Shown here: positions 1-64,000 of the stretch, in pieces
How the letters are laid out: every line of letters begins with the position of its first letter
Numbering within the stretch: the first letter of the stretch is position 1
The notes under the pieces: model-generated
Seen by the model: only the letters and a program-made list of their open reading frames with translations
What the model was told of the DNA's origin: nothing
The model's database searches: none
NCBI RefSeq assembly: GCF_000963945.1
Contig: NZ_BAMW01000050.1
Span: 1-64,000, forward strand
Origin: Acetobacter indonesiensis
GTDB lineage: Bacteria > Pseudomonadota > Alphaproteobacteria > Acetobacterales > Acetobacteraceae
Direction: 5' to 3'
Length of the DNA: 64,000 bases
Program-made: the position numbers and the translations under genes

Positions 1-73
1 CGACACAACAAGGTTTGGGTCAGCAAAATGTCACGAGAAAATTTCAGCACTGTAGCCTCTTTCAACGTCCATA

Positions 74-2806
74 ATGGCTGAAGCTAAAATGAACAAAACG
101 GATGCGCTCCGGTATTTTTGGGGTAAAGCACACCCTGAAAACCAGATGCAGGCTTCAGATTCTTCTACTCTCATGCATCCGCTTATCGCTCATGTGTTAG
201 ATGTCGCTGCTGTGGCTATCTTGTTGCCCGGTAGTGACCGACTGGGGCTTGATAATCGACAGTTGGGGATGCTGATAGCGCTCCATGACATTGGCAAGCT
301 TATGCCATCATTTCAGAAAAAAGTACCGGCATGCTGGCCAAAGCAAGGCTTAGGTTCTTATTCTGAAAATTATATAGAATCACGTCATGATGCTGATGGC
401 TTTCTGTTGCTTAGTTATTTTTGTGCAGAGGCTCTTGATTCTTTGTTCAAAAATTCAGATGACGCGCAACTGGACTGGTTAGAGAGTGAAAAAGACCAGT
501 TATGGCGTGCGGTAGCGGGGCATCATGGAAAGCCTGCTGCCTGCGATTGGGACAAAAGAAAACAGGACCCCAGCTTCAAATTTATAGCGCCATATGCTCA
601 ACAGTTTATTCAAATTCTCCTGAAAGTCTTTAATCCGCCTGCCCTTCCATTATTTCACTCTCCCGATTGTTTGCGCCGATTAGAATGGCAATTAGCGGGG
701 TTAACCAATCAGGCTGACTGGATAGGCTCCCAAAAAACATGGTTTCCATATGTGACGCCGGATGCCGTGATGGATGCGACAGCTTATTTCTGGAATCATG
801 CTCTGCCACATGCACAGAAGGCAATTTTACAAGCAGGGCTTGGCCCTGTTGAGGTTGCTTCTTTCCAAGGAATAGAACGACTTTTCTCCCATATCCAAAA
901 GCCATCACCGGTACAGGACGTTATGCAATCTGTGGCCTTACCTGATGGTCCGGCATTAGTGATTATCGAGGACATGACGGGGTCTGGCAAAACAGAAGCC
1001 GCGTTGGTTACGGCCCACCGATTGATGGCATCCGGGCGCGCTTCTGGATTGTTCGTTGCGCTTCCAACTATGGCCACTGCACATGCCATGTATGATCGGT
1101 TGGTTGAGGCTTATCGGAATCTTTTCCTCCCTTCTTCGCGTCCATCGCTTGCTCTAGCGCATAGCCGTGCTTTGTTGGACGAGCGGTTTGTGTCTGTTCT
1201 GGCCCCAGATGACGCTCTGGATGTGACATTTATCCCAGACGATAGAGCCAGCGCCGCAGAAATTTGTTGTTCGGCGTGGTTAGGTCGTGACTCCCGAAGG
1301 GCTCTTTTGGCTCAAGTAGGTGTGGGGACCATTGATCAAGCTCTTATGGCTGTCCTGCCTGTCAAATTTGCTACAATGCGTCAGGCAGGGCTAGCGGGGA
1401 AAGTTCTTCTCGTTGACGAATGCCACGCATATGATTCTTATATGCAAGAAGAAATGGCAGCACTTTTACGCTTTCATGCGGCTATGGGTGGTTCGGCCAT
1501 TTTATTGTCTGCTACATTAACCGGGGCTGTGCGTCAAAAGTTGACAACGGCTTTTCAGGATGGGTTACGCATACAAGAAACTGCGACTTTATCAAGCGCG
1601 GCATACCCTTTAGTGACACTCGTTGGGGCAGAAAATGTTCTGGAATTACCGTGCAATGCGCGGGACGAACTAAAACGAACAGTTGCCGTTCACCTGATCT
1701 CAGATGAAGCCTCTGTCGTTCACATCATAAAGGATGCTGCTGCTAAAAATGCTGCGGTCGCATGGGTTCGTAACAGCGTAGATGACGTTATTGCCTCTGC
1801 TCAGGCTCTGACGACAGACAGTATTAAACCCATTGTGTTTCACGCGCGCTTTGCCATGATTGATCGCCTGGCAATAGAGCGTGAAGTGCTCAGGCGGTTT
1901 GGTGCCAAGAGCAGTGAGGCCGACAGAGCGGCGGTCTTGATTGCAAGTCCTGTTTTACAGGAATCGTTAGATATAGATTTCGATGTTTTATGTACAGATA
2001 TTGCTCCAATGGACCTGGTTATTCAGCGTGCTGGCCGTTTGCAACGGCATAAAAGAAATAAGCGCCCGATAGAAAGTGAAGAACTTTATATTTTATCACC
2101 AGTTACTGAAAAAAATGTAGATAAAAACTGGATTAGTCATTTTTTGCCAAAAACTGCCGGTGTTTATAGAAATGCTGCGTTATTGTGGCGTACGGCAGAT
2201 GTTTTGAAACACGAAAAAGAAATAAAAAGCCCCGAAAACATAAGATATTTAATAGAGCAGGCTGCCGATCTGTCTGATGTGCCTGAAGCATTAATGGGGG
2301 ATAGAAACAGCGCCGAAGGAAGAGGTCGTGCGGAAAAAGGTTTGGCGATGCAGAATGTTCTGAATTATGAGGCCGGCTATGCGCCAGACGTAGCTTTGTG
2401 GGAGTCTGATATTCGTACTCCTACCCGGTTGGAAGATGAACCTCATGTCACGGTGCGGCTTGCTATTATAGAAGGACAGACTGTTCGTCCTTGGGCTGCG
2501 TTCATAGACAGTTCCTTGGAGACCCAACACCAGCAGAAACGAGCTTGGGCGCTATCAGAAGTGTCTGTACGTCGTAAACAACTGGCTCACTGTCTCATAC
2601 CGCCGGAAGCTAAAGAGGCGGCTTCAAGGGCGCGTAGTGTTTGGTCATGGTGGGAACGTGAAGCAGAGGATCAGTTTCTGTTGCTGCTTTTGACCCCAAA
2701 TGAATCGGGTTGGCAGGGTTCTGGACGTAATGGGAAAGGACAAGATGTTGTGATTCAATATGATCAGTTATATGGTTTGCAAATCTTCCCAGCGATATCG
2801 GGATGA
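74..2806 (+). CDS. cas3: Cas3 HD nuclease-helicase, type I-E
   Basis: Cas3 is recruited by target-bound Cascade, nicks the displaced strand and degrades DNA processively with ATP. Seen here: an N-terminal HD nuclease domain with His35, His40 and the His71-Asp72 pair (HDIGK), then an SF2 helicase core with a Walker A (DMTGSGKT, residues 300-307), a DECH box (448-451) and an SATL motif III. The 910 aa length fits type I-E Cas3, which carries HD and helicase in one chain. The ATG at 74 is used; ATG 89 is a possible alternative. The stop codon TGA lies inside a sequence matching the last 11 nt of the CRISPR repeat (2800-2810), so the final codons double as part of a repeat-like element. About 170 nt separate it from cas8e, unlike the tight spacing of the other cas genes, so cas3 is probably transcribed from its own promoter. 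Confidence 0.97.
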   Translation: MAEAKMNKTDALRYFWGKAHPENQMQASDSSTLMHPLIAHVLDVAAVAILLPGSDRLGLDNRQLGMLIALHDIGKLMPSFQKKVPACWPKQGLGSYSENYIESRHDADGFLLLSYFCAEALDSLFKNSDDAQLDWLESEKDQLWRAVAGHHGKPAACDWDKRKQDPSFKFIAPYAQQFIQILLKVFNPPALPLFHSPDCLRRLEWQLAGLTNQADWIGSQKTWFPYVTPDAVMDATAYFWNHALPHAQKAILQAGLGPVEVASFQGIERLFSHIQKPSPVQDVMQSVALPDGPALVIIEDMTGSGKTEAALVTAHRLMASGRASGLFVALPTMATAHAMYDRLVEAYRNLFLPSSRPSLALAHSRALLDERFVSVLAPDDALDVTFIPDDRASAAEICCSAWLGRDSRRALLAQVGVGTIDQALMAVLPVKFATMRQAGLAGKVLLVDECHAYDSYMQEEMAALLRFHAAMGGSAILLSATLTGAVRQKLTTAFQDGLRIQETATLSSAAYPLVTLVGAENVLELPCNARDELKRTVAVHLISDEASVVHIIKDAAAKNAAVAWVRNSVDDVIASAQALTTDSIKPIVFHARFAMIDRLAIEREVLRRFGAKSSEADRAAVLIASPVLQESLDIDFDVLCTDIAPMDLVIQRAGRLQRHKRNKRPIESEELYILSPVTEKNVDKNWISHFLPKTAGVYRNAALLWRTADVLKHEKEIKSPENIRYLIEQAADLSDVPEALMGDRNSAEGRGRAEKGLAMQNVLNYEAGYAPDVALWESDIRTPTRLEDEPHVTVRLAIIEGQTVRPWAAFIDSSLETQHQQKRAWALSEVSVRRKQLAHCLIPPEAKEAASRARSVWSWWEREAEDQFLLLLLTPNESGWQGSGRNGKGQDVVIQYDQLYGLQIFPAISG

Positions 2807-2810
2807 ACCG
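2783..2810 (+). repeat. Degenerate CRISPR repeat (psi-R1) at the cas3 3' end
   Basis: The right end GGGATGAACCG is identical to positions 19-29 of the array repeat at 9093, and TTCCC at 2786-2790 corresponds to repeat positions 4-8 if one base is deleted between. The stem is weak (TCCC/GGGA) but the 5' handle is perfect. It overlaps the last codons and stop of cas3. Confidence 0.7.
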
Positions 2811-2843
2811 TCTTAAGTAGTCTGTGTGGCGACTGGACTGTTT

Positions 2844-2872
2844 CTGTTCCCTGCTTCGGCAGGGATTTGAAT
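2844..2872 (+). repeat. Degenerate CRISPR repeat (psi-R2) with covarying stem
   Basis: Positions 2845-2851 (TGTTCCC) and 2862-2866 (GGGAT) match the array repeat in register. The stem CCCTGC-TTCG-GCAGGG has the same geometry as CCCCGC-ACAC-GCGGGG, with one compensatory pair change. The terminal 8-nt handle is not conserved, as expected for a unit needed only as a Cas6e cleavage site. It could alternatively be read as a terminator hairpin, but no T-run follows. Confidence 0.75.
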
Positions 2873-2884
2873 ATCCCAATGAAT

Positions 2885-2920
2885 AAGTCTTATGTAGTAT
2901 ATGTTATCAGAAAAATGATT
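2885..2920 (+). promoter_or_regulatory. Putative Cascade target site in the cas8e operon promoter
   Basis: AAG at 2885-2887 is the consensus type I-E PAM. The following bases match the pseudo-spacer at 2811 at positions 1-5, 7-11, 13 and 15-17. The mismatches among the first 17 are at 6, 12 and 14. Positions 6 and 12 are flipped out in type I-E Cascade and do not contribute to pairing. -10-like hexamers (TAGTAT at 2895, TATGTT at 2900) lie inside the site, with TTGAAT (2867-2872) upstream, so bound Cascade would be expected to block initiation for cas8e and the genes behind it. Partial pairing would favour repression over cleavage. The exact promoter is not certain. Confidence 0.7.
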
Positions 2921-2979
2921 GCGTAACTCAGAGTGGTAAGTCATCGTATCTTTGGTTGTTTGCTCTAGGTGGCCTTTTC

Positions 2980-4620
2980 ATGACTGATGATAAGCCCTTC
3001 AATCTACTTTTAGACCCATGGTTGCCTGTTTCACGGCGGTCGGGTGAAGCAAGCGTTATTCGCCCAGCCCAGATTGTAGAAGATATAAAAGACAATCCTA
3101 TTGTCGGGTTTATGTGGCCCAGAGCTGATTTCCGAGTGGCGTCTTTTGAATTTTTGATTGGTCTATTGGCGACAGCCTGTCCCCCTGAAACCCATAGAGC
3201 GTGGGTGCAGAATTGGTTAAAGCCTCCGTCAGTGGAACAACTGGACGAAGCCTTTGCGAAAATTGCCGATGCTTTTTGGTTAGATGGCCTTCAGGCGCGT
3301 TTCTTGCAGGATTATGATACCCTGCAAAGTGACTCGGAATATGCAGAGCGTCTTCTGATTGATGCCCCAGGCGAAAGCACGGTAAAGCGAAATGCTGATC
3401 TGTTCGTGCATCGTGGCCAGGTTGAGCGTATGGCGCGTTCAACTGCGGCAATTGCTCTTTTTACCCTTCAATCTTGGGCTCCCAGCGGTGGGGCCGGGAA
3501 CATGACAGGTTTGCGTGGCGGTGGCCCGCTTACCACGTTGGTTCTGCCTGAAGAAAGAGGAAGCCTGTGGCGTATTGTCTGGGCGAATGTGCCGAATGGA
3601 AGTGCAATAAAAAACGCTGATAAAACAAAAGTTTTTCCATGGCTGGCCCCGACTGTTGCATCAGGAAAAGACGGAACAGATGTGCGCATTTCTGAAAATG
3701 CACATCCATTACAGTGTTGGTGGGGTATGCCACGCCGAATCAGGCTGGTGTTCGAAAAAAATAATGATCAGGTCTGTGATCTTACCGGGCAGTCAGATAC
3801 GGTTTTGGTAACAGGCTGGCAGCAAAGGCCGTATGGTCCGAAATATGCTGGCTGGATAGGAATGCCGTATGGCGCAGGCACAGTTCATCCTCTGACCCCG
3901 CGTTATCAACAGAAGACTGGGGCAGAATGGTTGGCAATTCATCCTCAGCCCGGTGGCATCGGTTACAGACATTGGGCTGGTATTGTTGTTGAAAGCGCCG
4001 ATGGCAACAAATTGCCAGCCAGTTGTGTCGTAACGTGGCGAAACGAAAGGGCCAGAGACGTTCGTCTTTCTCAGGCTCCCCGTTTGCTTGCTGCCGGGTA
4101 TGACATGGATAATATGAAAGCGCGCGGTTTTATTGAAAGCGAGATGCCGTTGTTTGATGCTCAAGACATTGAACGACAAAAAAATATCGACATTCTGGCC
4201 CGAGACTGTGTGGGGGCCGCGACGCAGATTGCAGATTTACTGCGTAGCTCTGTGCGGGAAGCCCTGTTTGGGAAAGCAACAGTATCAGTTGACGTGACGC
4301 TTCTTGCTAATCTTCGTGAACGGTTTTGGGAACAAACGGAGTCAGATTTTTTTGCCATCTTGCACGAAGCGGTTACGACAAGTGATGATGTGGCTTTGAA
4401 AACAAAATGGTTTCGCATTCTTGCCCACGCTGCTCTGCGTGAATTTGATCTGACTGTTACATTAGAGCCTGAAACAACCATGCAAGATGCAAAACGGTTT
4501 TCGGCTGCCCGTAAGCGTTTGAGTATTGCTGTCGCAGGGAAAGGGACAGAGGGCAAAAAAATCATGAATGGTCTGGGACTTCCTGTTTTAACTGATAAAA
4601 AGACGGAAAAAATTGTCTGA
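2980..4620 (+). CDS. cas8e: Cas8e (Cse1/CasA), Cascade large subunit
   Basis: This is the large subunit of the type I-E effector, which reads the PAM and docks Cas3. The 546 aa protein begins MTDDKPFNLLLDPWLPV, the typical Cse1 N-terminus. The ATG at 2980 is preferred over the upstream TTG (2956) because AGGTGG (2967-2972) lies at a normal distance. The gene is first in a compact operon: its stop TGA overlaps the ATG of cse2 (TGATG). The 5' leader carries the candidate Cascade target site and a three-codon ATG-ATT-GCG-TAA reading frame. Identity is assigned from the N-terminal pattern, length and fixed type I-E gene order. Confidence 0.95.
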   Translation: MTDDKPFNLLLDPWLPVSRRSGEASVIRPAQIVEDIKDNPIVGFMWPRADFRVASFEFLIGLLATACPPETHRAWVQNWLKPPSVEQLDEAFAKIADAFWLDGLQARFLQDYDTLQSDSEYAERLLIDAPGESTVKRNADLFVHRGQVERMARSTAAIALFTLQSWAPSGGAGNMTGLRGGGPLTTLVLPEERGSLWRIVWANVPNGSAIKNADKTKVFPWLAPTVASGKDGTDVRISENAHPLQCWWGMPRRIRLVFEKNNDQVCDLTGQSDTVLVTGWQQRPYGPKYAGWIGMPYGAGTVHPLTPRYQQKTGAEWLAIHPQPGGIGYRHWAGIVVESADGNKLPASCVVTWRNERARDVRLSQAPRLLAAGYDMDNMKARGFIESEMPLFDAQDIERQKNIDILARDCVGAATQIADLLRSSVREALFGKATVSVDVTLLANLRERFWEQTESDFFAILHEAVTTSDDVALKTKWFRILAHAALREFDLTVTLEPETTMQDAKRFSAARKRLSIAVAGKGTEGKKIMNGLGLPVLTDKKTEKIV

Positions 4621-5174
4621 TGCTTACCAGAAAGGAAACGTCCCGTGTGGCGGTGACATGGTGGCAGGGATTGCAACCTGATCCTGACAAAAATCAGCAG
4701 GGTGATCGTGCTGCATTGGCGCGCCTTAGGCGGTGTTCAACGATAACAGAGCTGCTGTTTGAGCGTGAAACGCAGCTATTTTTACATAAATGCGGTGCGA
4801 CCAGTGGTTCTGCATTTTCGCGGGCGGCATTGGTTGCGGGTGTTCTGGCGTATGTCAGGGCAAACCGGGTTGGTGTTCCTGTTGCACGTCAAATTGGCCC
4901 TGTAGAGGCTGATGATGAAAAAACAGCCCTATGCAAGCCTCTACGGTTCAGAAAGCTGCTGGATACAGAAAGCTATGATGACTGTCTTCGTGCTTTTCGG
5001 CGGCTTGTCATGTTGGCAGGTGGTGCAGTGAATGTTGCGGATATGGCGTTTGCACTTATGGCATGGCCGCGTGAAGAATCTCAGGATGAACTTGCAGCAG
5101 ACAGAGTAAGGCGTGACTGGGTTTATCGTTACTGGAATACTGCCACTTTGGAAAAACCATCTGATAATCAGTAA
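4620..5174 (+). CDS. casB: Cse2 (CasB, Cas11e), Cascade small subunit
   Basis: Cse2 is the small helical subunit, present in two copies in type I-E Cascade, that stabilises the R-loop. The protein has 184 aa and is rich in Arg and Lys, with the N-terminal pattern WWQGLQPDPDKNQQGDRAALARLRR typical of Cse2 in its spacing of W, RA-LRR. Its ATG overlaps the cas8e stop by one base. It is followed after 18 nt by cas7e with an AAAAGGA ribosome site. Assignment rests on the conserved N-terminal pattern, size and position between cas8e and cas7e. Confidence 0.93.
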   Translation: MLTRKETSRVAVTWWQGLQPDPDKNQQGDRAALARLRRCSTITELLFERETQLFLHKCGATSGSAFSRAALVAGVLAYVRANRVGVPVARQIGPVEADDEKTALCKPLRFRKLLDTESYDDCLRAFRRLVMLAGGAVNVADMAFALMAWPREESQDELAADRVRRDWVYRYWNTATLEKPSDNQ

Positions 5175-5192
5175 TATAAAAGGATTATTATC

Positions 5193-6251
5193 ATGAGCCG
5201 TTTTTTGCAGCTTCACCTTTTGACATTCTACCCGCCATCAAACGTGAATCGTGATGATGCTGGCAACCCCAAGACAGCGACAGTTGGCGGGGTGACGCGG
5301 TTACGTATTTCTTCGCAGGCGTTGAAACGTGCGTGGCGTACATCGGATATTTTTTCATCTGCTTTGGCCGGTCATGAGGGAAAACGCACCCAGCGTCTGG
5401 GGGAGGAAATTCTGAAGCATCTTTTACAAAAAGGTGTGGATGAAAAAAAGGCAACATCCATAGCGCGTGAGATTGCGGGTGTGTATGGAAAGGTAAAGGC
5501 GGAAAAAGACCAGAACCCGACACGTACGGAACAGCTTGTTTTTATTTCTCCATCCGAACACGCTGCCGCTATTGCTATGGCAGACCGGCTTGCAGCAGGG
5601 GAAAAAGTGGATGTGAAGAAAGAGCAGGAGAGCTTGCTGCACCGGTCAGACTCAGCGGCGGATATTGCGTTGTTCGGGCGGATGCTGGCGGGGGCGCCAG
5701 CGTTTAATCGGGAAGCGGCCGTGCAGGTAGCCCACGCTATCACAACCCATCGGGTGACGGTGGAAGACGATTATTATACCGCTATTGATGACCTGAAACA
5801 GGATGAAGAAGACGCAGGCGCAGGTTTTCTGGGGGAAGCCGGATTTGGGTCTGGCGTGTTTTATCTTTATCTGTGCGTTAATCGTGATCTGTTAAAGAAA
5901 AACCTTGGCGATAAAAGCGAAACTAGCGTGGCCGAAGCCGCACTAGGGGCTTTGGTTGAAGCAGCAATGACCGTTTCTCCGTCAGGCAAGCAGAATAGTT
6001 ATGCTGCCCTGGCGCGTGCCGGGTATGTCTTGGCAGAAAAAGGAAATGCGCAGCCCCGTACACTGGCGGGTGCTTTTGCACGGCCTATTGCGGGTCAGGA
6101 TTTAATGCAGCAATCTATTGCAGATTTGAAAAACTTCCGCGCTGAACTAACACGCGTTTACGGTGAAGGGGCCGAGGATGTTTGTGAAATGGCGCTAGGG
6201 GATGAAAAAAGCGCGACACTGGCAGATATTGTCGCCTTTTGTCGGGCCTGA
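5193..6251 (+). CDS. cas7e: Cas7e (Cse4/CasC), Cascade backbone
   Basis: Cas7e forms the six-copy filament that holds the spacer part of the crRNA. Its thumbs interrupt pairing every sixth base, which matters for the self-target described upstream. The 352 aa protein starts MSRFLQLHLLTFYPPSNVNRD and continues with VTRLRISSQALKRAWR, both hallmarks of the family. An AAAAGGA Shine-Dalgarno sequence precedes the ATG. It sits between cse2 and cas5e, with 5 nt between its stop and the cas5e start. Confidence 0.97.
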   Translation: MSRFLQLHLLTFYPPSNVNRDDAGNPKTATVGGVTRLRISSQALKRAWRTSDIFSSALAGHEGKRTQRLGEEILKHLLQKGVDEKKATSIAREIAGVYGKVKAEKDQNPTRTEQLVFISPSEHAAAIAMADRLAAGEKVDVKKEQESLLHRSDSAADIALFGRMLAGAPAFNREAAVQVAHAITTHRVTVEDDYYTAIDDLKQDEEDAGAGFLGEAGFGSGVFYLYLCVNRDLLKKNLGDKSETSVAEAALGALVEAAMTVSPSGKQNSYAALARAGYVLAEKGNAQPRTLAGAFARPIAGQDLMQQSIADLKNFRAELTRVYGEGAEDVCEMALGDEKSATLADIVAFCRA

Positions 6252-6256
6252 ACCCC

Positions 6257-7039
6257 ATGGGGCAATTCCTAACCTTTGCCATGGTAGCCCCTATGGCATC
6301 GTTCGGGACGCTTGCTGTTGGTGAGCGCCGGGATGGTAGTGATAGGCCCGCCCGCTCTGCCGTGCTGGGGTTGGTGGGGGCGTGTCTTGGTCTGACACGG
6401 GATGATGAAGACGCCCAGAAAGATCTGGCGCATCAGTATGGCTTGGCTGTTTTATGCCACGCGTCCGGTCGATTGCTGACTGATTACCATACAACGCAAA
6501 CAGCACCCGCGCGCCGCAACTGGACCCCGGCAACACGCGCACAGGAACTGGCGGACGCACCGGGAGAGATTGCAACCATCCTGTCCCGCAGGGATTACCG
6601 CATGGGAAGCTGGCATCTGGGTGTGCTGTGGGTGCGGGCTGATATGCCCCGCTGGTCATTGGACAGCATAAAAATGGCTATGCAACAGCCGGTTTTTTCA
6701 CCGTCATTAGGGCGTAAATCTTGCCCACCGGGTTTGCCATTGGCTCCAGATATCCAGAGTGCAGACAACGCCATTACTGCCGTTCTAGACCGCTATAAAC
6801 ACGGACCGGAGCAAAGTGTGCAGACCCGTTTTGGCTTGTTCAAAAATCACCTGACCGGCCCAGACACACAAACGGATGTAGTGGTGGTTATGGATACAGC
6901 AGATGTTGCGGCGCACGGGGGTAACTACCCGGTCGTGCGTCATGAAATGCGCCGTGATCAACCGCTTTCACGCACACGCTGGCAATTTGGCTTGCGGGAA
7001 GAAGCGATGCTTCTTTGCAAAAAGGATATCGCGATATGA
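6257..7039 (+). CDS. cas5e: Cas5e (CasD), crRNA 5'-handle cap of Cascade
   Basis: Cas5e binds the 8-nt 5' handle of the crRNA and caps the Cas7 filament. The 260 aa protein begins MGQFLTFAMVAPMASFG and contains the family's RDGSDRPARSAVLGLVGACLG stretch (W/R-T-P-S-AV-GLL type). ATG 6257 is chosen; an upstream TTG at 6239 would overlap the cas7e stop and adds residues not expected in the family. The stop overlaps the cas6e start (ATGA), indicating translational coupling. The handle conserved in the candidate regulatory RNA (ATGAACCG) is the part this subunit would contact. Confidence 0.95.
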   Translation: MGQFLTFAMVAPMASFGTLAVGERRDGSDRPARSAVLGLVGACLGLTRDDEDAQKDLAHQYGLAVLCHASGRLLTDYHTTQTAPARRNWTPATRAQELADAPGEIATILSRRDYRMGSWHLGVLWVRADMPRWSLDSIKMAMQQPVFSPSLGRKSCPPGLPLAPDIQSADNAITAVLDRYKHGPEQSVQTRFGLFKNHLTGPDTQTDVVVVMDTADVAAHGGNYPVVRHEMRRDQPLSRTRWQFGLREEAMLLCKKDIAI

Positions 7040-7725
7040 GTGCCGGGTTTCTCTCTCGTATCTCCTTACGGCAAGATGCGTCTGTTCAGGCTATAGCCCG
7101 GCTTCTTGTGCCGCAGGGGGAGAGCAACCAGCACAAAGCAGCACATCACCTGTTATGGGTTTTGTTTGGTGATACGCCAGACCGGAAAAGGGATTTTCTG
7201 TGGCGTCAGACTGACCCTGGCTGTTTTTTGGTTTTATCAGCCCGAGAACCCGTTGATACGCATGGGTTGTTCGATATTGAAAGTCAGGTTTTTGCGCCAC
7301 GCCTGAAAGATGGCAGCCGATTGGGGTTCATGCTGCGTGCCAATGCAACACTTGACCGGAAGTGTGAAGGGCGTGCCCGCAGCAAACGTCATGATATTGT
7401 TATGGATGCGCTCTATCACATTCCCAAAGAGCAGCGAGCCCATGCGCGTGATGGTGTAGTGCAGCAAGCCATTACATCCTGGCTTCTGCGGCAGGGGCAG
7501 CGTACCGGGTTTGCGTTGCAGCCTGATGCTCTTTCCGTGCAGGGGTGTGATGTGCTGCGTGTGGCGCGTGAAGCGGGGCAAGGCAAGGCAACATTTGGCG
7601 TGGTCAATGTTACTGGTGCGCTGTGTGTTACAGACCCGGCGCTGTTTGTTCCTGCGTTGATGCATGGTTTTGGCCGGGCCAAGGCGTTTGGGTGCGGGCT
7701 TATGCTCATTCGTCGCGCTTTGTAA
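7036..7725 (+). CDS. cas6e: Cas6e (CasE), CRISPR RNA endoribonuclease
   Basis: Cas6e cuts the precursor RNA at the base of the repeat stem and stays on the 3' hairpin in Cascade. The 229 aa form starting at ATG 7036 (ATGA overlap with cas5e) is preferred over ATG 7015, which lies inside cas5e. Family features seen: FLSRISLRQDAS at the N-terminus, HHLLWVLFGD with a candidate catalytic His, and a Gly-rich C-terminal FVPALMHGFGRAKAFGCGLMLIRR. The stem substrate here is CCCCGC/GCGGGG. The second repeat-like unit near 2849 preserves an equivalent stem and so should also be a substrate. Confidence 0.95.
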   Translation: MSAGFLSRISLRQDASVQAIARLLVPQGESNQHKAAHHLLWVLFGDTPDRKRDFLWRQTDPGCFLVLSAREPVDTHGLFDIESQVFAPRLKDGSRLGFMLRANATLDRKCEGRARSKRHDIVMDALYHIPKEQRAHARDGVVQQAITSWLLRQGQRTGFALQPDALSVQGCDVLRVAREAGQGKATFGVVNVTGALCVTDPALFVPALMHGFGRAKAFGCGLMLIRRAL

Positions 7726-7738
7726 AAGGATAAGATGG

Positions 7739-9020
<1,282 letters not shown>

Positions 9021-9092
9021 AATACAGCCTGCGTAATCGGTAGTTTCTTTGACAACAAAATAATCCTTTGAAATCAACTCTTTCCAGAAAGA
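9021..9092 (+). promoter_or_regulatory. CRISPR leader
   Basis: This is a 72-nt AT-rich stretch between cas2e and the first repeat. It contains a perfect TTGACA (9049-9054), a plausible -35 box for array transcription. The -10 is not obvious. Leader placement fits repeat orientation and the degenerate repeat at the far end. Confidence 0.6.
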
Positions 9093-9304
9093 GTGTTCCC
9101 CGCACACGCGGGGATGAACCGATAAGCGGAAGCCAGCCAAAAATGGCAAAAGCGTGTTCCCCGCACACGCGGGGATGAACCGGCCATGTCAGACGCTTTC
9201 CGATCCGTGATGCGGTGTTCCCCGCACACGCGGGGATGAACCGACCGGCCAGAAATGGAGGGGCTGTGCGATTTTGTGTTCCCCGCATATGCGGGGAAAT
9301 AAAT
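9093..9304 (+). CRISPR. Type I-E CRISPR array, 4 repeats and 3 spacers
   Basis: Three identical 29-nt repeats lie at 9093-9121, 9154-9182 and 9215-9243. Each begins GTGTTCCCCGC, has a CCCCGC/GCGGGG stem with an ACAC loop and ends ATGAACCG. The fourth (9276-9304) is degenerate: the loop is ATAT and the last eight bases are changed, marking the leader-distal end. The three spacers (9122-9153, 9183-9214, 9244-9275) are each exactly 32 nt. An array this short beside a full cas operon suggests little recent acquisition or loss of spacers. I could not search the spacers for targets. Confidence 0.98.
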
Positions 9305-9338
9305 ACAGTTAGAACGTGAAAGCCACGTTAGCGTTCAT

Positions 9339-10082
9339 CTATGATGCTTTTGTTGCCATATAGGCGTGAAAGACACCGAATGAGGTGTGTTTGCGGACGT
9401 TTGAAAATCCGGCCTGTTTCAGGTTCTGAAGAATCTGGTCAGGGGGGATGCACTGTTCGATAGTATCCCAGTAATAGGCCATCAGAGTGCGGCTTTCGCG
9501 GGATGCGGTAACGCCAGACAGGAAGGGCACTACTTTTCCCAAGTAAAAGCGCAGAAACGCTTGCACCGCAGGGGAACGGGCGCGACCGATTTCAAGAATA
9601 AGCATGTTACCGCCGGGTTTCAGAACCTTCAGATACCCCGTGAATGTTGCGTTCAGATCCCGAACATGACGCAGGGCATACCCCATGCTGAGCATATCCA
9701 TGCTGTTATCGGCAAAAGGCAGGGCTTGCGCATCGGCCTGCACAACCTGAATGGGCAGTTTGCTTCGGCATTCTGCTAACATACCTGCACTCATATCCAG
9801 CCCGATAATATTGGCCGGGTCAGTCAATGTTGCGGCTTCCCGTGCCACCAGCCCGGTGCCGGTTGCAACATCCAGCAGTCTATGTCCCTGCTGTAGGCCT
9901 GCCATGCGCAGCATCCATCTGCGGTACCATTTGCCTGACCCCAAAGAAAAAATGCTGTTGATACGGTCATAATAACGCGCCGTCCGATCAAAAATAGACC
10001 GAACAAAAACCACGCGCTCGCTGCCGTTCTCATAATAGGCCGGTAATACAGGGTGTGGGGGGCAGGGGGTTTTATCGGACAT
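9339..10082 (-). CDS. UbiE/MenG-like SAM-dependent methyltransferase
   Basis: This is a 247 aa class I methyltransferase. The SAM-binding motif LLDVATGTGLVA, the acidic IIGLDMSAGML segment and LRHVRDLN are visible, and the sequence most resembles the UbiE/COQ5 family. Because it is divergently placed against the polyene cluster glycosyltransferase and shares a short intergenic region with it, I infer that it methylates the aryl head group of the polyene. Such methyltransferases are usual in aryl polyene clusters. A role in quinone biosynthesis is the alternative. Its start (ATG at 10082) is 98 nt from the glycosyltransferase ATG. Confidence 0.75.
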   Translation of the reverse strand: MSDKTPCPPHPVLPAYYENGSERVVFVRSIFDRTARYYDRINSIFSLGSGKWYRRWMLRMAGLQQGHRLLDVATGTGLVAREAATLTDPANIIGLDMSAGMLAECRSKLPIQVVQADAQALPFADNSMDMLSMGYALRHVRDLNATFTGYLKVLKPGGNMLILEIGRARSPAVQAFLRFYLGKVVPFLSGVTASRESRTLMAYYWDTIEQCIPPDQILQNLKQAGFSNVRKHTSFGVFHAYMATKAS

Positions 10083-10120
10083 GAAAAAGATCGCTTCTCA
10101 AAGGCTTGGTGTTTGGGTCA

Positions 10121-10155
10121 TATCGTAATTACGATAGACGGAACAGTCTTGTTCC
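10121..10155. promoter_or_regulatory. Palindromic operator-like sites between divergent genes
   Basis: TATCGTAATTACGATA (10121-10136) is a perfect 16-bp palindrome. GGAACA-GTCT-TGTTCC (10140-10155) is a second perfect inverted repeat 3 nt further on. Both lie in the 98-nt gap between the divergent methyltransferase and glycosyltransferase starts, a natural place for a dimeric repressor. No regulator gene is adjacent. Confidence 0.4.
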
Positions 10156-10180
10156 TGTGTTGTTGGAGTTATCTTCTGCC

Positions 10181-10957
10181 ATGTCTGGCGCTTTTCGCTG
10201 TATTGTCCTGATTCCGTCCTATAATTCAGGAGAATTACTGCACCGTACAGTGGCCGAAGTTCTGACCGTATGGCCCGAGGTGGTTGTGGTGAGTGACGGC
10301 AGTCAGGACGGCAGCCAGCATGCGCTTGATGACCTGTTGCCACACCATGCGGGCTTGCACCTTGTGCGTCTGCAACGCAACGGGGGGAAAGGGCGGGCGG
10401 TTTTATATGGTGCACAATGGGCTGCGCAGGCAGGTTTCACCCATATCCTGACAATGGATGCAGATGGTCAGCATCCGGCACGTTCTCTGCCAGAGTTCAT
10501 GGCAGAAAGCCGACAGAACCCACAGGCCATGATTTTGGGAAAACCGGTTTTTGGGCCGGATGCACCTGCTCTGCGTGTCTGGGGACGAAAACTTTCAAAC
10601 GGATTGGTGTGGCTTGAAACGGCGGGGGCGGTCAAAGACTGCCTGTTCGGGTTTCGCGTTTATCCTCTGCCGCCCTTTTTACAGGCTATGCAGAAATCCC
10701 GCTTTATGCGCGGGTTTGACTTTGACCCGGAAATAGCCGTGCGGCTGGTGTGGATCGGTGTTGCTGCCGTCAATAAACCAGCTCCCGTGCAGTATCTGGA
10801 GAAATCTGACGGTGGCATTTCCCATTTTCAGTATGGCAGAGACAATGCTCGTCTGACATTTATGCATATCAGACTGTTTCTGACGTGGCTTTGGCGGATG
10901 TTTTGCGGAAAGCGGAAACCGTTTCTTTCAACGAAACATGATCAAAATTGCGGATGA
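10181..10957 (+). CDS. Family 2 glycosyltransferase of the polyene cluster
   Basis: This 258 aa GT-A fold transferase has an N-terminal IVLIPSYNSG motif, a VVVSDGSQDGS nucleotide-binding segment and the DADGQHP metal-binding region. It resembles dolichyl-phosphate mannose synthase-like enzymes that act on membrane lipids. ATG 10181 is chosen (GGAG at 10165); the longer frame from 10106 starts at TTG inside the intergenic palindrome region. Its 3' end overlaps the convergent membrane-protein gene by 89 bp. In aryl polyene clusters such enzymes decorate the lipid carrier; the substrate here is not known. Confidence 0.8.
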   Translation: MSGAFRCIVLIPSYNSGELLHRTVAEVLTVWPEVVVVSDGSQDGSQHALDDLLPHHAGLHLVRLQRNGGKGRAVLYGAQWAAQAGFTHILTMDADGQHPARSLPEFMAESRQNPQAMILGKPVFGPDAPALRVWGRKLSNGLVWLETAGAVKDCLFGFRVYPLPPFLQAMQKSRFMRGFDFDPEIAVRLVWIGVAAVNKPAPVQYLEKSDGGISHFQYGRDNARLTFMHIRLFLTWLWRMFCGKRKPFLSTKHDQNCG

Positions 10958-11546
10958 CAAGGCGTCTGACACAGGCTTCAATCACCATGATGCCGGCTGC
11001 ACATCCAAACGTGCCGCCCGATAATGGCCAGCGCCATGCCCCATAGGGGCCAGTGAACGCCAACACGGCAGGGGCCAGCAGTGCAAGCGCAAAAAATGCG
11101 GCCCAGAACATCGTCAAATATCGCGTATAACGGGCAATATCTGCTCGCAATGGTCCATGCACCTGCTGCGCGACCCGTGAAATTAGCGGAGAGCCGGATG
11201 GAAGCAGGGAGTAGGCGAACGTACCCAATAAGGCCCCAAGCGGCACAATATACAGAAGAATAGCATCGGCAGTGCGTGCCTGTTGCGGCGCATAAATCGC
11301 TAAAACACAGAAAAAAACTGTGGCGCAGGTAACAGGCAGACCGTGTCCCATCAAAAGGGTGAGCGCGGCGCCTTGCAGTATAAAAATAATAGTAACGCTT
11401 GGGTCTTTTAAGGCGAAGAAATCAGGAACATGTGCAAGAATAAGTGAGAGAAAAAATAGCGCTATGCCCACAGTTTTTTTTGGCATTGCTCTGCTTCTGT
11501 TATGGCACGGCTTTTCTGTGCGAAGTGTTTGTGTTAGCTGATCCAT
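10869..11546 (-). CDS. Polytopic membrane protein, COG4648-like (ApeG-like)
   Basis: This 225 aa protein has about five hydrophobic segments. The segment YTRYLTMFWAAFFALAL and a C-terminal membrane segment ending in ACVRRLVIRNF resemble the COG4648 membrane proteins found in aryl polyene clusters. The start could be ATG 11546 or the internal ATG 11486 (MPKKTVGIALFF), which gives a cleaner N-terminal membrane helix. It is transcribed against the cluster, divergent from the ACP gene, and its 3' end overlaps the glycosyltransferase gene. Function is unknown; assembly or transport of the lipid product is inferred from context. Confidence 0.6.
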   Translation of the reverse strand: MDQLTQTLRTEKPCHNRSRAMPKKTVGIALFFLSLILAHVPDFFALKDPSVTIIFILQGAALTLLMGHGLPVTCATVFFCVLAIYAPQQARTADAILLYIVPLGALLGTFAYSLLPSGSPLISRVAQQVHGPLRADIARYTRYLTMFWAAFFALALLAPAVLAFTGPYGAWRWPLSGGTFGCAAGIMVIEACVRRLVIRNFDHVSLKETVSAFRKTSAKATSETV

Positions 11547-11577
11547 TCGATCTGCATTTTAAAGATGAGATTAGGCT

Positions 11578-11868
11578 GTGAATACGACGAGTTCTTCCGC
11601 ATCGCAAACCCCTTTTGAGCACGAAGTGGCTGAACGGCTGGTCGAGGCATTGCAGCTTGAAGTCACGGCAGATGAAATTGAGCCAGAAGCCCCTTTGTTT
11701 GGGGAAGGTCTGGGGCTTGATTCCATTGACGCCCTTGAAATTTCCCTGCTGGTTGGGCGTGATTACGGTGTAACCCTGCGGTCTGATAATCCGGATAACA
11801 AACAGATTTTCAGCTCCCTACGGGCATTGTGCCAGTATGTGCAGGCAAACCGTTCTTCTGCCGGGTAA
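11578..11868 (+). CDS. Acyl carrier protein of the polyene cluster
   Basis: This 96 aa carrier protein has the phosphopantetheine site GLGLDSIDALEI, with Ser49 as attachment residue. It would carry the aryl starter and the growing polyene. The start is GTG 11578. It is followed after 6 nt by the AMP ligase. Reference aryl polyene clusters often carry two ACP genes; only one is seen here, which suggests that one carrier does both jobs or that another ACP is recruited. Confidence 0.9.
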   Translation: MNTTSSSASQTPFEHEVAERLVEALQLEVTADEIEPEAPLFGEGLGLDSIDALEISLLVGRDYGVTLRSDNPDNKQIFSSLRALCQYVQANRSSAG

Positions 11869-11874
11869 TCTCTT

Positions 11875-13530
11875 TTGTATAAGGGTGTGGGTGATCAGAC
11901 CTGGCCAGACCTGTCCTTGGTCTATGCGCCAGAGCGCGTGGTTTTTGTAACCGCAACAGGCCCGGTTACGGGGCATACATTTTTGCAGGCGGCCCATCAT
12001 CTGGCAGAAAACCTGCCAGATCAGCCGGTTGTGCCGGTCTGTGCCGATGTCTTTCATTTCACCCTGCTTTTCGCAGCGGCCCTGATAAAGGGTCATTATG
12101 TGCTGCTCTCAAGTGATCGTTCACCAACGCGGCTTGCTCATCTGGCGCAGCAGCATAACGCCACCTGCGTCACTTTGGCAGGAGATCCGGAAGCTCCGCA
12201 GTTGCCTGATGGCGGCACGGCCTTGAATGTTGACCTCGAACCACCCGCCGCTTCCAATCTGAAGGAAAACAGTGATTTTAATCCCGTCATAGAGGCGCAA
12301 CGTCTGGTTGCTGTTGTGTTTACATCGGGCAGTACGGGGCAGCCTGTCGGGCATAAAAAATATTGGGGTGGGCTGGTAACCAGAAGCGTCACAGCCCGTG
12401 TCCTGCTTGACCCGGAAGCCCAGCCTGCATCGATGGTGGGCACGGTGCCGCCTTATCATATGTATGGTTTTGAAACATTGGTGCTGCAAACGCTGAACAC
12501 CCGTGTCAAAACCATTGCGGGTTCCGGTCCCTACCCGGCAGACTGGGTTGCTCGGCTGGAACAAGCGTCGGCGCCGCGTATTCTGGTCACAACCCCTTTG
12601 CAACTTCGGGGGCTAGTCAAGTCGGGTTTGCAACCCCCTGCCGTGCGCCGTGTTGTGTCAGCATCCGCCCCCTTGCCTGAAAAGCTGGCCGAAGAAGCCG
12701 AGCGTTTTCTGAAGACGGACGTGACTGAAATTTATGGTTCCACCGAAACTGGTTCCGTTGCCATTCGGCGTACCTTAAGCGGCCCGTATTGGACGTGGTA
12801 TCGGGATATTACGTTACAAACGATGGCTGACGGGCGAGTCGAACTGTCTGCCCCCGGCGTGTTGAGCTACGTTCTGGCAGACTTCATAGAAACGGGCACG
12901 AACGGAACGTTCCAGCTTCTGGGCCGAGTTACAGATCTGCTGAAACTGGGGGGCAAGCGGGGTTCATTGGCGGCGCTTAACGCAGTGCTGAATAATCTGC
13001 CGGGCGTGGAGGACGGGGCGTTTCTGCCGCCAGACATGTCAGGCGTGGACCCACAGGCGCGCATGCAGGCTTTTGTTGTGGCCCCCACAGTGTCCGCTGA
13101 CAGTCTGTTGCAGGCGTTGCGGCAGCTTATAGACCCGGTTTTTCTGCCACGTCGTATTGTGCAGGTTGCCGCATTACCCCGCAATGCTGTGGGAAAGCTG
13201 ACCTTGCAGGCATTACGTGACTTAGCGGCAACGCAAAACGCGGAAGAGGAAATTGGCACAGTGACGGTGCCGCATGATCATCCCTGTCTTGCGGGCCACT
13301 TTCCGGAGCAGCCGGTTGTTCCCGGCGTTCTGCTGCTGGACGCCGCGTACGCTCTGCTGCCGGATGCTAACTTTCAGTTTGATATGGTCAAATTTTTGCA
13401 CCCTGTTTTCCCCGAACAACCCGTGGTGTTTTCGATCCGGCGGGCCGGGGTGTCTCTGCGTCTGACGGCGGAGTGTCTGGGCAAGACAGTATTGCGTGCG
13501 GTGCTAAAGGCGCGACCCGTTGAAAACTGA
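11875..13530 (+). CDS. AMP ligase fused to ApeI-like dehydratase
   Basis: This is a two-part 551 aa protein. Residues 1 to about 450 form an acyl/aryl-AMP ligase: FTSGSTGQPVGHKK is the P-loop-like A3 motif and EIYGSTETGS the A5 motif. It should activate an aromatic acid and load it on the ACP. Residues from about 462 form a hotdog dehydratase domain with HPCLAGHFPEQPVVPGV, the active-site region of FabA/FabZ/ApeI enzymes. In aryl polyene clusters the ligase (ApeH) and dehydratase (ApeI) functions are often separate proteins. The start is uncertain: TTG 11875 or GTG 11887, neither with a strong ribosome site. The stop overlaps the next gene. Confidence 0.85.
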   Translation: MYKGVGDQTWPDLSLVYAPERVVFVTATGPVTGHTFLQAAHHLAENLPDQPVVPVCADVFHFTLLFAAALIKGHYVLLSSDRSPTRLAHLAQQHNATCVTLAGDPEAPQLPDGGTALNVDLEPPAASNLKENSDFNPVIEAQRLVAVVFTSGSTGQPVGHKKYWGGLVTRSVTARVLLDPEAQPASMVGTVPPYHMYGFETLVLQTLNTRVKTIAGSGPYPADWVARLEQASAPRILVTTPLQLRGLVKSGLQPPAVRRVVSASAPLPEKLAEEAERFLKTDVTEIYGSTETGSVAIRRTLSGPYWTWYRDITLQTMADGRVELSAPGVLSYVLADFIETGTNGTFQLLGRVTDLLKLGGKRGSLAALNAVLNNLPGVEDGAFLPPDMSGVDPQARMQAFVVAPTVSADSLLQALRQLIDPVFLPRRIVQVAALPRNAVGKLTLQALRDLAATQNAEEEIGTVTVPHDHPCLAGHFPEQPVVPGVLLLDAAYALLPDANFQFDMVKFLHPVFPEQPVVFSIRRAGVSLRLTAECLGKTVLRAVLKARPVEN

Positions 13531-14422
13531 AACTGATCAGCGGTGGGTGGTACCAGAACGCGGCAATCGGGTCGCCATGGGGCTGGCAATCTGGCTGGCA
13601 AAGCGCCTTGGCTGGCGGCGGCTGCAGTTTTTACTATGGCCAATAGCGGTCTATTTTTTTGTTTGTCATGCTGCGGCGCGGCGCGCTTCGCGGGTATATC
13701 TGTCCCGTATCTTGCGTAAACGGGCAGGTCATCGACAGGTTGTACGGCATTTTCACACGTTTGCCCAAGCAGTTCTGGATAGACTGTTTTTTCTGATGGC
13801 CCCCCAGACCATGCCCGCTGTCAGGTGCTCCGGGCGGGATGCGTTTTTGCGTATTATGGAGCAAGGGCAGGGCTGTCTGCTGCTGGGTGCGCATATCGGG
13901 TCATTTGAGGCGCTGCGGGCTCTTGGACGAGATCATGCTATTACATTGAAGATGTTGATGTATCGCTCCAACCTTGGGGGCGCGACACAGGTTCTTGAAG
14001 CGCTTGATCCGTCCTATCAGAACACCATTATTCCCATAGGTCAGCCAGAGACCATGTTGCAGGTGGCAGAAAGCCTGCAACAGGGGCATGTTATCGGCAT
14101 TCTAGGGGATCGGTCACCGGATACAGGCCGCACTGTAACGGTGCCGTTTCTGGGGAAGGATATTTTTCTGCCCGAAGGCCCCTATCGCTTGGCTTTGGCA
14201 ACGGGTGTGCCCATCCTCCTTCTCTGCGCCACCCGCGGGCGCGATGGAGCGTATGAGGTCCGGTTCGAACCATTTAACGTGCCCTATCCAACCAGCAGAA
14301 AAGACCGCCCGCAGTTTGTTCAGGACGCCGCAGAACGCTACGCCCGCTGGATGCAGGAACAATGTGCGAAAGCCCCGTTCTCCTGGTTTAATTTTTATGA
14401 TTACTGGAAAGAACTGCCATGA
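13520..14422 (+). CDS. LpxL-type lysophospholipid acyltransferase
   Basis: This 300 aa inner-membrane acyltransferase belongs to the lipid A acyltransferase-like family. GAHIGSFEAL holds the HX4E catalytic motif (His125), and GILGDRSP and PFSWFNFYDYW are typical later segments. It has a hydrophobic N-terminal anchor. In aryl polyene clusters it is proposed to attach the polyene to a lipid. The start may be TTG 13520 (overlapping the previous stop) or GTG 13547. It overlaps the LolA-like gene by 4 nt. Confidence 0.85.
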   Translation: MKTETDQRWVVPERGNRVAMGLAIWLAKRLGWRRLQFLLWPIAVYFFVCHAAARRASRVYLSRILRKRAGHRQVVRHFHTFAQAVLDRLFFLMAPQTMPAVRCSGRDAFLRIMEQGQGCLLLGAHIGSFEALRALGRDHAITLKMLMYRSNLGGATQVLEALDPSYQNTIIPIGQPETMLQVAESLQQGHVIGILGDRSPDTGRTVTVPFLGKDIFLPEGPYRLALATGVPILLLCATRGRDGAYEVRFEPFNVPYPTSRKDRPQFVQDAAERYARWMQEQCAKAPFSWFNFYDYWKELP

Positions 14423-14994
14423 AGCGTTTTGCAGTCCTCTTGCTTTGTGGTGGATTTTTTACGGTTGCGCCACAGGCCCACTGTGAAACCGTTCCGGATG
14501 ATTTGGCCACCCAGATTGTGACACATCTGGGCAGCGTTTCTGAACGGACAGAGCATTTTCATGAAACGCGAGAACTTGGTGTTCTGACGCATCCGCTCCT
14601 GTCATCAGGTGTGCTGGTATTCAGGCATCCGGCATTTCTGGAAAAAGAAACACTGTCGCCTCGCCCTGAAACGTTGGTGATTGATGGTGATACCGTATCA
14701 GTCCAGCGGGGCGGGCATGTGCGGCATATTCTTCTGGCCCAAAACCCTGCTTTAGCGTTGCTGGCCACAACGCTTCGTGCGCCGCTGGCAGGAAACATGG
14801 CGGCCTTGCGGCAAGCCTACACCGTAACCGCGCAAGGCGACATGGGGGCATGGACGCTGACCATGACCCCTCTATCTGAACAGGCACATAAAATGGTGCG
14901 TCAGGTGGTGCTGTCTGGCCGTAATAATGCCGTAGAAAGCCTTAAGGTTATTCAGGCTAACGGCGATAGACAAACTCTGATGATAGACCATTGA
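14419..14994 (+). CDS. LolA-like outer-membrane lipoprotein carrier homologue
   Basis: This 191 aa exported protein has a signal peptide (MKRFAVLLLCGGFF, cleavage near AHC). The body shows the LolA-related pattern LATQIVTHLGSV...TETRELGVLTHPL-like and ends in a short beta-rich domain. LolA-like proteins paired with MMPL transporters in aryl polyene clusters are thought to carry the lipid across the periplasm. ATGA overlap with the acyltransferase upstream and TTGA overlap with the MMPL gene downstream show tight coupling. Confidence 0.75.
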   Translation: MKRFAVLLLCGGFFTVAPQAHCETVPDDLATQIVTHLGSVSERTEHFHETRELGVLTHPLLSSGVLVFRHPAFLEKETLSPRPETLVIDGDTVSVQRGGHVRHILLAQNPALALLATTLRAPLAGNMAALRQAYTVTAQGDMGAWTLTMTPLSEQAHKMVRQVVLSGRNNAVESLKVIQANGDRQTLMIDH

Positions 14995-17312
14995 CCCGTC
15001 CCGCAAGACCTCATTTTCTGGCCGCGGCCCTTGCGCTGTCGGCCTTGCTGGCTGCTGTTGTGATGTGGGCCATACCCCTGCGGTTGGATATGGCAGGCTT
15101 TCTGCCAAAAGGGCACGATGACGGAACCCGCTTTCTTCTGCGCGAAGTGCAGGAAGGGGTTGCTGGCACGGTTGTAATGCTGGGTATTGAAGGCGCGCCA
15201 GAGCCAGAACTGGCCCGCCTTAGCCTTGGTCTTCAGAAGGCTCTTTCTGGCGATCCGCAGTTTGTTTCTGTTATGAACGGCGTCTTTTCCGTCCAGCAAA
15301 CGCAGGGGCTGCACAACGCCATGATGGCGCATCGCTATCAGCTTGCGCCCGATGCATCGACGCGTGATTTCAGCCCACAGGCACTCGAACAGGCGTTTGA
15401 CACGGTGCTGGATGGCTTGGGCTCCAGCGCCGGGTCTGTATTTTCAGACATGCTTTTGCGTGACCCGACAAAGGCTTTTCTCAATGCGGTGCAGGCGCTG
15501 GAACCAGACGTACAGGTGCGTATGCAGCATGGCGTGTGGTTTGCCTCAGACCAGCCCCGTGCTTTGCTGCTGTTACGTACCACAGCACCGGGGATGGATC
15601 TCGTCAGGCAAAAAGCTGTGCAGCAGACACTGCAATCTGCTTTTGCGGGGCTGCACCCGGGGGCAGCCCGTTTGTTGATGAGCGGCCCGTCCATTTTCGC
15701 GGTTAGAAGCGCAAGTGGCATGCGTGCGGATATGGACCTTATGGCCCTGTGCTCCATCCTTATGGTGGCGGGTGTGCTGTATTGGCGGTTTCGCTCGCTC
15801 TGGGTGCTGGCGGCGATCGGGGTTCCGTTTTTCCTGTCTATCAGCGTTGCCATGGTGGTGGTGCGGCTGGTGTTTGGCTACGTGCATGGCATTGCCTTGG
15901 GGTTTGGTATGACCATGCTGGGGGTGGCGCTAGATTACCCTGTGCTGCTGATAGGCCACCGTGACAGGGGTGAGGGACCAGAGGCCACATTGCACCGGAT
16001 AGGCCATAGCCTGCGGCTTGGTGTGACTACCGCCATTCTGGGGCTGACCGGTATGATATTCTGCGGGTTGCCGGGGCTGGCGCAGTTGGGCACATTCGCC
16101 GCTGTTGGGTTGATGGTGGCCGCGTGTGTAACGCTTTACCTGATGCCTCGTCTGGTTGTGGCGGCAGACCTTGCTCCTTCGGTCAGCGGCCCATCGCGCA
16201 AGCTGGTGCGGGCCGAGACAGTGCGTCGCTATCGTGTGTTCTGTCTCGTGCCAGTGCTCATAAGTGTGTTCTGGCTTTGGCAGCATCCTTTGACGCTGGA
16301 TACCCGGCTGGCAGCCCTTAGCCCCATACCGGAACAGGCACACCTGCTGGATGATGCACTGCGGCATGAACTGGGCGTGCCAGATGCGTCATTAATGTTG
16401 GCCGTGTCCGCCCCCAGTGCCCAAGCTGTTCTGGAGCGTGAGGAAACATTGGCAAGTGTATGGACGCGTTTGCAGCAACAGGGGGCGTTATCAGGAGTGC
16501 AGGATGCGGCCCGTCTGCTGCCCTCCATGAAGACCCAGCGTCACCGTGTTGCATCCCTTCCTTCAGTGGCAGATTTACAGAACGCGGTAGCGGAAGCACG
16601 GCAGAATCTTCCTTTCAAGCCTGATGCGTTTTCGGCCTTTGTGCATGATGTGGCGTCTGCGCGCACCCTTACGCCATTGTCCGTGCAGGATATGGCAGGC
16701 ACGCCCCTTGAAGCCGCTTTGTCGCCCCTGTTGTTTGAGCGTCAGGGACAATGGTTTGGGCTGGTTTTTCCAGAACGGGTGCAAAACCGCGCAGCCATAG
16801 AGCACGCGCTGGCTGATCAGCCCAATGTGCTTGTAGTGGATATGAAGCGGGAGATAGATGGTCTGTCAGCCCATTACACAGCCCGCACGCTGCGTTGGAT
16901 GCTGGTTGGGTGTGTTCTGGCTGTGGGTGTTCTGGTCTATGGCCTGCGGTCGGTCAGTAGACTGGTGCGTGTTACGGCGAGTGTAGGCGCTGCGTTGATC
17001 AGCCTGCTGGCCGTGCTTGCAGGGTTAGGGCACCCGCTAACGTTAATTCATCTGATTTCGCTGCAATTTGTGTTGGGTGTCAGCCTTGATTACGCTTTGT
17101 TTTTCGCCCGCCCCCAACTGGATGATGCCGAGCGTGCCCGCACCATGCGCACGTTGCTGACGTGCAATGCCATGACGGTGCTGACATTCGGCCTGCTGGC
17201 TACCTGCAATACTCCCCTGTTGCAGGAAATTGGTAAGACGGTGGCTCTTGGCGTCCTCTTTGCCATGGCTTATGGCTTTCTGCTGGCGGGGCAACGCCCC
17301 AAGATGGGATGA
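14991..17312 (+). CDS. MMPL/RND-family exporter
   Basis: This 773 aa transporter has one N-terminal membrane helix, a large periplasmic loop, a block of helices (about residues 240-400), a second periplasmic loop and a second helix block (about 625-770), the duplicated RND/MMPL layout. LGFGMTMLGVALDYPVLL and LQFVLGVSLDYALFF are the paired helix-4-like segments with a conserved Asp. The start is TTG 14991, overlapping the upstream stop. By context it exports the finished aryl polyene lipid from the inner membrane, handing over to the LolA-like protein. Confidence 0.88.
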   Translation: MTRPARPHFLAAALALSALLAAVVMWAIPLRLDMAGFLPKGHDDGTRFLLREVQEGVAGTVVMLGIEGAPEPELARLSLGLQKALSGDPQFVSVMNGVFSVQQTQGLHNAMMAHRYQLAPDASTRDFSPQALEQAFDTVLDGLGSSAGSVFSDMLLRDPTKAFLNAVQALEPDVQVRMQHGVWFASDQPRALLLLRTTAPGMDLVRQKAVQQTLQSAFAGLHPGAARLLMSGPSIFAVRSASGMRADMDLMALCSILMVAGVLYWRFRSLWVLAAIGVPFFLSISVAMVVVRLVFGYVHGIALGFGMTMLGVALDYPVLLIGHRDRGEGPEATLHRIGHSLRLGVTTAILGLTGMIFCGLPGLAQLGTFAAVGLMVAACVTLYLMPRLVVAADLAPSVSGPSRKLVRAETVRRYRVFCLVPVLISVFWLWQHPLTLDTRLAALSPIPEQAHLLDDALRHELGVPDASLMLAVSAPSAQAVLEREETLASVWTRLQQQGALSGVQDAARLLPSMKTQRHRVASLPSVADLQNAVAEARQNLPFKPDAFSAFVHDVASARTLTPLSVQDMAGTPLEAALSPLLFERQGQWFGLVFPERVQNRAAIEHALADQPNVLVVDMKREIDGLSAHYTARTLRWMLVGCVLAVGVLVYGLRSVSRLVRVTASVGAALISLLAVLAGLGHPLTLIHLISLQFVLGVSLDYALFFARPQLDDAERARTMRTLLTCNAMTVLTFGLLATCNTPLLQEIGKTVALGVLFAMAYGFLLAGQRPKMG

Positions 17313-18514
17313 GCAGCGTTTTCATGAACCCCTTTGTGCTAACAGCAGGCACGATTGTCAGTGCCATTGGCCATGGACTGGCAGAACAGTGCCATGCCCT
17401 GAAAACGCGCCAATCAGGTCTGATTCCGTGTGATTTTTTCGGTATTACCACCGGGTATATTGGCCGGGTCTCCGGGGTTGAAAGTCATGTTATCACGCAC
17501 GGCCCAAGTGCGTTTGCCTGCCGCAATAACGCCTTGGCCGATATGGCGTGCCAGCAGGATGGTTTTGAACATGCCGTGCAGGATGCCATAACTTTTTACG
17601 GGGCTGACCGTATTGCCGTTGTGGTGGGCACATCCACATCTGGCATTCTGTCAGCCGAAAATGCGTATCTTGATGTCGATGCACAAACAGGGTTTCCGCC
17701 CCAGACGTTTCATCAGTCAGGGACGCAAGACCTGTTTTCCCTACCCCGTTTTCTGGCTGAACGCTTGGGGACAAAGGGGCCGCTGCTAACAGTCTCCAAC
17801 GCGTGTGCGTCATCCTCACGCGCGTTTGTCGATGCACGGCACTGGCTGGAGGCAGGTTTGTGTGATGCGGTTATTGTCGGGGGGGCGGATAGCCTGTGCC
17901 GTATGACGTTACGGGGCTTTGCGTCTCTTGGTCTGGTTTCTGACGGTCCGACACGCCCATGCGATGCGGCCCGTAACGGCATTTCCGTTGGGGAAGCAGC
18001 CGGTTTTGTGCTGCTTGAACGGGAAGGGGCACGACCGCAGGTACCCGCTCTGGCCCGTCTGGCCGGATATGGCGTCAGTAGTGACGGGCACCATATGTCT
18101 TCTCCAGACCCGCAGGCACGGGGGGCAATAATCGCCATGCAGGATGCCCTGAAACAGGCCGATCTTGAGCCTGACCATATTGATTACATTAATCTGCATG
18201 GCACAGGCACAGTGGTAAATGACAGTATGGAAGATCAGGCCGTTAGCACGGTATTTGGCAAAAAGGTACCTTGTTCTTCCACTAAAGGATGGACCGGCCA
18301 CACATTGGGCGCATCCGGTATTCTTGAAACCATGATGAGCATTGGCCTGATGAAATCAGGATTTATCCCCGGATGCCTGAATGTGACACAACTCGACCCC
18401 TCTTTTCAGAGTTCTGTGCTGACAGACAATGAAAACAGGCCGGTAAGACGTGTCATGAGCAATGCGTTCGGCTTTGGTGGCACCAACTGCAGCCTGATAT
18501 TTGAGGCCGCCTGA
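17309..18514 (+). CDS. Beta-ketoacyl-ACP synthase (FabF/FabB-like, ApeO-like)
   Basis: This 401 aa condensing enzyme has a complete Cys-His-His triad: Cys166 in SNACASSS, His297 in NLHGTGT and His331 in GWTGHTLGASG. The C-terminal NAFGFGGTNCSLIF is also typical. It should extend the aryl starter with malonyl units. It starts at ATG 17309 (ATGA overlap with the exporter) and is followed by the chain-length-factor-like gene, with which it probably forms a heterodimer. Confidence 0.93.
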   Translation: MSSVFMNPFVLTAGTIVSAIGHGLAEQCHALKTRQSGLIPCDFFGITTGYIGRVSGVESHVITHGPSAFACRNNALADMACQQDGFEHAVQDAITFYGADRIAVVVGTSTSGILSAENAYLDVDAQTGFPPQTFHQSGTQDLFSLPRFLAERLGTKGPLLTVSNACASSSRAFVDARHWLEAGLCDAVIVGGADSLCRMTLRGFASLGLVSDGPTRPCDAARNGISVGEAAGFVLLEREGARPQVPALARLAGYGVSSDGHHMSSPDPQARGAIIAMQDALKQADLEPDHIDYINLHGTGTVVNDSMEDQAVSTVFGKKVPCSSTKGWTGHTLGASGILETMMSIGLMKSGFIPGCLNVTQLDPSFQSSVLTDNENRPVRRVMSNAFGFGGTNCSLIFEAA

Positions 18515-19305
18515 TGCGCGTTGTTGTTCAGGGATTATCAGTCTGGGGGCCAGGTCTTGCAGGGTGGCCTCACGCAGAACGGGTTTTGCGTAGAGAAGAC
18601 ACATGGCAGGACGGACCCGTGACGCCGCCACCTGCACAATGCCTGCCCGCAAACGAACGCCGTAGAAGTGGCCCTTTGACACGTCTTGCGCTGGCTGCGG
18701 CAGAGGAAGCAAGCCAGCAGTCAGGTTTGCAACCGTCTTCGCTGCGCGGGGTGTTTGCCTGCTCCAACGGGGATGGGGCCATTGTTGATTCCATCCTGTC
18801 AGCCATTACAACGGAGGGAGGGGAGGTTTCCCCCACACAGTTCCACAATTCCGTTCATAATGCGCCTGCCGGGTATTGGACCATTGGGCACCATACGCAT
18901 GTGCCCGCAGTGGCCTTGGGCTGTTATGACTGGTCGTTTGCACAAGGGTTGCTAAAGGCCGTCGCCGAATGTCTGGTGGAAAAAACGCCAACAGTCTTGG
19001 TGGTGTATGATCTGCCTATTCCGGGTCCTATCGGTAAAGCCCGCGTAACGGAAAATCCGTTTGGATGTGCGTTTGTTTTGCAACCAGATACCACTCAGGA
19101 TGGTATCTGTGTTCTTGATATAACCTATGGTGCTACCACGACGCAGCAGGATGAGGTTTTGCATCCCGATCTGATGAAGCTGGTTCCAACCAACCCTGCG
19201 GCAAGGGCGTTGCCGTTGCTGGAAAAAATTGCCAGCAGGACAGAAGGCACCGTAAAAATGGCATCCGTACCAGGTAGTTTATCAATTGCAGTCACACCAT
19301 GCTGA
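18514..19305 (+). CDS. Ketosynthase-like protein without triad (chain-length-factor type)
   Basis: The 263 aa protein matches the N-terminal half of the thiolase fold and fits the short ketosynthase-like family (PF13723 type) of aryl polyene clusters. No catalytic Cys-His-His set is visible: the expected nucleophile region reads FACSNGDGAIVDS and then HNAPAGYWTIGHH. Such subunits pair with an active ketosynthase and are thought to set chain length. ATG 18514 overlaps the ketosynthase stop. The 3' end overlaps the dehydratase start by 7 nt. Confidence 0.8.
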   Translation: MRVVVQGLSVWGPGLAGWPHAERVLRREDTWQDGPVTPPPAQCLPANERRRSGPLTRLALAAAEEASQQSGLQPSSLRGVFACSNGDGAIVDSILSAITTEGGEVSPTQFHNSVHNAPAGYWTIGHHTHVPAVALGCYDWSFAQGLLKAVAECLVEKTPTVLVVYDLPIPGPIGKARVTENPFGCAFVLQPDTTQDGICVLDITYGATTTQQDEVLHPDLMKLVPTNPAARALPLLEKIASRTEGTVKMASVPGSLSIAVTPC

Positions 19306-19754
19306 CTATAGAAGACATTTTAACCCATATTCCGCATCAGGGAAAAAGCTGCCTGCTTGATAGATGTGATGCGTGGACAGCCGATACACTCACAGCCCAG
19401 ACTTCAGCGCATCTCCGTGCGGATAATCCTTTACGGTATCAGGATAAGCTTGGCGTGATTGTCGGGGCGGAAATGGCCATGCAGGCAGCGGCGCTTCATG
19501 GTGCATTAACGGGCGATCAGGATGCAAAAACAGGAGGCTATCTGGCTTCCTTGCGTGATCTGGTGGTCACATGCGATCGTCTTGATCGGGCTGACTATGG
19601 TGTTCTCAATATTTTTGTGCGCCGAGAACAGCATGACCTTGCTGGCATGGTCTATCGTTTTTCTGTCTCTACGCAGCAGGGCGCGTCGTTGTTGAAAGGC
19701 CGGGGCATGGTGATGTTCCGCGCCAGAACACCAGTGGATGTGGCATCAGCATGA
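19299..19754 (+). CDS. 3-hydroxyacyl-ACP dehydratase, hotdog fold (ApeP-like)
   Basis: This 151 aa hotdog protein begins MLTIEDILTHIPHQGKSCLLD, with the PHQGK-S-LLD pattern and a later GAEMAMQAAALHG helix seen in ApeP-like dehydratases. It would remove water from the 3-hydroxyacyl intermediate. The cluster also has a dehydratase domain fused to the AMP ligase, so two dehydratase partners are available, as known for ApeI/ApeP heterodimers. It starts inside the previous gene and ends in an ATGA overlap with the ketoreductase. Confidence 0.82.
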   Translation: MLTIEDILTHIPHQGKSCLLDRCDAWTADTLTAQTSAHLRADNPLRYQDKLGVIVGAEMAMQAAALHGALTGDQDAKTGGYLASLRDLVVTCDRLDRADYGVLNIFVRREQHDLAGMVYRFSVSTQQGASLLKGRGMVMFRARTPVDVASA

Positions 19755-20470
19755 AACGGGCGCTTGTTACGGGGGGGACAAGCCCGTTAGGGCAGGCCAT
19801 CTGTCAGCAACTGGTGGCTGACGGTTTGCACGTTATTGTACACACCCATAATAACCCTGCCAAAGCCGAGGCTATGGTTGCAGATTTTATGACACAGGGT
19901 GGTCAAGCAGAAATCTGGCAATGTGACCTAAGCTGTTCAACCAAAACCCGAACAGGGCTTGAAACTCTTCTGGCGCAGGGAGTGCCACAGGTTATTGTGC
20001 ATAATGCCGGTACGCATGATGACACGACTCTGGCGGGGATGAGCGAAGCCCAGTGGCATGATGTCATAGGCGTCTCGCTCAATGGTTTTTTCAATGTTGT
20101 TCAGCCATTACTTTTGCCGCTTACACGCACACGGTGGGGGCGTATCATTGCCCTTTCTTCCGTTTCAGCCCGTATGGGGAATAAGGGGCAGGTTAACTAT
20201 GCCGCGGCCAAAGCTGGGCTTGAAGGGGCCGTGCGTTCGTTAGCGCGTGAGGTCGGTAGCCGTGGGATTACGGTCAATGCGGTAGCCCCAGGTATTATAG
20301 ACTCCCCCGCAACTGCCGCCATCATGACAACGACGGATATTGCGGCTCTTGTCCCGGCACGTCGTTCGGGAAAACCACAGGAAGTGGCGGATCTGATTGC
20401 CTTTCTGGCATCTGATAAAGCTGCCTATATTTCCGGGCAGACAATAGGCATTAACGGAGGTATGGCATGA
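19751..20470 (+). CDS. 3-oxoacyl-ACP reductase (FabG-like, ApeQ-like)
   Basis: This 239 aa classical short-chain dehydrogenase has a TGGTSPLGQAI nucleotide-binding turn, HNAGT, catalytic Ser in SSVSARMG, Tyr-Lys in VNYAAAKAG and VAPGIIDSP. It reduces the 3-keto intermediate in each round of polyene extension. Both ends overlap neighbouring genes by 4 nt. Confidence 0.92.
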   Translation: MKRALVTGGTSPLGQAICQQLVADGLHVIVHTHNNPAKAEAMVADFMTQGGQAEIWQCDLSCSTKTRTGLETLLAQGVPQVIVHNAGTHDDTTLAGMSEAQWHDVIGVSLNGFFNVVQPLLLPLTRTRWGRIIALSSVSARMGNKGQVNYAAAKAGLEGAVRSLAREVGSRGITVNAVAPGIIDSPATAAIMTTTDIAALVPARRSGKPQEVADLIAFLASDKAAYISGQTIGINGGMA

Positions 20471-21726
20471 CGCAGGTTCCCGCTCAGTGTGATGTTCTGG
20501 TTATAGGGGGTGGCCCTGCTGGCAGTACCGCAGCAACGTTACTGGCCCGTAAAGGGCTGTCGGTTGTCATGCTGGAAAAAGAGTGCCATCCGCGGTTTCA
20601 CATTGGTGAGTCCCTGCTACCCTGCAATTTGCCGCTTCTGAAAACAATTGGTGTTCTTGATCAGGTTGAAAAAATCGGTGTTTTCAAACCCGGTGCCGAA
20701 TTTGTTTCAGACCAAGGGGAGGGGCGCGTCGCGTTCCCGTTTCGCTTGGCTATCAGCCCCAGAGCCAAACATGCCTATCAGGTCAGACGTTCGGAATTTG
20801 ATGAAATTCTGTTTCGGAACGCAGCGGCCAGCGGTGTAAAAACGTTTGAAAATATACTGGTTAAGGACGCAGAGTTTTCAAAGGATGGTCCCAAAAAAAT
20901 TACCGTTCAGGATGAAAACGGCAATCAGCATGTTATAAAACCGCGTTTTGTGCTGGATGCGTCAGGCCGTGACGGTTTTCTGGCAAAGCGGTATCATACG
21001 CGGATAGCAGATAAAAATAACTCCACGGCTGCTATTTATGCTCATTTTCGAAATGTAGAACGTCGTGAACCGGGGATGGAAGGTTATATTTCCATTCATC
21101 TGGTGCCCGATGGATGGTTCTGGATGATCCCCCTGCGGGACAACATCATGAGTGTTGGGTTTGTGGGGGATAAAAACGCTTTCCAGTCACATACGGGGCC
21201 GAAAACAGACCTGTTCTGGAAGAAAGTGGCTGAAAGCCCCAGTGTGGCAGAGCGTCTGGCCCCGGCAGAACAGATTGGTGATTTAAGCACAACGGGCAAT
21301 TATTCCTACTGTGCTGACCGCAACTGGGGGAATGGTTACTACATGATAGGCGATGCCTTCGCCTTTCTTGATCCGGTGTTTTCATCGGGCGTTCTGCTGG
21401 CCATGAAAAGTGCCTTTCGCGGGGCGCGTGTTGCCCAAGCCTGGTTGCGTAACCCCGAGGATGGCAGGCGTGTCGCCCAACGTGAGGAACGGCAAACCCG
21501 GGCAGAAATGCGGCGGGTTTCCTGGCTTATTTACGGTATTAATGACCCCGCCCAACGCGAACTGTTTTTAAACCCCAAAAACCTTTTTCGGATGCGCGAT
21601 AGCATTATTTCCCTTCTGGCGGGTGATTTCATAGGCCGTTTGCGTGTTCAGGTTCCCCTTGCGGCCTTTCGGGCTGCGTTGGCATTAACCCGCTGGCGGC
21701 GGAAGCATCATCAGACAGCAGTGTAA
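20467..21726 (+). CDS. FAD-dependent oxidoreductase, tryptophan-halogenase-like family
   Basis: This 419 aa flavoprotein opens with DVLVIGGGPAGSTAATLLARKG, has HIGESLLP, a GWFWMIPL segment (the WxWxIP pattern of flavin-dependent halogenases) and GDAFAFLDPVFSSG. It is the last gene of the polyene operon. Related enzymes halogenate or hydroxylate the aryl ring of polyene pigments; xanthomonadin is brominated and flexirubin chlorinated. I cannot tell halogenation from hydroxylation or plain oxidation by sequence alone. Its 3' end overlaps the convergent lipoprotein gene by about 98 bp. Confidence 0.8.
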   Translation: MTQVPAQCDVLVIGGGPAGSTAATLLARKGLSVVMLEKECHPRFHIGESLLPCNLPLLKTIGVLDQVEKIGVFKPGAEFVSDQGEGRVAFPFRLAISPRAKHAYQVRRSEFDEILFRNAAASGVKTFENILVKDAEFSKDGPKKITVQDENGNQHVIKPRFVLDASGRDGFLAKRYHTRIADKNNSTAAIYAHFRNVERREPGMEGYISIHLVPDGWFWMIPLRDNIMSVGFVGDKNAFQSHTGPKTDLFWKKVAESPSVAERLAPAEQIGDLSTTGNYSYCADRNWGNGYYMIGDAFAFLDPVFSSGVLLAMKSAFRGARVAQAWLRNPEDGRRVAQREERQTRAEMRRVSWLIYGINDPAQRELFLNPKNLFRMRDSIISLLAGDFIGRLRVQVPLAAFRAALALTRWRRKHHQTAV

Positions 21727-22951
21727 GGCCGCGCTGTACCAGATCCTGCTGTTTTTGAAGCCACGCGTAATAGGCATTGTAAAAAGGCGCAAACCCGGCA
21801 GGCTCTTTTTTTAACCACCAGTCCAAAGGTTTGCGTTCAGCCGCCGCTTTTGCATAAAGGCCCTGATACCACAGAAGATTGGTTTTCAGGTCATGATAAC
21901 GCGGCTGATTAAGGTATCGATCGAACGCTTTATTATAATGCCCAAGCAGCGGGTCATCATAAAAAATAAGGGAAAGCTGGGTATTATAGACCTCGTTGGG
22001 GGTTTTTACCGGGTTTGAATCCAGCATGACGCCCGGCGTTGTTGGTAGCCATCCATCTTCCATCAGGCTTTTACGTGTCAGTTTGTCATGGTACAGCGCA
22101 TGCAGGTTACCAATATCGTGCCGCTGGGTTTGATCAAGAAGATTGACAACTTCGTTTTTGGGTACGGGAAATGTTAACGCCGCTTTTAGAATAAACTGAT
22201 GTACAGGCAGTTCGTGCCAGAAACCTGCTGCGGCCAAGGCATTGTGGGTAAGGTGATTGCAGTTATCCTGTAGAACATTGGTTTCAAAAGTTTTTGGCCC
22301 ATTATGGTAAAGTGCGTTCCGGCCATTTAGAAAAGAGATAACCTGTTTGAACTGTTCTTCACTAACAGGAAGCCGTGCACAATATCTGGCTCGACCAAAA
22401 CTGACGGCATAATCCGTGCCAATTGAAATTTCGTATTTCCACTGCTCATCTGAAACATCAGCCGGTTTTCCTTCAGAAGTCCAATCCTGAAAGCGGATGG
22501 CACTATACAGACCTCTTTTTTGTGCTTCCTGCTTTGTGGCTGTGTAGGTGGCTTTGGTGAGTGGTTCGTCTGGTTTCAGCAGGCCGTTATAGAAAAAATC
22601 ACGATGGGAAATCCCAACCCAGTTTGCATTCTTGAAATGCGAGTTCATGCTGACCCCTGTTTCTCCATCTGGGCAAGATGTCAGCACGGGATAAGGGGAT
22701 GTGGGGTCCAGGCAGGCACCATGGAGAAAGAATACGGCGTGGCCGCCGGGGCCACCTGCAATATCAGCCCCATAACCGGGCTTTTTTGAAATCTGGGAAA
22801 CAGCACAAAGTTCAACCCATTGCGGGAAGAGACGATTATACGCCTCTTCTTTCTGAAGTGGGCCGGGTTTATGAAAATCAGCAGGTGTGCAGCCCGTAAG
22901 AAGAAGTGCACCCAAGCCAAAAATAAAATACGGTTTCAACGCGCCACACAC
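21629..22951 (-). CDS. Lipoprotein with possible permuted papain-like (PPPDE/LRAT/YiiX-type) domain
   Basis: This 440 aa predicted lipoprotein has a hydrophobic N-terminus with lipobox LLTGC (Cys21). I do not recognise a named family over the full length. A Gly-rich GGPGGHAVFF (His71) comes before DNCNHLTHNALAAAG (Cys231, His233). His first, then an NCxHxxxN motif, is the order of circularly permuted NlpC/P60-like folds (PPPDE peptidases, LRAT, YiiX). A peptidase or acyltransferase role in the envelope is therefore possible but unproven. The start is GTG 22951. It is convergent with, and overlaps, the end of the polyene operon, and ends in a Glu/Pro-rich tail. Confidence 0.55.
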   Translation of the reverse strand: MCGALKPYFIFGLGALLLTGCTPADFHKPGPLQKEEAYNRLFPQWVELCAVSQISKKPGYGADIAGGPGGHAVFFLHGACLDPTSPYPVLTSCPDGETGVSMNSHFKNANWVGISHRDFFYNGLLKPDEPLTKATYTATKQEAQKRGLYSAIRFQDWTSEGKPADVSDEQWKYEISIGTDYAVSFGRARYCARLPVSEEQFKQVISFLNGRNALYHNGPKTFETNVLQDNCNHLTHNALAAAGFWHELPVHQFILKAALTFPVPKNEVVNLLDQTQRHDIGNLHALYHDKLTRKSLMEDGWLPTTPGVMLDSNPVKTPNEVYNTQLSLIFYDDPLLGHYNKAFDRYLNQPRYHDLKTNLLWYQGLYAKAAAERKPLDWWLKKEPAGFAPFYNAYYAWLQKQQDLVQRGLTLLSDDASAASGLMPTQPERPQGEPEHANGL

Positions 22952-23039
22952 TAATCTGATAATAACAAGATCAGGAACGGTAACACTGTTCGGGTGTGCT
23001 GGGAAATGGTCCGATCTGGAACAGATTAACGCGCATAAT

Positions 23040-23076
23040 CTCCTTCCTTCTGATGCGTTCTATCAGAAGGAGGGAG
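23040..23076 (-). terminator. Stable hairpin after TonB receptor gene
   Basis: A 15-bp stem (CTCCTTCCTTCTGAT with ATCAGAAGGAGGGAG, one wobble) with a 7-nt loop begins 9 nt beyond the receptor stop. There is no clear U-tract, so it may act as a transcript-end stabiliser or a Rho-type terminator. Confidence 0.5.
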
Positions 23077-23084
23077 ACGGCCAG

Positions 23085-25439
23085 TTAGAATTCGGCAGAG
23101 AACGTGAAGTGATAAATACGGGGCAGCCCGGCGTAAAGGCTGGACGCTGCACCTGATGTTCCGCTTGGTGCACCCGTATAGACAGACGCCCAATAGCGTT
23201 CATTGGTCACGTTGCTGACGCCGAAACGCAGAACCCACGGGAATTTTGCGACATGGAAGGCGTAGCGTGTGCCCAGTTCAAGGGTGGTGTAAGACCCGGT
23301 GTGCAGCGTGTTAGTAACATTGGCCGCACGGTTGCCCATGTAATGCACATTCGCATTGAATGCCCAGCCCGAGGCAAAACTGCCGAGAGAAGCAGGCAGA
23401 CGATAATCAAGCAGGATATTGGCTTGCAGCGGAGCAGCCCCCACAATTTCCTTCTTGTTCAGGGAAGATGATGCCGCGTCAACCAGTTCAGCATCCAGCC
23501 ACGTCATGCCGGCAAGAACGGACAGATTTGGTAGAACTTCACCTGAAATCTGCGCTTCCACCCCATAATTGCGCTGTGTGCCACCGTATTGATAGGTCTG
23601 GCAGTTTACAGCAGCGGCACAGCCGGTCGGGTTTGCGGCTGATACATACATGGCATAGGGTGATGTCATGCGGAAACCCGCAATATTGACCTGCATTTTC
23701 TGGAAACGAAGTTTATAGCCGACTTCATATTCTTCCGAATGGGCAATCGGCAGCGCAAGGTTGGTGTTGGTATAGCTTGCACTATTGGGTGTTACTGGCC
23801 CGGCTTCTACTGACCGACCATAGGTGAAGTAGAACGTCTGGTTATCGGTTGGTTTGTACATCAGGCTGGTGGTGGGGCTGAAAGCTGCAGACTTTTCAAA
23901 CCGTGTTGTCAGCGGGCTTTTGGCATTTAGCGCCCCTTCCTGATGAATCCAGCTCCACGACAGGGTGCCCATGATAGACCAGTGTTTGTTAAGCTGAAGA
24001 GTATCGCCCACAATAAAAGACTGGCTGGTTACACTGCTGGATTTATAGCGGCCATGATAATAAGGCTGCGTGCCGCTGGATGGGGACGCACCATACAAAT
24101 TATAAACCCCGAGATTTTGAGCACTTGTTGAGGCTCCGGTCGGATTATAGTTGCCCATCATGTAACCGTTGGTGCCAATCACCAGATCATGTTTGATAGG
24201 GCCTGTATAAACACGGCCATTGACGTAGGCCATATTACTGCCAACACGGAAATCATTGGCAGTTGTTGTGGCCGTTGCTTTTGAACTGAACCAGCCGTTG
24301 CTGCCCGTCAGGCCGCCACAGGTTTTGCTGCCGTCACACAGTGTATCGGTTACGCCAAAAGCCTGCCGCGCAGCGTCCTGATACAGACCGCCCAGTGTGA
24401 AGCTCCAGTTTTCATTGAACTGATGCCGAATCTTGGCAAGAAACGTATTGGTTTCCATGTTGTAGCCGCTCCATTCCGGAGCCAACTGCTTGCTGAGATC
24501 TGGTGCTTCAGGCAGATGGCTACCGCCAACGCCTGTTGCCAGAATACCAAAAGCAGGGGCTGTGCCACGTTGCGCGTAGTTATAATGGCTGGCGTCAATT
24601 TCAATGACGGTTTTATCATCAAGGTGAATATCGAAATCACCGCTGACCATTTCACGGCGCATCCAGCTACCCTGGGTGTAGCCCGTGCCATTGGCATGTA
24701 GCAGGTTCAAACGATAGCCAAACCAGCCATTTCGGCCCAACCGACCTGAAATATCGCCATTTACGGTTGGCGTGCCAATGGAGTCCACACCAACTGAAAG
24801 ACGCTCTGTCCGGCGGTCTGTTGGTCTTTTGAGTGTATATTCAAACACGCCAGCGGGGTTTTGTGGCCCATACATGGCACCAGCCAAACCGTTCAGAACC
24901 TGTAGGTTATCAACCCACTCGGCAGGGTAAGGGGTGGTGGACACAACGTTCAGACCATCAAGGCGAGAGTTGGCAACCACATCAGCCTCAAACCCGCGCG
25001 ATTGCGGGCGTGATGTGTTGGGGTCCCCACGGATTTCAAGCTGTACGGATGGCAGAAACTCCGCCATGTCGTTGATGTTTCGAATCTGCTGATTGACAAT
25101 CACATCGTGCGGCACGCCCATAATAGAATAAGGGGTATCCAGCGTGTCCCGGTTGCCTAACGGGCCGAGATACACAACCTTATTCATGTATTTTGACGCG
25201 GTGCCATCAGCCGCATGGTGTCCATGCACGTTAATCGTTTCACCGTTCGAGCCATCCAATATCCCGGCAATAGGAGCCCGGGTAGGCGTTGGCTTTTTGA
25301 CAGCAGAGACCTTGAGCGGCTGTTTTTTATCAGTTTTGCCATATGGCTGCGGCGCAGGGCTGGCGGCAAGAGCGGATGAGGCCAATAACAGTGCGCCAAA
25401 AGTTCCGCTGGCGAAGGTAGTGTAAAAACGATTGTGCAT
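23085..25439 (-). CDS. TonB-dependent receptor (siderophore type)
   Basis: This 784 aa outer-membrane receptor has a signal peptide (MHNRFYTTFASG to ASSALAAS), a periplasmic low-complexity linker, a plug domain (about 110-240, with RSRGFEAD-like and LNGLAGAMYGPQNPAG) and a 22-strand barrel ending in FTFSAEF. ATG 25439 is chosen because it starts a clean signal peptide; the upstream in-frame start at 25499 does not. It is divergent from a second receptor gene with a Fur-box-like site in between, so it probably imports a ferric siderophore. The ligand cannot be told from sequence. Confidence 0.9.
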   Translation of the reverse strand: MHNRFYTTFASGTFGALLLASSALAASPAPQPYGKTDKKQPLKVSAVKKPTPTRAPIAGILDGSNGETINVHGHHAADGTASKYMNKVVYLGPLGNRDTLDTPYSIMGVPHDVIVNQQIRNINDMAEFLPSVQLEIRGDPNTSRPQSRGFEADVVANSRLDGLNVVSTTPYPAEWVDNLQVLNGLAGAMYGPQNPAGVFEYTLKRPTDRRTERLSVGVDSIGTPTVNGDISGRLGRNGWFGYRLNLLHANGTGYTQGSWMRREMVSGDFDIHLDDKTVIEIDASHYNYAQRGTAPAFGILATGVGGSHLPEAPDLSKQLAPEWSGYNMETNTFLAKIRHQFNENWSFTLGGLYQDAARQAFGVTDTLCDGSKTCGGLTGSNGWFSSKATATTTANDFRVGSNMAYVNGRVYTGPIKHDLVIGTNGYMMGNYNPTGASTSAQNLGVYNLYGASPSSGTQPYYHGRYKSSSVTSQSFIVGDTLQLNKHWSIMGTLSWSWIHQEGALNAKSPLTTRFEKSAAFSPTTSLMYKPTDNQTFYFTYGRSVEAGPVTPNSASYTNTNLALPIAHSEEYEVGYKLRFQKMQVNIAGFRMTSPYAMYVSAANPTGCAAAVNCQTYQYGGTQRNYGVEAQISGEVLPNLSVLAGMTWLDAELVDAASSSLNKKEIVGAAPLQANILLDYRLPASLGSFASGWAFNANVHYMGNRAANVTNTLHTGSYTTLELGTRYAFHVAKFPWVLRFGVSNVTNERYWASVYTGAPSGTSGAASSLYAGLPRIYHFTFSAEF

Positions 25440-25722
25440 CAGTCTGGCTAGTCCGACATTATGATAAAGAGCAGTTGGTGGCTCCTTTTGCCGGGTCAAA
25501 GGTCGGGTTGTCTATATATCTCCATGCATAAATATATATACAGACGAATATAATTCTAAGGTGATGCCAGAATAATACACCCCCAAAATCTGATGCCATT
25601 TATGAGAAACATTGCGAATTACAAATTAAGAGATAAAAAGAATAAAAATTAAAAATAATTTTAATAAATATCATGCGTGAGAAACAGCACTGACATGAGT
25701 CAGAATTATCAAATATTATGTT

Positions 25723-25741
25723 GAGAATAATTATCAGTTGC
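25723..25741. promoter_or_regulatory. Fur-box-like site between two receptor genes
   Basis: GAGAATAATTATCAGTTGC matches 13 of 19 positions of the classical Fur consensus (GATAATGATAATCATTATC). It lies 44 nt before the downstream receptor ATG in a strongly AT-rich 345-nt divergent intergenic region that holds no gene. This suggests iron-dependent control of one or both receptors. Confidence 0.5.
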
Positions 25742-25784
25742 TATATTTCAGACACAATTATCACATCGGGGTGAGTGTCTGGGA

Positions 25785-28160
25785 ATGACCAAAGTGTATC
25801 GGGCGTGTCTTACGCCTATGTCTGTTGCGAGTGCTCTGTTTTTTTCCGCTCAGGCATTGGCATCTACTTCCCCCGATGTGCCAAACGCTGAAAAACATCC
25901 CAAACGCGAAAGCAAGCGGTTCAAGAAAACGGATGCACACACCGCAACGGACGTTGCCAGCATCAATGCAGAAGATGAAGAACGTCTGACTGTCAAAGGG
26001 CATGGGTTTAACACCATGCATCAGTCACTTGGTTTGTCGCGTATGCCGCAGGATGTCATGCATACGCCCCAGAATATCAACGTGGTGCCGCAAGCGTTGA
26101 TGAAACAGCAGAATGTCAAATCTCTGGATGAAGCGTTGCGGAACGTGCCGGGTGTCACTGCTTCTATTGGTGAAGGCGCGGGGGGTATGAATGGGGACCA
26201 GTTTCTTATTCGCGGTTTTCAGGCCCAGAACGATATCTATGAAGACGGATTAAGGGATTTTGGGGTTTACTCCAGAGACTCTTTTAATTTTGAATCCGTC
26301 TCTGTTATCAAAGGTCCATCTTCTGAAGTGTTTGGTAACGGGACAACAGGGGGTGCCATCAATATGGTCACCAAAACCCCGGGTCTGCATAATAGTTACT
26401 CCGCCGAATTTACAGGTGGCTCGGGAAGTTATTACCGGGGTACGCTTGATATTAATCAGAAGCTGGATAGCTCAACAGCGTTTCGTTTGACCGGAATGGG
26501 AGACGAACATAATGTTGTTGGTCGAGACTTTATCTATTCTCATCGCTGGGGGATTGCACCATCCTTAGCATTCGGCCTTGGGAAGCGCGCGACACTTGTT
26601 TTGCAGTATCTGCATCAGCAAGAAAACTCTGTACCTGATTTCGGTGTGCCGGTGGTAACAAAACCGGGTGCGTCTTACGGGCAGCCCATTACCGAATATG
26701 GTATTCGCCGTACTAATTGGTACGGGACGAATAATGACCAGAATTCAACCAATGATAATATGGAAACGGCCCGGTTTACCTATAAAGTGAACGACCATAT
26801 TACCATTTATGATGACCTGCGTGGCGGCCAGTACTATCGTAATTTTGCGGCGTCTAAAGCCACATGCGATACAACATGCGTGAATAACTATTTCAATGGC
26901 GACCCAGCGTCCGCATTGGTTGCACGGTCTGGGCCATCTGGTGCAGGGAAAGGTACCGGGCCTGGAACCTATATGGCTCCCCTGCCATATGAGCAAAGAA
27001 GCTGGTCGGTGCAAAATGTTGCGTCAATGGTTGCAAATTTTAACACGGGCTTTTTACGTCATCAGTTGGTTGCCGGGGTTGATATTGAACGCGTGAATGA
27101 TGTGCGCTCACAATCAACATATTTGAAAGCCAAGCCCTACGCGAATTTGGTAAATCCCAACCCCTATGTTGGTAATCTCGACCTTGTTCCGGGTGAGTCT
27201 AATCCTGCCGGTCTGGTTACATTAGGCAGTCTGGGGGCAAAACCGCATAGTAGTGGATACGGGTTTGATACAGGACTGTTTCTGTTTGACCAGATTTGGT
27301 TGACAAAATGGCTTTCTGTAAAAGGAGGCTTTCGTTGGGACCGTTGGCAGACAAGTTACAACCTGACCGGGGGAAATGTTGCAGCCAATCCTGACAAACA
27401 TTTTCATGATGTAAGTGGCGTGTTTAATCCGAACGTCAGCCTTGTTGCGACCCCTGATGAACATCAGACTTATTATTTTACATGGGCAAGTTCAACAACG
27501 CCTATGGGGATGTACGTTACCAACGGTTCGGTTCCTATTCGTCCCGGTACAAATTCCTTTGCCAGCCCAGAAAAAGCACAGCTTTACGAATTTGGTGCAA
27601 AATACAGCCTGTTTCATGACCGTATAGGGGCAACAGCATCTCTGTTCCGTCTTGATAAAGGAAACGCTATGAACGCTGACCCTGTCACAGGTGAAGTGCA
27701 GGGGTCATCAGACCGTCAGCGTAATCAGGGACTGGAATTGTCCGTAGGCGGAATTATTCTGCCGGGATGGAATGTAACTGCGACGTACGCTTTATATGAT
27801 AGCGACACGACCTATTCAGCTACACAGGCCAATCGCGGCAAAAATGTTCAATATGTGCCGCATAATCAGGCAACACTCTGGTCTGTTTATAACGCTTTTC
27901 CAAACACGCCGTACAATATTTCCTTCGGGGGAGGGGTTACATGGCGTCAACATGTTTGGTTAAATGCAGCCAATACACTGCGTGCACCAGCCAACCTCGA
28001 TTTCAGTGCGATGATTTCTCATCGGTTTGATAAACATTGGAAGATTTCCATGAATGGATACAATCTTGCCAACCGCCTGAATTATCAAAGCCTGTTTTCA
28101 AACCGTGCTACGCCTTCTGCCGGTAGAATGTTCTTGGGGGAAGTCAGTTTTACGTATTGA
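25785..28160 (+). CDS. TonB-dependent catecholate-type siderophore receptor (Fiu-like)
   Basis: This 791 aa receptor has an N-terminal signal peptide ending near AQALAS, then a TonB-box region (EERLTVKG). The plug carries SRMPQDVMHTPQNINVVP, LDEALRNVPGVTASIGEG and VIKGPSSEVFGNGTTGGAI, all typical of catecholate siderophore receptors of the Fiu/FepA-like group. The barrel ends in FLGEVSFTY with the terminal aromatic residue needed for outer-membrane insertion. It is divergent from another receptor around a Fur-like site and followed by a hairpin terminator at 28196. Confidence 0.9.
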   Translation: MTKVYRACLTPMSVASALFFSAQALASTSPDVPNAEKHPKRESKRFKKTDAHTATDVASINAEDEERLTVKGHGFNTMHQSLGLSRMPQDVMHTPQNINVVPQALMKQQNVKSLDEALRNVPGVTASIGEGAGGMNGDQFLIRGFQAQNDIYEDGLRDFGVYSRDSFNFESVSVIKGPSSEVFGNGTTGGAINMVTKTPGLHNSYSAEFTGGSGSYYRGTLDINQKLDSSTAFRLTGMGDEHNVVGRDFIYSHRWGIAPSLAFGLGKRATLVLQYLHQQENSVPDFGVPVVTKPGASYGQPITEYGIRRTNWYGTNNDQNSTNDNMETARFTYKVNDHITIYDDLRGGQYYRNFAASKATCDTTCVNNYFNGDPASALVARSGPSGAGKGTGPGTYMAPLPYEQRSWSVQNVASMVANFNTGFLRHQLVAGVDIERVNDVRSQSTYLKAKPYANLVNPNPYVGNLDLVPGESNPAGLVTLGSLGAKPHSSGYGFDTGLFLFDQIWLTKWLSVKGGFRWDRWQTSYNLTGGNVAANPDKHFHDVSGVFNPNVSLVATPDEHQTYYFTWASSTTPMGMYVTNGSVPIRPGTNSFASPEKAQLYEFGAKYSLFHDRIGATASLFRLDKGNAMNADPVTGEVQGSSDRQRNQGLELSVGGIILPGWNVTATYALYDSDTTYSATQANRGKNVQYVPHNQATLWSVYNAFPNTPYNISFGGGVTWRQHVWLNAANTLRAPANLDFSAMISHRFDKHWKISMNGYNLANRLNYQSLFSNRATPSAGRMFLGEVSFTY

Positions 28161-28195
28161 TTATGATAACTCAAAAATAGCGTAAATTTTCAACG

Positions 28196-28225
28196 AGAGA
28201 GGTTTACGATGTAAGCCTCTCTTGA
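28196..28225 (+). terminator. Terminator-like hairpin
   Basis: AGAGAGGTTTAC pairs with GTAAGCCTCTCT (12 bp, one wobble, 3-nt loop), 36 nt after the receptor stop. The T-run is poor. It lies between convergent genes. Confidence 0.5.
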
Positions 28226-28288
28226 ATCATAAAATATAATCTCAAATTTATTGAATTTCTTAATAGTAATAGACCAGGAAAGTATTTT

Positions 28289-29185
28289 TCAAAGTAGATC
28301 GTGTAATAATGGAATAATCCACTCCACGAATGCTTGGACACGTCGTGACAAATGTTTGCGGTGTGGGTAAAGAATTGTCATGGGGAGTGATGCTGCTCGC
28401 CAATCTGGCATGACCTCTTGTAAGTTTCCTTCTACAAGATGCTTTTTTACGTCGAAGGCCGGGATCTGAATTAGTCCAAGGCCAGCCAGACAGCACGCAA
28501 TGGACGCTTCTGCGCTGTTTACTGTTACACGACCTTTGACTGGCATCTGGCAGACCTCGCCATTTTCAACCCACTCCCAGTCTTCCACCCGTCCCGAACT
28601 GGGTGAAGCGTATCTGATAATATGATGATGACCCAGATCGTCAGGATTTGCAGGAGAACCATATCGTTCAAGATAAGTCGGGCTTGCCACGTTAATAAGG
28701 GCAAGATCGCCTACCTTACGGCCAATAAGGCCTGAATCTTGTAAAGGGCCTACCCGCAAAACGCAGTCAATTCCATCTTCAATCAGATTAACTGCGCGAT
28801 CTGTCATGCCAAGTTCAATATTAATATCTGGGTAGCGCTCTAAAAAATTCGGCAGGGCAGGGGCAACAATCAGCCTGCCAATTCGGCCTGGCAGATCAAC
28901 ACGGAGTAGCCCTTGGGGGCGGACAGAGTCCTGTTGAAACAGTGCTTCCACTTCTTCTACATCAGCCACTAGTCTTACACAGTGATCGTAAAATGCAGCG
29001 CCGTCAGGTGTGACAGAAACTGATCGGGTGGTACGCACCAATAATTGAGTACCGACCCGTGCTTCCAGTTCCTGAATAGCCGTGGAAATTGTCGAACGGG
29101 AGATCTTTAGCGTTGTGGCTGCCCGCGTGAAGCTGGCTGTTTCTACAATCCGGGCAAAAATACGAAACAGATCAATCCGGTCCAC
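28289..29185 (-). CDS. LysR-family regulator
   Basis: This LysR-type regulator has about 298 aa from GTG 29185 (304 aa from GTG 29203). The N-terminal winged helix begins DRIDLFRIFARIVETASFTRAA and continues STISTAIQELEARVGTQLLVRTTRSV. The C-terminal effector domain begins LLRVDLPGRIGRLIVAP, the CrgA-like subgroup. It is divergent from an SDR oxidoreductase across about 150 nt containing two inverted repeats, so it most likely controls that gene in response to a substrate of the enzyme. Confidence 0.9.
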   Translation of the reverse strand: MDRIDLFRIFARIVETASFTRAATTLKISRSTISTAIQELEARVGTQLLVRTTRSVSVTPDGAAFYDHCVRLVADVEEVEALFQQDSVRPQGLLRVDLPGRIGRLIVAPALPNFLERYPDINIELGMTDRAVNLIEDGIDCVLRVGPLQDSGLIGRKVGDLALINVASPTYLERYGSPANPDDLGHHHIIRYASPSSGRVEDWEWVENGEVCQMPVKGRVTVNSAEASIACCLAGLGLIQIPAFDVKKHLVEGNLQEVMPDWRAASLPMTILYPHRKHLSRRVQAFVEWIIPLLHDLL

Positions 29186-29224
29186 AGCACTGTTACTCCA
29201 CACGTAGGTTATAGATTGTTCGTA

Positions 29225-29274
29225 TTTTCCGACATGTATTGTCGAAAAATGGTATATTTATCATGATATCATGA
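29225..29274. promoter_or_regulatory. Inverted repeats between LysR and SDR genes
   Basis: TTTTCCGACA-TGTAT-TGTCGAAAA (29225-29248) is a near-perfect inverted repeat, and TCATGATATCATGA (29261-29274) is a perfect 14-bp palindrome. Both sit in the divergent promoter region, where LysR regulators normally bind. Confidence 0.5.
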
Positions 29275-29338
29275 ATGATACTCTCTCAACCAGCAAAGCG
29301 TGACTGGTACGTTCTTCATCGAACAGGGAGATAAACCC

Positions 29339-30112
29339 ATGGCAGACCATACTATTAACGGCAAAACCGTTCTGATTGCTGGCGGCGCAAAAAATCTGGG
29401 AAGTCTGATTGCGCGTGATCTTGCGGCTGCGGGGGCGAAAGCCATTGCAATCCATTACAACAGTGATGCCTCTAAAGCTGATGCAGAGAAAACACTTGCT
29501 GTTCTGAAAGACGCTGGTGTGCAGGCTGTCGCATTTCAGGCTGACCTGACAACAGCCGCTGCTACGACAAAATTATTCACGGATACGATTGCCGCTATCG
29601 GTAAGCTGGATATTGCGATCAACACGGTTGGTAAAGTGTTGAAGAAACCTATCGCAGAAACATCCGAAAGCGAATTTGATGCTATGTTCGCTGTGAATAC
29701 GAAAGCAGCTTATTTCTTTATCAAAGAAGCAGGCCTTCACCTGAATGATAATGGCAAACTTGTAACGCTGGTGACGTCACTTCTGGGCGCTTATACACCG
29801 TTCTATTCTACCTATGCGGGATCAAAAGCGGCGGTGGAACATTTCACGCGTGCTGCATCCAAAGAGTATGGTGCCCGTGGTATTTCCGTGAATGCAATCG
29901 GACCGGGCCCTATGGACACCCCGTTTTTCTACGGTCAGGAAGCACCAGATGCCGTGGTATACCATAAATCTGCTGCTGCATTGTCAGCATTTAGCAAAAC
30001 GGGTTTGACTGATATTGAAGATATTGCACCGTTTGTTCGCTTTCTGGTCTCGGACGGTTGGTGGGTGACGGGGCAGACCATTCTGGTCAACGGCGGGTAC
30101 ACCACTAAATAA
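29339..30112 (+). CDS. Short-chain dehydrogenase/reductase
   Basis: This 257 aa classical SDR has IAGGAKNLGSLIARDLAA for cofactor binding, NTVGK, Tyr-Lys in YSTYAGSKAA, the NAIGPGPMDTPFF loop and a C-terminal TGQTILVNGGY. ATG 29339 is chosen because AGGGAG lies 10 nt upstream; the longer frame from 29300 starts in the promoter. It is probably regulated by the divergent LysR gene. The substrate is unknown. No true terminator is obvious after it, only an imperfect CCTACA/TGTAGG pairing with a large loop. Confidence 0.9.
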   Translation: MADHTINGKTVLIAGGAKNLGSLIARDLAAAGAKAIAIHYNSDASKADAEKTLAVLKDAGVQAVAFQADLTTAAATTKLFTDTIAAIGKLDIAINTVGKVLKKPIAETSESEFDAMFAVNTKAAYFFIKEAGLHLNDNGKLVTLVTSLLGAYTPFYSTYAGSKAAVEHFTRAASKEYGARGISVNAIGPGPMDTPFFYGQEAPDAVVYHKSAAALSAFSKTGLTDIEDIAPFVRFLVSDGWWVTGQTILVNGGYTTK

Positions 30113-30405
30113 TCAAATTTACAAAAATATAAAAACCTACAGGATGGATGCGGAATATATTTATCTTGTAGGATTTTTCTGTTTGAGGATACTGTATTTT
30201 TTAATTTAGAGAGTCATTTTTCAAGATTGTCGACAGTATATTCTTTTTGATAAGATATTGATCGGTAAAAAATATAGAAATGTTTGTATCGTATAAAAAT
30301 GAAAGTTAATGAGGAATATTTCTTCTGCGAGAAACATATTAATAACATCCGATATAATTATTTAGAAAGTTTCTGTAAAATAGATGGAATAAGGAGAAAA
30401 CTATC
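30113..30405. other. AT-rich intergenic stretch
   Basis: This 293-nt, strongly AT-rich stretch has no coding signal. A CCTACA/TGTAGG inverted repeat near 30140-30175 with flanking A and T runs may end the SDR transcript. An AAGGAG ribosome site at its right end serves the next gene. Confidence 0.5.
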
Positions 30406-30999
30406 ATGGTTCTGCATCCATTGACTTCTCCTGACATCTTCCAGCATGTCCGCATGATTATGGGTATGGTGGTCGGTTTAAGTGTAACACGGCTTCTGAC
30501 AGGTCTTGTGCGTATCATTCAACACCCCAACCAGACACGGATTTATCCGGTACATATTGGTTGGGTTCTGACTCTACTTTTAATGTTAATGCATTTTTGG
30601 TGGTGGGAGTTGTGGTTGATTGAACTACCGATGTGGCGGTTTGAAACGTATCTGTTTCTGATTCTGTATGCGATTGTACTCTTTTTTCTAAGTGCATTTT
30701 TATTTCCAGAATCTATTAGCGACTATACCGGATATGAGGATTTTTTTATTTCCAGACGAAAATGGTTTTTTTCATTTTTTGCACTAACAGTAATTTTTGA
30801 TTTAATTGACACTCTTATTAAAGGACCAGAACACTACGCATTATTTTCTATAGAGTATTGGTTTCGTATTCCCGTTTATCTTGCTTTATGTGGCGTAGCG
30901 ATTGTTTCGACTAATCGCCGTTTCCACATTGCATTCGTGAGTATGGGTTTGCTTTATGAGATGTCATGGATAATCAGGCATTTCGAGACATTATCTTGA
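30406..30999 (+). CDS. Unknown polytopic membrane protein
   Basis: I do not recognise this 197 aa protein. It is very hydrophobic, with five or six predicted membrane helices and many aromatic residues (for example MHFWWWELWLIELPMWRF). A charged SDYTGYEDFFISRRKW loop sits near the middle. AAGGAG precedes the ATG, so it is likely expressed. The gene is AT-rich and lies at the left edge of the accessory region, alone on its strand, so context gives no function. Confidence 0.7.
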   Translation: MVLHPLTSPDIFQHVRMIMGMVVGLSVTRLLTGLVRIIQHPNQTRIYPVHIGWVLTLLLMLMHFWWWELWLIELPMWRFETYLFLILYAIVLFFLSAFLFPESISDYTGYEDFFISRRKWFFSFFALTVIFDLIDTLIKGPEHYALFSIEYWFRIPVYLALCGVAIVSTNRRFHIAFVSMGLLYEMSWIIRHFETLS

Positions 31000-31104
31000 A
31001 TCGTAATAATTTGGAATGACTGTTTAAAATATACCTTAAAAATTTTCTGGTCAATTCTAGTAAAGATGATGCAGATTTGTGTATCTGCATCCCCTTTTTT
31101 CTAA

Positions 31105-33783
31105 TTAAGCAGAAAGAATTTCTTTGAATCTAGTTTGTTCTGATACAAAATATGGTCCAGAAGAACAAATAGTCAAAGTGAGTAAACCCATTTGATTACT
31201 CACTATATCATGAATATGCAGCTTGGCAGAACCATTTGTCCACGCAGACCGATTCTGTGTGGTCCGAGCATACCAACCATGTGGCGGTTTAGATTTCAGA
31301 TGTTCTACAATATCGTGTTTTTCCTTGCCCGTCATAAAGGTAATGTCCCCAATTTCTACGCCCAGTTCACGTCGGTCATCAACAAACGGGCCAATAATGT
31401 CTGATGGGCGGCTGGTACGCGATACGATATGTACGTATTCTGTGTGAGGGGGCAGCATAAAGCTGTATTTTCCATCTTCATGACGTACCGCACGTACAAG
31501 ATGGGTTTTGTCGGTCACAAGATGTAGACCGGAATCATCAGTGATTTGTGCCTCAAACCCATTTTGTGCCTGCCCGAAAAGTTCAATACTGCGTGTTTCG
31601 AGCTTGCGATAAATGGGCTCTACAAAATTACGCTCGACACATAGAGGGGCGGCTGCATCATTCTCCCAGCTATGATTCGTGCCATAGAGAGCAATGACAG
31701 GTCCTTCCTGAGTAAATGTCCGACGGTTTCCGGTATCTAGGTAGCTTTCCGTCAATGTACCATTCGCACGAATAACGGAATGCTGTTCAGTTTCTACGTG
31801 GTAGTAATCATAAGCGCTTATGCTGGTATCATAGAGAATGGAGTTCCCATTGATTAGCATACGCGCAGGAATAAACCGTCCGTTCAAAAACAGACTATGT
31901 TCAGCAGTAACAAGCAGATCTTTGTAAGGTACACCATCTGCAATGGAATCTTTACGAATACGTACCGGGTAGCCGGCTTCATCTGTGCGTTGCCTAGTCC
32001 GCACTACAGTATGAGCTTTGCCCACCCAGCTTACTGTAACCGTTTTAGCTACGTTTTGATTATATGAAATAATTTTATCGCCTTTGCGCAGGTCTTCGAC
32101 AGCAATATCTCCTTCCAGTGTTTCAATCATGCTACCACTTAGGAAGCACACTTCCGCAAGAGACCCACCACTTCCGTCGTCAGCAAGTACAAAGCCGGTA
32201 TTTTTCACACCGGGGATATTGAGGGTAATCGTCGTATTGTTAGAAAGCGTAATGACCACCTGATCGTCTGACGGGTAAGCATAGGATACCCCATTAGCCG
32301 AGACACCGGCCAAATCAATACTGTCAGAATCACCGAGAGCATTCCCGCTAAATCCGTTGATAATGGTGTTTACAATGCCGCCATTTTCCAAACCGGAAAT
32401 GGTTAACCCGTGGTTGGCATCGCTAGGCAGGACAACTGATCCACCAGCGTTGTTCCAGATTGTAGCAGATCCGCCAGCCTGAAGGGTAATGGTTCCAGAA
32501 ATGTTTCCGCCGCTTTCGACGCTGACAATACCTGCGCTGCCGACGTTTGTGTTACCTAGCGTTGCGTTTGAAGCAACATAAATTTCCCCACCCGCCGTGA
32601 TAGTATTATCATCTGCACTGCCACCGCTGGCAATATCTAGTACGCCGCTGGAATTAATTGTTGTGCCCGTTGCAGAGCCCTGCAATCCAAGCCCACCACG
32701 GCTGTTAATGATGGTGTTGATGGCAGAACCGCCAGCACTCACCTGTAACTGTGCCCAGTCACCTACAGTGACGTTTGACATCGTTGCGCCACTAGAAACG
32801 AGTACGCTTGGAACGGAAGAGCCGTTGCCATTGATGCTAGCACCGGTAACAGCGGCAGAATTGAGTGTACCACCGCCGTCAACGACTACCTGACCACTGA
32901 CGACCGTTGTGTTTGTTGCGACGCCGCCGGACACAATTTCAAGCAAACCAGTACGGTTAATTGTTGTGTTCGTGGCGGAGCCAACCAGCCCAACTTGCCC
33001 ATTGCTTGCAACTGTTGTTAGGTCGGCCAATCCCCCGGATTGAACATATAGCGTGCCGAAATCATTGAGCGTAATGTTAGAAACAACGCCACCGTTATTA
33101 ACGGTTATGAGGTTTCCTGAAACAAAAGTGCCACGTAAAAGAGAAGCCCCAGATTCGACTATGACTGAAGCTGCGCCTTGCTGAGGGCTTTCACCTGTAT
33201 CGACCGCGCCGCTTTTTAATATAAGTTTGCCACCACTCGATCCCCACTGAAAATATGGGGGAGAATTATAAGCACTGATCGTGCCACCATTCAGTGTGAC
33301 ACCGCTCTCATTTGCTCCAGATGAGAAAATGGCAGTTGCACCCGCGTTTATGGTTGTGTTGGAAAGTGTTCCTCCTCCATTAACAACAATGCTGTTTCCA
33401 GATTGAAGCGTAGAGCTTGAAAGAGTTGCGCCAGACTGAATAAAAATTGACGCGCTACCAGCTTTTGGATTCTCATTTGTATCGACAGCTCCGCTTGCTA
33501 AGACAAGAGATCCGCCACTGGAGCCCCACGAAAAGAAAGTTCCGTTAGAAGCATATGAGAATATTGTGCCGCCATTTAACGTGGCTCCGCCAGAAAGAAG
33601 GCCGTTTGTGTTGATCGTTACTTTGCCACCTGAAGCTATCGTAATAGGACCTGTATAAGTGCCTCCGCCTTGTATAACGACAGAGCTATATTTTGCTCCA
33701 TAAAAATTTCCCGTTGGAATTGTACCGTTCCCGGTCGTGACGTAATCATCAACATACAAAATACCATTGGTCACTGAAGACAT
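31105..33783 (-). CDS. Hint-domain repeat protein, adhesin-like
   Basis: This 892 aa protein has two parts. The first ~530 residues are imperfect repeats of about 20 aa rich in Gly, Thr, Ser and Val (units such as SGGVATNTTVVSG, GGGTLNSAAV), the pattern of AIDA-type autotransporter passengers that fold as a beta-helix. The C-terminal part holds a Hint (Hint_2) domain starting at Cys546 (EVCFLSGSMIETLEGDIAVEDL) with a LVTAEHSLFL motif. Hint domains can cleave the peptide bond before that Cys. No signal peptide, beta-barrel or anchor is visible, so the export route is unclear. AAGGAAAACAG precedes the ATG. Two paralogous LysR genes lie just upstream in the opposite direction. Confidence 0.8.
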   Translation of the reverse strand: MSSVTNGILYVDDYVTTGNGTIPTGNFYGAKYSSVVIQGGGTYTGPITIASGGKVTINTNGLLSGGATLNGGTIFSYASNGTFFSWGSSGGSLVLASGAVDTNENPKAGSASIFIQSGATLSSSTLQSGNSIVVNGGGTLSNTTINAGATAIFSSGANESGVTLNGGTISAYNSPPYFQWGSSGGKLILKSGAVDTGESPQQGAASVIVESGASLLRGTFVSGNLITVNNGGVVSNITLNDFGTLYVQSGGLADLTTVASNGQVGLVGSATNTTINRTGLLEIVSGGVATNTTVVSGQVVVDGGGTLNSAAVTGASINGNGSSVPSVLVSSGATMSNVTVGDWAQLQVSAGGSAINTIINSRGGLGLQGSATGTTINSSGVLDIASGGSADDNTITAGGEIYVASNATLGNTNVGSAGIVSVESGGNISGTITLQAGGSATIWNNAGGSVVLPSDANHGLTISGLENGGIVNTIINGFSGNALGDSDSIDLAGVSANGVSYAYPSDDQVVITLSNNTTITLNIPGVKNTGFVLADDGSGGSLAEVCFLSGSMIETLEGDIAVEDLRKGDKIISYNQNVAKTVTVSWVGKAHTVVRTRQRTDEAGYPVRIRKDSIADGVPYKDLLVTAEHSLFLNGRFIPARMLINGNSILYDTSISAYDYYHVETEQHSVIRANGTLTESYLDTGNRRTFTQEGPVIALYGTNHSWENDAAAPLCVERNFVEPIYRKLETRSIELFGQAQNGFEAQITDDSGLHLVTDKTHLVRAVRHEDGKYSFMLPPHTEYVHIVSRTSRPSDIIGPFVDDRRELGVEIGDITFMTGKEKHDIVEHLKSKPPHGWYARTTQNRSAWTNGSAKLHIHDIVSNQMGLLTLTICSSGPYFVSEQTRFKEILSA

Positions 33784-34080
33784 TCTGTTTTCCTTAACGA
33801 TATCTTACACGAAATATTATAATGTTGAGAAACCAATCCATAGATTTGTTAAGAAAAACAGACGGCTTATCCTCACTATTAAAAATGTATCAGTTTGACT
33901 AACAAGGTTACATCGAAAAAAAGTTTACAAGCGTCAACCGTTTGGTTTTTTCAAAGATTTCTGTTTAATGTTCTATCTTGCGTTAGGCGGTGGATTATAA
34001 ATCTCAATGTAAAAATGTTGGTTTAGATATTCAAATAAAACAAAATAAAAATTTTTCAGATAGTTTTGGGTTTAGAAGAA
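33784..34080. other. AT-rich divergent promoter region
   Basis: This roughly 300-nt AT-rich stretch lies between the Hint-domain gene and the first LysR gene, with no coding signal. It should contain both promoters, but I see no convincing palindrome. Confidence 0.5.
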
Positions 34081-35016
34081 ATGAAAAAGATACCTGATTT
34101 ACGTCAACATATGAAACTAAGACATTTTAGACTTGTTGAAATATTATTTCATACAAGAAGTATCAGGCTTGCTTCTGAACGACTGAATATTACGCCGGCT
34201 GCGGTTTCAAAGGCGTGTCTGGAGCTTGAAAATATTTTAGGTACCAAACTTTTTATAAGAAAAGCTGGGGGGCTTATACCTAATCCTCTTTGCGAACGTC
34301 TTATCGTTGCAGGGAGAAGGATAGACGCAGAACTGAAAAATTTAATGGTGGATATTACGCTTCATGAAGAAAGTTTCCATGATAGTGTAAAAATCGGCTT
34401 TCAGACACCGATGTTGCAGGATGCGATTGTTCGGGGTGTTGCAAAAATGAAGAAAATTCACCCCAATCTTAATTTAACTCTTGAATATGCTTCTCGGCAA
34501 AATCTTCTTTCTGGGTTAGAGGCAAACCAATACGATTTTATCTTTATCAATTTGACCGATATAACATCGCGTGCACGATTTAAAACGCAATCGTTAGGGA
34601 AAGAGCAATACGTCATAGCCAGTATGGAGGAAATTCATTCTATTCCAGATGTTATCGAAAAATGGGCGGAGTTTTCATCTGCGACATGGGTGTTGCCGAT
34701 ACCTGGATTAGCAATGAGGGATAGATTTGACTCTGTGCTGGCAGCAAGAGGATTGTCTCTTCCAAAGCGTCGTATTGAAATCAACTCCCCTGTCGGGGGG
34801 GAGAAAATAGTAGCTCTTTCCGATGCTTATACTTTACTCCCTCTCACCATGCTGAAGGCATTGGGACGTACAATCGATGAGGCAGAGACATCGTTACGAT
34901 TTTTACCAGAGATGCAATTAGAAAATGGGATCGTATCGTTACAGGATACGAGCTTGAGTGCAGCAGCACAATATGCAAGTGAATTTATCATAAAAAAAAT
35001 TAAGAAAACATCATAA
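34081..35016 (+). CDS. LysR-family regulator, paralogue A
   Basis: This 311 aa regulator has HTH segment LRHFRLVEILFHTRSIRLASERLNITPAAVSKACLELENILGTKLF-like in pattern, followed by an effector-binding domain. ATG 34081 is preferred over TTG 34066. The next gene encodes a close paralogue of the same length. AT-rich codon use sets it apart from the flanking core genes. Divergent from the Hint-domain gene, which it may control. Confidence 0.87.
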   Translation: MKKIPDLRQHMKLRHFRLVEILFHTRSIRLASERLNITPAAVSKACLELENILGTKLFIRKAGGLIPNPLCERLIVAGRRIDAELKNLMVDITLHEESFHDSVKIGFQTPMLQDAIVRGVAKMKKIHPNLNLTLEYASRQNLLSGLEANQYDFIFINLTDITSRARFKTQSLGKEQYVIASMEEIHSIPDVIEKWAEFSSATWVLPIPGLAMRDRFDSVLAARGLSLPKRRIEINSPVGGEKIVALSDAYTLLPLTMLKALGRTIDEAETSLRFLPEMQLENGIVSLQDTSLSAAAQYASEFIIKKIKKTS

Positions 35017-35301
35017 AAAACAGTAAGTAAAAAATTATTGCCTTTCATAATTAAATATTTATTTCTGGAGTATTTATTTTATCTATAGTTTATAAAAAAA
35101 TAAAATTGAATGTATAAAAATAATGTTTGGTATTAGCAAATAAAAAAAGTAAATTAAATTACTCAATATAATTAAACCTAAGAAAGGATATATATTATCT
35201 CTTGTTAGCCCAAAACTATATGAATATTTTCAATTAAAATTATTGGTTTCGTCCAATGAGAAATAAAAACGCTCAAACCGGACGTGGTGAGGGAAACTGT
35301 T
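35017..35301. other. Very AT-rich gap between LysR paralogues
   Basis: This 285-nt stretch is almost entirely A and T, with no open frame of note. AGGGA at 35289-35293 is the ribosome site of the following gene. Confidence 0.5.
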
Positions 35302-36237
35302 GTGCCTCAAAATTTAGATCTGAGTGTACAGATCAAATTACGACATTTTCGTCTTGTGGAGATGCTGGTTGCTACACGGAGCATTCGTCAAGCTGCAAAC
35401 CGTTTAAATATCACACCTGCGGCCGTTTCAAAAGCATGCATTGAATTAGAAAATATATTGGGATTTAAAATTTTTACTAGAAAGGGAGGGAACCTTGTTC
35501 CTCATCCAATTTGTGAACAGTTAATTATGACAGGCAGGAAAATTAATAATGAACTCAAAAATCTGATGAATGAAGTGTTTTTAGTAAAGGATTGTATAAA
35601 GGACAACATAAAAATAGGAATTGAAACATCCATTTTTCATGATGGTATGGCTAAAAATATTGCACAAATTAAAGAAAAATACCCAAATTTGCATTTGACT
35701 TTGAATAGCACAGAGCAACACCCTCTTCTCTGTGGCTTGGAATCTAACGTTTATGACTTTATTTTCACAAATATTGCTGATTTAAAGCGTTTTCCGCAGT
35801 TTAGTATAAAAAAACTGTATGAAGAAAATTATGCTGTTGTAACTAAGGGAAATATATATTCCATTCCAGAAATATTAGAGAAATGGACTATTTTTTCAGA
35901 AAAAATTTGGATTTTACCAGAAGTGGGGAATACTTTAAGGAGTAAATTTGAATCTGCATTAGCTGTAAGAGGATTATCCTTTCCCATTCGGCGCATTGAA
36001 GTAAACTCTGTTGCTGCAACTGAAAAAATGGTTTCTCATTTTTCTGGCTTGGCACTGTTTTCTTTTGAACAGTTAAAACAGATCAATTCTGATCGTTATC
36101 CGAAGGTCGAAATTTTGCCAGATATGAAGATTGAAATAGGAGCGGTCTGGTTAAGAGATAAAAAATTTACAAATTATGAAGTTGATGTGAAAAATTATCT
36201 TGAAACAAACCTCTCTAAAGTTGATTATTTTAGATAA
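35302..36237 (+). CDS. LysR-family regulator, paralogue B
   Basis: GTG 35302, with AGGGA 8 nt upstream, gives a 311 aa product, exactly the length of paralogue A, which supports both starts. The HTH region LNITPAAVSKACIELENILG is almost identical to the paralogue's. The effector domains are more diverged (for example Cys and Ser changes around the ligand cleft). A tandem duplication followed by divergence is inferred. The gene is AT-rich and probably part of the same acquired segment. Confidence 0.87.
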   Translation: MPQNLDLSVQIKLRHFRLVEMLVATRSIRQAANRLNITPAAVSKACIELENILGFKIFTRKGGNLVPHPICEQLIMTGRKINNELKNLMNEVFLVKDCIKDNIKIGIETSIFHDGMAKNIAQIKEKYPNLHLTLNSTEQHPLLCGLESNVYDFIFTNIADLKRFPQFSIKKLYEENYAVVTKGNIYSIPEILEKWTIFSEKIWILPEVGNTLRSKFESALAVRGLSFPIRRIEVNSVAATEKMVSHFSGLALFSFEQLKQINSDRYPKVEILPDMKIEIGAVWLRDKKFTNYEVDVKNYLETNLSKVDYFR

Positions 36238-36389
36238 TATCTTCAGAAAATATATTTTATTATTACTGTGTCTTGTAAGTTAAGAACCGTTTTGTATCAA
36301 ATAATTGCAATATAATAAAATATTATTTTACATGTCGAGACAAAATAATTATACGTGAGGCATATAATATTATTGCTTGCCTAGCGTAA

Positions 36390-36420
36390 GCCGACCAAAC
36401 TCTGACAGAGTTTGGTCGGC
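36390..36420. terminator. Perfect 15-bp hairpin
   Basis: GCCGACCAAACTCTG is followed after one base by its exact reverse complement. It lies 20 nt beyond the stop of the MFS gene and at the right edge of the AT-rich region. No T-run follows on either strand, so terminator function is probable but not certain. Confidence 0.5.
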
Positions 36421-36440
36421 ATGTGTCAAGACAGTCGCGA

Positions 36441-37697
36441 TTAAACGATGGTTTGCCGTTCTTCCTGAATGCCGCTGCGTTTCAGGAAAATGAGGGCGAT
36501 AATGTAGGTCAGAAGCCCTGCCAGGGAGAGAATTGCTCCTCCGAACCCCAGAGCGCCATAGCCGTATTGATGCGCTAGCAGCACGCTGCCCAAAGACGCC
36601 CCTAAAGCATTAGCAATATTAAAAGCTGAGTGATTGAGGGAGGCTGCAAGTGTCTGGGCATCTCCTGCAAAGTCCATTAGCCGGGTCTGAAGGGCGGGGC
36701 CAAGTGCATTGACGAATGCGGGAACCAGGAAAACATCCAGCATCAAACCCAAATGGCTATGCAGCACAATGGGGAACACCACCATGGTGACTGCACTGCC
36801 CGCTAGCGCCAGCATGGCGGCGAGGTCAATGTTGCGATCAACCAGCCATGCGCCAACATTGGCACCGGTCAACATGCCAGCACCCCAGACCACCATATAC
36901 ACCATGACCTCCCATTCCGGGACGTGTGTTACATTCTGCAACACACTGGTCAGGTAGGTGTAGATTGCAAACATGCCGCCGAAGCCAATAGCAGCTGTCA
37001 GCAACGTCAGCAGAACCTGCGTGTTGCCCAGTGCTGTGACTTCCTTCAGTGGCGAGTTTTTGCGGTTGGGCACATCAGCAGGAATGTATCGCAGGACACC
37101 CAGAAACGTCACAAGTCCCAAAATACCGATAAGCAGATAGGCAACGCGCCACCCGAAATGATCGGCCGCGAAGGTGGAAAATGGGGCACCAATCAAGGTT
37201 GAAATTGCAATACCCGAAAGAACGCGGCCCACAGCCCAGCCACGACGAGAGCGCTCCACCATGGATGCTGCAACCAGAGCCGAAATACCGAACAATGCCC
37301 CGTGCGGCAGGCCGGTAATAAAGCGTGCAACTTCCACCAATCCCGGTGTGGGCATAAGAATGCTCAGAATATTCCCAAAGCAGAATAGCAGCAGGAGCGT
37401 CAGCAGCAGTTCTCGGCGTGACAGGCGCGCGCCGAGAATAGTGATCAGCGGCGCCCCCACAACGACGCCAATGGCATAGGCTGTGATGGCATAACCCGCG
37501 TCAGCTGGGGAAAGACCGAGGGATGCCGCGAATTCTGGCAGCATGCCCATAATGGCAAATTCGCCAGTGCCCACCACAAAGGTCCCGAATGTCAGAATAA
37601 GCAGGGCTGCGGTTCTACCGTGGGGAGGGGCCACAGGCGTTGCGGGCAACGCCGCCGGTATGGCGGCTGCCTCGGGCAGGGAAGTATCTGTCGTCAT
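36441..37697 (-). CDS. MFS transporter (AraJ/drug-H+ antiporter type)
   Basis: This 418 aa protein has 12 predicted helices. ILTFGTFVVGTGEFAIMGMLPEFAASLGLS at the start and LGARLSRRELL in loop 2-3 are typical of the AraJ/YdhP subgroup that exports sugars or drugs. It is third in an IclR, GlcG-like, MFS operon with a 28-nt gap upstream. Its start is 14 nt after TTTTATGACG-type sequence with a weak ribosome site. The substrate is unknown; the IclR partner suggests an aromatic or sugar-acid compound. Confidence 0.88.
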   Translation of the reverse strand: MTTDTSLPEAAAIPAALPATPVAPPHGRTAALLILTFGTFVVGTGEFAIMGMLPEFAASLGLSPADAGYAITAYAIGVVVGAPLITILGARLSRRELLLTLLLLFCFGNILSILMPTPGLVEVARFITGLPHGALFGISALVAASMVERSRRGWAVGRVLSGIAISTLIGAPFSTFAADHFGWRVAYLLIGILGLVTFLGVLRYIPADVPNRKNSPLKEVTALGNTQVLLTLLTAAIGFGGMFAIYTYLTSVLQNVTHVPEWEVMVYMVVWGAGMLTGANVGAWLVDRNIDLAAMLALAGSAVTMVVFPIVLHSHLGLMLDVFLVPAFVNALGPALQTRLMDFAGDAQTLAASLNHSAFNIANALGASLGSVLLAHQYGYGALGFGGAILSLAGLLTYIIALIFLKRSGIQEERQTIV

Positions 37698-37725
37698 AAA
37701 AGAAGCATCCGCTCAGTAAAAAGGG

Positions 37726-38124
37726 TCAGGCCAGCAGGGTGTTGGCGGCAATGTGGGCAATGGCAATATCATCTTCCGTGCAGGCACCGGAGACGCCGAT
37801 CGAACCGATGACGGTACCCTCACTAGTCTTCAGCACAAGGCCGCCGCCAAAGCTGGTCAGGCCGCCATTTGTGTTTTCCAGAGTATAAGCCTCTCCGCTC
37901 GGATGGCCGATTTTCGCGAAGTCTGCGCTGTTCATATGAAACAGAACAGCCGTGCGGGCTTTTTTGTTAGCAACATCAATAACGCCCAAAGGGGCGCCAT
38001 CCATGCGTATGAACGCAACCGGCCACGCCGCGGCATCCAGAATGGAGATGCAGACTGTTACCCCAAGGCGTTCTGCTTCCGCTTGCGCCGCCGCAAGCAT
38101 GGCTTTGGCAGAAGAAAGTTTCAT
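37726..38124 (-). CDS. GlcG/HbpS-family protein
   Basis: This 132 aa protein begins with SSAKAMLAAAQAEAERLGV and has the family's CISILDAAAWPVAFIRMDGAPLG and FGGGLVLKTSEGTVIGSIGVSGA. It corresponds to the small GlcG/HbpS (PF03928) domain that binds haem or small ligands and is often linked to sugar-acid utilisation genes. It lies between an IclR regulator and an MFS transporter on the same strand. No signal peptide is seen, so it is cytoplasmic. Function in this operon is inferred only. Confidence 0.85.
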   Translation of the reverse strand: MKLSSAKAMLAAAQAEAERLGVTVCISILDAAAWPVAFIRMDGAPLGVIDVANKKARTAVLFHMNSADFAKIGHPSGEAYTLENTNGGLTSFGGGLVLKTSEGTVIGSIGVSGACTEDDIAIAHIAANTLLA

Positions 38125-38213
38125 GGTCTTGGCCCGTCTGTGTGGAAAAGAAACCGCACCCTAGACGTGCTGATTCAGGAGGGAATATGTAAAACCAGAG
38201 AAACCTTATTTTT

Positions 38214-38945
38214 TCAACAGTGTTGAACCGCTGCCAGTTCTGCATGGCGCGTCATCATCCAGCTTAGTCGGATCAGGCGTGCGGGCGGAAACAGTTCCGC
38301 TGGCCCGGCCACAGCAATACCGGCACGGACTTCTCCATTTTCCCGACAGGGAATGGCAACACCATTCTGGCCCTGTCGGTAGGCACCAATATCAAGCGCA
38401 TAGCCTTTGGCCCGCACGGTTTCTATGCGGGCAAACAGTGCTTCATCTTCTGTTGCATCCAGACGGGCCAGCACTCTCTTGGCCAATCCCGGCACAAAAG
38501 CCAGAAATACCAGACCGATGGCAGAGCCTTCCAATGCTTCCCGTCGTAAGATGTCACGGGGTGCATCTGGCGGCTGGTCGGGCGTGACAATATCCAGATA
38601 AGACGCTTCGTCCCCGCTGGGCACGCCTAAATAGACGGTGCCGCCGCTTTCTTTCGCTATGGCAAGAAGGGCAGGGCGCAGGCGGTTGCGTAACGCGTTA
38701 TCGTCCCCGGCCATACGGGCAATGTTGAGTATTCTGCCACCCAGATGATACCGCATGTCACCGGGGCGACGCTGCACGTAGCCTAAGTGGTCCAGCGTGC
38801 GCAGAATGTTATGAACAGTCGTTTTGCCCAGCCCGGTGAGATGAGCAATCTGTTGTAAGCGTGCGCTTCCGCCTTCCTGTGCAATGACTTCAAGAATGGA
38901 AGCAGACCGTTCAATAGACTGGATCAGCCGAGGTGCCTTACTCAC
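38214..38945 (-). CDS. IclR-family regulator
   Basis: This 243 aa regulator has an N-terminal winged helix (RSASILEVIAQEGG, then LTGLGKTTVHNILRTLDHLGYV) and a C-terminal effector domain ending near AGIAVAGPAELF. GTG 38945 is chosen because GAGGAG lies 9 nt upstream; the longer frame to 38966 begins within the ribosome site. It heads a co-directional group with a GlcG-like protein and an MFS exporter and probably represses or activates them. Confidence 0.88.
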   Translation of the reverse strand: MSKAPRLIQSIERSASILEVIAQEGGSARLQQIAHLTGLGKTTVHNILRTLDHLGYVQRRPGDMRYHLGGRILNIARMAGDDNALRNRLRPALLAIAKESGGTVYLGVPSGDEASYLDIVTPDQPPDAPRDILRREALEGSAIGLVFLAFVPGLAKRVLARLDATEDEALFARIETVRAKGYALDIGAYRQGQNGVAIPCRENGEVRAGIAVAGPAELFPPARLIRLSWMMTRHAELAAVQHC

Positions 38946-39043
38946 AAGGCAGCACTCCTCTAACAAGAAAGCGCCTCCGACACAGCAGTTGGTGCGATTG
39001 GGGGTGCGTCTGCCGTGTCGGGTATCTGTAGTCTAAATCTGAC

Positions 39044-39943
39044 TTACTGTTCGGTTTTGGTGCCAGACAGCGCGTTGTTCAACACATAGGCCAGACGCAC
39101 TCCTGCTTTCATAAGCTGCTGGCGCGCAACACTTTGCGCTGCGGCATCGTAACCGGGGGGAAGTTCGATTGGGGCGCTATCCGGGTCACAACCGGGTTTA
39201 ACCGGCAGTTGATAGGCATATTTCTGCGCGAGGCTGAAGCTCTCCTGGGCCCAGTCAGCGGCAGTTCCCTGCTGCCATGCCTGTTTGTCATCATACGTAA
39301 TCTGCATAAACAGTTTATCTGCAAGGCTGGCTGGGCTTGGGTCTAGTTCAGACACAATGGCCGTATCCCAGTAGGAATGCAGGTTGGTGGTGCGTGGGCC
39401 GCCCAGAGACAGACGTACGCAGTTGCCGCCTTTGTCATGATTATCGGCCGCATGCAGGGGTTGGTGCAGATCACCAATAAAATGGACCAGATATTTCAGG
39501 GCCAGAACACGTTCTGCTGGCGGGGTTTTGGGGTCTTTCAACTCATTTGCAAACTGCGGAATTTTGTTAACGACGCAGTCTTTGGCAGGGCCAGAACTGG
39601 CTAGGCCGGTCTGTTGGGGGAAGTTGTAGCAGGCCTGAGCCAGATCTGGGTGGTCAAGTTCAATATCGACAAAGTGCCATTCGGTCGTTTCTTTATGACC
39701 GGCGGCCCGCCATGCGTCTGGCCATGTTGAGCGCGATAGAAAATCGGGCGGGGTCAGGGTGTCCTTGTCCTGCTTAAGAATAAGATCAATTTTTTGGCGT
39801 GCATCCGGTGTCAGGTAATCCCATGCCAATGCAGCAACAACCTGATGGCCTTCACGCCCCCATGCCAGCGCCTGCGTACTGGTAGATGCCACGCCGAGCA
39901 GAATTGCGCCGGTAAGAGCGAAAGCGGGAAAGTATTTGGGCAT
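39044..39943 (-). CDS. S1/P1-type zinc nuclease, exported
   Basis: This 299 aa enzyme has a signal peptide (MPKYFPAFALTG) cut after ALA, leaving Trp-Gly at the mature N-terminus, as required because that Trp binds zinc. Metal ligands are visible in WGREGHQV, HFVDIELDHPD, LVHFIGDLHQPLHAADNHDKGG and LHSYWDT. It degrades single-stranded nucleic acids and 3'-nucleotides in the periplasm, for nutrient recovery. ATG 39943 is chosen because the upstream frame adds no signal-like residues. It is divergent from a TonB receptor. Confidence 0.9.
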   Translation of the reverse strand: MPKYFPAFALTGAILLGVASTSTQALAWGREGHQVVAALAWDYLTPDARQKIDLILKQDKDTLTPPDFLSRSTWPDAWRAAGHKETTEWHFVDIELDHPDLAQACYNFPQQTGLASSGPAKDCVVNKIPQFANELKDPKTPPAERVLALKYLVHFIGDLHQPLHAADNHDKGGNCVRLSLGGPRTTNLHSYWDTAIVSELDPSPASLADKLFMQITYDDKQAWQQGTAADWAQESFSLAQKYAYQLPVKPGCDPDSAPIELPPGYDAAAQSVARQQLMKAGVRLAYVLNNALSGTKTEQ

Positions 39944-40186
39944 AAATATTACTTTTCTGTAAATTATATGGATTTGATGAAGATTATAGTTGTTTGGGTG
40001 CATGTCAGCCATTAAAAAAAATCATAACTTGTTTCGTTACCGAAACGGGATGCGATTTTCATCTAACCGCTCGATCGTGAGTGGGGAGAGAAATATGAAA
40101 TTATTATGAATGTCTTCTATTCGAAAATCTACTGAATAAAATGCCGTTTAAGATTCCTCCCATGCCTTCATTGAAAGTCAGACTGA

Positions 40187-42694
40187 ATGACCCTCAAACG
40201 ACGCTCATCCGTTCTTGCCTGCCTGATCTGTTCGACTGTTCTGTCTTCACCTCTGGTGGCACTGGCTGATACAGCGTCAGAAAAGAAAACAGTCGATTCA
40301 GCAGCCAGCAAGTCCCGCACCACAAAGGCAGCAAAGCCTGCCAAAAAACAGGAAACCGTTCTGCCAACCATGCTGGGGCAGACCTCTCCCACTGACGAAA
40401 ATGTGGAAGTGCATGGTCACACGCGTGATCTGGGTGATGGTGACACGGGGCGTGCATTCGGCGGTGGTCTGATGACGCCGACCGATTCTCCCAAATCCGT
40501 GTCAGCCGTTACACGCGACTACATTGCCAAACAGAACCCCGCCCTGAACCCGATGCAGCTTATTGCTCTGCTGCCAGGTGCAAACGTGTCCGATACAGAT
40601 CCGCTGGGTATGACCGGGGGCAATATGTCGGTACGTGGTCTGACTGAATCTCAGATGGGTTTCACGCTTGAAGGCTTCCCGATTAACGATATCGGCAACT
40701 TTGCCGTTTACCCGCAGGAAATTGTGGACGCCGAAAACCTGAAGACTGTGCGTTTGGCACAGGGTTCGGCAGATCTTGATAGCCCGCATATCAGCGCATC
40801 TGGTGGTGTGGTTGATATGTACATGATTGACCCAAAGAAAAATATGGGTGGTCATGTGGACATGACTTATGGGTCTTACAATGCAACCCGTGGTTTTGCC
40901 CGTTTTGATACCGGTTATATTGGTAATACCAATCTCCGTGCTTATTTCTCCTACTCACAGGGGCGTCAGGATCACTGGCGTGGTCCGGGTTGGGAAAACA
41001 AAAAGCACGGTGAAATGAAAATCGTGAATGACTGGGGTGATGGTAACCGTGTGTCGCTGGCGGTTGTCGGCAACTCTCTGAAGAACAACGCATATCCAAG
41101 CATTACAAAAGCAAGCTGGGATAAATGGGGTATCGGATTTGATAACCCCGTTGGTAGCAGTGGGTTAAAAGCCGGTGATCCGCCGAACACGGTTTATGAA
41201 CGTCATTACGTGAAAGGCGATAATAACTATTACAAGCTTCGCCCCAACCCCTTCACCAATATCTACGCGTCCATGCCGTCAACCTTCAAGCTGACAGACC
41301 ATCTGGTTCTGACCGAAACACCTTATTTCTGGTACGGTTATGGCAACGGCGGTGGTGGCTATTCTACGGACATGACCAAAATGTCCTACGGCAGCCAGAC
41401 CATGGCAGGGAGCATCGACGGGCAGACACCGTCTGGGAAAGTCATGCTTTACAACCCGTCTTTGACGGAAACCTATCGCCCCGGGGCGACAACAAAACTG
41501 ACATGGACAGCAGGCATTAACCGTCTGATGGTTGGGTACTGGTTTGAATATTCAAAGCAGCGTCAGACGGCGCCCTATAGTGGTGTCAGTGACGACGGTA
41601 CCCCGCTCAGCACATGGGGCGACAGCAACAATGTTGTTCTCAGCAATGGTGAAACAGCCCAGTATCGTGACACCTTGACGCAGACGCAGGTCCATACACC
41701 ATTCATTGGTGATAGCCTTTCTCTGTTCCACGGTAAGTTGACCATTGATGCCGGTTTGAAATATTCCATCGTCAAGCGTCAGGGCACAAACTATCTGCCA
41801 GATGTCGGCCAGAAATACGTTCAGACCAATTATTATCAGGCGCTGCCAACAGCCGCTGTTCGCTATAAGATCAATGAGCACAATCAGGTCTTTGTTTCTG
41901 TCGCAACCAACTATCGTATGCCGCAGAACTACGCGTTGTATGATTCTGGTTCCTATGTAAAAGGAACGGGTTATTCTACAAAAGCAAACCCACAGCAGCA
42001 GCCTGAAATTTCCATTTCGGAAGAAGCTGGCTGGCGTTATCAGGATGACCTGATTTCAAGCTCGATCACCTATTTCCACTATAACTTCACCAACCGCCTG
42101 TTCACGCAGACAGTTACCAATGAAAATGGTCAGTATTGGACGACCAATATCAATGGTGGTGGTGAACATTCAGATGGTGTGGATGCTGAAATCGGCACGC
42201 GTCCGTTCCACCACGTACGTCCTTATGTGTCTTTTGAATATCTGCATGCGGTAACAGACAGCAATCTGCCTTCAGCCAGCGGCGCAGTAACAGATTACAT
42301 GCATACCAAAGGCAAGGTGGCACCGCAGGCCCCAGCCTATCAGGTTGGGTTTGGTCTGGACTATGACGACGGGCACCGCTTTGCTGGCTTCAACCTGAAA
42401 TATGTTGCCAAGCAGTATTCAACCTTCACAAATGACGAACATATTCCCGGCTATGTGCGTATGAACATCAATGTGGGGTACCGTCTGCCGAAAATGGGGA
42501 TTTTCAAAAGCCCGACCATTCGTTTGAACCTTCAGAATATTTCAAACGAACGCTATCTGGGGTGGATCAATTCGCCGCAGGTGAATGCGAAAACTGCTAC
42601 GGGTATCTTCGGTAATACCATCAGCGGTAAATCCGCGACTTACAAAATTGCATCACCGTTTGCGGCCATTGCAACAATCAGCAGCGACTTCTAA
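40187..42694 (+). CDS. TonB-dependent receptor linked to phospholipase C
   Basis: This 835 aa receptor has a signal peptide (to VALADT), a Lys/Ala-rich linker, a TonB-box-like ENVEVHGH and a plug domain (ALNPMQLIALLPGANVS, GNMSVRGLTESQMGFTLEGFPIND). The barrel ends FAAIATISSDF. The plug is of the kind found in receptors for non-siderophore ligands; I cannot name the substrate. A hairpin begins 10 nt after its stop, and the Tat-exported phospholipase C gene follows, suggesting joint use of a phosphorus or choline source. Confidence 0.88.
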   Translation: MTLKRRSSVLACLICSTVLSSPLVALADTASEKKTVDSAASKSRTTKAAKPAKKQETVLPTMLGQTSPTDENVEVHGHTRDLGDGDTGRAFGGGLMTPTDSPKSVSAVTRDYIAKQNPALNPMQLIALLPGANVSDTDPLGMTGGNMSVRGLTESQMGFTLEGFPINDIGNFAVYPQEIVDAENLKTVRLAQGSADLDSPHISASGGVVDMYMIDPKKNMGGHVDMTYGSYNATRGFARFDTGYIGNTNLRAYFSYSQGRQDHWRGPGWENKKHGEMKIVNDWGDGNRVSLAVVGNSLKNNAYPSITKASWDKWGIGFDNPVGSSGLKAGDPPNTVYERHYVKGDNNYYKLRPNPFTNIYASMPSTFKLTDHLVLTETPYFWYGYGNGGGGYSTDMTKMSYGSQTMAGSIDGQTPSGKVMLYNPSLTETYRPGATTKLTWTAGINRLMVGYWFEYSKQRQTAPYSGVSDDGTPLSTWGDSNNVVLSNGETAQYRDTLTQTQVHTPFIGDSLSLFHGKLTIDAGLKYSIVKRQGTNYLPDVGQKYVQTNYYQALPTAAVRYKINEHNQVFVSVATNYRMPQNYALYDSGSYVKGTGYSTKANPQQQPEISISEEAGWRYQDDLISSSITYFHYNFTNRLFTQTVTNENGQYWTTNINGGGEHSDGVDAEIGTRPFHHVRPYVSFEYLHAVTDSNLPSASGAVTDYMHTKGKVAPQAPAYQVGFGLDYDDGHRFAGFNLKYVAKQYSTFTNDEHIPGYVRMNINVGYRLPKMGIFKSPTIRLNLQNISNERYLGWINSPQVNAKTATGIFGNTISGKSATYKIASPFAAIATISSDF

Positions 42695-42704
42695 AGAAAC
42701 TGGT

Positions 42705-42756
42705 CTCACTCTCTCATAAATGTTATCTTATTACTGATATCAGATGAGAGGGTGAG
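42705..42756 (+). promoter_or_regulatory. Hairpin covering the phospholipase C ribosome site
   Basis: CTCACTCTCTCAT (42705-42717) can pair with ATGAGAGGGTGAG (42744-42756) over 13 bp with one wobble. The right arm contains GAGAGGG, the likely Shine-Dalgarno for the ATG at 42758. Translation may therefore depend on coupling to the receptor gene or on another factor. It could also be an internal terminator. Confidence 0.45.
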
Positions 42757-42757
42757 T

Positions 42758-44836
42758 ATGCCGGTTATTGGACGCAGAGGACTTTTAAAAAGTGGCGGCG
42801 GGCTTGTGACAGCAGGCCTTCTGGCATCCATTAACCGGGCACTCGCTATTCCGGCAGAGCGTCGGAGCGGTACGTTGGAAGATGTTGAGCATATTGTTGT
42901 GCTCATGCAGGAAAACCGCTCTTTCGATCATTATTTTGGCCATCTTAGTGGCGTACGCGGGGTGGCTGACCGTCACCCGGTTCGGTCACCAGATGGCACC
43001 CCCATCTGGTCACAGTGGCGTAAAAAGGAAGGCGAAGGGCGTATTATGCCCTTCCAACTGCGGACGCATGTCAGCAGCGCTCAGTGTGTTCTCGATCTTG
43101 ACCACAACTGGAAGCCAACACACGCAGCCATTAACGCAGGCTGGAACGACCAGTGGCCCAGACATAAAACCGATATGACCATGGGCTATTACACGCGTGA
43201 GGATATTCCGTATCATTACGCACTGGCTGATGCATTTACGGTCTGTGATCATTATTTTTGCTCCACCCCCACCCAGACGCATCCCAATCGCTTTTACCTG
43301 ATGACCGGCACAGTGGATGGTGAGGGCGTGGGCGGCGGCCCGGTGTTGGATAACGTTGACTGGGTTGATCGCGTTTTCTACCCCAAGGTGCCTGATCCGT
43401 TTACATGGACAACCTATCCTGAACGACTGGAGGCCGCTGGCGTCAGTTGGCAGGTTTACCAGCAGGGACTTTCGGCATCTGATGTTGAAAACGGAAATTT
43501 CGGCACAAACGTGCTGATGAATTTCCGAAACTATGTTGATGCACCCGAAGGATCCCCACTGCACCAGCGCGCCATGACCAAGCGCACGCTGGATGATCTG
43601 CGTCAGGATGTCATGACTGACCGCCTGCCACAGGTTTCCTGGCTTCTGCCCCCGGCAGCCTTTTCCGAACACCCTCGCTGGACGCCGGGTTACGGGGCAA
43701 CCTACATCGCCCGCGTTCTCAATGCCCTGACGGCAAACCCGCAAGTGTGGGCGAAAACCGTTCTGCTTGTGATGTATGACGAAAATGACGGCTATTTTGA
43801 CCATGTGCCGCCACCGCAACCGCCTACCCCTGTTCTGCCGGGCAAAAGTACGGTTGATACGCATGGAGAAATCCATGATCGGATTACCCCGTATGAGCCG
43901 AACCGCTACACCGCAGATATGCTGCCTTACGGGTTGGGGCCTCGCGTCCCCATGCTGGCGCTTTCTCCGTGGAGCACGGGTGGTTTTGTCTGCTCGGAAG
44001 TTTTTGACCATACCTCGGTTTTACGGTTTATCGAGGCCCGGTTTGGCGTGCGTGAAACCAACATTACGTCATGGCGTCGGTCAGTCTGCGGGGATCTGAC
44101 CAGTGCGTTTGATTTCTCGCGCAAACAGGGGCTGAAAAGCGGGCTGCCTGATACATCAGATTACAGACAACAGGTCGATCTTTCCTGCAAATTGCCTGAC
44201 CCGGCCATACCGGCTGCAAGCAGCCTGTCTGATATTGGGGAGCAGGAAGAAGGCGGCCGCCCTGCGCGGCCTCTGCCCTATGTTCTTGGTGCGCATGAAG
44301 TCTCTGGCCCCAAAGGCAGCTTTACACTCCAGTTTGAAAATCAGGGCACAACTGGGGCCTGCTTCTATGTTTATCAGGACCATACCAGTGAAAAGCCGCG
44401 CCGTTATACAGTCGGAGCGGGTGCAACCCTTCAGGATAACTGGAGAACCCCAGCTGACCATCTGGCAAAGTTCACGGTTCTTGGCCCTAACGGCTTTGCA
44501 CGTTATTTCCATCGTAGTGGCCAGATATCTGTTCTGGTGTCTGCGACGGATGATACCACAGCAGGTGCTTTGGTGCTGACATTTGTAAATCGCACCAACC
44601 GGACCCAGACGCTTCATATTCATGATAACGCCTATGGTCAGCCCAGCCAGACTGTAACAGTGGCAGCCCATGCTGTGGCGCATAAAACGCTCACTCTTGC
44701 TGAGAGTGATCAGTGGTATGATATCAGCGTGAAAATTGCAGCAGAACCGAAAACGGAAAACCGTTTTGCCGGGCATATTGAAACCGGAAAGCCAAGTCGA
44801 ACTGATCCGGCTTTGGGCAAGCCTGTTCTGCAATAA
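42758..44836 (+). CDS. plcN: Phosphocholine-specific phospholipase C, Tat-exported
   Basis: This 692 aa enzyme cleaves phosphatidylcholine-type lipids. It has a twin-arginine signal (GRRGLLKSGGG) followed by hydrophobic ASINRALA. The phosphoesterase domain has ENRSFDHYFG, TPTQTHPNRFYLMTGT and YDENDGYFDHV, then two C-terminal beta-sandwich repeats (about 490-670) of the DUF756 type. ATG 42758 is used (GAGAGGG upstream); GTG 42752 is an alternative. It follows a TonB receptor, and a strong terminator lies downstream at 44898. Periplasmic or secreted location is inferred from the Tat signal. Confidence 0.92.
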   Translation: MPVIGRRGLLKSGGGLVTAGLLASINRALAIPAERRSGTLEDVEHIVVLMQENRSFDHYFGHLSGVRGVADRHPVRSPDGTPIWSQWRKKEGEGRIMPFQLRTHVSSAQCVLDLDHNWKPTHAAINAGWNDQWPRHKTDMTMGYYTREDIPYHYALADAFTVCDHYFCSTPTQTHPNRFYLMTGTVDGEGVGGGPVLDNVDWVDRVFYPKVPDPFTWTTYPERLEAAGVSWQVYQQGLSASDVENGNFGTNVLMNFRNYVDAPEGSPLHQRAMTKRTLDDLRQDVMTDRLPQVSWLLPPAAFSEHPRWTPGYGATYIARVLNALTANPQVWAKTVLLVMYDENDGYFDHVPPPQPPTPVLPGKSTVDTHGEIHDRITPYEPNRYTADMLPYGLGPRVPMLALSPWSTGGFVCSEVFDHTSVLRFIEARFGVRETNITSWRRSVCGDLTSAFDFSRKQGLKSGLPDTSDYRQQVDLSCKLPDPAIPAASSLSDIGEQEEGGRPARPLPYVLGAHEVSGPKGSFTLQFENQGTTGACFYVYQDHTSEKPRRYTVGAGATLQDNWRTPADHLAKFTVLGPNGFARYFHRSGQISVLVSATDDTTAGALVLTFVNRTNRTQTLHIHDNAYGQPSQTVTVAAHAVAHKTLTLAESDQWYDISVKIAAEPKTENRFAGHIETGKPSRTDPALGKPVLQ

Positions 44837-44897
44837 GATGTTGTAGAGGCAGGGGTGAAGTTGCTTGTGGCCTCCATAGGGATGAGCGTAACAGAAA

Positions 44898-44934
44898 GGC
44901 TGTGCAGAGATTTTCTGCACAGCCTTTTGGTTTT
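44898..44934 (+). terminator. Rho-independent terminator
   Basis: GGCTGTGCAGA and TCTGCACAGCC form an 11-bp stem with a GATTT loop, followed by TTTTGGTTTT. It ends the phospholipase C transcript. Confidence 0.85.
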
Positions 44935-44953
44935 GCCGGGAAAAGCCAGAAAG

Positions 44954-45661
44954 TTAATCAATAGGCGGCGTTTCCACCATGACCAGTTCGGCGTCGGCCG
45001 CGGCAGTTAGCGTTACACTGTCCATATCTGCAATGGCAGCACCGTCACGCTCATGCAGCGTCTTTCCCTCTATCGAAATTTCGCCTTTGGCAACGACCAG
45101 ATAAGCAAGGCGGTCCTTTCCCAATGGGTAGGATATTGTTTGCCCCTGTTTTAGAGATGCCCCCAGAACGCGTGCATCCGTATTTAGGCGAAGCGCATCT
45201 TTATCTTCAGTATGGCCTGATGCCAGAACGGCAAATTGTCCGTCCCGCCCGGCTTTAGGGAAAGGCCGTGTTCCCCATGATGGGGTATGCCCCTTGCGGT
45301 CTGGAAGAATCCAGATCTGAAACAGTCGGGTTTCAGTCTGTTCCAGATTATATTCACTATGCCGGATACCGGAACCAGCAGACATAACCTGTACATCACC
45401 TGCTTCGGTGCGCCCAACATTACCCAGACTGTCTTTGTGGGTAATGGCCCCTTCACGCACATAGGTAATAATTTCCATGTCGCTATGTGGGTGAGTCGGG
45501 AAGCCACCGCCGGGTGCGATTGTATCATCGTTCCAGACCCGCAGCGTTCCCCAATGCATACGTTCGGGGTTGAAATACTGTGAAAAGGAAAAATGATACC
45601 GCGCATCCAGCCAGCCGTGGTTGGCATGGCCCAATTCTGCAAAAGGTCTGACGTCAATCAT
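44954..45661 (-). CDS. Pirin-family bicupin (YhhW-like)
   Basis: This 235 aa double-cupin has MIDVRPFAELGHANHGWLDARYHFSF and NDDTIAPGGGFPTHPHSDMEIITYV, which carries the metal-binding His residues of pirins and quercetin 2,3-dioxygenases. It acts in the cytoplasm, as a dioxygenase-like or redox-sensing protein. ATG 45661 is chosen; the longer frame to 45853 runs into the divergent LysR gene. The LysR neighbour probably regulates it. Confidence 0.9.
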   Translation of the reverse strand: MIDVRPFAELGHANHGWLDARYHFSFSQYFNPERMHWGTLRVWNDDTIAPGGGFPTHPHSDMEIITYVREGAITHKDSLGNVGRTEAGDVQVMSAGSGIRHSEYNLEQTETRLFQIWILPDRKGHTPSWGTRPFPKAGRDGQFAVLASGHTEDKDALRLNTDARVLGASLKQGQTISYPLGKDRLAYLVVAKGEISIEGKTLHERDGAAIADMDSVTLTAAADAELVMVETPPID

Positions 45662-45766
45662 GGGACGTTTCTCCAGATGATGTTTTGTTATTGAGCCAAA
45701 GCTAGACGGTTTCTTGTCGCCAATATATAGAAATGAAAGAAACACATCATTTCCGGATTTTAACTG

Positions 45767-46684
45767 ATGCGCTTGCCAGATCTGGAGGCATGGGCCGTTT
45801 TTGCTTGCGTGGCAGAACAAGGGTCTTTTGCCCGTGCCGCCGATGTTCTTCACCTGTCAAAACCAACGGTTTCAAAGGCTGTCAGCCGGTTGGAAGCAAG
45901 CCTTGGTACCGCCTTGCTCAACCGAACATCGCGTCAGCTTTCCCTGACAGAAACAGGGCGGCGCGTTCTGGAACACGCACATCGACTGGTGAGTGAAGCA
46001 GAAGCAGCAGAAGCCGTGGCGCGGGAGGGTACATTGCGCCCCGCGGGTGTGCTGCGAGTGGCTGCGCCCATGACATTTGGCATTCAGCACCTTTCGCCTC
46101 TTTTGCCAGAGTTTCTACGCCTCTACCCCGATATTGATCTGACAATCGACTTCAATGATTCCGTGGTTGATCTTGTGGCGGAGGGATACGACGTCGCCTT
46201 GAGGGTGTCCGCGCTGGCAGATTCTTCGCTCAAGGCACGAAAACTCTGCACCGTACGGCGGGTTCTGGTGGCGACACCGGATTGGATAAGTAAGAGCGGC
46301 GGAATAGCGCAACCGTATGATCTGGCTCGCCACAAAGGATTTGTGTACACCAATCTGTCTGCACCCGGCACAGTAAGGTTGAAGCATGCGCATCAGCCAG
46401 AATATGTGCTGTCGCAAAATGCCCGATTACGGGCGAATAATGCGGAAGCATTTTTGCCGACGCTATATGCGGGGCTTGGGTATGGTCTGTTTCCTGAATT
46501 CATGGTGTGGGATGGCTTGAAAAACGGCTCCCTTTTGCCGCTGCTACCGGAATGGCAGGCTTCGTCCATTGCGGTTTATCTGGTTACACCGCCAACGTTG
46601 CTACGTCCCATCCGGCTAACGGTTTTCTTGGATTACCTGACACACAATTTTGTCAAAGCACCATGGGCAACCCGACGTGATTAA
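45767..46684 (+). CDS. LysR-family regulator
   Basis: This 305 aa regulator has an N-terminal HTH (LEAWAVFACVAEQGSFARAADVLHLSKPTVSKAVSRLEA-like pattern) and an effector domain starting LRVAAPMTFGIQHLSP, the CrgA-like group. It is divergent from the pirin gene across about 105 nt, the usual arrangement for a LysR and its target. It lacks a clear ribosome site before the ATG. A terminator follows. Confidence 0.9.
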   Translation: MRLPDLEAWAVFACVAEQGSFARAADVLHLSKPTVSKAVSRLEASLGTALLNRTSRQLSLTETGRRVLEHAHRLVSEAEAAEAVAREGTLRPAGVLRVAAPMTFGIQHLSPLLPEFLRLYPDIDLTIDFNDSVVDLVAEGYDVALRVSALADSSLKARKLCTVRRVLVATPDWISKSGGIAQPYDLARHKGFVYTNLSAPGTVRLKHAHQPEYVLSQNARLRANNAEAFLPTLYAGLGYGLFPEFMVWDGLKNGSLLPLLPEWQASSIAVYLVTPPTLLRPIRLTVFLDYLTHNFVKAPWATRRD

Positions 46685-46711
46685 AGCAGGTGATATGCTA
46701 CACCTGCTTTT
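46683..46711 (+). terminator. Rho-independent terminator
   Basis: AAAGCAGGTG pairs with CACCTGCTTT across an 8-nt loop, overlapping the LysR stop codon, then T and AT-rich sequence. Confidence 0.7.
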
Positions 46712-46894
46712 GAAATTATTTGGCACAAGCACGATATATTATGATGTTAACCAGTTTCTTTAAGCAACACTGGAAAAAGCGGATTTATCCCTTTGTGTCA
46801 ATGCATCATCTCGCTTTTGGCCTGCGCTTGTGACACACCCTTAAACCAAAGCAGCGAGGAAACCAGTTTGTGTCACGGAATACAGTTCTAAAAT

Positions 46895-48418
46895 TTAATG
46901 GGAGAAAAGATCATTTTTAACAACATTATTTTCAAATTCTGAAAAATTCTTTTCCAAAGCCATTTGTAGACGGGCTTTTTCATTATGACTTAGAAAATTC
47001 TGGCAGATTTTTGCTTCTGGTTTTTTGCAGAGCATAGTCATAGCACCTTTCTGCCACAGGCTTTCGCCCGGTATAAACGCATACTCCAGACCGTTGCGGG
47101 AAAGCTGCTTTATGTCCTGATAAGTCAGGGGCCATGTGGTCGCTGCGCGGATGTACTCTTGCGTCAGGTTTCCGCGGGAAACACCTTCATCATCCGTTGA
47201 CAGGGCAACAGGTACACCAGCACGGCGATACAAGGAAAATGGATGGTTTTTCCCTTTAATATTCAAAATAACATCATTGCTGGTCAGATTGATCTCGACC
47301 ATAATTTTTTTGTTAGCCATTTCCGTCAAAAGGCTGCTGGCATCATTTTCCCAGAGAATATCAATACCGTGGCCTACGCGGCGGGCGCCGGCAATTTCCA
47401 CTGCGGACCGGATATGGTGTGTCAGCCCTTCTGGCGGGACAAGACCCGGGGTCAGTTCACCTGCATGCAGACTTAGTTTTACGTCTGGGTAAACAGCGTT
47501 CAATGCCTGAAACATGCGCATATGTTTATCGTAATCACGCATTGAAATCATGTCGTCTTCCGGGGCGACAATGTTGACACCGACAAAGCGCGGGTCTGTA
47601 TGCGCAACGTCATAACCCGCATAAAGCTGCGCAAAAACGGCTTCTGGGGGCAGCGTGCGCAGCGTCTGATACAGATAACGCACGGTAACGGCGCAACCGG
47701 GGTGCGCGTGTGCAGACCCACACTGCATGACCTGCTGTGCCTGCTGTTCCATCTGGTCGGTTTCGTGTCGTGCTGCGGCGACTAACTGCGGCAATTCGGG
47801 GGTCAGTGCTTTTATGGCGTCAGCATAGTTTTCGTCCTGTAGCGGATGTTTGCTGCCTGCTGCGATCATTCCACCCAAGCCAGGCGATATCATCAACTCT
47901 ACATATGTGACGTGATCCTGTGCGGCACGGTCTAGCGCTTCAGCCAGACTGTCACCCATATGTTTTTCTGCGGCTGCCACAAAACCGGAAAACGTTGCAA
48001 AGAAATGGTCGTGCCCTGAACGGTCGGTGGCAGTTGGTACAAAATCGCGCATCGACAGGGCGTCAATCATACGATTTTCGGCCCCGGAATTATTTGCCAG
48101 AGCGGTGGCGGGCAATTCCCCTTTGCCCAGCGTAGCCGTGCACCCATGGGGAAGAATTTTACCCTGATTGACGGAAAGACAGAGCCCATCCTGTGCCGCC
48201 CATTTCAAGTAACTTTCCGCATACACAGCACCGACCAGATGATTGTGCAGATCAGCCCCTTTGGGAAACTGCCGCATAAAGAGTGCCAGTCGCACCGGGT
48301 CAGATTGCAGTGTTGTGAAAATACGCGCGGTTTTCTGTTCGTTCCCCGGTGTTGCCTGACAGACGGACACTGACGCTGTCAGAAAAACACTAGCCAGAAG
48401 AAGGGAACGGACCATCAT
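46895..48418 (-). CDS. Exported adenosine deaminase-like hydrolase
   Basis: This 507 aa metal-dependent hydrolase has a signal peptide (MVRSLLLASVFLTASVSVCQA). The ADA fold shows DLHNHLVGA (two zinc His), LHAGELTPG, RVGHGID and ALSTDDEGVSRG. The long N-terminal insertion and secretion resemble the adenosine-deaminase growth-factor type rather than cytoplasmic Add. It probably deaminates adenosine or a related purine in the periplasm. With the S1/P1 nuclease nearby it could help recycle extracellular nucleic acids; that link is inference. Confidence 0.88.
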   Translation of the reverse strand: MMVRSLLLASVFLTASVSVCQATPGNEQKTARIFTTLQSDPVRLALFMRQFPKGADLHNHLVGAVYAESYLKWAAQDGLCLSVNQGKILPHGCTATLGKGELPATALANNSGAENRMIDALSMRDFVPTATDRSGHDHFFATFSGFVAAAEKHMGDSLAEALDRAAQDHVTYVELMISPGLGGMIAAGSKHPLQDENYADAIKALTPELPQLVAAARHETDQMEQQAQQVMQCGSAHAHPGCAVTVRYLYQTLRTLPPEAVFAQLYAGYDVAHTDPRFVGVNIVAPEDDMISMRDYDKHMRMFQALNAVYPDVKLSLHAGELTPGLVPPEGLTHHIRSAVEIAGARRVGHGIDILWENDASSLLTEMANKKIMVEINLTSNDVILNIKGKNHPFSLYRRAGVPVALSTDDEGVSRGNLTQEYIRAATTWPLTYQDIKQLSRNGLEYAFIPGESLWQKGAMTMLCKKPEAKICQNFLSHNEKARLQMALEKNFSEFENNVVKNDLFSH

Positions 48419-48436
48419 GACGCAGCACCACCACCA

Positions 48437-48478
48437 GAAAAAAGAGGCAGAGCATTTTCGTTTACTAAAAACTCTGCC
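48437..48478 (-). terminator. Rho-independent terminator of cobW operon
   Basis: On the minus strand GGCAGAG and CTCTGCC form a stem around an AT-rich loop, followed by a T-run (complement of 48437-48444). It lies about 100 nt past the downstream hypothetical gene. Confidence 0.6.
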
Positions 48479-48582
48479 GTTTGCTGTTCTGATTTATACA
48501 GAAAAGTGAGGCTTCTCAAAACCGATCATGATGCTCATGAGCGTCCGTGCGTGTTTGACTCTTGACGCACAGGCCGGTTTTT

Positions 48583-48990
48583 TTAGAGCGGATTACCTGA
48601 TTTTGTGTCTGCATAGCGAAGGATGCTGACAGCCGCAGCATCGTGCGGCAGTGGGTTTCCGTAATCAGTATTGTATCGTGTGGCAAAGGCGTCTCGCTCC
48701 AGCCGCTCGCAGTAGTCAAGGTAGCGGATCAACGCCCTTTCCGCCCGGTGGGTGGGGCCATGAACGCGTTTGTAATGACGCCAGAGCACCAGCGCATTGA
48801 CGGCCCACGCATCATACGCATGCTCACGTAATCTCTGCCTGATTGAAGGGGGAAGCTGATCGAACGCCGACCATTCATCCCCTTGGTACCGATGCCAGAT
48901 TTCGTGACGCAATGTACGCTCGTTTGATGGCATATCGGTTGTAACAAAGTTGCTTTTGTAAGCCGAGTGCAGGGTGTGGCGTGTGGTCAT
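48583..48990 (-). CDS. DUF6525-like small protein
   Basis: This is a 135 aa protein rich in Arg, His and Tyr. HEIWHRYQGDEWSAFDQLPPSIRQRL and AYDAWAVNALVLWRHYKR resemble the DUF6525 family of alphaproteobacteria. No membrane segment or signal peptide is seen. It begins 11 nt after the zinc-type CobW stop and so is probably in its operon, under the same Zur-like site. A link to zinc limitation is inferred from that position only. Confidence 0.6.
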   Translation of the reverse strand: MTTRHTLHSAYKSNFVTTDMPSNERTLRHEIWHRYQGDEWSAFDQLPPSIRQRLREHAYDAWAVNALVLWRHYKRVHGPTHRAERALIRYLDYCERLERDAFATRYNTDYGNPLPHDAAAVSILRYADTKSGNPL

Positions 48991-49001
48991 GCTGAACCTC
49001 G

Positions 49002-50216
49002 TCAGGCGGCTTCACGTCGCCAGATGGGGAAGGGGTCTGGCAGATGGGCATAGCGTTCCGGGTCAAATTTCTGGATGCCGTCTTCCGGTATCAGGCAGGC
49101 ATCCAGTGATGCACGCAGGGCGGTTTCATCCATATCCCGCGTGCCGATGAACACAATTTCCTGCCGTCGGTCACCAAACACCGGATCCCATTTTCTCAGC
49201 ACAAAGTCGCGCCATTGGTCTGTGTCCGGCCACTGGTTTTTGGGAATAGCGGCCCACCACAACCCTATGGCCTGATTGCGTACCAGTGCACCGGCTTGCC
49301 CCACTTCACCCACCCAGTCCGGGCGCGTGGCCAGCCAGAAATGCCCCTTTGTCCGCACAACACCGGGCCAGTGTGAATCAAGAAATGCCTTGAATTTTTC
49401 CGGTTGAAATGGCCTGCGGGCGCGATAGACAAAGCTGCTGATGCCGTATTCCTCGGTTTCAGGCGTGTGGTCCTGAAAGCCATAAAGCTCCTTGAACCAG
49501 AGGGGATGTTGGTGGGCTTTGTCATAGTCGAAGCGGCCAGTATTCAGCACACGGTTCAGCGGCACCTGACCCATATCGGTTTCTATGATGTCCGCATCCG
49601 GGTTCAGTGCCAGGACAATCTGCCGGGCAGCCTCAACCTGATCTGCCGTGGCGGTCGAAATTTTGTTGATTACCACGACGTCTGCAAACTCAATCTGTTC
49701 AACCAGCAGATCAACAAGGGCGCGATCGTCTTCATCACCCGCGGTTTCTCCCCGGTCTTTCAGGAAGTCGGTCGAGGCATAATCATTCAGTAGATTCACG
49801 GCATCGACAACGGTCACCATCGTGTCCAGCTTGGCGATATCGCTTAGACTGTTACCGTCTTCATCCCGGAATTCAAACGTCGCGGCTACGGGCAGGGGCT
49901 CTGCAATGCCGGTTGATTCTATCAGAAGGTAATCAAACTTTCCTTCTGCCGCCAGCCGGTGCACTTCCTGCAACAGGTCATCGCGCAATGTGCAGCAGAT
50001 GCAGCCGTTGGTCATTTCCACCAGCTTTTCATCCGTGCGGGACAGGTCGCTGCCTCCTTCACGGATCAGGTCGGCATCAATGTTCACTTCGCTCATGTCG
50101 TTTACAATGACCGCCACCTTTCGGCCTTCGCGGTTATTGAGAATATGGTTGAGCAGCGTGGTCTTGCCTGCCCCCAGAAAGCCGGAGAGCACGGTAACGG
50201 GCAATAAGGCGGGCAT
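49002..50216 (-). CDS. CobW/COG0523 GTPase, zinc metallochaperone type
   Basis: This 404 aa P-loop GTPase has Walker [13 protein letters not shown] (residues 12-23), the metal-binding CxCC motif [10 protein letters not shown] (Cys72, 74, 75) and a C-terminal CobW domain. Members with a CxCC motif and a Zur site (ZigA/ZagA/YciC type) deliver zinc to proteins under zinc limitation, rather than cobalt for B12. A Zur-like palindrome lies 46 nt upstream of the start. It is divergent from the cobalamin riboswitch, a coincidence of placement that could mislead functional assignment. Confidence 0.9.
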
Positions 50217-50261
50217 GGGGGCTTCCTTAAAAAACGTCAGAGATCATCATGGCAGCATATA

Positions 50262-50278
50262 ATGTTATAGTATAACAT
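50262..50278. promoter_or_regulatory. Zur-box-like palindrome
   Basis: ATGTTATAGTATAACAT is a perfect palindrome around a central G and matches the alphaproteobacterial Zur motif (TGTTATA-TATAACA core). It lies in the cobW promoter and would shut the gene off when zinc is plentiful. Confidence 0.75.
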
Positions 50279-50377
50279 ATCAATATCTGACTGTGAAAAT
50301 AACGGAAATGTTGGAGCTGCATGCGCGGTAGTCCGCCGTATTTCTTGACAGTCAAATGGCTTTGGCGGCACATCCGG

Positions 50378-50575
50378 GCCTGATGGTTCTCTCCCCCTGC
50401 GGGAAAGATGCAAAAGGGAACCGGGTGAGCCTGCTGCATGTCGCGGGCAAGGCCCGGGCTGTCCCCGCAACTGTAAGCGGAATGCCCTGCATGTTGGCTA
50501 CGGCCAGACCACTGGGAGCACATCCTGGGAAGGTTAGTGCAGGGTGCGATACCGTAAGTCAGGAAACCTGCCATC
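50378..50575 (+). ncRNA. Cobalamin riboswitch
   Basis: The conserved pieces appear in order: GCCTGATGGTTCT, AAAAGGGAACCGGGTG, CCCCGCAACTGTAAGCGG, CACTGGGAGCACATCCTGGGAAGG and the B12 box GTAAGTCAGGAAACCTGCC. They match the AdoCbl riboswitch class. It precedes btuB and should lower expression of the uptake operon when cobalamin is abundant. A TTGACA at 50345-50350 is a plausible -35 for its promoter. Confidence 0.93.
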
Positions 50576-50721
50576 AGCCGGGGTTGCAGACGGGAAATGC
50601 TGATCGGGGTGTGTCGGCAGAGCGACTGGATCATGGCCATGCCAGAGTGTCAGGGTATGGTTGCGTCTTCAGTCTTTCTCTCGTGGCAACGTCTTATTTA
50701 CCACGAGGCTCTGTTTCTGTG

Positions 50722-52842
50722 ATGTTCCGCAAAACGCTTCTTGTCAGTTCCACCGTTTTCACGCTGTGCCATGTTGTTGCGCACGCGGCTGATGTGCCGC
50801 CGTCTTCATCGGTAAAACGGCAGGCTACATCGCAACATGCGGTGCCAGAGAATGTGCGTAAGCCGGCAATCAATGTGCCCGCAGCGGTAAAGCCTGCGCC
50901 CTCTGTCGTGCGTCAGGCAGAAAGTGCGGCTGAGCAGATTACGGTGAGTGCCGCCCGCACCCCAACCCGCACGGACGATATCGGGACGGCACTGACCATT
51001 ATTACGGAAGATCAGATCAAAACACAGCAGCGCCGCACGTTGCCAGACATACTAGCGCGGCAGCCGGGGCTGAATGTTGTGCGGTCTGGCGGTTTCGGGG
51101 CAACAACCTCAATCTTCATGCGTGGTAATAACGCTAATGAAGTGAAGGTGCGGCTGGATGGCATGGACATTAACGATGGCAGTTCAGCCAGCGGTATGTT
51201 TGATGCAGGCCAGTTTGTGACAGATGGTCTGGGCCGTATTGAAATTCTGCGTGGTCCGCAAAGCGGCCTGTATGGTGCAGACGCCATGGCGGGCGTCATT
51301 GATATGACCACGGCACAGGGGCAGGGACGTTTTAAGCCGTTTGTGCGGATAGAAGGCGGCTCTTACGGTACGTTCAATCAGGTTCTGGGCGCACGGGGCA
51401 GTAAGGGACGCTTCCATTATAATGTGGAGCTGTCTCATTACCGGATGGACGGTTTTCATTCCATTCCGCGTTATATTGAACGGTATTATGGTGCCACGCG
51501 TGACCAACGGCATAAATCGAACCGGAACGATAACCGGGGAGCGAATATCCGTCTGGGGTACGACGTTACCCATAATTTTGATCTCGGCCTGACAGCGCGT
51601 CTGATACAAAGCAATTATCACACTTATTCCCTGTATGACTTGCAGAGTGAAGCCTACGGAGGCGGCCCTGTTCGGGAGCAGAACACCCAGAACGAAGCCA
51701 TTGTACGTGGCACAGCGCATCTGGTGTCATGGAACGGGTTTCTTGATCAGGTCATTGGCCTTGGCTACATGACCAACCGTAATCGGTGGAACGAAACGGG
51801 GCTGTATGCCACCGGGCCAGATTATTATCGGTCGAGCCGCCTGAAAATAGACTGGCACGGCACGTTCGATTTCAAGAAATACGGCACCCTGCTGGTGGGC
51901 GCTGAGCATTTTCATGAAACGTTTGATTCCAGCCACACGGCGGCATCTGCTTACGATACCGGCTATCACACACAGGCCAGCATGGATACGACAGCAGGCT
52001 ATGGTCAGTATCAGGGCAACTGGAACCATATTTTGTATGGGGCTGCCAACATTCGGTATGATTCCAATTCCCGGTACGGAAATTACGTGACGTGGCGAGT
52101 AGCGCCGTCCATCCATATTCCTAATACGGGCACCATTATCAAAGCCAGTGCCGGGTCGGGCTTTCATGGGCCAACCCTTTATCAGCTTTTCTTCAGTCAG
52201 ATTGGGTCAAGTTATTCCCAAACGGGTAACCCCAATCTGCGGGCCGAACGGCTGATTGGTTATGATGCCGGGGTGGAGCAAAAACTGCTGAGTGATAAAC
52301 TGCATTTCGGCGCAACATGGTATGATAACCGGGTTAAAAACCTTATCCAGTCAACAGATACAGTGCAGATGGCGGGTGGATACCCCTATTACCAGTATTC
52401 TTATGACAACGTCGCACAGGCCCGGATGTATGGGGTTGAGGCGTTTCTTGACTGGAAAGCGCTTAAAACCCTTGATTTCAACCTGAACTATACATGGACC
52501 CATGCGCGCGATTTAAGCAACGATACCGTTTTGCAGCGTCGCCCACAGCATAAGTTTAATTTCAATACAACATGGACCCCGGTGCAGGATCTGACGTTTT
52601 CTGGCAATATTCTGTACGTCAGCGGCTGGCGTGACCTGCCGGTTATCGGTACGTCCTATTGCAGTACATGCGGTAAAGGGCATGGGTATTTCACCATTGA
52701 TATTGCTGCAAACTATAAAATCAATCGCTACATCAGTATTTTTGCGCGTGCCGATAACCTGCTGAACCGGCAGTATGAGGAGCCGATCGGGTATCTTCAG
52801 CCGGGGCGTGGCGGGTATGGCGGCATTACCGTGAGTTACTGA
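50722..52842 (+). CDS. btuB: BtuB-type TonB-dependent cobalamin receptor
   Basis: This 706 aa outer-membrane receptor has a signal peptide (MFRKTLLVSSTVFTLCHVVAHAAD), TonB box EQITVSA, and a plug with RTLPDILARQPGLNVV, FMRGNNANEVKVRLDGMDIND and ILRGPQSGLYGADAMAGVI, all BtuB-like. The barrel ends GGITVSY. ATG 50722 is chosen; the frame open from 50356 runs through the riboswitch. It sits behind the cobalamin riboswitch and its stop overlaps btuF, which confirms the substrate as a corrinoid. Confidence 0.95.
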   Translation: MFRKTLLVSSTVFTLCHVVAHAADVPPSSSVKRQATSQHAVPENVRKPAINVPAAVKPAPSVVRQAESAAEQITVSAARTPTRTDDIGTALTIITEDQIKTQQRRTLPDILARQPGLNVVRSGGFGATTSIFMRGNNANEVKVRLDGMDINDGSSASGMFDAGQFVTDGLGRIEILRGPQSGLYGADAMAGVIDMTTAQGQGRFKPFVRIEGGSYGTFNQVLGARGSKGRFHYNVELSHYRMDGFHSIPRYIERYYGATRDQRHKSNRNDNRGANIRLGYDVTHNFDLGLTARLIQSNYHTYSLYDLQSEAYGGGPVREQNTQNEAIVRGTAHLVSWNGFLDQVIGLGYMTNRNRWNETGLYATGPDYYRSSRLKIDWHGTFDFKKYGTLLVGAEHFHETFDSSHTAASAYDTGYHTQASMDTTAGYGQYQGNWNHILYGAANIRYDSNSRYGNYVTWRVAPSIHIPNTGTIIKASAGSGFHGPTLYQLFFSQIGSSYSQTGNPNLRAERLIGYDAGVEQKLLSDKLHFGATWYDNRVKNLIQSTDTVQMAGGYPYYQYSYDNVAQARMYGVEAFLDWKALKTLDFNLNYTWTHARDLSNDTVLQRRPQHKFNFNTTWTPVQDLTFSGNILYVSGWRDLPVIGTSYCSTCGKGHGYFTIDIAANYKINRYISIFARADNLLNRQYEEPIGYLQPGRGGYGGITVSY

Positions 52843-53690
52843 TGCGCCGCTGGCTTCTGCGTCTGCTCTGCGTCTGTGTTGTGGGCGCAGGGAGCCTGCC
52901 CTCGGTGCAGGCGGCAGAGCGGATTGTTTCGCTGAATCTCTGCACAGACCAGTTGGCCCTGCTGCTGGCAGACAGGGCCCAGATTGCTGGTCTGAGCCCG
53001 TTAGTGAGAGACTGTTCTGGCTCGGTGCTGTGTCAGACAGCTGCAACTGTGCCAATTATCGCGCCATCGGCTGAAAACGTGATTGCGGCTCAACCCGATG
53101 TTGTTCTGGCAGGACAGTTTACTGCGCGTGTGGCCGTAAAGGCCGCGCGTGAGGTTGGTGCGCAGGTGCTGACCTTACCCCCGGCATCGTCCTTGGCAGA
53201 TATTCCGGTACAGATCATGCAGGTGGCGCGGGCTGTCGGGCACCCGGAGCGGGGGGGCGCACTGGTGGCAGCGTTTCAGAAACGTCTTGCTGAAATTTCC
53301 TTATCCCGTCAGCAGACTGACCCGGTGGCGGCGGTGTATGAAGCCAACGGGTTTGTGGCGGGCCCAAAGTCTCTGCCAGATGATGTGCTGGCCCATGCTG
53401 GGTTGCGTAATCTCTCAACCGTTGCGGGTATCACCGCAGTTGGCCGCGTGCCGTTAGAGACACTTCTGGCGCACCAACCCGATCTGTTGATACGAGACAG
53501 ATCAGGACAGGGGTATTCTTTGGCACAAGGCATGCTTGATAACCCGGTGTTGAAACATTTTTTTCTCAACAACCACGCGGTCGATGTCCCTGCGTCGCTA
53601 TGGCTTTGTGGTTTACCGCAGACACTGGATGCCGTTGCCATTCTGCGGAACGTGCGTGACAGCCTTAAACAGATGCAGGGCGTACCATGA
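52842..53690 (+). CDS. btuF: Periplasmic cobalamin-binding protein (BtuF-like)
   Basis: This 282 aa class III solute-binding protein has a signal peptide (to VQAAE), then RIVSLNLCTDQLALLL, which is the typical BtuF start, and AQPDVVLAGQ. A Trp-Cys near the C-terminus (ASLWLCGLPQ) is unusual. It hands cobalamin from BtuB to the BtuCD transporter. TGATG overlap with btuB and ATGA overlap with btuC. Confidence 0.9.
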   Translation: MRRWLLRLLCVCVVGAGSLPSVQAAERIVSLNLCTDQLALLLADRAQIAGLSPLVRDCSGSVLCQTAATVPIIAPSAENVIAAQPDVVLAGQFTARVAVKAAREVGAQVLTLPPASSLADIPVQIMQVARAVGHPERGGALVAAFQKRLAEISLSRQQTDPVAAVYEANGFVAGPKSLPDDVLAHAGLRNLSTVAGITAVGRVPLETLLAHQPDLLIRDRSGQGYSLAQGMLDNPVLKHFFLNNHAVDVPASLWLCGLPQTLDAVAILRNVRDSLKQMQGVP

Positions 53691-54691
53691 CGACAAAACC
53701 TATCATGCTGAACGGTCTGCTGCTGGCCGGCATTGCCGCATTGTCTGCGGTCTCCCTGTTGTGGGGAGAACATGCATTTTCATTTGTGCAGGCAATGCAG
53801 GATTGGTGGGCAGGCCGACACACGGTCGGGGCGGTCATTCTGGGGGAGTTGCGCCTGCCGCGCGTGGTGCTGGCCATTATGGTGGGTGGTACGTTGGGCC
53901 TGTCTGGCGCGGTGTTGCAGGGGTATCTGCGCAACCCCTTGGCTGACCCCGGCCTGCTAGGGGTTTCCGGTGGGGCGGCATTAGGCGCTGTGTGTGTGTG
54001 TTATACGGGCCTTGCCCAACTGGGGCTGGCCATGCTGCCGCTTGGGGGGCTTCTGGGGGCTGTTGCTGCTGCGGCCATGCTGGTCCTGCTGGTGGGGCAG
54101 GGGGGCGCACTTGTGTTGTTGTTGGCTGGTGCGGCTTTAAGCAGCTTCACTGCTGCACTCACAGCGCTGGTGCTCAATCTGGTACCCAGCCCCTATGCAT
54201 CGTTTGAAATCATGCGGTGGCTTATGGGGTCTCTGACTGATCGCACTCTGCTGGATGTGCTGCTGGCTTTGCCGGGTGTTTGCCTTGGCACGGTGCTGAT
54301 GGCGTCTTCTGGCCGGGCATTGGATGCGCTGACGTTGGGGGATGACGTGGCCACCACCCTTGGCTTCCGCTTGCAGGGCGTGACCGGCGTGCAGATGCGG
54401 ATTGTGCTGGGTACGTCACTGGCTGTGGGGTCATGCGTTGCGGTTTCAGGGGCTATTGGGTTTGTCGGGCTGGTGGTCCCGCATGTGCTGCGTGCGGTTA
54501 CGGGGCATCGTCCGTCACGGCTGTTGTTGCCCGCGTTTTTGGGTGGCGCGGTGTTGTTGCTGGGGGCCGATGTGTTGGTAAGGCTGGCGGCAACCCATAA
54601 GGAATTGCAGATTGGGGTTGTGACGGCGCTGATTGGTGCCCCTGTATTTTTCCATCGTGTCATTCAGTTCAGAAAACGCGGAGGGTTCTGA
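53687..54691 (+). CDS. btuC: Cobalamin ABC transporter permease (BtuC/FecCD family)
   Basis: This 334 aa permease has about ten membrane helices, with GELRLPRVVLAIMVGGTLGLSGAVLQGYLRNPLADPGLLGVSGGA-type segments characteristic of FecCD transporters and GAIGFVGLVVPHVLRAVTGHRPSRLL at the interface with the ATPase. Together with BtuD it imports cobalamin. ATGA overlap upstream, TGATG overlap downstream. Confidence 0.93.
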   Translation: MTTKPIMLNGLLLAGIAALSAVSLLWGEHAFSFVQAMQDWWAGRHTVGAVILGELRLPRVVLAIMVGGTLGLSGAVLQGYLRNPLADPGLLGVSGGAALGAVCVCYTGLAQLGLAMLPLGGLLGAVAAAAMLVLLVGQGGALVLLLAGAALSSFTAALTALVLNLVPSPYASFEIMRWLMGSLTDRTLLDVLLALPGVCLGTVLMASSGRALDALTLGDDVATTLGFRLQGVTGVQMRIVLGTSLAVGSCVAVSGAIGFVGLVVPHVLRAVTGHRPSRLLLPAFLGGAVLLLGADVLVRLAATHKELQIGVVTALIGAPVFFHRVIQFRKRGGF

Positions 54692-55449
54692 TGCTGACAG
54701 TCACAAATCTTTCCTGCCAGATAGGCGAAAGACAGTTGTTACGGTCTGTTTCCGCCCAGTTTGCGGCAGGGCACGTCACAGGGCTGATTGGCCCGAATGG
54801 CGCAGGCAAAAGCACGTTGCTGCGTGTCATGGCCGGGCTACTTCCGGCTTCTGCCGGGCATGTAAGCCTACAGGGGCGGCCCTTGGTCGAGGTTGCATCC
54901 CGTGAACGGGCCCGCCTGATGGCTTATATGCCGCAGGATATTCCACCGTTTCCGCCCATGCCGGTCAGGGAAATAGCGTCTCTGGGCCGCCTGCCTTATG
55001 GTGAGGCGGGGCAAAAAGCGGCCCTGCATCCGGCTGTTAGTCAAGCCTTGAGCCTGACAGGGCTTGAGGAGCTGGCACACCGCGCGGCCAATCAACTGTC
55101 AGGGGGGGAGCGGGCTCGCCTGATGCTGGCACGCGCCCTGAGCACCCAAGCTCCTCTTCTTCTGGCCGATGAAGCGGTGGCGGCGCTTGATCCGGCGCAT
55201 GCTCTGTCCGTTATGCATCTGTTGCGAGACCTCGCGGCAGAGGGACGATGCATTGTGCTGGTTATTCATGATCTGCTGCTGGCAACGCGCTTCTGTGACC
55301 ATCTGGTGCTGATGAAAGAGGGCACGATTGTTCAGAGCATCCCCCCCGCGGATCTGACAGATGACACGGTGCGGGCAGTCTATGGTGTGACAACACGCCG
55401 GATAGAAGATGGCCTTGTGCCGTGGGAGAGTGAAACGCCTATTCGGTAA
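54691..55449 (+). CDS. btuD: Cobalamin ABC transporter ATPase (BtuD)
   Basis: This 252 aa ATPase has Walker A GPNGAGKST, Q-loop YMPQD, signature LSGGERARLM, Walker B LLLADEAVAALDP and the switch His in VIHDLL. It powers BtuC. It is the last gene of the riboswitch-controlled operon; about 45 nt separate it from the convergent DedA gene. Confidence 0.95.
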   Translation: MLTVTNLSCQIGERQLLRSVSAQFAAGHVTGLIGPNGAGKSTLLRVMAGLLPASAGHVSLQGRPLVEVASRERARLMAYMPQDIPPFPPMPVREIASLGRLPYGEAGQKAALHPAVSQALSLTGLEELAHRAANQLSGGERARLMLARALSTQAPLLLADEAVAALDPAHALSVMHLLRDLAAEGRCIVLVIHDLLLATRFCDHLVLMKEGTIVQSIPPADLTDDTVRAVYGVTTRRIEDGLVPWESETPIR

Positions 55450-55494
55450 GGCGTCTTCAAATTGTGGACCGCAACGGAGGGGGCGTGCGCTCCG

Positions 55495-56070
55495 TCAGGT
55501 GGTTTCCTGCTGTTCCTGTTTGGCTTCCTGCAAGGCAAGGGCGGTCAGTTTCTGCTCGTTCTTTTTCAGAAATGCCCCACAGGCGAGTACTCCGACAACG
55601 GCCAGCACGCCCATGGCAATGCCAGTGGGGCCAGAGACCTGTGAAATTTTGCGGCCAAGCAGGTAGGTGCCTATTGCGTAACCGCCTGCCCAGCATGTGC
55701 CGCCCAGCGCATTAAACAGCATGAAGCGTGGCCAGTGCATCTGGCAGGCCCCCGCCAACACCGCCACAAAGACACGCACAACAGAAACAAAACGCCCGCA
55801 GAAAACAATGGCGCTGCCATGATGGTGAAACAGATATTGCCCCAATATCAGGCGGTCGGACGATAAACCGATTTTTGGCCCATACTTCCGCAGCAGGGGG
55901 AGCCCCACCCGGCGGCCAATCATGTAGCCGAAATTATCGCCAATAATGGCACCTGCCACAGCCGCCAGAGCCACACCTTCAATAGCAAGATGATGTGTCT
56001 TCAGGCAGTAGAGCGATGCGGTGATAATGCAGGCTTCAGCGGGCACAGGGACGCCCATGCTCTCCATCAT
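55495..56070 (-). CDS. DedA-family membrane protein
   Basis: This inner-membrane protein has the DedA core: ESMGVPVPAEACII, GDNFGYMIGRRVG and GRFVSVVRVFVAVLAGACQM. DedA proteins are linked to undecaprenyl-phosphate or phospholipid flipping and pH or antibiotic tolerance. The ATG at 56070 gives only 191 aa and skips part of the normal N-terminus. The frame stays open to 56145 and encodes HHLDTLLQHYGYGIVTLIVM, which looks genuine, but contains no ATG, GTG or TTG. A CTG (56133, AAGGA upstream) may be the real start. Confidence 0.85.
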   Translation of the reverse strand: MMESMGVPVPAEACIITASLYCLKTHHLAIEGVALAAVAGAIIGDNFGYMIGRRVGLPLLRKYGPKIGLSSDRLILGQYLFHHHGSAIVFCGRFVSVVRVFVAVLAGACQMHWPRFMLFNALGGTCWAGGYAIGTYLLGRKISQVSGPTGIAMGVLAVVGVLACGAFLKKNEQKLTALALQEAKQEQQETT

Positions 56071-56133
56071 GACAATCAGGGTGACGATACCGTAGCCGTA
56101 ATGCTGAAGCAGGGTGTCCAGATGGTGCAGCAG

Positions 56134-56431
56134 GGGGCTTGGTCCTTATTGCAGAAGGTCGAATGACAAGAAAACGACCGGAAACAGGACCATCAGCATG
56201 GTCGAATCTTATGGCAGGGGAAAGGCAGAGCCACGCATGGCAGCCTGTCTTTCTGCCAGAAACGGAGGCGGGGCAAAGGTTCCGTCCAGCCAGCCCCATA
56301 GGTGGTATCCCGTCATGACGGATTGCATCTTGGGGGCGGGGCTATAAAAAAGGCGCATTGTTGACCCCCTATACCCACTCCGCGTGTTTTTTCCTGACAG
56401 AGCGGAGCCAGCTTTGTGAGGAAACAGGTTT
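56134..56431. other. Intergenic region upstream of dehydrogenase operon
   Basis: About 300 nt lie between DedA and the small dehydrogenase subunit. No gene is recognised. CTCCGC and GCGGAG form a 6-bp inverted repeat at 56378-56408 just before the operon. The operon promoter should be here; I see no clear -35/-10 pair. Confidence 0.5.
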
Positions 56432-57067
56432 ATGAGACAGGACCGAAACCGTCAGCCGGTGGCTGACTGGTGTGTGTCGCCTAATGCCATGCGGCTTAAC
56501 CGCCTTGTGCGCATGTCGCGCCGTGATGCGCTGCTGGGTGGCCTTGGCTTTGCCGTGGCAGGTGGCCTCTCTGGGGCGCATGCCCAGACGGTGCAACCCA
56601 ATGCGTCCGCTGGTGCAGATCAGTCAGGCGAGGTCGCCAGCTTTATGGCGGTTTCGCAGCGTCTGACCGACCGCGATACGCTGGATGCCAACATTGGCAC
56701 AGCCCTGTATATGGGTATTGTGCATGCGAACCCGGATCGTAAAGATAAGATCCAGACGCTGCGTGCCCTTATGGACAGCAGCAAGGCGGCAACGGCGGCA
56801 GACCTTGCCCACGCGGCTGAAAAGGCTGATCCGGCGCTGAAAGATGTTATTCATGAGATTCTGACAGGCTGGTATCGCGGCGTGGCAGACAACAAAGTGG
56901 TGGTCTATCGCTCCGCCCTGATGTTCGACATCACCAAAGATGCCGTTTATCCCAAAACATACGCAACAGGCGGTCCGTTCTACTGGACAACCAAGCCACC
57001 GGAAGTCGAACGCCCAACCGGGCATCCGGCACTTTCCGCTTCCCCGTTCGTCATCGAACCGACCTGA
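56432..57067 (+). CDS. sldS: Small subunit of FAD-dependent polyol/sugar dehydrogenase
   Basis: The small subunit has 211 aa from ATG 56432 and may start at a later ATG. It has a Tat signal (MSRRDALLGGLGFAVAGG) that would carry the folded large subunit across the membrane. The body (LTDRDTLDANIGTALYMG, GWYRGV, GGPFYWTTKPP) fits the FAD-SLDH small-subunit family. Subunit order small, large, cytochrome c is that of the sorbitol dehydrogenase sldSLC; fructose and gluconate dehydrogenases have related subunits. The substrate is therefore not certain. Confidence 0.85.
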   Translation: MRQDRNRQPVADWCVSPNAMRLNRLVRMSRRDALLGGLGFAVAGGLSGAHAQTVQPNASAGADQSGEVASFMAVSQRLTDRDTLDANIGTALYMGIVHANPDRKDKIQTLRALMDSSKAATAADLAHAAEKADPALKDVIHEILTGWYRGVADNKVVVYRSALMFDITKDAVYPKTYATGGPFYWTTKPPEVERPTGHPALSASPFVIEPT

Positions 57068-57088
57068 TAGCGCAGGATTTCCAGTTTT

Positions 57089-58726
57089 ATGTCTTCAGAC
57101 CAAACCCTTTCTGCCGACGTTGTGATTGTAGGATCAGGCGTCGCAGGCAGTTCCATTGCCAACGAACTGGCCCGTGCCGGTATTTCCGTTATCGTGCTGG
57201 AAGCCGGCCCGCGGGTTGATCGCCAGCATTTTGTCGAAAACTTCCGCAATCTGGAAAACAAGCCGTCCTATCAGGGTCCATTCCCGGCTGTGCCGTGGGC
57301 GCGGCATCCGCCCAACCAGCAGACACCCAACGAGTATCTGCATACGTCCGGCCCGAATGCCGAAGCATACCAGCAGGTTTATCTGCGGATGATGGGCGGC
57401 ACCACATGGCACTGGGCCGGGTGTGCCTGGCGTTATCTGCCATCTGATTTTGAACTGAAAACCCGTTATGGTCAGGGCCGTGACTGGGCCCTGAAATATG
57501 AAGACCTCGAGCCGTTTTATTATCAGGCTGAAGTCATGATGGGCGTGTGCGGACCGGACCCTGCAAAGGAAGATTTGGGCTCCCCCCGCAAGCAGCCTTA
57601 CCCGATGGATGCGCTGCCCATTTCCTATGCAGCGCAGCAGTTCCGGTCTCTGATTCAGGAAAAAACGCCGTGGCGCGTGGTGCATGAACCACAGGCCCGC
57701 AACACACGTCCCTATGACAGTCGGCCCACCTGTGAAGGCCATAATAACTGCATGCCGATCTGCCCCATTGGGGCCATGTATAACGGCAGTTATTCCGTGT
57801 ACCACGCTGAAGCCGCCGGGGCCAAGTTCATCCCTAACGCGGTCGTTTATAAAATTGAGCGTGACAGCGCTAACAAACGCGTCACGGCCGTTCAGTATTA
57901 TGACCCGGACAAAAACTCACACCGCGTAACAGGTAAGTATTTTGTTATTGCGGCCCACTGTATTGAAACCGCAAAACTGCTTCTTGTTTCAGCAGATGAC
58001 AAAAGCCCCAATGGCGTTGCCAACAGTTCTGGCCATGTTGGCCGGAACATGATGGACCATACCGGTGTGCAGGTGACGTTCATCAGCGGGGACAAAGCCC
58101 TGTGGCCGGGCCGTGGTCCGCTTGAAACCAACGTGATTGACAACTTCCGTGATGGCGACTGGCGTTCTGAACGCGGTGCGTATCTTGTGCATATGGTTGA
58201 TGATAATCAGGTTGATCTTGCTACCCAGCTTGCCATTTCAAAAGGCTATGTGGGGCGTGATCTGGAAGAACAGATCCGCTATCTGGCTGCGCATACCGTG
58301 CGTCTGTTCAGCCACAATGAAGCCCTGCCAGACCCTGAAAACCGTCTGACACTTAGCAAAACCAATAAGGATATTCTGGGTATTCCGCATCCTGATGTGT
58401 ATTACAAATTGCCAGAATATACTGTAAAAAGTTGCGAACATACCCGTGGCGTGTTCCGTCAGTTAATCGGCCTGATGCACGGCACGGATGAGCAATGGAC
58501 GCCCGGTTACTTCCCGCAGGATCATCCCTCTGGCAGTACCATCATGGGCACGGACCCCACGGATTCCGTGGTTGATGGGTTCTGTCGTACTCATGATCAT
58601 GACAATCTGTTCATTGCCAGCTCATCGGTGTTTTCAACCGTCGGGACCGGCAACATCACGCTGACTGTTGCCGCCCTCGCACTGCGCGTGGCCGATACGC
58701 TGAAAAAAGAACTGATCCATGCTTGA
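57089..58726 (+). CDS. sldL: Large FAD subunit of membrane-bound polyol/sugar dehydrogenase (GMC family)
   Basis: This 545 aa GMC flavoprotein has VVIVGSGVAGSSIANELARAG for FAD binding and GGTTWHWAGCAWR. CEGHNNCMPIC (Cys215, 221, 225, spacing C-x5-C-x3-C) matches the [3Fe-4S] ligands of the fructose dehydrogenase family. The C-terminal DHPSGSTIMG and GTGNITLTVAALALR carry catalytic His and Asn. It oxidises a polyol or sugar in the periplasm and passes electrons through the iron-sulfur cluster to the cytochrome subunit. No signal of its own; exported by the small subunit. Its stop overlaps the cytochrome start. Confidence 0.9.
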   Translation: MSSDQTLSADVVIVGSGVAGSSIANELARAGISVIVLEAGPRVDRQHFVENFRNLENKPSYQGPFPAVPWARHPPNQQTPNEYLHTSGPNAEAYQQVYLRMMGGTTWHWAGCAWRYLPSDFELKTRYGQGRDWALKYEDLEPFYYQAEVMMGVCGPDPAKEDLGSPRKQPYPMDALPISYAAQQFRSLIQEKTPWRVVHEPQARNTRPYDSRPTCEGHNNCMPICPIGAMYNGSYSVYHAEAAGAKFIPNAVVYKIERDSANKRVTAVQYYDPDKNSHRVTGKYFVIAAHCIETAKLLLVSADDKSPNGVANSSGHVGRNMMDHTGVQVTFISGDKALWPGRGPLETNVIDNFRDGDWRSERGAYLVHMVDDNQVDLATQLAISKGYVGRDLEEQIRYLAAHTVRLFSHNEALPDPENRLTLSKTNKDILGIPHPDVYYKLPEYTVKSCEHTRGVFRQLIGLMHGTDEQWTPGYFPQDHPSGSTIMGTDPTDSVVDGFCRTHDHDNLFIASSSVFSTVGTGNITLTVAALALRVADTLKKELIHA

Positions 58727-60194
58727 TTTCCGCAAAACCCTTTCTGCGCTTCTGGTCAGTAGCGCCCTTTCCGTTGGGGCGTTGTCTTGTGAGGCTATTG
58801 CCGCCCACGCGCAGAATGCTGCACCGGCAGCCACCCCCACACCTGAAGCGACATCGACACCCGCGCCCACATCGGCACCGGTCGCTACGCAGGCTGCTCA
58901 ACCCGTTGCCTCACCCTCGGCCACCGGGACCAATCCTGCGGTCACTCCTGCGGCTAATGGTATGGCCAGTGCACAGTCAGATGCCGCGGTGATGGAACGG
59001 GGTGCCTATATTGCTACAGCGGCAGATTGTGTGGCGTGCCATACAAAGCTGGGTGGTCAGCCGTTTGCTGGCGGCCTCAAAATAGCAACACCCATGGGAG
59101 ATGTTGTTTCAACCAACATCACGCCAGATGCTGATCACGGCATAGGCAAATATACAGAGCAGGAGTTCGAGCAGGCTGTGCGTCACGGCGTACGGCGTGA
59201 TGGTGCGTATCTGTATCCGGTCATGCCCTATGTATCTTACGCAGGCATGACAGATCAGGACGTGCATGCGCTGTATGTATGGTTCATGCACGGGGTTAAA
59301 CCGATTGCGACGGCCCCAAAGCCAACGGAACTGACGTTTCCGGCCAATGTGCGAAGTGCCATGGCTGCTTGGAACTTCGTGACGACAAAGGAACAGCCGG
59401 AAAGCGGAGATTCCGCTACGTATGATCCGCTGCGTCGCGGGAAATATCTTGCCAACGCGCTTGAGCATTGTGGCACCTGTCATACCCCACGCAACTTTAT
59501 GTTGAGTGAAAAGCAGGATCGTTATCTGGCTGGCGGACCGTTAAGCGGCTGGTATGCCCCCAACATTACCTCCAGCAAAACAGCAGGTATTGGCAACTGG
59601 AGCGAGGATGATCTGGTGGCCTATCTTCAGACCGGTCATGCCAAGGCCCGCGCACAGGCGGCTGGTCCGATGGGTGAGGCGGTGGAACACAGCACAAGCC
59701 GCCTGACGGACAAGGATCTGCATGCGCTGGCGGCCTATATTCTTCAGGTTCCCGCCATGGAAGATGATCTTGAGCATAAGCCACGCGAAAGCTTTGGCCA
59801 CGCGGTTGACCTGCCTGACCTGCGGGACAAGGTGCCAACCCGTATTGATGATTTAAGCGAAATGGATGGGGCGCATCTGTATGATGCAAACTGTGCAGCC
59901 TGCCATAGCCGCAATGGGGCTGGTACGCGCGACCAGTATGCTCCGTCGCTGTTTAACAACACGACAGTGGGTAGCGCACGGCCAGATAACCTGATCATGA
60001 CCATTTTGCATGGCGTAAACCGGCAGACAGCCGCAGGCCATGCCGGAATGCCTGCGTTTGATGGTCATTCCGATGTGCAGCGTCTAAGTGATTCAGAAAT
60101 TGCTAAATTGGTGACGTACATCATGACCACGTTTGGCAGCGGTGATCCGCACGTTACTGCAGATCAGGTTTCTCATTTCCGGAAAAATTTCTGA
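58719..60194 (+). CDS. sldC: Triheme cytochrome c subunit of the dehydrogenase
   Basis: This 491 aa protein has an N-terminal signal peptide and a Pro/Ala/Thr-rich linker (about residues 35-80). Three c-type haem sites, CVACH (104-108), CGTCH (251-255) and CAACH (392-396), are all intact. It takes electrons from the large subunit and reduces ubiquinone at the membrane. The low-complexity linker is longer than usual, probably a spacer. A strong terminator follows at 60246. Confidence 0.92.
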   Translation: MLDFRKTLSALLVSSALSVGALSCEAIAAHAQNAAPAATPTPEATSTPAPTSAPVATQAAQPVASPSATGTNPAVTPAANGMASAQSDAAVMERGAYIATAADCVACHTKLGGQPFAGGLKIATPMGDVVSTNITPDADHGIGKYTEQEFEQAVRHGVRRDGAYLYPVMPYVSYAGMTDQDVHALYVWFMHGVKPIATAPKPTELTFPANVRSAMAAWNFVTTKEQPESGDSATYDPLRRGKYLANALEHCGTCHTPRNFMLSEKQDRYLAGGPLSGWYAPNITSSKTAGIGNWSEDDLVAYLQTGHAKARAQAAGPMGEAVEHSTSRLTDKDLHALAAYILQVPAMEDDLEHKPRESFGHAVDLPDLRDKVPTRIDDLSEMDGAHLYDANCAACHSRNGAGTRDQYAPSLFNNTTVGSARPDNLIMTILHGVNRQTAAGHAGMPAFDGHSDVQRLSDSEIAKLVTYIMTTFGSGDPHVTADQVSHFRKNF

Positions 60195-60245
60195 TTGTTT
60201 TCAAAAACAGATTGCACGTGGAAACGGGCAGTCTGCGACGGGTTT

Positions 60246-60285
60246 AAAAAGGAGAAAGAGCATAAAACCTCTTTCTCCTTTTTTT
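60246..60285 (+). terminator. Rho-independent terminator
   Basis: GGAGAAAGAG and CTCTTTCTCC form a stem flanked by A and T runs, about 50 nt after the cytochrome gene. It ends the dehydrogenase operon. Confidence 0.9.
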
Positions 60286-60326
60286 ATGAATGCGTGGCGG
60301 ATCATGTCTGCTGATGATAGATGAAA

Positions 60327-60357
60327 AAAACGCCCGGTGCGTTACACCGGGCGTTTT
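60327..60357. terminator. Bidirectional terminator
   Basis: CGCCCGGTG-CGTTA-CACCGGGCG with an A-run on the left and T-run on the right works on both strands. It is the terminator of htpG on the minus strand. Confidence 0.88.
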
Positions 60358-60384
60358 ATTTTGTTCAGAAAGACTGGGTTTGTA

Positions 60385-62250
60385 TCAGTCTTTTTTTGAC
60401 GCACTACCAGACAGGTAATCCATCAGACGGCGTGAAAACGCATTGACGTCTTTGGGCGGCTCACCGTTCTGAATGCTGGCGACATCCAGAAGAATGTGGG
60501 CCAGATCATCCACCTGTTCACCGGCTTTCACTTTGTCAGCCAGATGATGCACCAGCGGGTGGGCCGGGTTCAGTTCCAGCACCGGCGTTACCGGTGGAAG
60601 AGACTGACCACTGCGCTGCATCAGTTTTTGCAGTTGCAGGTCTGGGCCACCTTCAGGGGCGGTCAACACCATGGCGCTGTTTACCAGACGGTCCGTTGCC
60701 CGAACGTCAGAAACGCTTTCACCCAATGCTGTTTTCAGGGCAGGGACCAGAGTGTCCATGTCGGCTTTTTCAGCATCGCTTTCTGCCGGGGCACCGAATT
60801 TTTCCAGATCATTCTGGCCCTGTGCCACGTTGCGCAGCGTCTTGCCTTCGTAGCTGGACAGGCGGTCGGGCCAGAAGGAATCCACCGCGTCAGACAGCAG
60901 CAGAACTTCAACGCCACGCGCCTTGAAGCCTTCGATCTGTGGAGAAGCTGCCAGTGTTTCCGCGTTATCGCCGGTCAGGTAATAAATCGCATCCTGCTCA
61001 GGCTTCATGCGGCTGATGTAGTCATCAAATGATGTCAGCCCCTCAACCGCGCTGGAGCGGAAGCGGCTTAGGCCCGCAACTTCTGTGCGGTGGGCAGCAT
61101 CATCCCACATCCCTTCTTTCAGGACAGGGCCAAAGTTTTCCCAGAAGGTGGCGTAGCTTTCGGCATCTTTTGCACGGGTTTTCAGTTCACCCATCACCTT
61201 GCCTGTTACGGCCTTGCGAATACGGGCCAGAACAGGGGTGGCCTGCAACATTTCGCGCGACACATTCAGTGGCAGGTCTTCGGTGTCAACAACGCCCTGA
61301 ACAAAGCGCAGCCATGACGGCACAATGTTGGCTTCATCCGTAATAAACATCCGGCGCACATGCAGCCGGATACGGCTTTCGCGTGTTTGCTCGGCAAATT
61401 CGAAGGGGCGGCTACCGGGGATAAACAGCAGCGCTGCAAATTCCAGCGTGCCTTCTGCGCGCCAGTGCAGCGTATCCCACGGCGTGTCAAAATTGTGAGA
61501 AACATGGCGGTAGAATTCGTTAAGCTGGTCTTCCGTTATGTCGCTTTTCGGTTTCAGCCACAGGGCTGTCCCTTCGTTTGCAGCTTCTTCCTTACCGTCG
61601 CGCAGAATGGTGACAGGCCATGCAATGTTGTCAGACCATTTGCGGATAATGGCCTGCAGGCGCCAGCTATCCAGAAACTCGTCAGCATCCTCCTTGATGT
61701 GGAGGGTAATGTCCGTGCCCGGCTTATCCCGTGTGGCTGGTTCAAGCGTGTATGAGCCCTTGCCGTCCGACGTCCAGCGCCAGGCTTCGTCTGACCCGGC
61801 ACGGCGAGAGACAACGTCAACCTTATCTGCCACCATGAAGGCAGCATAGAAGCCCACGCCAAACTGGCCAATCAGGCTGGGGCGGTCTTCCGGCTTTGCG
61901 TTTTCAAGCTGCTTGCCAAAAGCGCGTGTGCCGGAACGGGCGATAGTGCCAAGGTTAGAAACCAGTTCATCCCGCGTCATACCCGTGCCATCGTCACTGA
62001 TGGTCAGCAGGCGGGTATCTTTATCGGGGTTGATGCGGATTTTGGCGTCTTCTGGCAGGGCGCGCGCGCCATCTGTCAGCGCTTCAAACCGGCGGCGGTC
62101 CGTGGCGTCTGCCGCGTTCGCAACCAGTTCACGCAGGAAGATTTCCCGTTCAGAATAAAGCGAATGTACAACCAGATCGAGAAGCCGCCCGACTTCGGCG
62201 CTGAATTCCCGTGTTTCACTGCCCGTTTTGGGTTGGGTTGTGTCAGTCAT
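60385..62250 (-). CDS. htpG: Chaperone HtpG (Hsp90)
   Basis: This 621 aa ATP-dependent chaperone has [38 protein letters not shown] N-terminus, the [11 protein letters not shown] and [16 protein letters not shown] lid and binding motifs, and a middle and C-terminal domain of normal length. ATG 62250 is chosen (GGGAA upstream); the longer frame adds five residues. A house-keeping heat-shock gene in all likelihood. Confidence 0.97.
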
Positions 62251-62354
62251 AAATGTTCCCAGCAAATTTGCATCGTTTCTGCATCACAAGCACGGTGGTT
62301 GTTGCCCGCAGGCCAAAAGCCGCCGCCTTTTGCATCGTCTTAAGAGATGTGACG

Positions 62355-62384
62355 GCCTGAAAGATTTTTCAATATCTTTCAGGC
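62355..62384 (-). terminator. Hairpin after DUF333 gene
   Basis: GCCTGAAAGAT pairs with ATCTTTCAGGC over 11 bp with an 8-nt loop, 8 nt beyond the stop. It lacks a T-run. Confidence 0.5.
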
Positions 62385-62391
62385 GCAAGGC

Positions 62392-62778
62392 TTACTTCTT
62401 CTTCAAGGAATCAGCGGTGCATTTACCGGTACGGAAAAAAGACCATTCTTCGCACATGCTGCCGTCAGGCAGGTGGCAGATGCCATAGGTGCCATTTTTC
62501 CCGTTTTTCAGTTCAAGTGTGCCACCTGCTTTTTCGCAGTGAACAGAAGCCGGGTTGGCTATGCCAATAACAGGCGACTGCGCGGGCTTTACTGTCGGTT
62601 CGACAGCCTGTGCCGGTGCCGTGGTTTCTACCGGTGTAGCTGGTGGCGTGGGCGTTGCCGTGGCTGGAGCCGACTGACAGGCCACAAGCCCGAACAGACA
62701 CACACCCATCAACGTAACGGGACGACCAAAGAAGGAAAGTGGCGCACGGCGCTGAGCAATAAGGGGGAAATTAGACAT
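62392..62778 (-). CDS. Small lipoprotein with DUF333 domain
   Basis: This 128 aa lipoprotein has a lipobox (GLVAC, Cys34 region) preceded by a hydrophobic segment, a Pro/Thr/Ala-rich linker and a C-terminal DUF333-like module (NPASVHCEKAGGTLELK, GTYGICHLPDGSMCEEW) with four Cys that may form disulfides. The start may be ATG 62778 or a downstream ATG. Function unknown. It lies upstream of htpG on the same strand, without clear connection. Confidence 0.75.
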   Translation of the reverse strand: MSNFPLIAQRRAPLSFFGRPVTLMGVCLFGLVACQSAPATATPTPPATPVETTAPAQAVEPTVKPAQSPVIGIANPASVHCEKAGGTLELKNGKNGTYGICHLPDGSMCEEWSFFRTGKCTADSLKKK

Positions 62779-63039
62779 CAGGCATTTACTCCGTATCGAC
62801 TATAAAAACTGCGCAACGGAAGGATAGAAGGCAGTTGTTATTCCCGTAAAGGGTTAGCGCCGCCGTGGGTGCAGACAGAGGAGCGTCATGTGGAAAACGC
62901 TCGGTTCATCCGTATAGCGCCCAGACTTACCCTGAAGTTCTGCCCTCAGTCCTGTCAGGGCGGATATGGTGGCCGAGAACTGCCATGATACTGCGTAGGG
63001 AAGGAGTCCTTTCTCGAACCTGTTTTTAAGCGGCATGCG

Positions 63040-64000
63040 TTAATGCCCCATCATGGGCCAGAGTACGCAACACAGAACAATCCCGGTAACTGATACAATT
63101 GTCTGAAGCACGGACCAGACCATAACGGTTTGCTTTAATGTCAGGCCGAATAATTCATGCACCATCCAGAACCCGGCATCATTCACATGGCAGAAAAAGA
63201 CTGACCCAGACCCAATGGAGAGGGCGATAAGCGATGTCTGACCCGGTGAAAATGCCATGCCGCCGAGCAAAGGGGCCATAAGCCCGGCTGTGGTGGATGT
63301 CGCAACCGTGGCAGATCCTGTCGCTTGGCGGAGGCACACCGCAACCAGCCACGCCAGAACGACAAAGGGAAAAGGCGAAAAGATGGCAACTTTGCTGATG
63401 GTATCTGCAATGCCAGCGCTAAGCAGAACCTGTTTCAGCCCTCCGCCAGCCCCGATGGTTAGCAGAAGCACAGCCAAAGGTGGCAGGCTGTCGTGTAGTG
63501 TACGCCCAATTTCGGCGCGGGGTTGACGCCGCACCCACCCCAGAACAATGACGGCAAAAATGACGGAAATCAGCAGCGCCATAAAAGGCTCGCCAATGGT
63601 ATCAAGCACATGCGCGGCCAAGGTTGTCTGGGGCAAGCAGAGTTCAGAAATGGTGCGCGCCAACATAAGCAAGACTGGCAACAGAATTATTATGGCAGCA
63701 GCAGATAAGGGCGGTAGGGTATTCTGTCTCTTGGCGCGTGTGCTGTGTGCAGCAGAACTTGAATGCAGAGCCGCAGAGGGGCCTGTCGTATCCGGGTTTA
63801 TCTGGGCGGCAGATGCAGCTTTAGCCGCAAGGTTTGGAGCGTTGGGCGTGTTTGGGGGTGATAGACTGTTGCGTTCACCAATCGTGCGATAAGCCTCATA
63901 GCGTGTCAGCAGATTACCATATAGCGGCCCGGCCAGAATGACTGCCGGCACTGCAATCAATAGCCCCAGTAATAAGGTGGTGCCTAATGATGCATGCAGG
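63040..64000 (-). CDS. GntP-family gluconate:H+ symporter, 5' end outside the window
   Basis: The C-terminal ~320 residues of a polytopic permease are visible. The reading frame stays open past the window edge (HASLGTTLLLGLLIAVPAVI precedes the first internal start), so this is a partial gene, truncated only by the window. FLQVLLSAGIADTI-like, GSATVATSTTAGL and GSVFFCHVNDAGFWMV are typical of gluconate/D-glycerate (GntP) transporters. A long Ser/Ala-rich hydrophilic loop (about 37-75 of the visible part) is unusual. It likely imports gluconate made in the periplasm. Confidence 0.88.
   Translation of the reverse strand, partial: LHASLGTTLLLGLLIAVPAVILAGPLYGNLLTRYEAYRTIGERNSLSPPNTPNAPNLAAKAASAAQINPDTTGPSAALHSSSAAHSTRAKRQNTLPPLSAAAIIILLPVLLMLARTISELCLPQTTLAAHVLDTIGEPFMALLISVIFAVIVLGWVRRQPRAEIGRTLHDSLPPLAVLLLTIGAGGGLKQVLLSAGIADTISKVAIFSPFPFVVLAWLVAVCLRQATGSATVATSTTAGLMAPLLGGMAFSPGQTSLIALSIGSGSVFFCHVNDAGFWMVHELFGLTLKQTVMVWSVLQTIVSVTGIVLCCVLWPMMGH

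Follow-up and report, generated by a model that had tools for sequence, protein, structure and literature searches.

What does a two-repeat mini-CRISPR between cas3 and cas8e do in a type I-E cas locus? The question arises at the beginning of contig C132 of Acetobacter indonesiensis (genome size 3.41 Mb), of which a stretch of 64,000 nucleotides, here called the window, was analysed. The cas set is complete for type I-E (cas3, cas8e, cse2, cas7e, cas5e, cas6e, cas1e and cas2e by NCBIfam), and all features described here lie on the plus strand. The cas3 gene (74..2806, 910 aa) matches both cas3_core and cas3_HD of NCBIfam above cut-off. The cas8e gene (cse1/casA, 2980..4620; TIGR02547 above cut-off) is the first gene of the Cascade operon and the presumed regulated gene. 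It is followed by cse2, cas7e, cas5e, cas6e, cas1e and cas2e at 4620..9020, assigned by NCBIfam above cut-off, and by a CRISPR array at 9093..9304 with three spacers, three intact repeats of sequence GTGTTCCCCGCACACGCGGGGATGAACCG and a degenerate last repeat. Two more clusters of this repeat family are found beyond the window on the same contig and in the same orientation, at about 64801-65134 and 76861-77130.

The mini-CRISPR occupies 2782-2872 and is composed of psiR1, psiS and psiR2. The degenerate repeats psiR1 (2782..2810) and psiR2 (2844..2872) each share 16/29 positions with the array repeat. The stem of psiR1 is weak (−6.0 kcal/mol vs −14.4 kcal/mol for the canonical repeat), and the 8-nt 5′ handle ATGAACCG is fully kept in it at 2803-2810. 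A strong stem-loop, CCCTGC-TTCG-GCAGGG, is formed by psiR2 (−12.3 kcal/mol). The TGA stop of cas3 (2804-2806) falls within the psiR1 handle, as the cas3 stop does in 14 of the 25 loci of an eye-picked set that includes the window. Between the repeats lies the pseudo-spacer psiS (2811..2843, 33 nt), which is the guide.

Comparison of psiS TCTTAAGTAGTCTGTGT (from 2811) with the target TCTTATGTAGTATATGT shows 14 identical bases of 17, with mismatches at positions 6, 12 and 14. The preliminary description had reported such a match directly after an AAG PAM, with 6 and 12 as the only mismatches within positions 1-13, and both statements hold: the PAM is at 2885..2887, the protospacer starts at 2888 and the next mismatch is at 14. 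By analogy with the array spacers the protospacer is 32 nt long (2888..2919), and its distance to cas8e is 92 nt. The orientation fits type I-E, with the guide in sense and AAG 5′ of the protospacer. When positions that are multiples of six are set aside, 14 of the 15 remaining positions among 1-18 pair; handle and PAM are intact, and the flipped-out positions are the ones that have diverged. When the 163-nt region was dinucleotide-shuffled 20,000 times and both strands were searched, 11 sites with at least 14/17 matches turned up, none of them next to AAG. The pattern AAGTCTTANGTAGTNTG, allowed up to two mismatches, finds three places in the whole genome: the target (one mismatch), psiS (two) and one site without AAG (two). 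Since the backwards control pattern finds five, it is the target alone that stands out.

Related loci carry pairs of their own. We gathered 104 regions upstream of cas8e, window included, from a family search with matches in 59 of 397 genomes, a scan of genome contigs (34 loci; L072 left out), plasmid records (5 of the 40 that match) and additional genomes; the genome collection holds one genome per species, and the set is a selection of the matching genomes. Identity over the last 250 nt reduced them to 87 non-redundant regions. A pair was called where a handle-like octamer precedes the guide, at least 12 of the 15 non-6n positions match and the PAM is AAG or ATG. Such pairs are present in 25 of the 87 cas3-cas8e regions, window included, compared with 0, 1, 0, 1 and 4 of 87 for five control PAM pairs; four of the 25 (L018, L048, L112 and L124) are near-duplicates of others. 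Admitting AAC, AAT or AAA adds five loci, L037, L133 and also L012, L043 and L126, whose pairs look false. L016 scores 11, under the cut-off.

A separate set of 25 loci, window included, was picked by eye from handle matches, with L031 and L133 added as their pair had already been seen. Left out were the near-duplicates L018 and L048, and L082, L083 and L090, which have poor handle-like matches in the gap and no guide-target pair. With no PAM rule imposed and positions 6, 12 and 18 unscored, the best target is flanked by AAG in 19 loci, by ATG in three, and by AAT, AGG and AAA in one each; L066, the AGG locus, lacks a convincing pair. Own guides score 9 to 15, and at least 13/15 in 20 of the 25 loci, whereas guides swapped between loci reach 13/15 in 2 of 600 combinations, one of which joins the close relatives L095 and L133. 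Guides vary from species to species. The first four bases, TCTT, are common to the window, L010, L011, L016, L020 and L040, and the guides diverge afterwards. The sole opposite-strand target among pairs of at least 13/15 belongs to Gluconacetobacter takamatsuzukensis (L020; −394 from cas8e, PAM ATG). Nguyenibacter vanlangensis (L066) has eight repeat handles in a row, mostly 61 nt apart, from −711 to −286 relative to cas8e. This row begins at the cas3 stop and keeps the register that psiR1 has in other loci; it is possibly a source or an expansion of the mini-CRISPR.

The mismatches in these pairs are periodic. Over 24 loci with 18 positions scored, position 6 is mismatched in 15, position 12 in 19 and position 18 in 16, compared with 45 of 360 at the other positions of 1-17. 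This tally excludes L066 and includes the weak L037 (AAT) and L133 (AAA), and the best match of L016 in it is a different site (TGC). A cleaner set of 21 pairs, with L016 taken at its AAG site and L020 (opposite strand), L037, L066 and L133 omitted, gives 14/21, 18/21 and 15/21, and 34/315 at the other positions. As the loci are related, these counts are not independent events. Positions 19-24 are mismatched in 14-18 of the 24 loci each; pairing fades past base 17 across the natural pairs. The nearby Acetobacter loci L039, L073, L101 and L105 have no guide-target pair, so control by a guide is dispensable. In the cas3-cas8e gap of L039 and L105, AAGTCTTA is followed by TTGACT, which may be what is left of a target or a coincidence in an A+T-rich gap.

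We consider it probable, at roughly three chances in four, that the element is a CreR-type autoregulatory guide by which Cascade represses its own cas operon. The anatomy, the match, the PAM, the rarity of the site in the genome, the relatives' own pairs and the periodic mismatches are the observations behind this reading, and from them we infer transcription, processing, promoter position, repression and derepression. A short transcript across 2782-2872 would be cut by Cas6e at both degenerate repeats, and the product, a crRNA-like RNA with the handle ATGAACCG, would be loaded into Cascade. The loaded complex would bind the AAG-flanked site at 2885-2919, with pairing confined to about 17 bases and positions 6 and 12 unpaired. 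Cascade flips out the crRNA at every sixth position (PMC5904413), so Cascade-mediated pairing predicts freedom at 6 and 12; judged from the sequence, the PAM and the mismatches at these positions argue for binding by Cascade. About 17 paired bases would allow stable binding and would be too short for a locked R-loop that recruits Cas3, so that the host DNA would stay uncut. Cascade of E. coli binds sites with mismatches at 19-32 like perfect ones, and such sites give neither interference nor priming (PMC5904413), and R-loop locking and Cas3 recruitment need the PAM-distal end to be reached (PMC9718816). By analogy, natural pairs that end at about 17 bases would belong to a regime of binding without cutting. 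The bound complex would block the promoter of cas8e and the other Cascade genes.

Several points count against the CreR-type reading. One is the weak stem of psiR1, and the dispensability seen in the nearby Acetobacter loci is another. E. coli Cascade at off-target sites is reported to leave nearby expression unaffected (PMC5904413). A further point is the promoter. The target had been described as overlapping −10-like sequences, and this is not borne out: no promoter appears at the target when 2700-3060 is scanned with the consensus. The sole match of the scan, a weak promoter-like site inside cas3 (2737..2764, 9/12 matches), could transcribe the guide RNA; we assign it with low confidence, as the scan found one where shuffles give 0.5. 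Near the target, TTGAAT-18-TATGTA (2867-2896) matches the consensus at 7/12 positions only. A TTGAC −35-like element starts at protospacer positions 19-33 in 7 of 22 loci of relatives against a background expectation of 0.05, in a range that was picked after data inspection. Cascade in those loci would lie over the −35. No TTGAC stands in this range in the window. Feedback of Cascade on its own operon, as it had been proposed, is the best-supported interpretation, backed by the relatives' own pairs, by the PAM and by mismatches at positions 6 and 12, and appears likely without the −10 overlap.

The conditions of relaxation need to be reworded. Repression was expected to relax when Cascade or crRNA is scarce. 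Scarce Cascade or scarce pseudo-crRNA would likewise relax it in principle. CreR repression, as presented in a review, eases under competition for Cascade from abundant array crRNAs, or when Cascade is disabled by anti-CRISPRs (PMC12737573). Repression in the window would correspondingly ease once array crRNAs occupy Cascade or once Cascade is disabled.

The kind of element is already known. CreR, a cas-regulating crRNA-like RNA, was reportedly described by Liu et al. in Cell Host Microbe in 2023. Reviews present it as a crRNA-like RNA, in one of them a "mini-CRISPR", that partly matches the cas operon promoter and is generally toxin-free, with type I-E among the reported types (PMC12737573, PMC12948488, PMC13131331); autorepression is given for types I-B, I-E and V-A (PMC13131331). 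The earlier finding is sound and its interpretation largely right, and what it describes is CreR as a review reports it for type I-E (PMC13131331). The window shares with CreR the ectopic repeats and a crRNA-like gene with intact handle at the cas locus, a guide partly matching (14/17) a PAM-flanked site upstream of the cas operon, and the lack of a recognisable toxin gene, a toxin of another kind being conceivable. Unlike CreR as the reviews present it, this slot holds toxin-like modules in close relatives.

In Streptococcus pyogenes the guide for Cas9 autorepression is a long form of tracrRNA and not a mini-CRISPR. There too the effector represses its own operon and anti-CRISPRs relieve the repression, similar to our reading, in a system that is type II, unlike the one here (PMC13131331). 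CreTA is the other relevant system. In type I-F of Acinetobacter it sits between cas3 and the next cas gene, as here, and 17/20 psiS bases pair (PMC8501985, PMC9458426, PMC10097628). The window resembles it in the two divergent degenerate repeats and in a guide that partly matches a PAM-flanked target. It differs in that no recognisable creT follows the target, which lies only 92 nt from cas8e. None of the open-access literature matches listed concerns CreTA or CreR of Acetobacteraceae type I-E, and the words CreTA, CreR and ectopic are absent from two of these papers, which deal with CRISPR in Bombella and Acetobacter. We did not find, in the literature searched, a family-wide record of pairs with unpaired sixth positions, nor a slot common to a CreR-type guide and a CreT-like family.

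Many relatives have, 3′ of the target, a stem-loop, a strong Shine-Dalgarno sequence, a small hairpin that contains the start codon, and a mini-ORF, as recognised by eye (L010, L028 and L040 were among the loci folded). A mechanical scan finds CreT-like ORFs in 10 of the 24 pair-bearing loci, against 0.49 expected from shuffles, and none in the other 14. Together with the ORF of L016, which was picked by eye and is missed by the scan, eleven ORFs can be compared (L010, L016, L017, L020, L023, L025, L027, L028, L040, L078 and L081). Their codons 7-8 are AGA, ATA or TTA at 19 of 22 positions, compared with 0 of 55 for codons 2-6. The combination is AGA-AGA in L010, L020, L023, L027 and L028, ATA-ATA in L040, AGA-TTA in L016 and L078, AGA-TCA in L081, TTA-TCG in L017 and TCA-AGA in L025. 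AGA is found once among 5313 cas8e codons of ten relatives (0/4767 in nine of them, 1/546 in L040). These rare codons resemble those of the haloarchaeal CreT, which sequesters tRNA by two consecutive AUA codons (PMC8501985). The mini-ORFs are by sequence CreT-like candidates for a small toxic RNA, which the same spot seems to regulate in many relatives. The codon tally excludes L112 (a duplicate of L040), L011, L035 and L037, which look decayed by eye, L063, L071, L094, L095 and L133, which have a long gap and no recognised ORF, and five short-gap loci. After the target, at about 70-150 nt, an inverted repeat is visible by eye in the Gluconobacter loci L063 and L071. An 82-codon ORF with a Shine-Dalgarno-like AAGGA comes next in L063, possibly a protein partner in place of the RNA toxin.

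The five short-gap loci are the window, Roseomonas marmotae (L030), Siccirubricoccus phaeus (L031), L059 and Acidiphilium cryptum (L074). Their targets lie 63-191 nt from the cas8e match, compared with at least 228 nt elsewhere. In the window the mechanical scan finds no mini-ORF with a Shine-Dalgarno start between target and cas8e. A creT relic was considered there on the basis of a shared 7-mer, GCGTAAC, and rejected, as local alignment with the post-target regions of six relatives is not significant; the best score, with L016, is reached in 47 of 500 shuffles. A creT relic is supported by similarity in Novacetimonas hansenii (L011), where the score is reached in 0 of 300 shuffles against each of L010, L016 and L017, in 11 against L040 and in 132 against L020. 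This locus keeps a 14/15 pair alongside its decayed toxin.

These data also bear on the alternatives. The element might be a relic, an old CreTA that has lost its toxin and decays without function. The weak psiR1, the decayed creT of N. hansenii and the position of the window among CreTA-type loci on a tree without support values would fit this. However, the non-6n positions still pair at 14 of 15 and handle and PAM remain perfect while the flipped-out positions have diverged, and N. hansenii has likewise kept its pairing, which makes a relic unlikely. Alternatively, 2905-2979 could encode a small RNA toxin that escaped detection; the element would then be a creA antitoxin and would repress this toxin in place of cas8e. 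The same architecture does precede a CreT-like mini-ORF in relatives, and inspection shows tiny ORFs without a strong Shine-Dalgarno in the gap. Against it, the gap has no start with a Shine-Dalgarno, the fold of its RNA is equalled or bettered by 181 of 200 shuffles, it has no significant similarity to the corresponding regions of the six relatives, and the spacing to cas8e is short, so that we regard such a toxin as improbable. An ordinary tandem duplication or repeated transcription-factor site without any link to CRISPR would account for psiS and target being imperfect direct repeats 77 bp apart, but it is highly implausible, as it would account for neither the AAG PAM nor the handle of the repeat, nor for relatives whose guides differ in sequence and likewise mismatch at 6 and 12.

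With the CreR-type guide as the preferred reading, the history of the slot can be considered. On a midpoint-rooted FastTree of partial Cas3 and Cas8e, without support values, the window, L030, L074 and the neighbours L031 and L059 sit among toxin-bearing loci in about four places. The presence of the mini-ORF in ten relatives but not in the window and the four other short-gap loci suggests switching between addiction module and autoregulator. The simplest reading is that the toxin was lost and the guide retained; the opposite direction is the alternative. A wider model, for which we hold the odds to be slightly short of even, is that the Acetobacteraceae cas3-cas8e slot switches repeatedly between CreTA and CreR by loss or gain of the toxin while the guide-target pair coevolves. 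The toxin would be reprogrammed among rare codons at codons 7-8 (AGA-AGA, ATA-ATA, AGA-TTA), and the guides would be adjusted to a pairing length, about 17 bases, at which Cascade binds and Cas3 is not called. Some two dozen natural pairs would read out what Cascade needs for binding without cutting, namely an AAG PAM, about 17 paired bases and free positions 6 and 12. Since toxin-like, decayed and toxin-free versions occupy the same place in related loci, the origin of CRISPR autoregulation becomes testable in this family.
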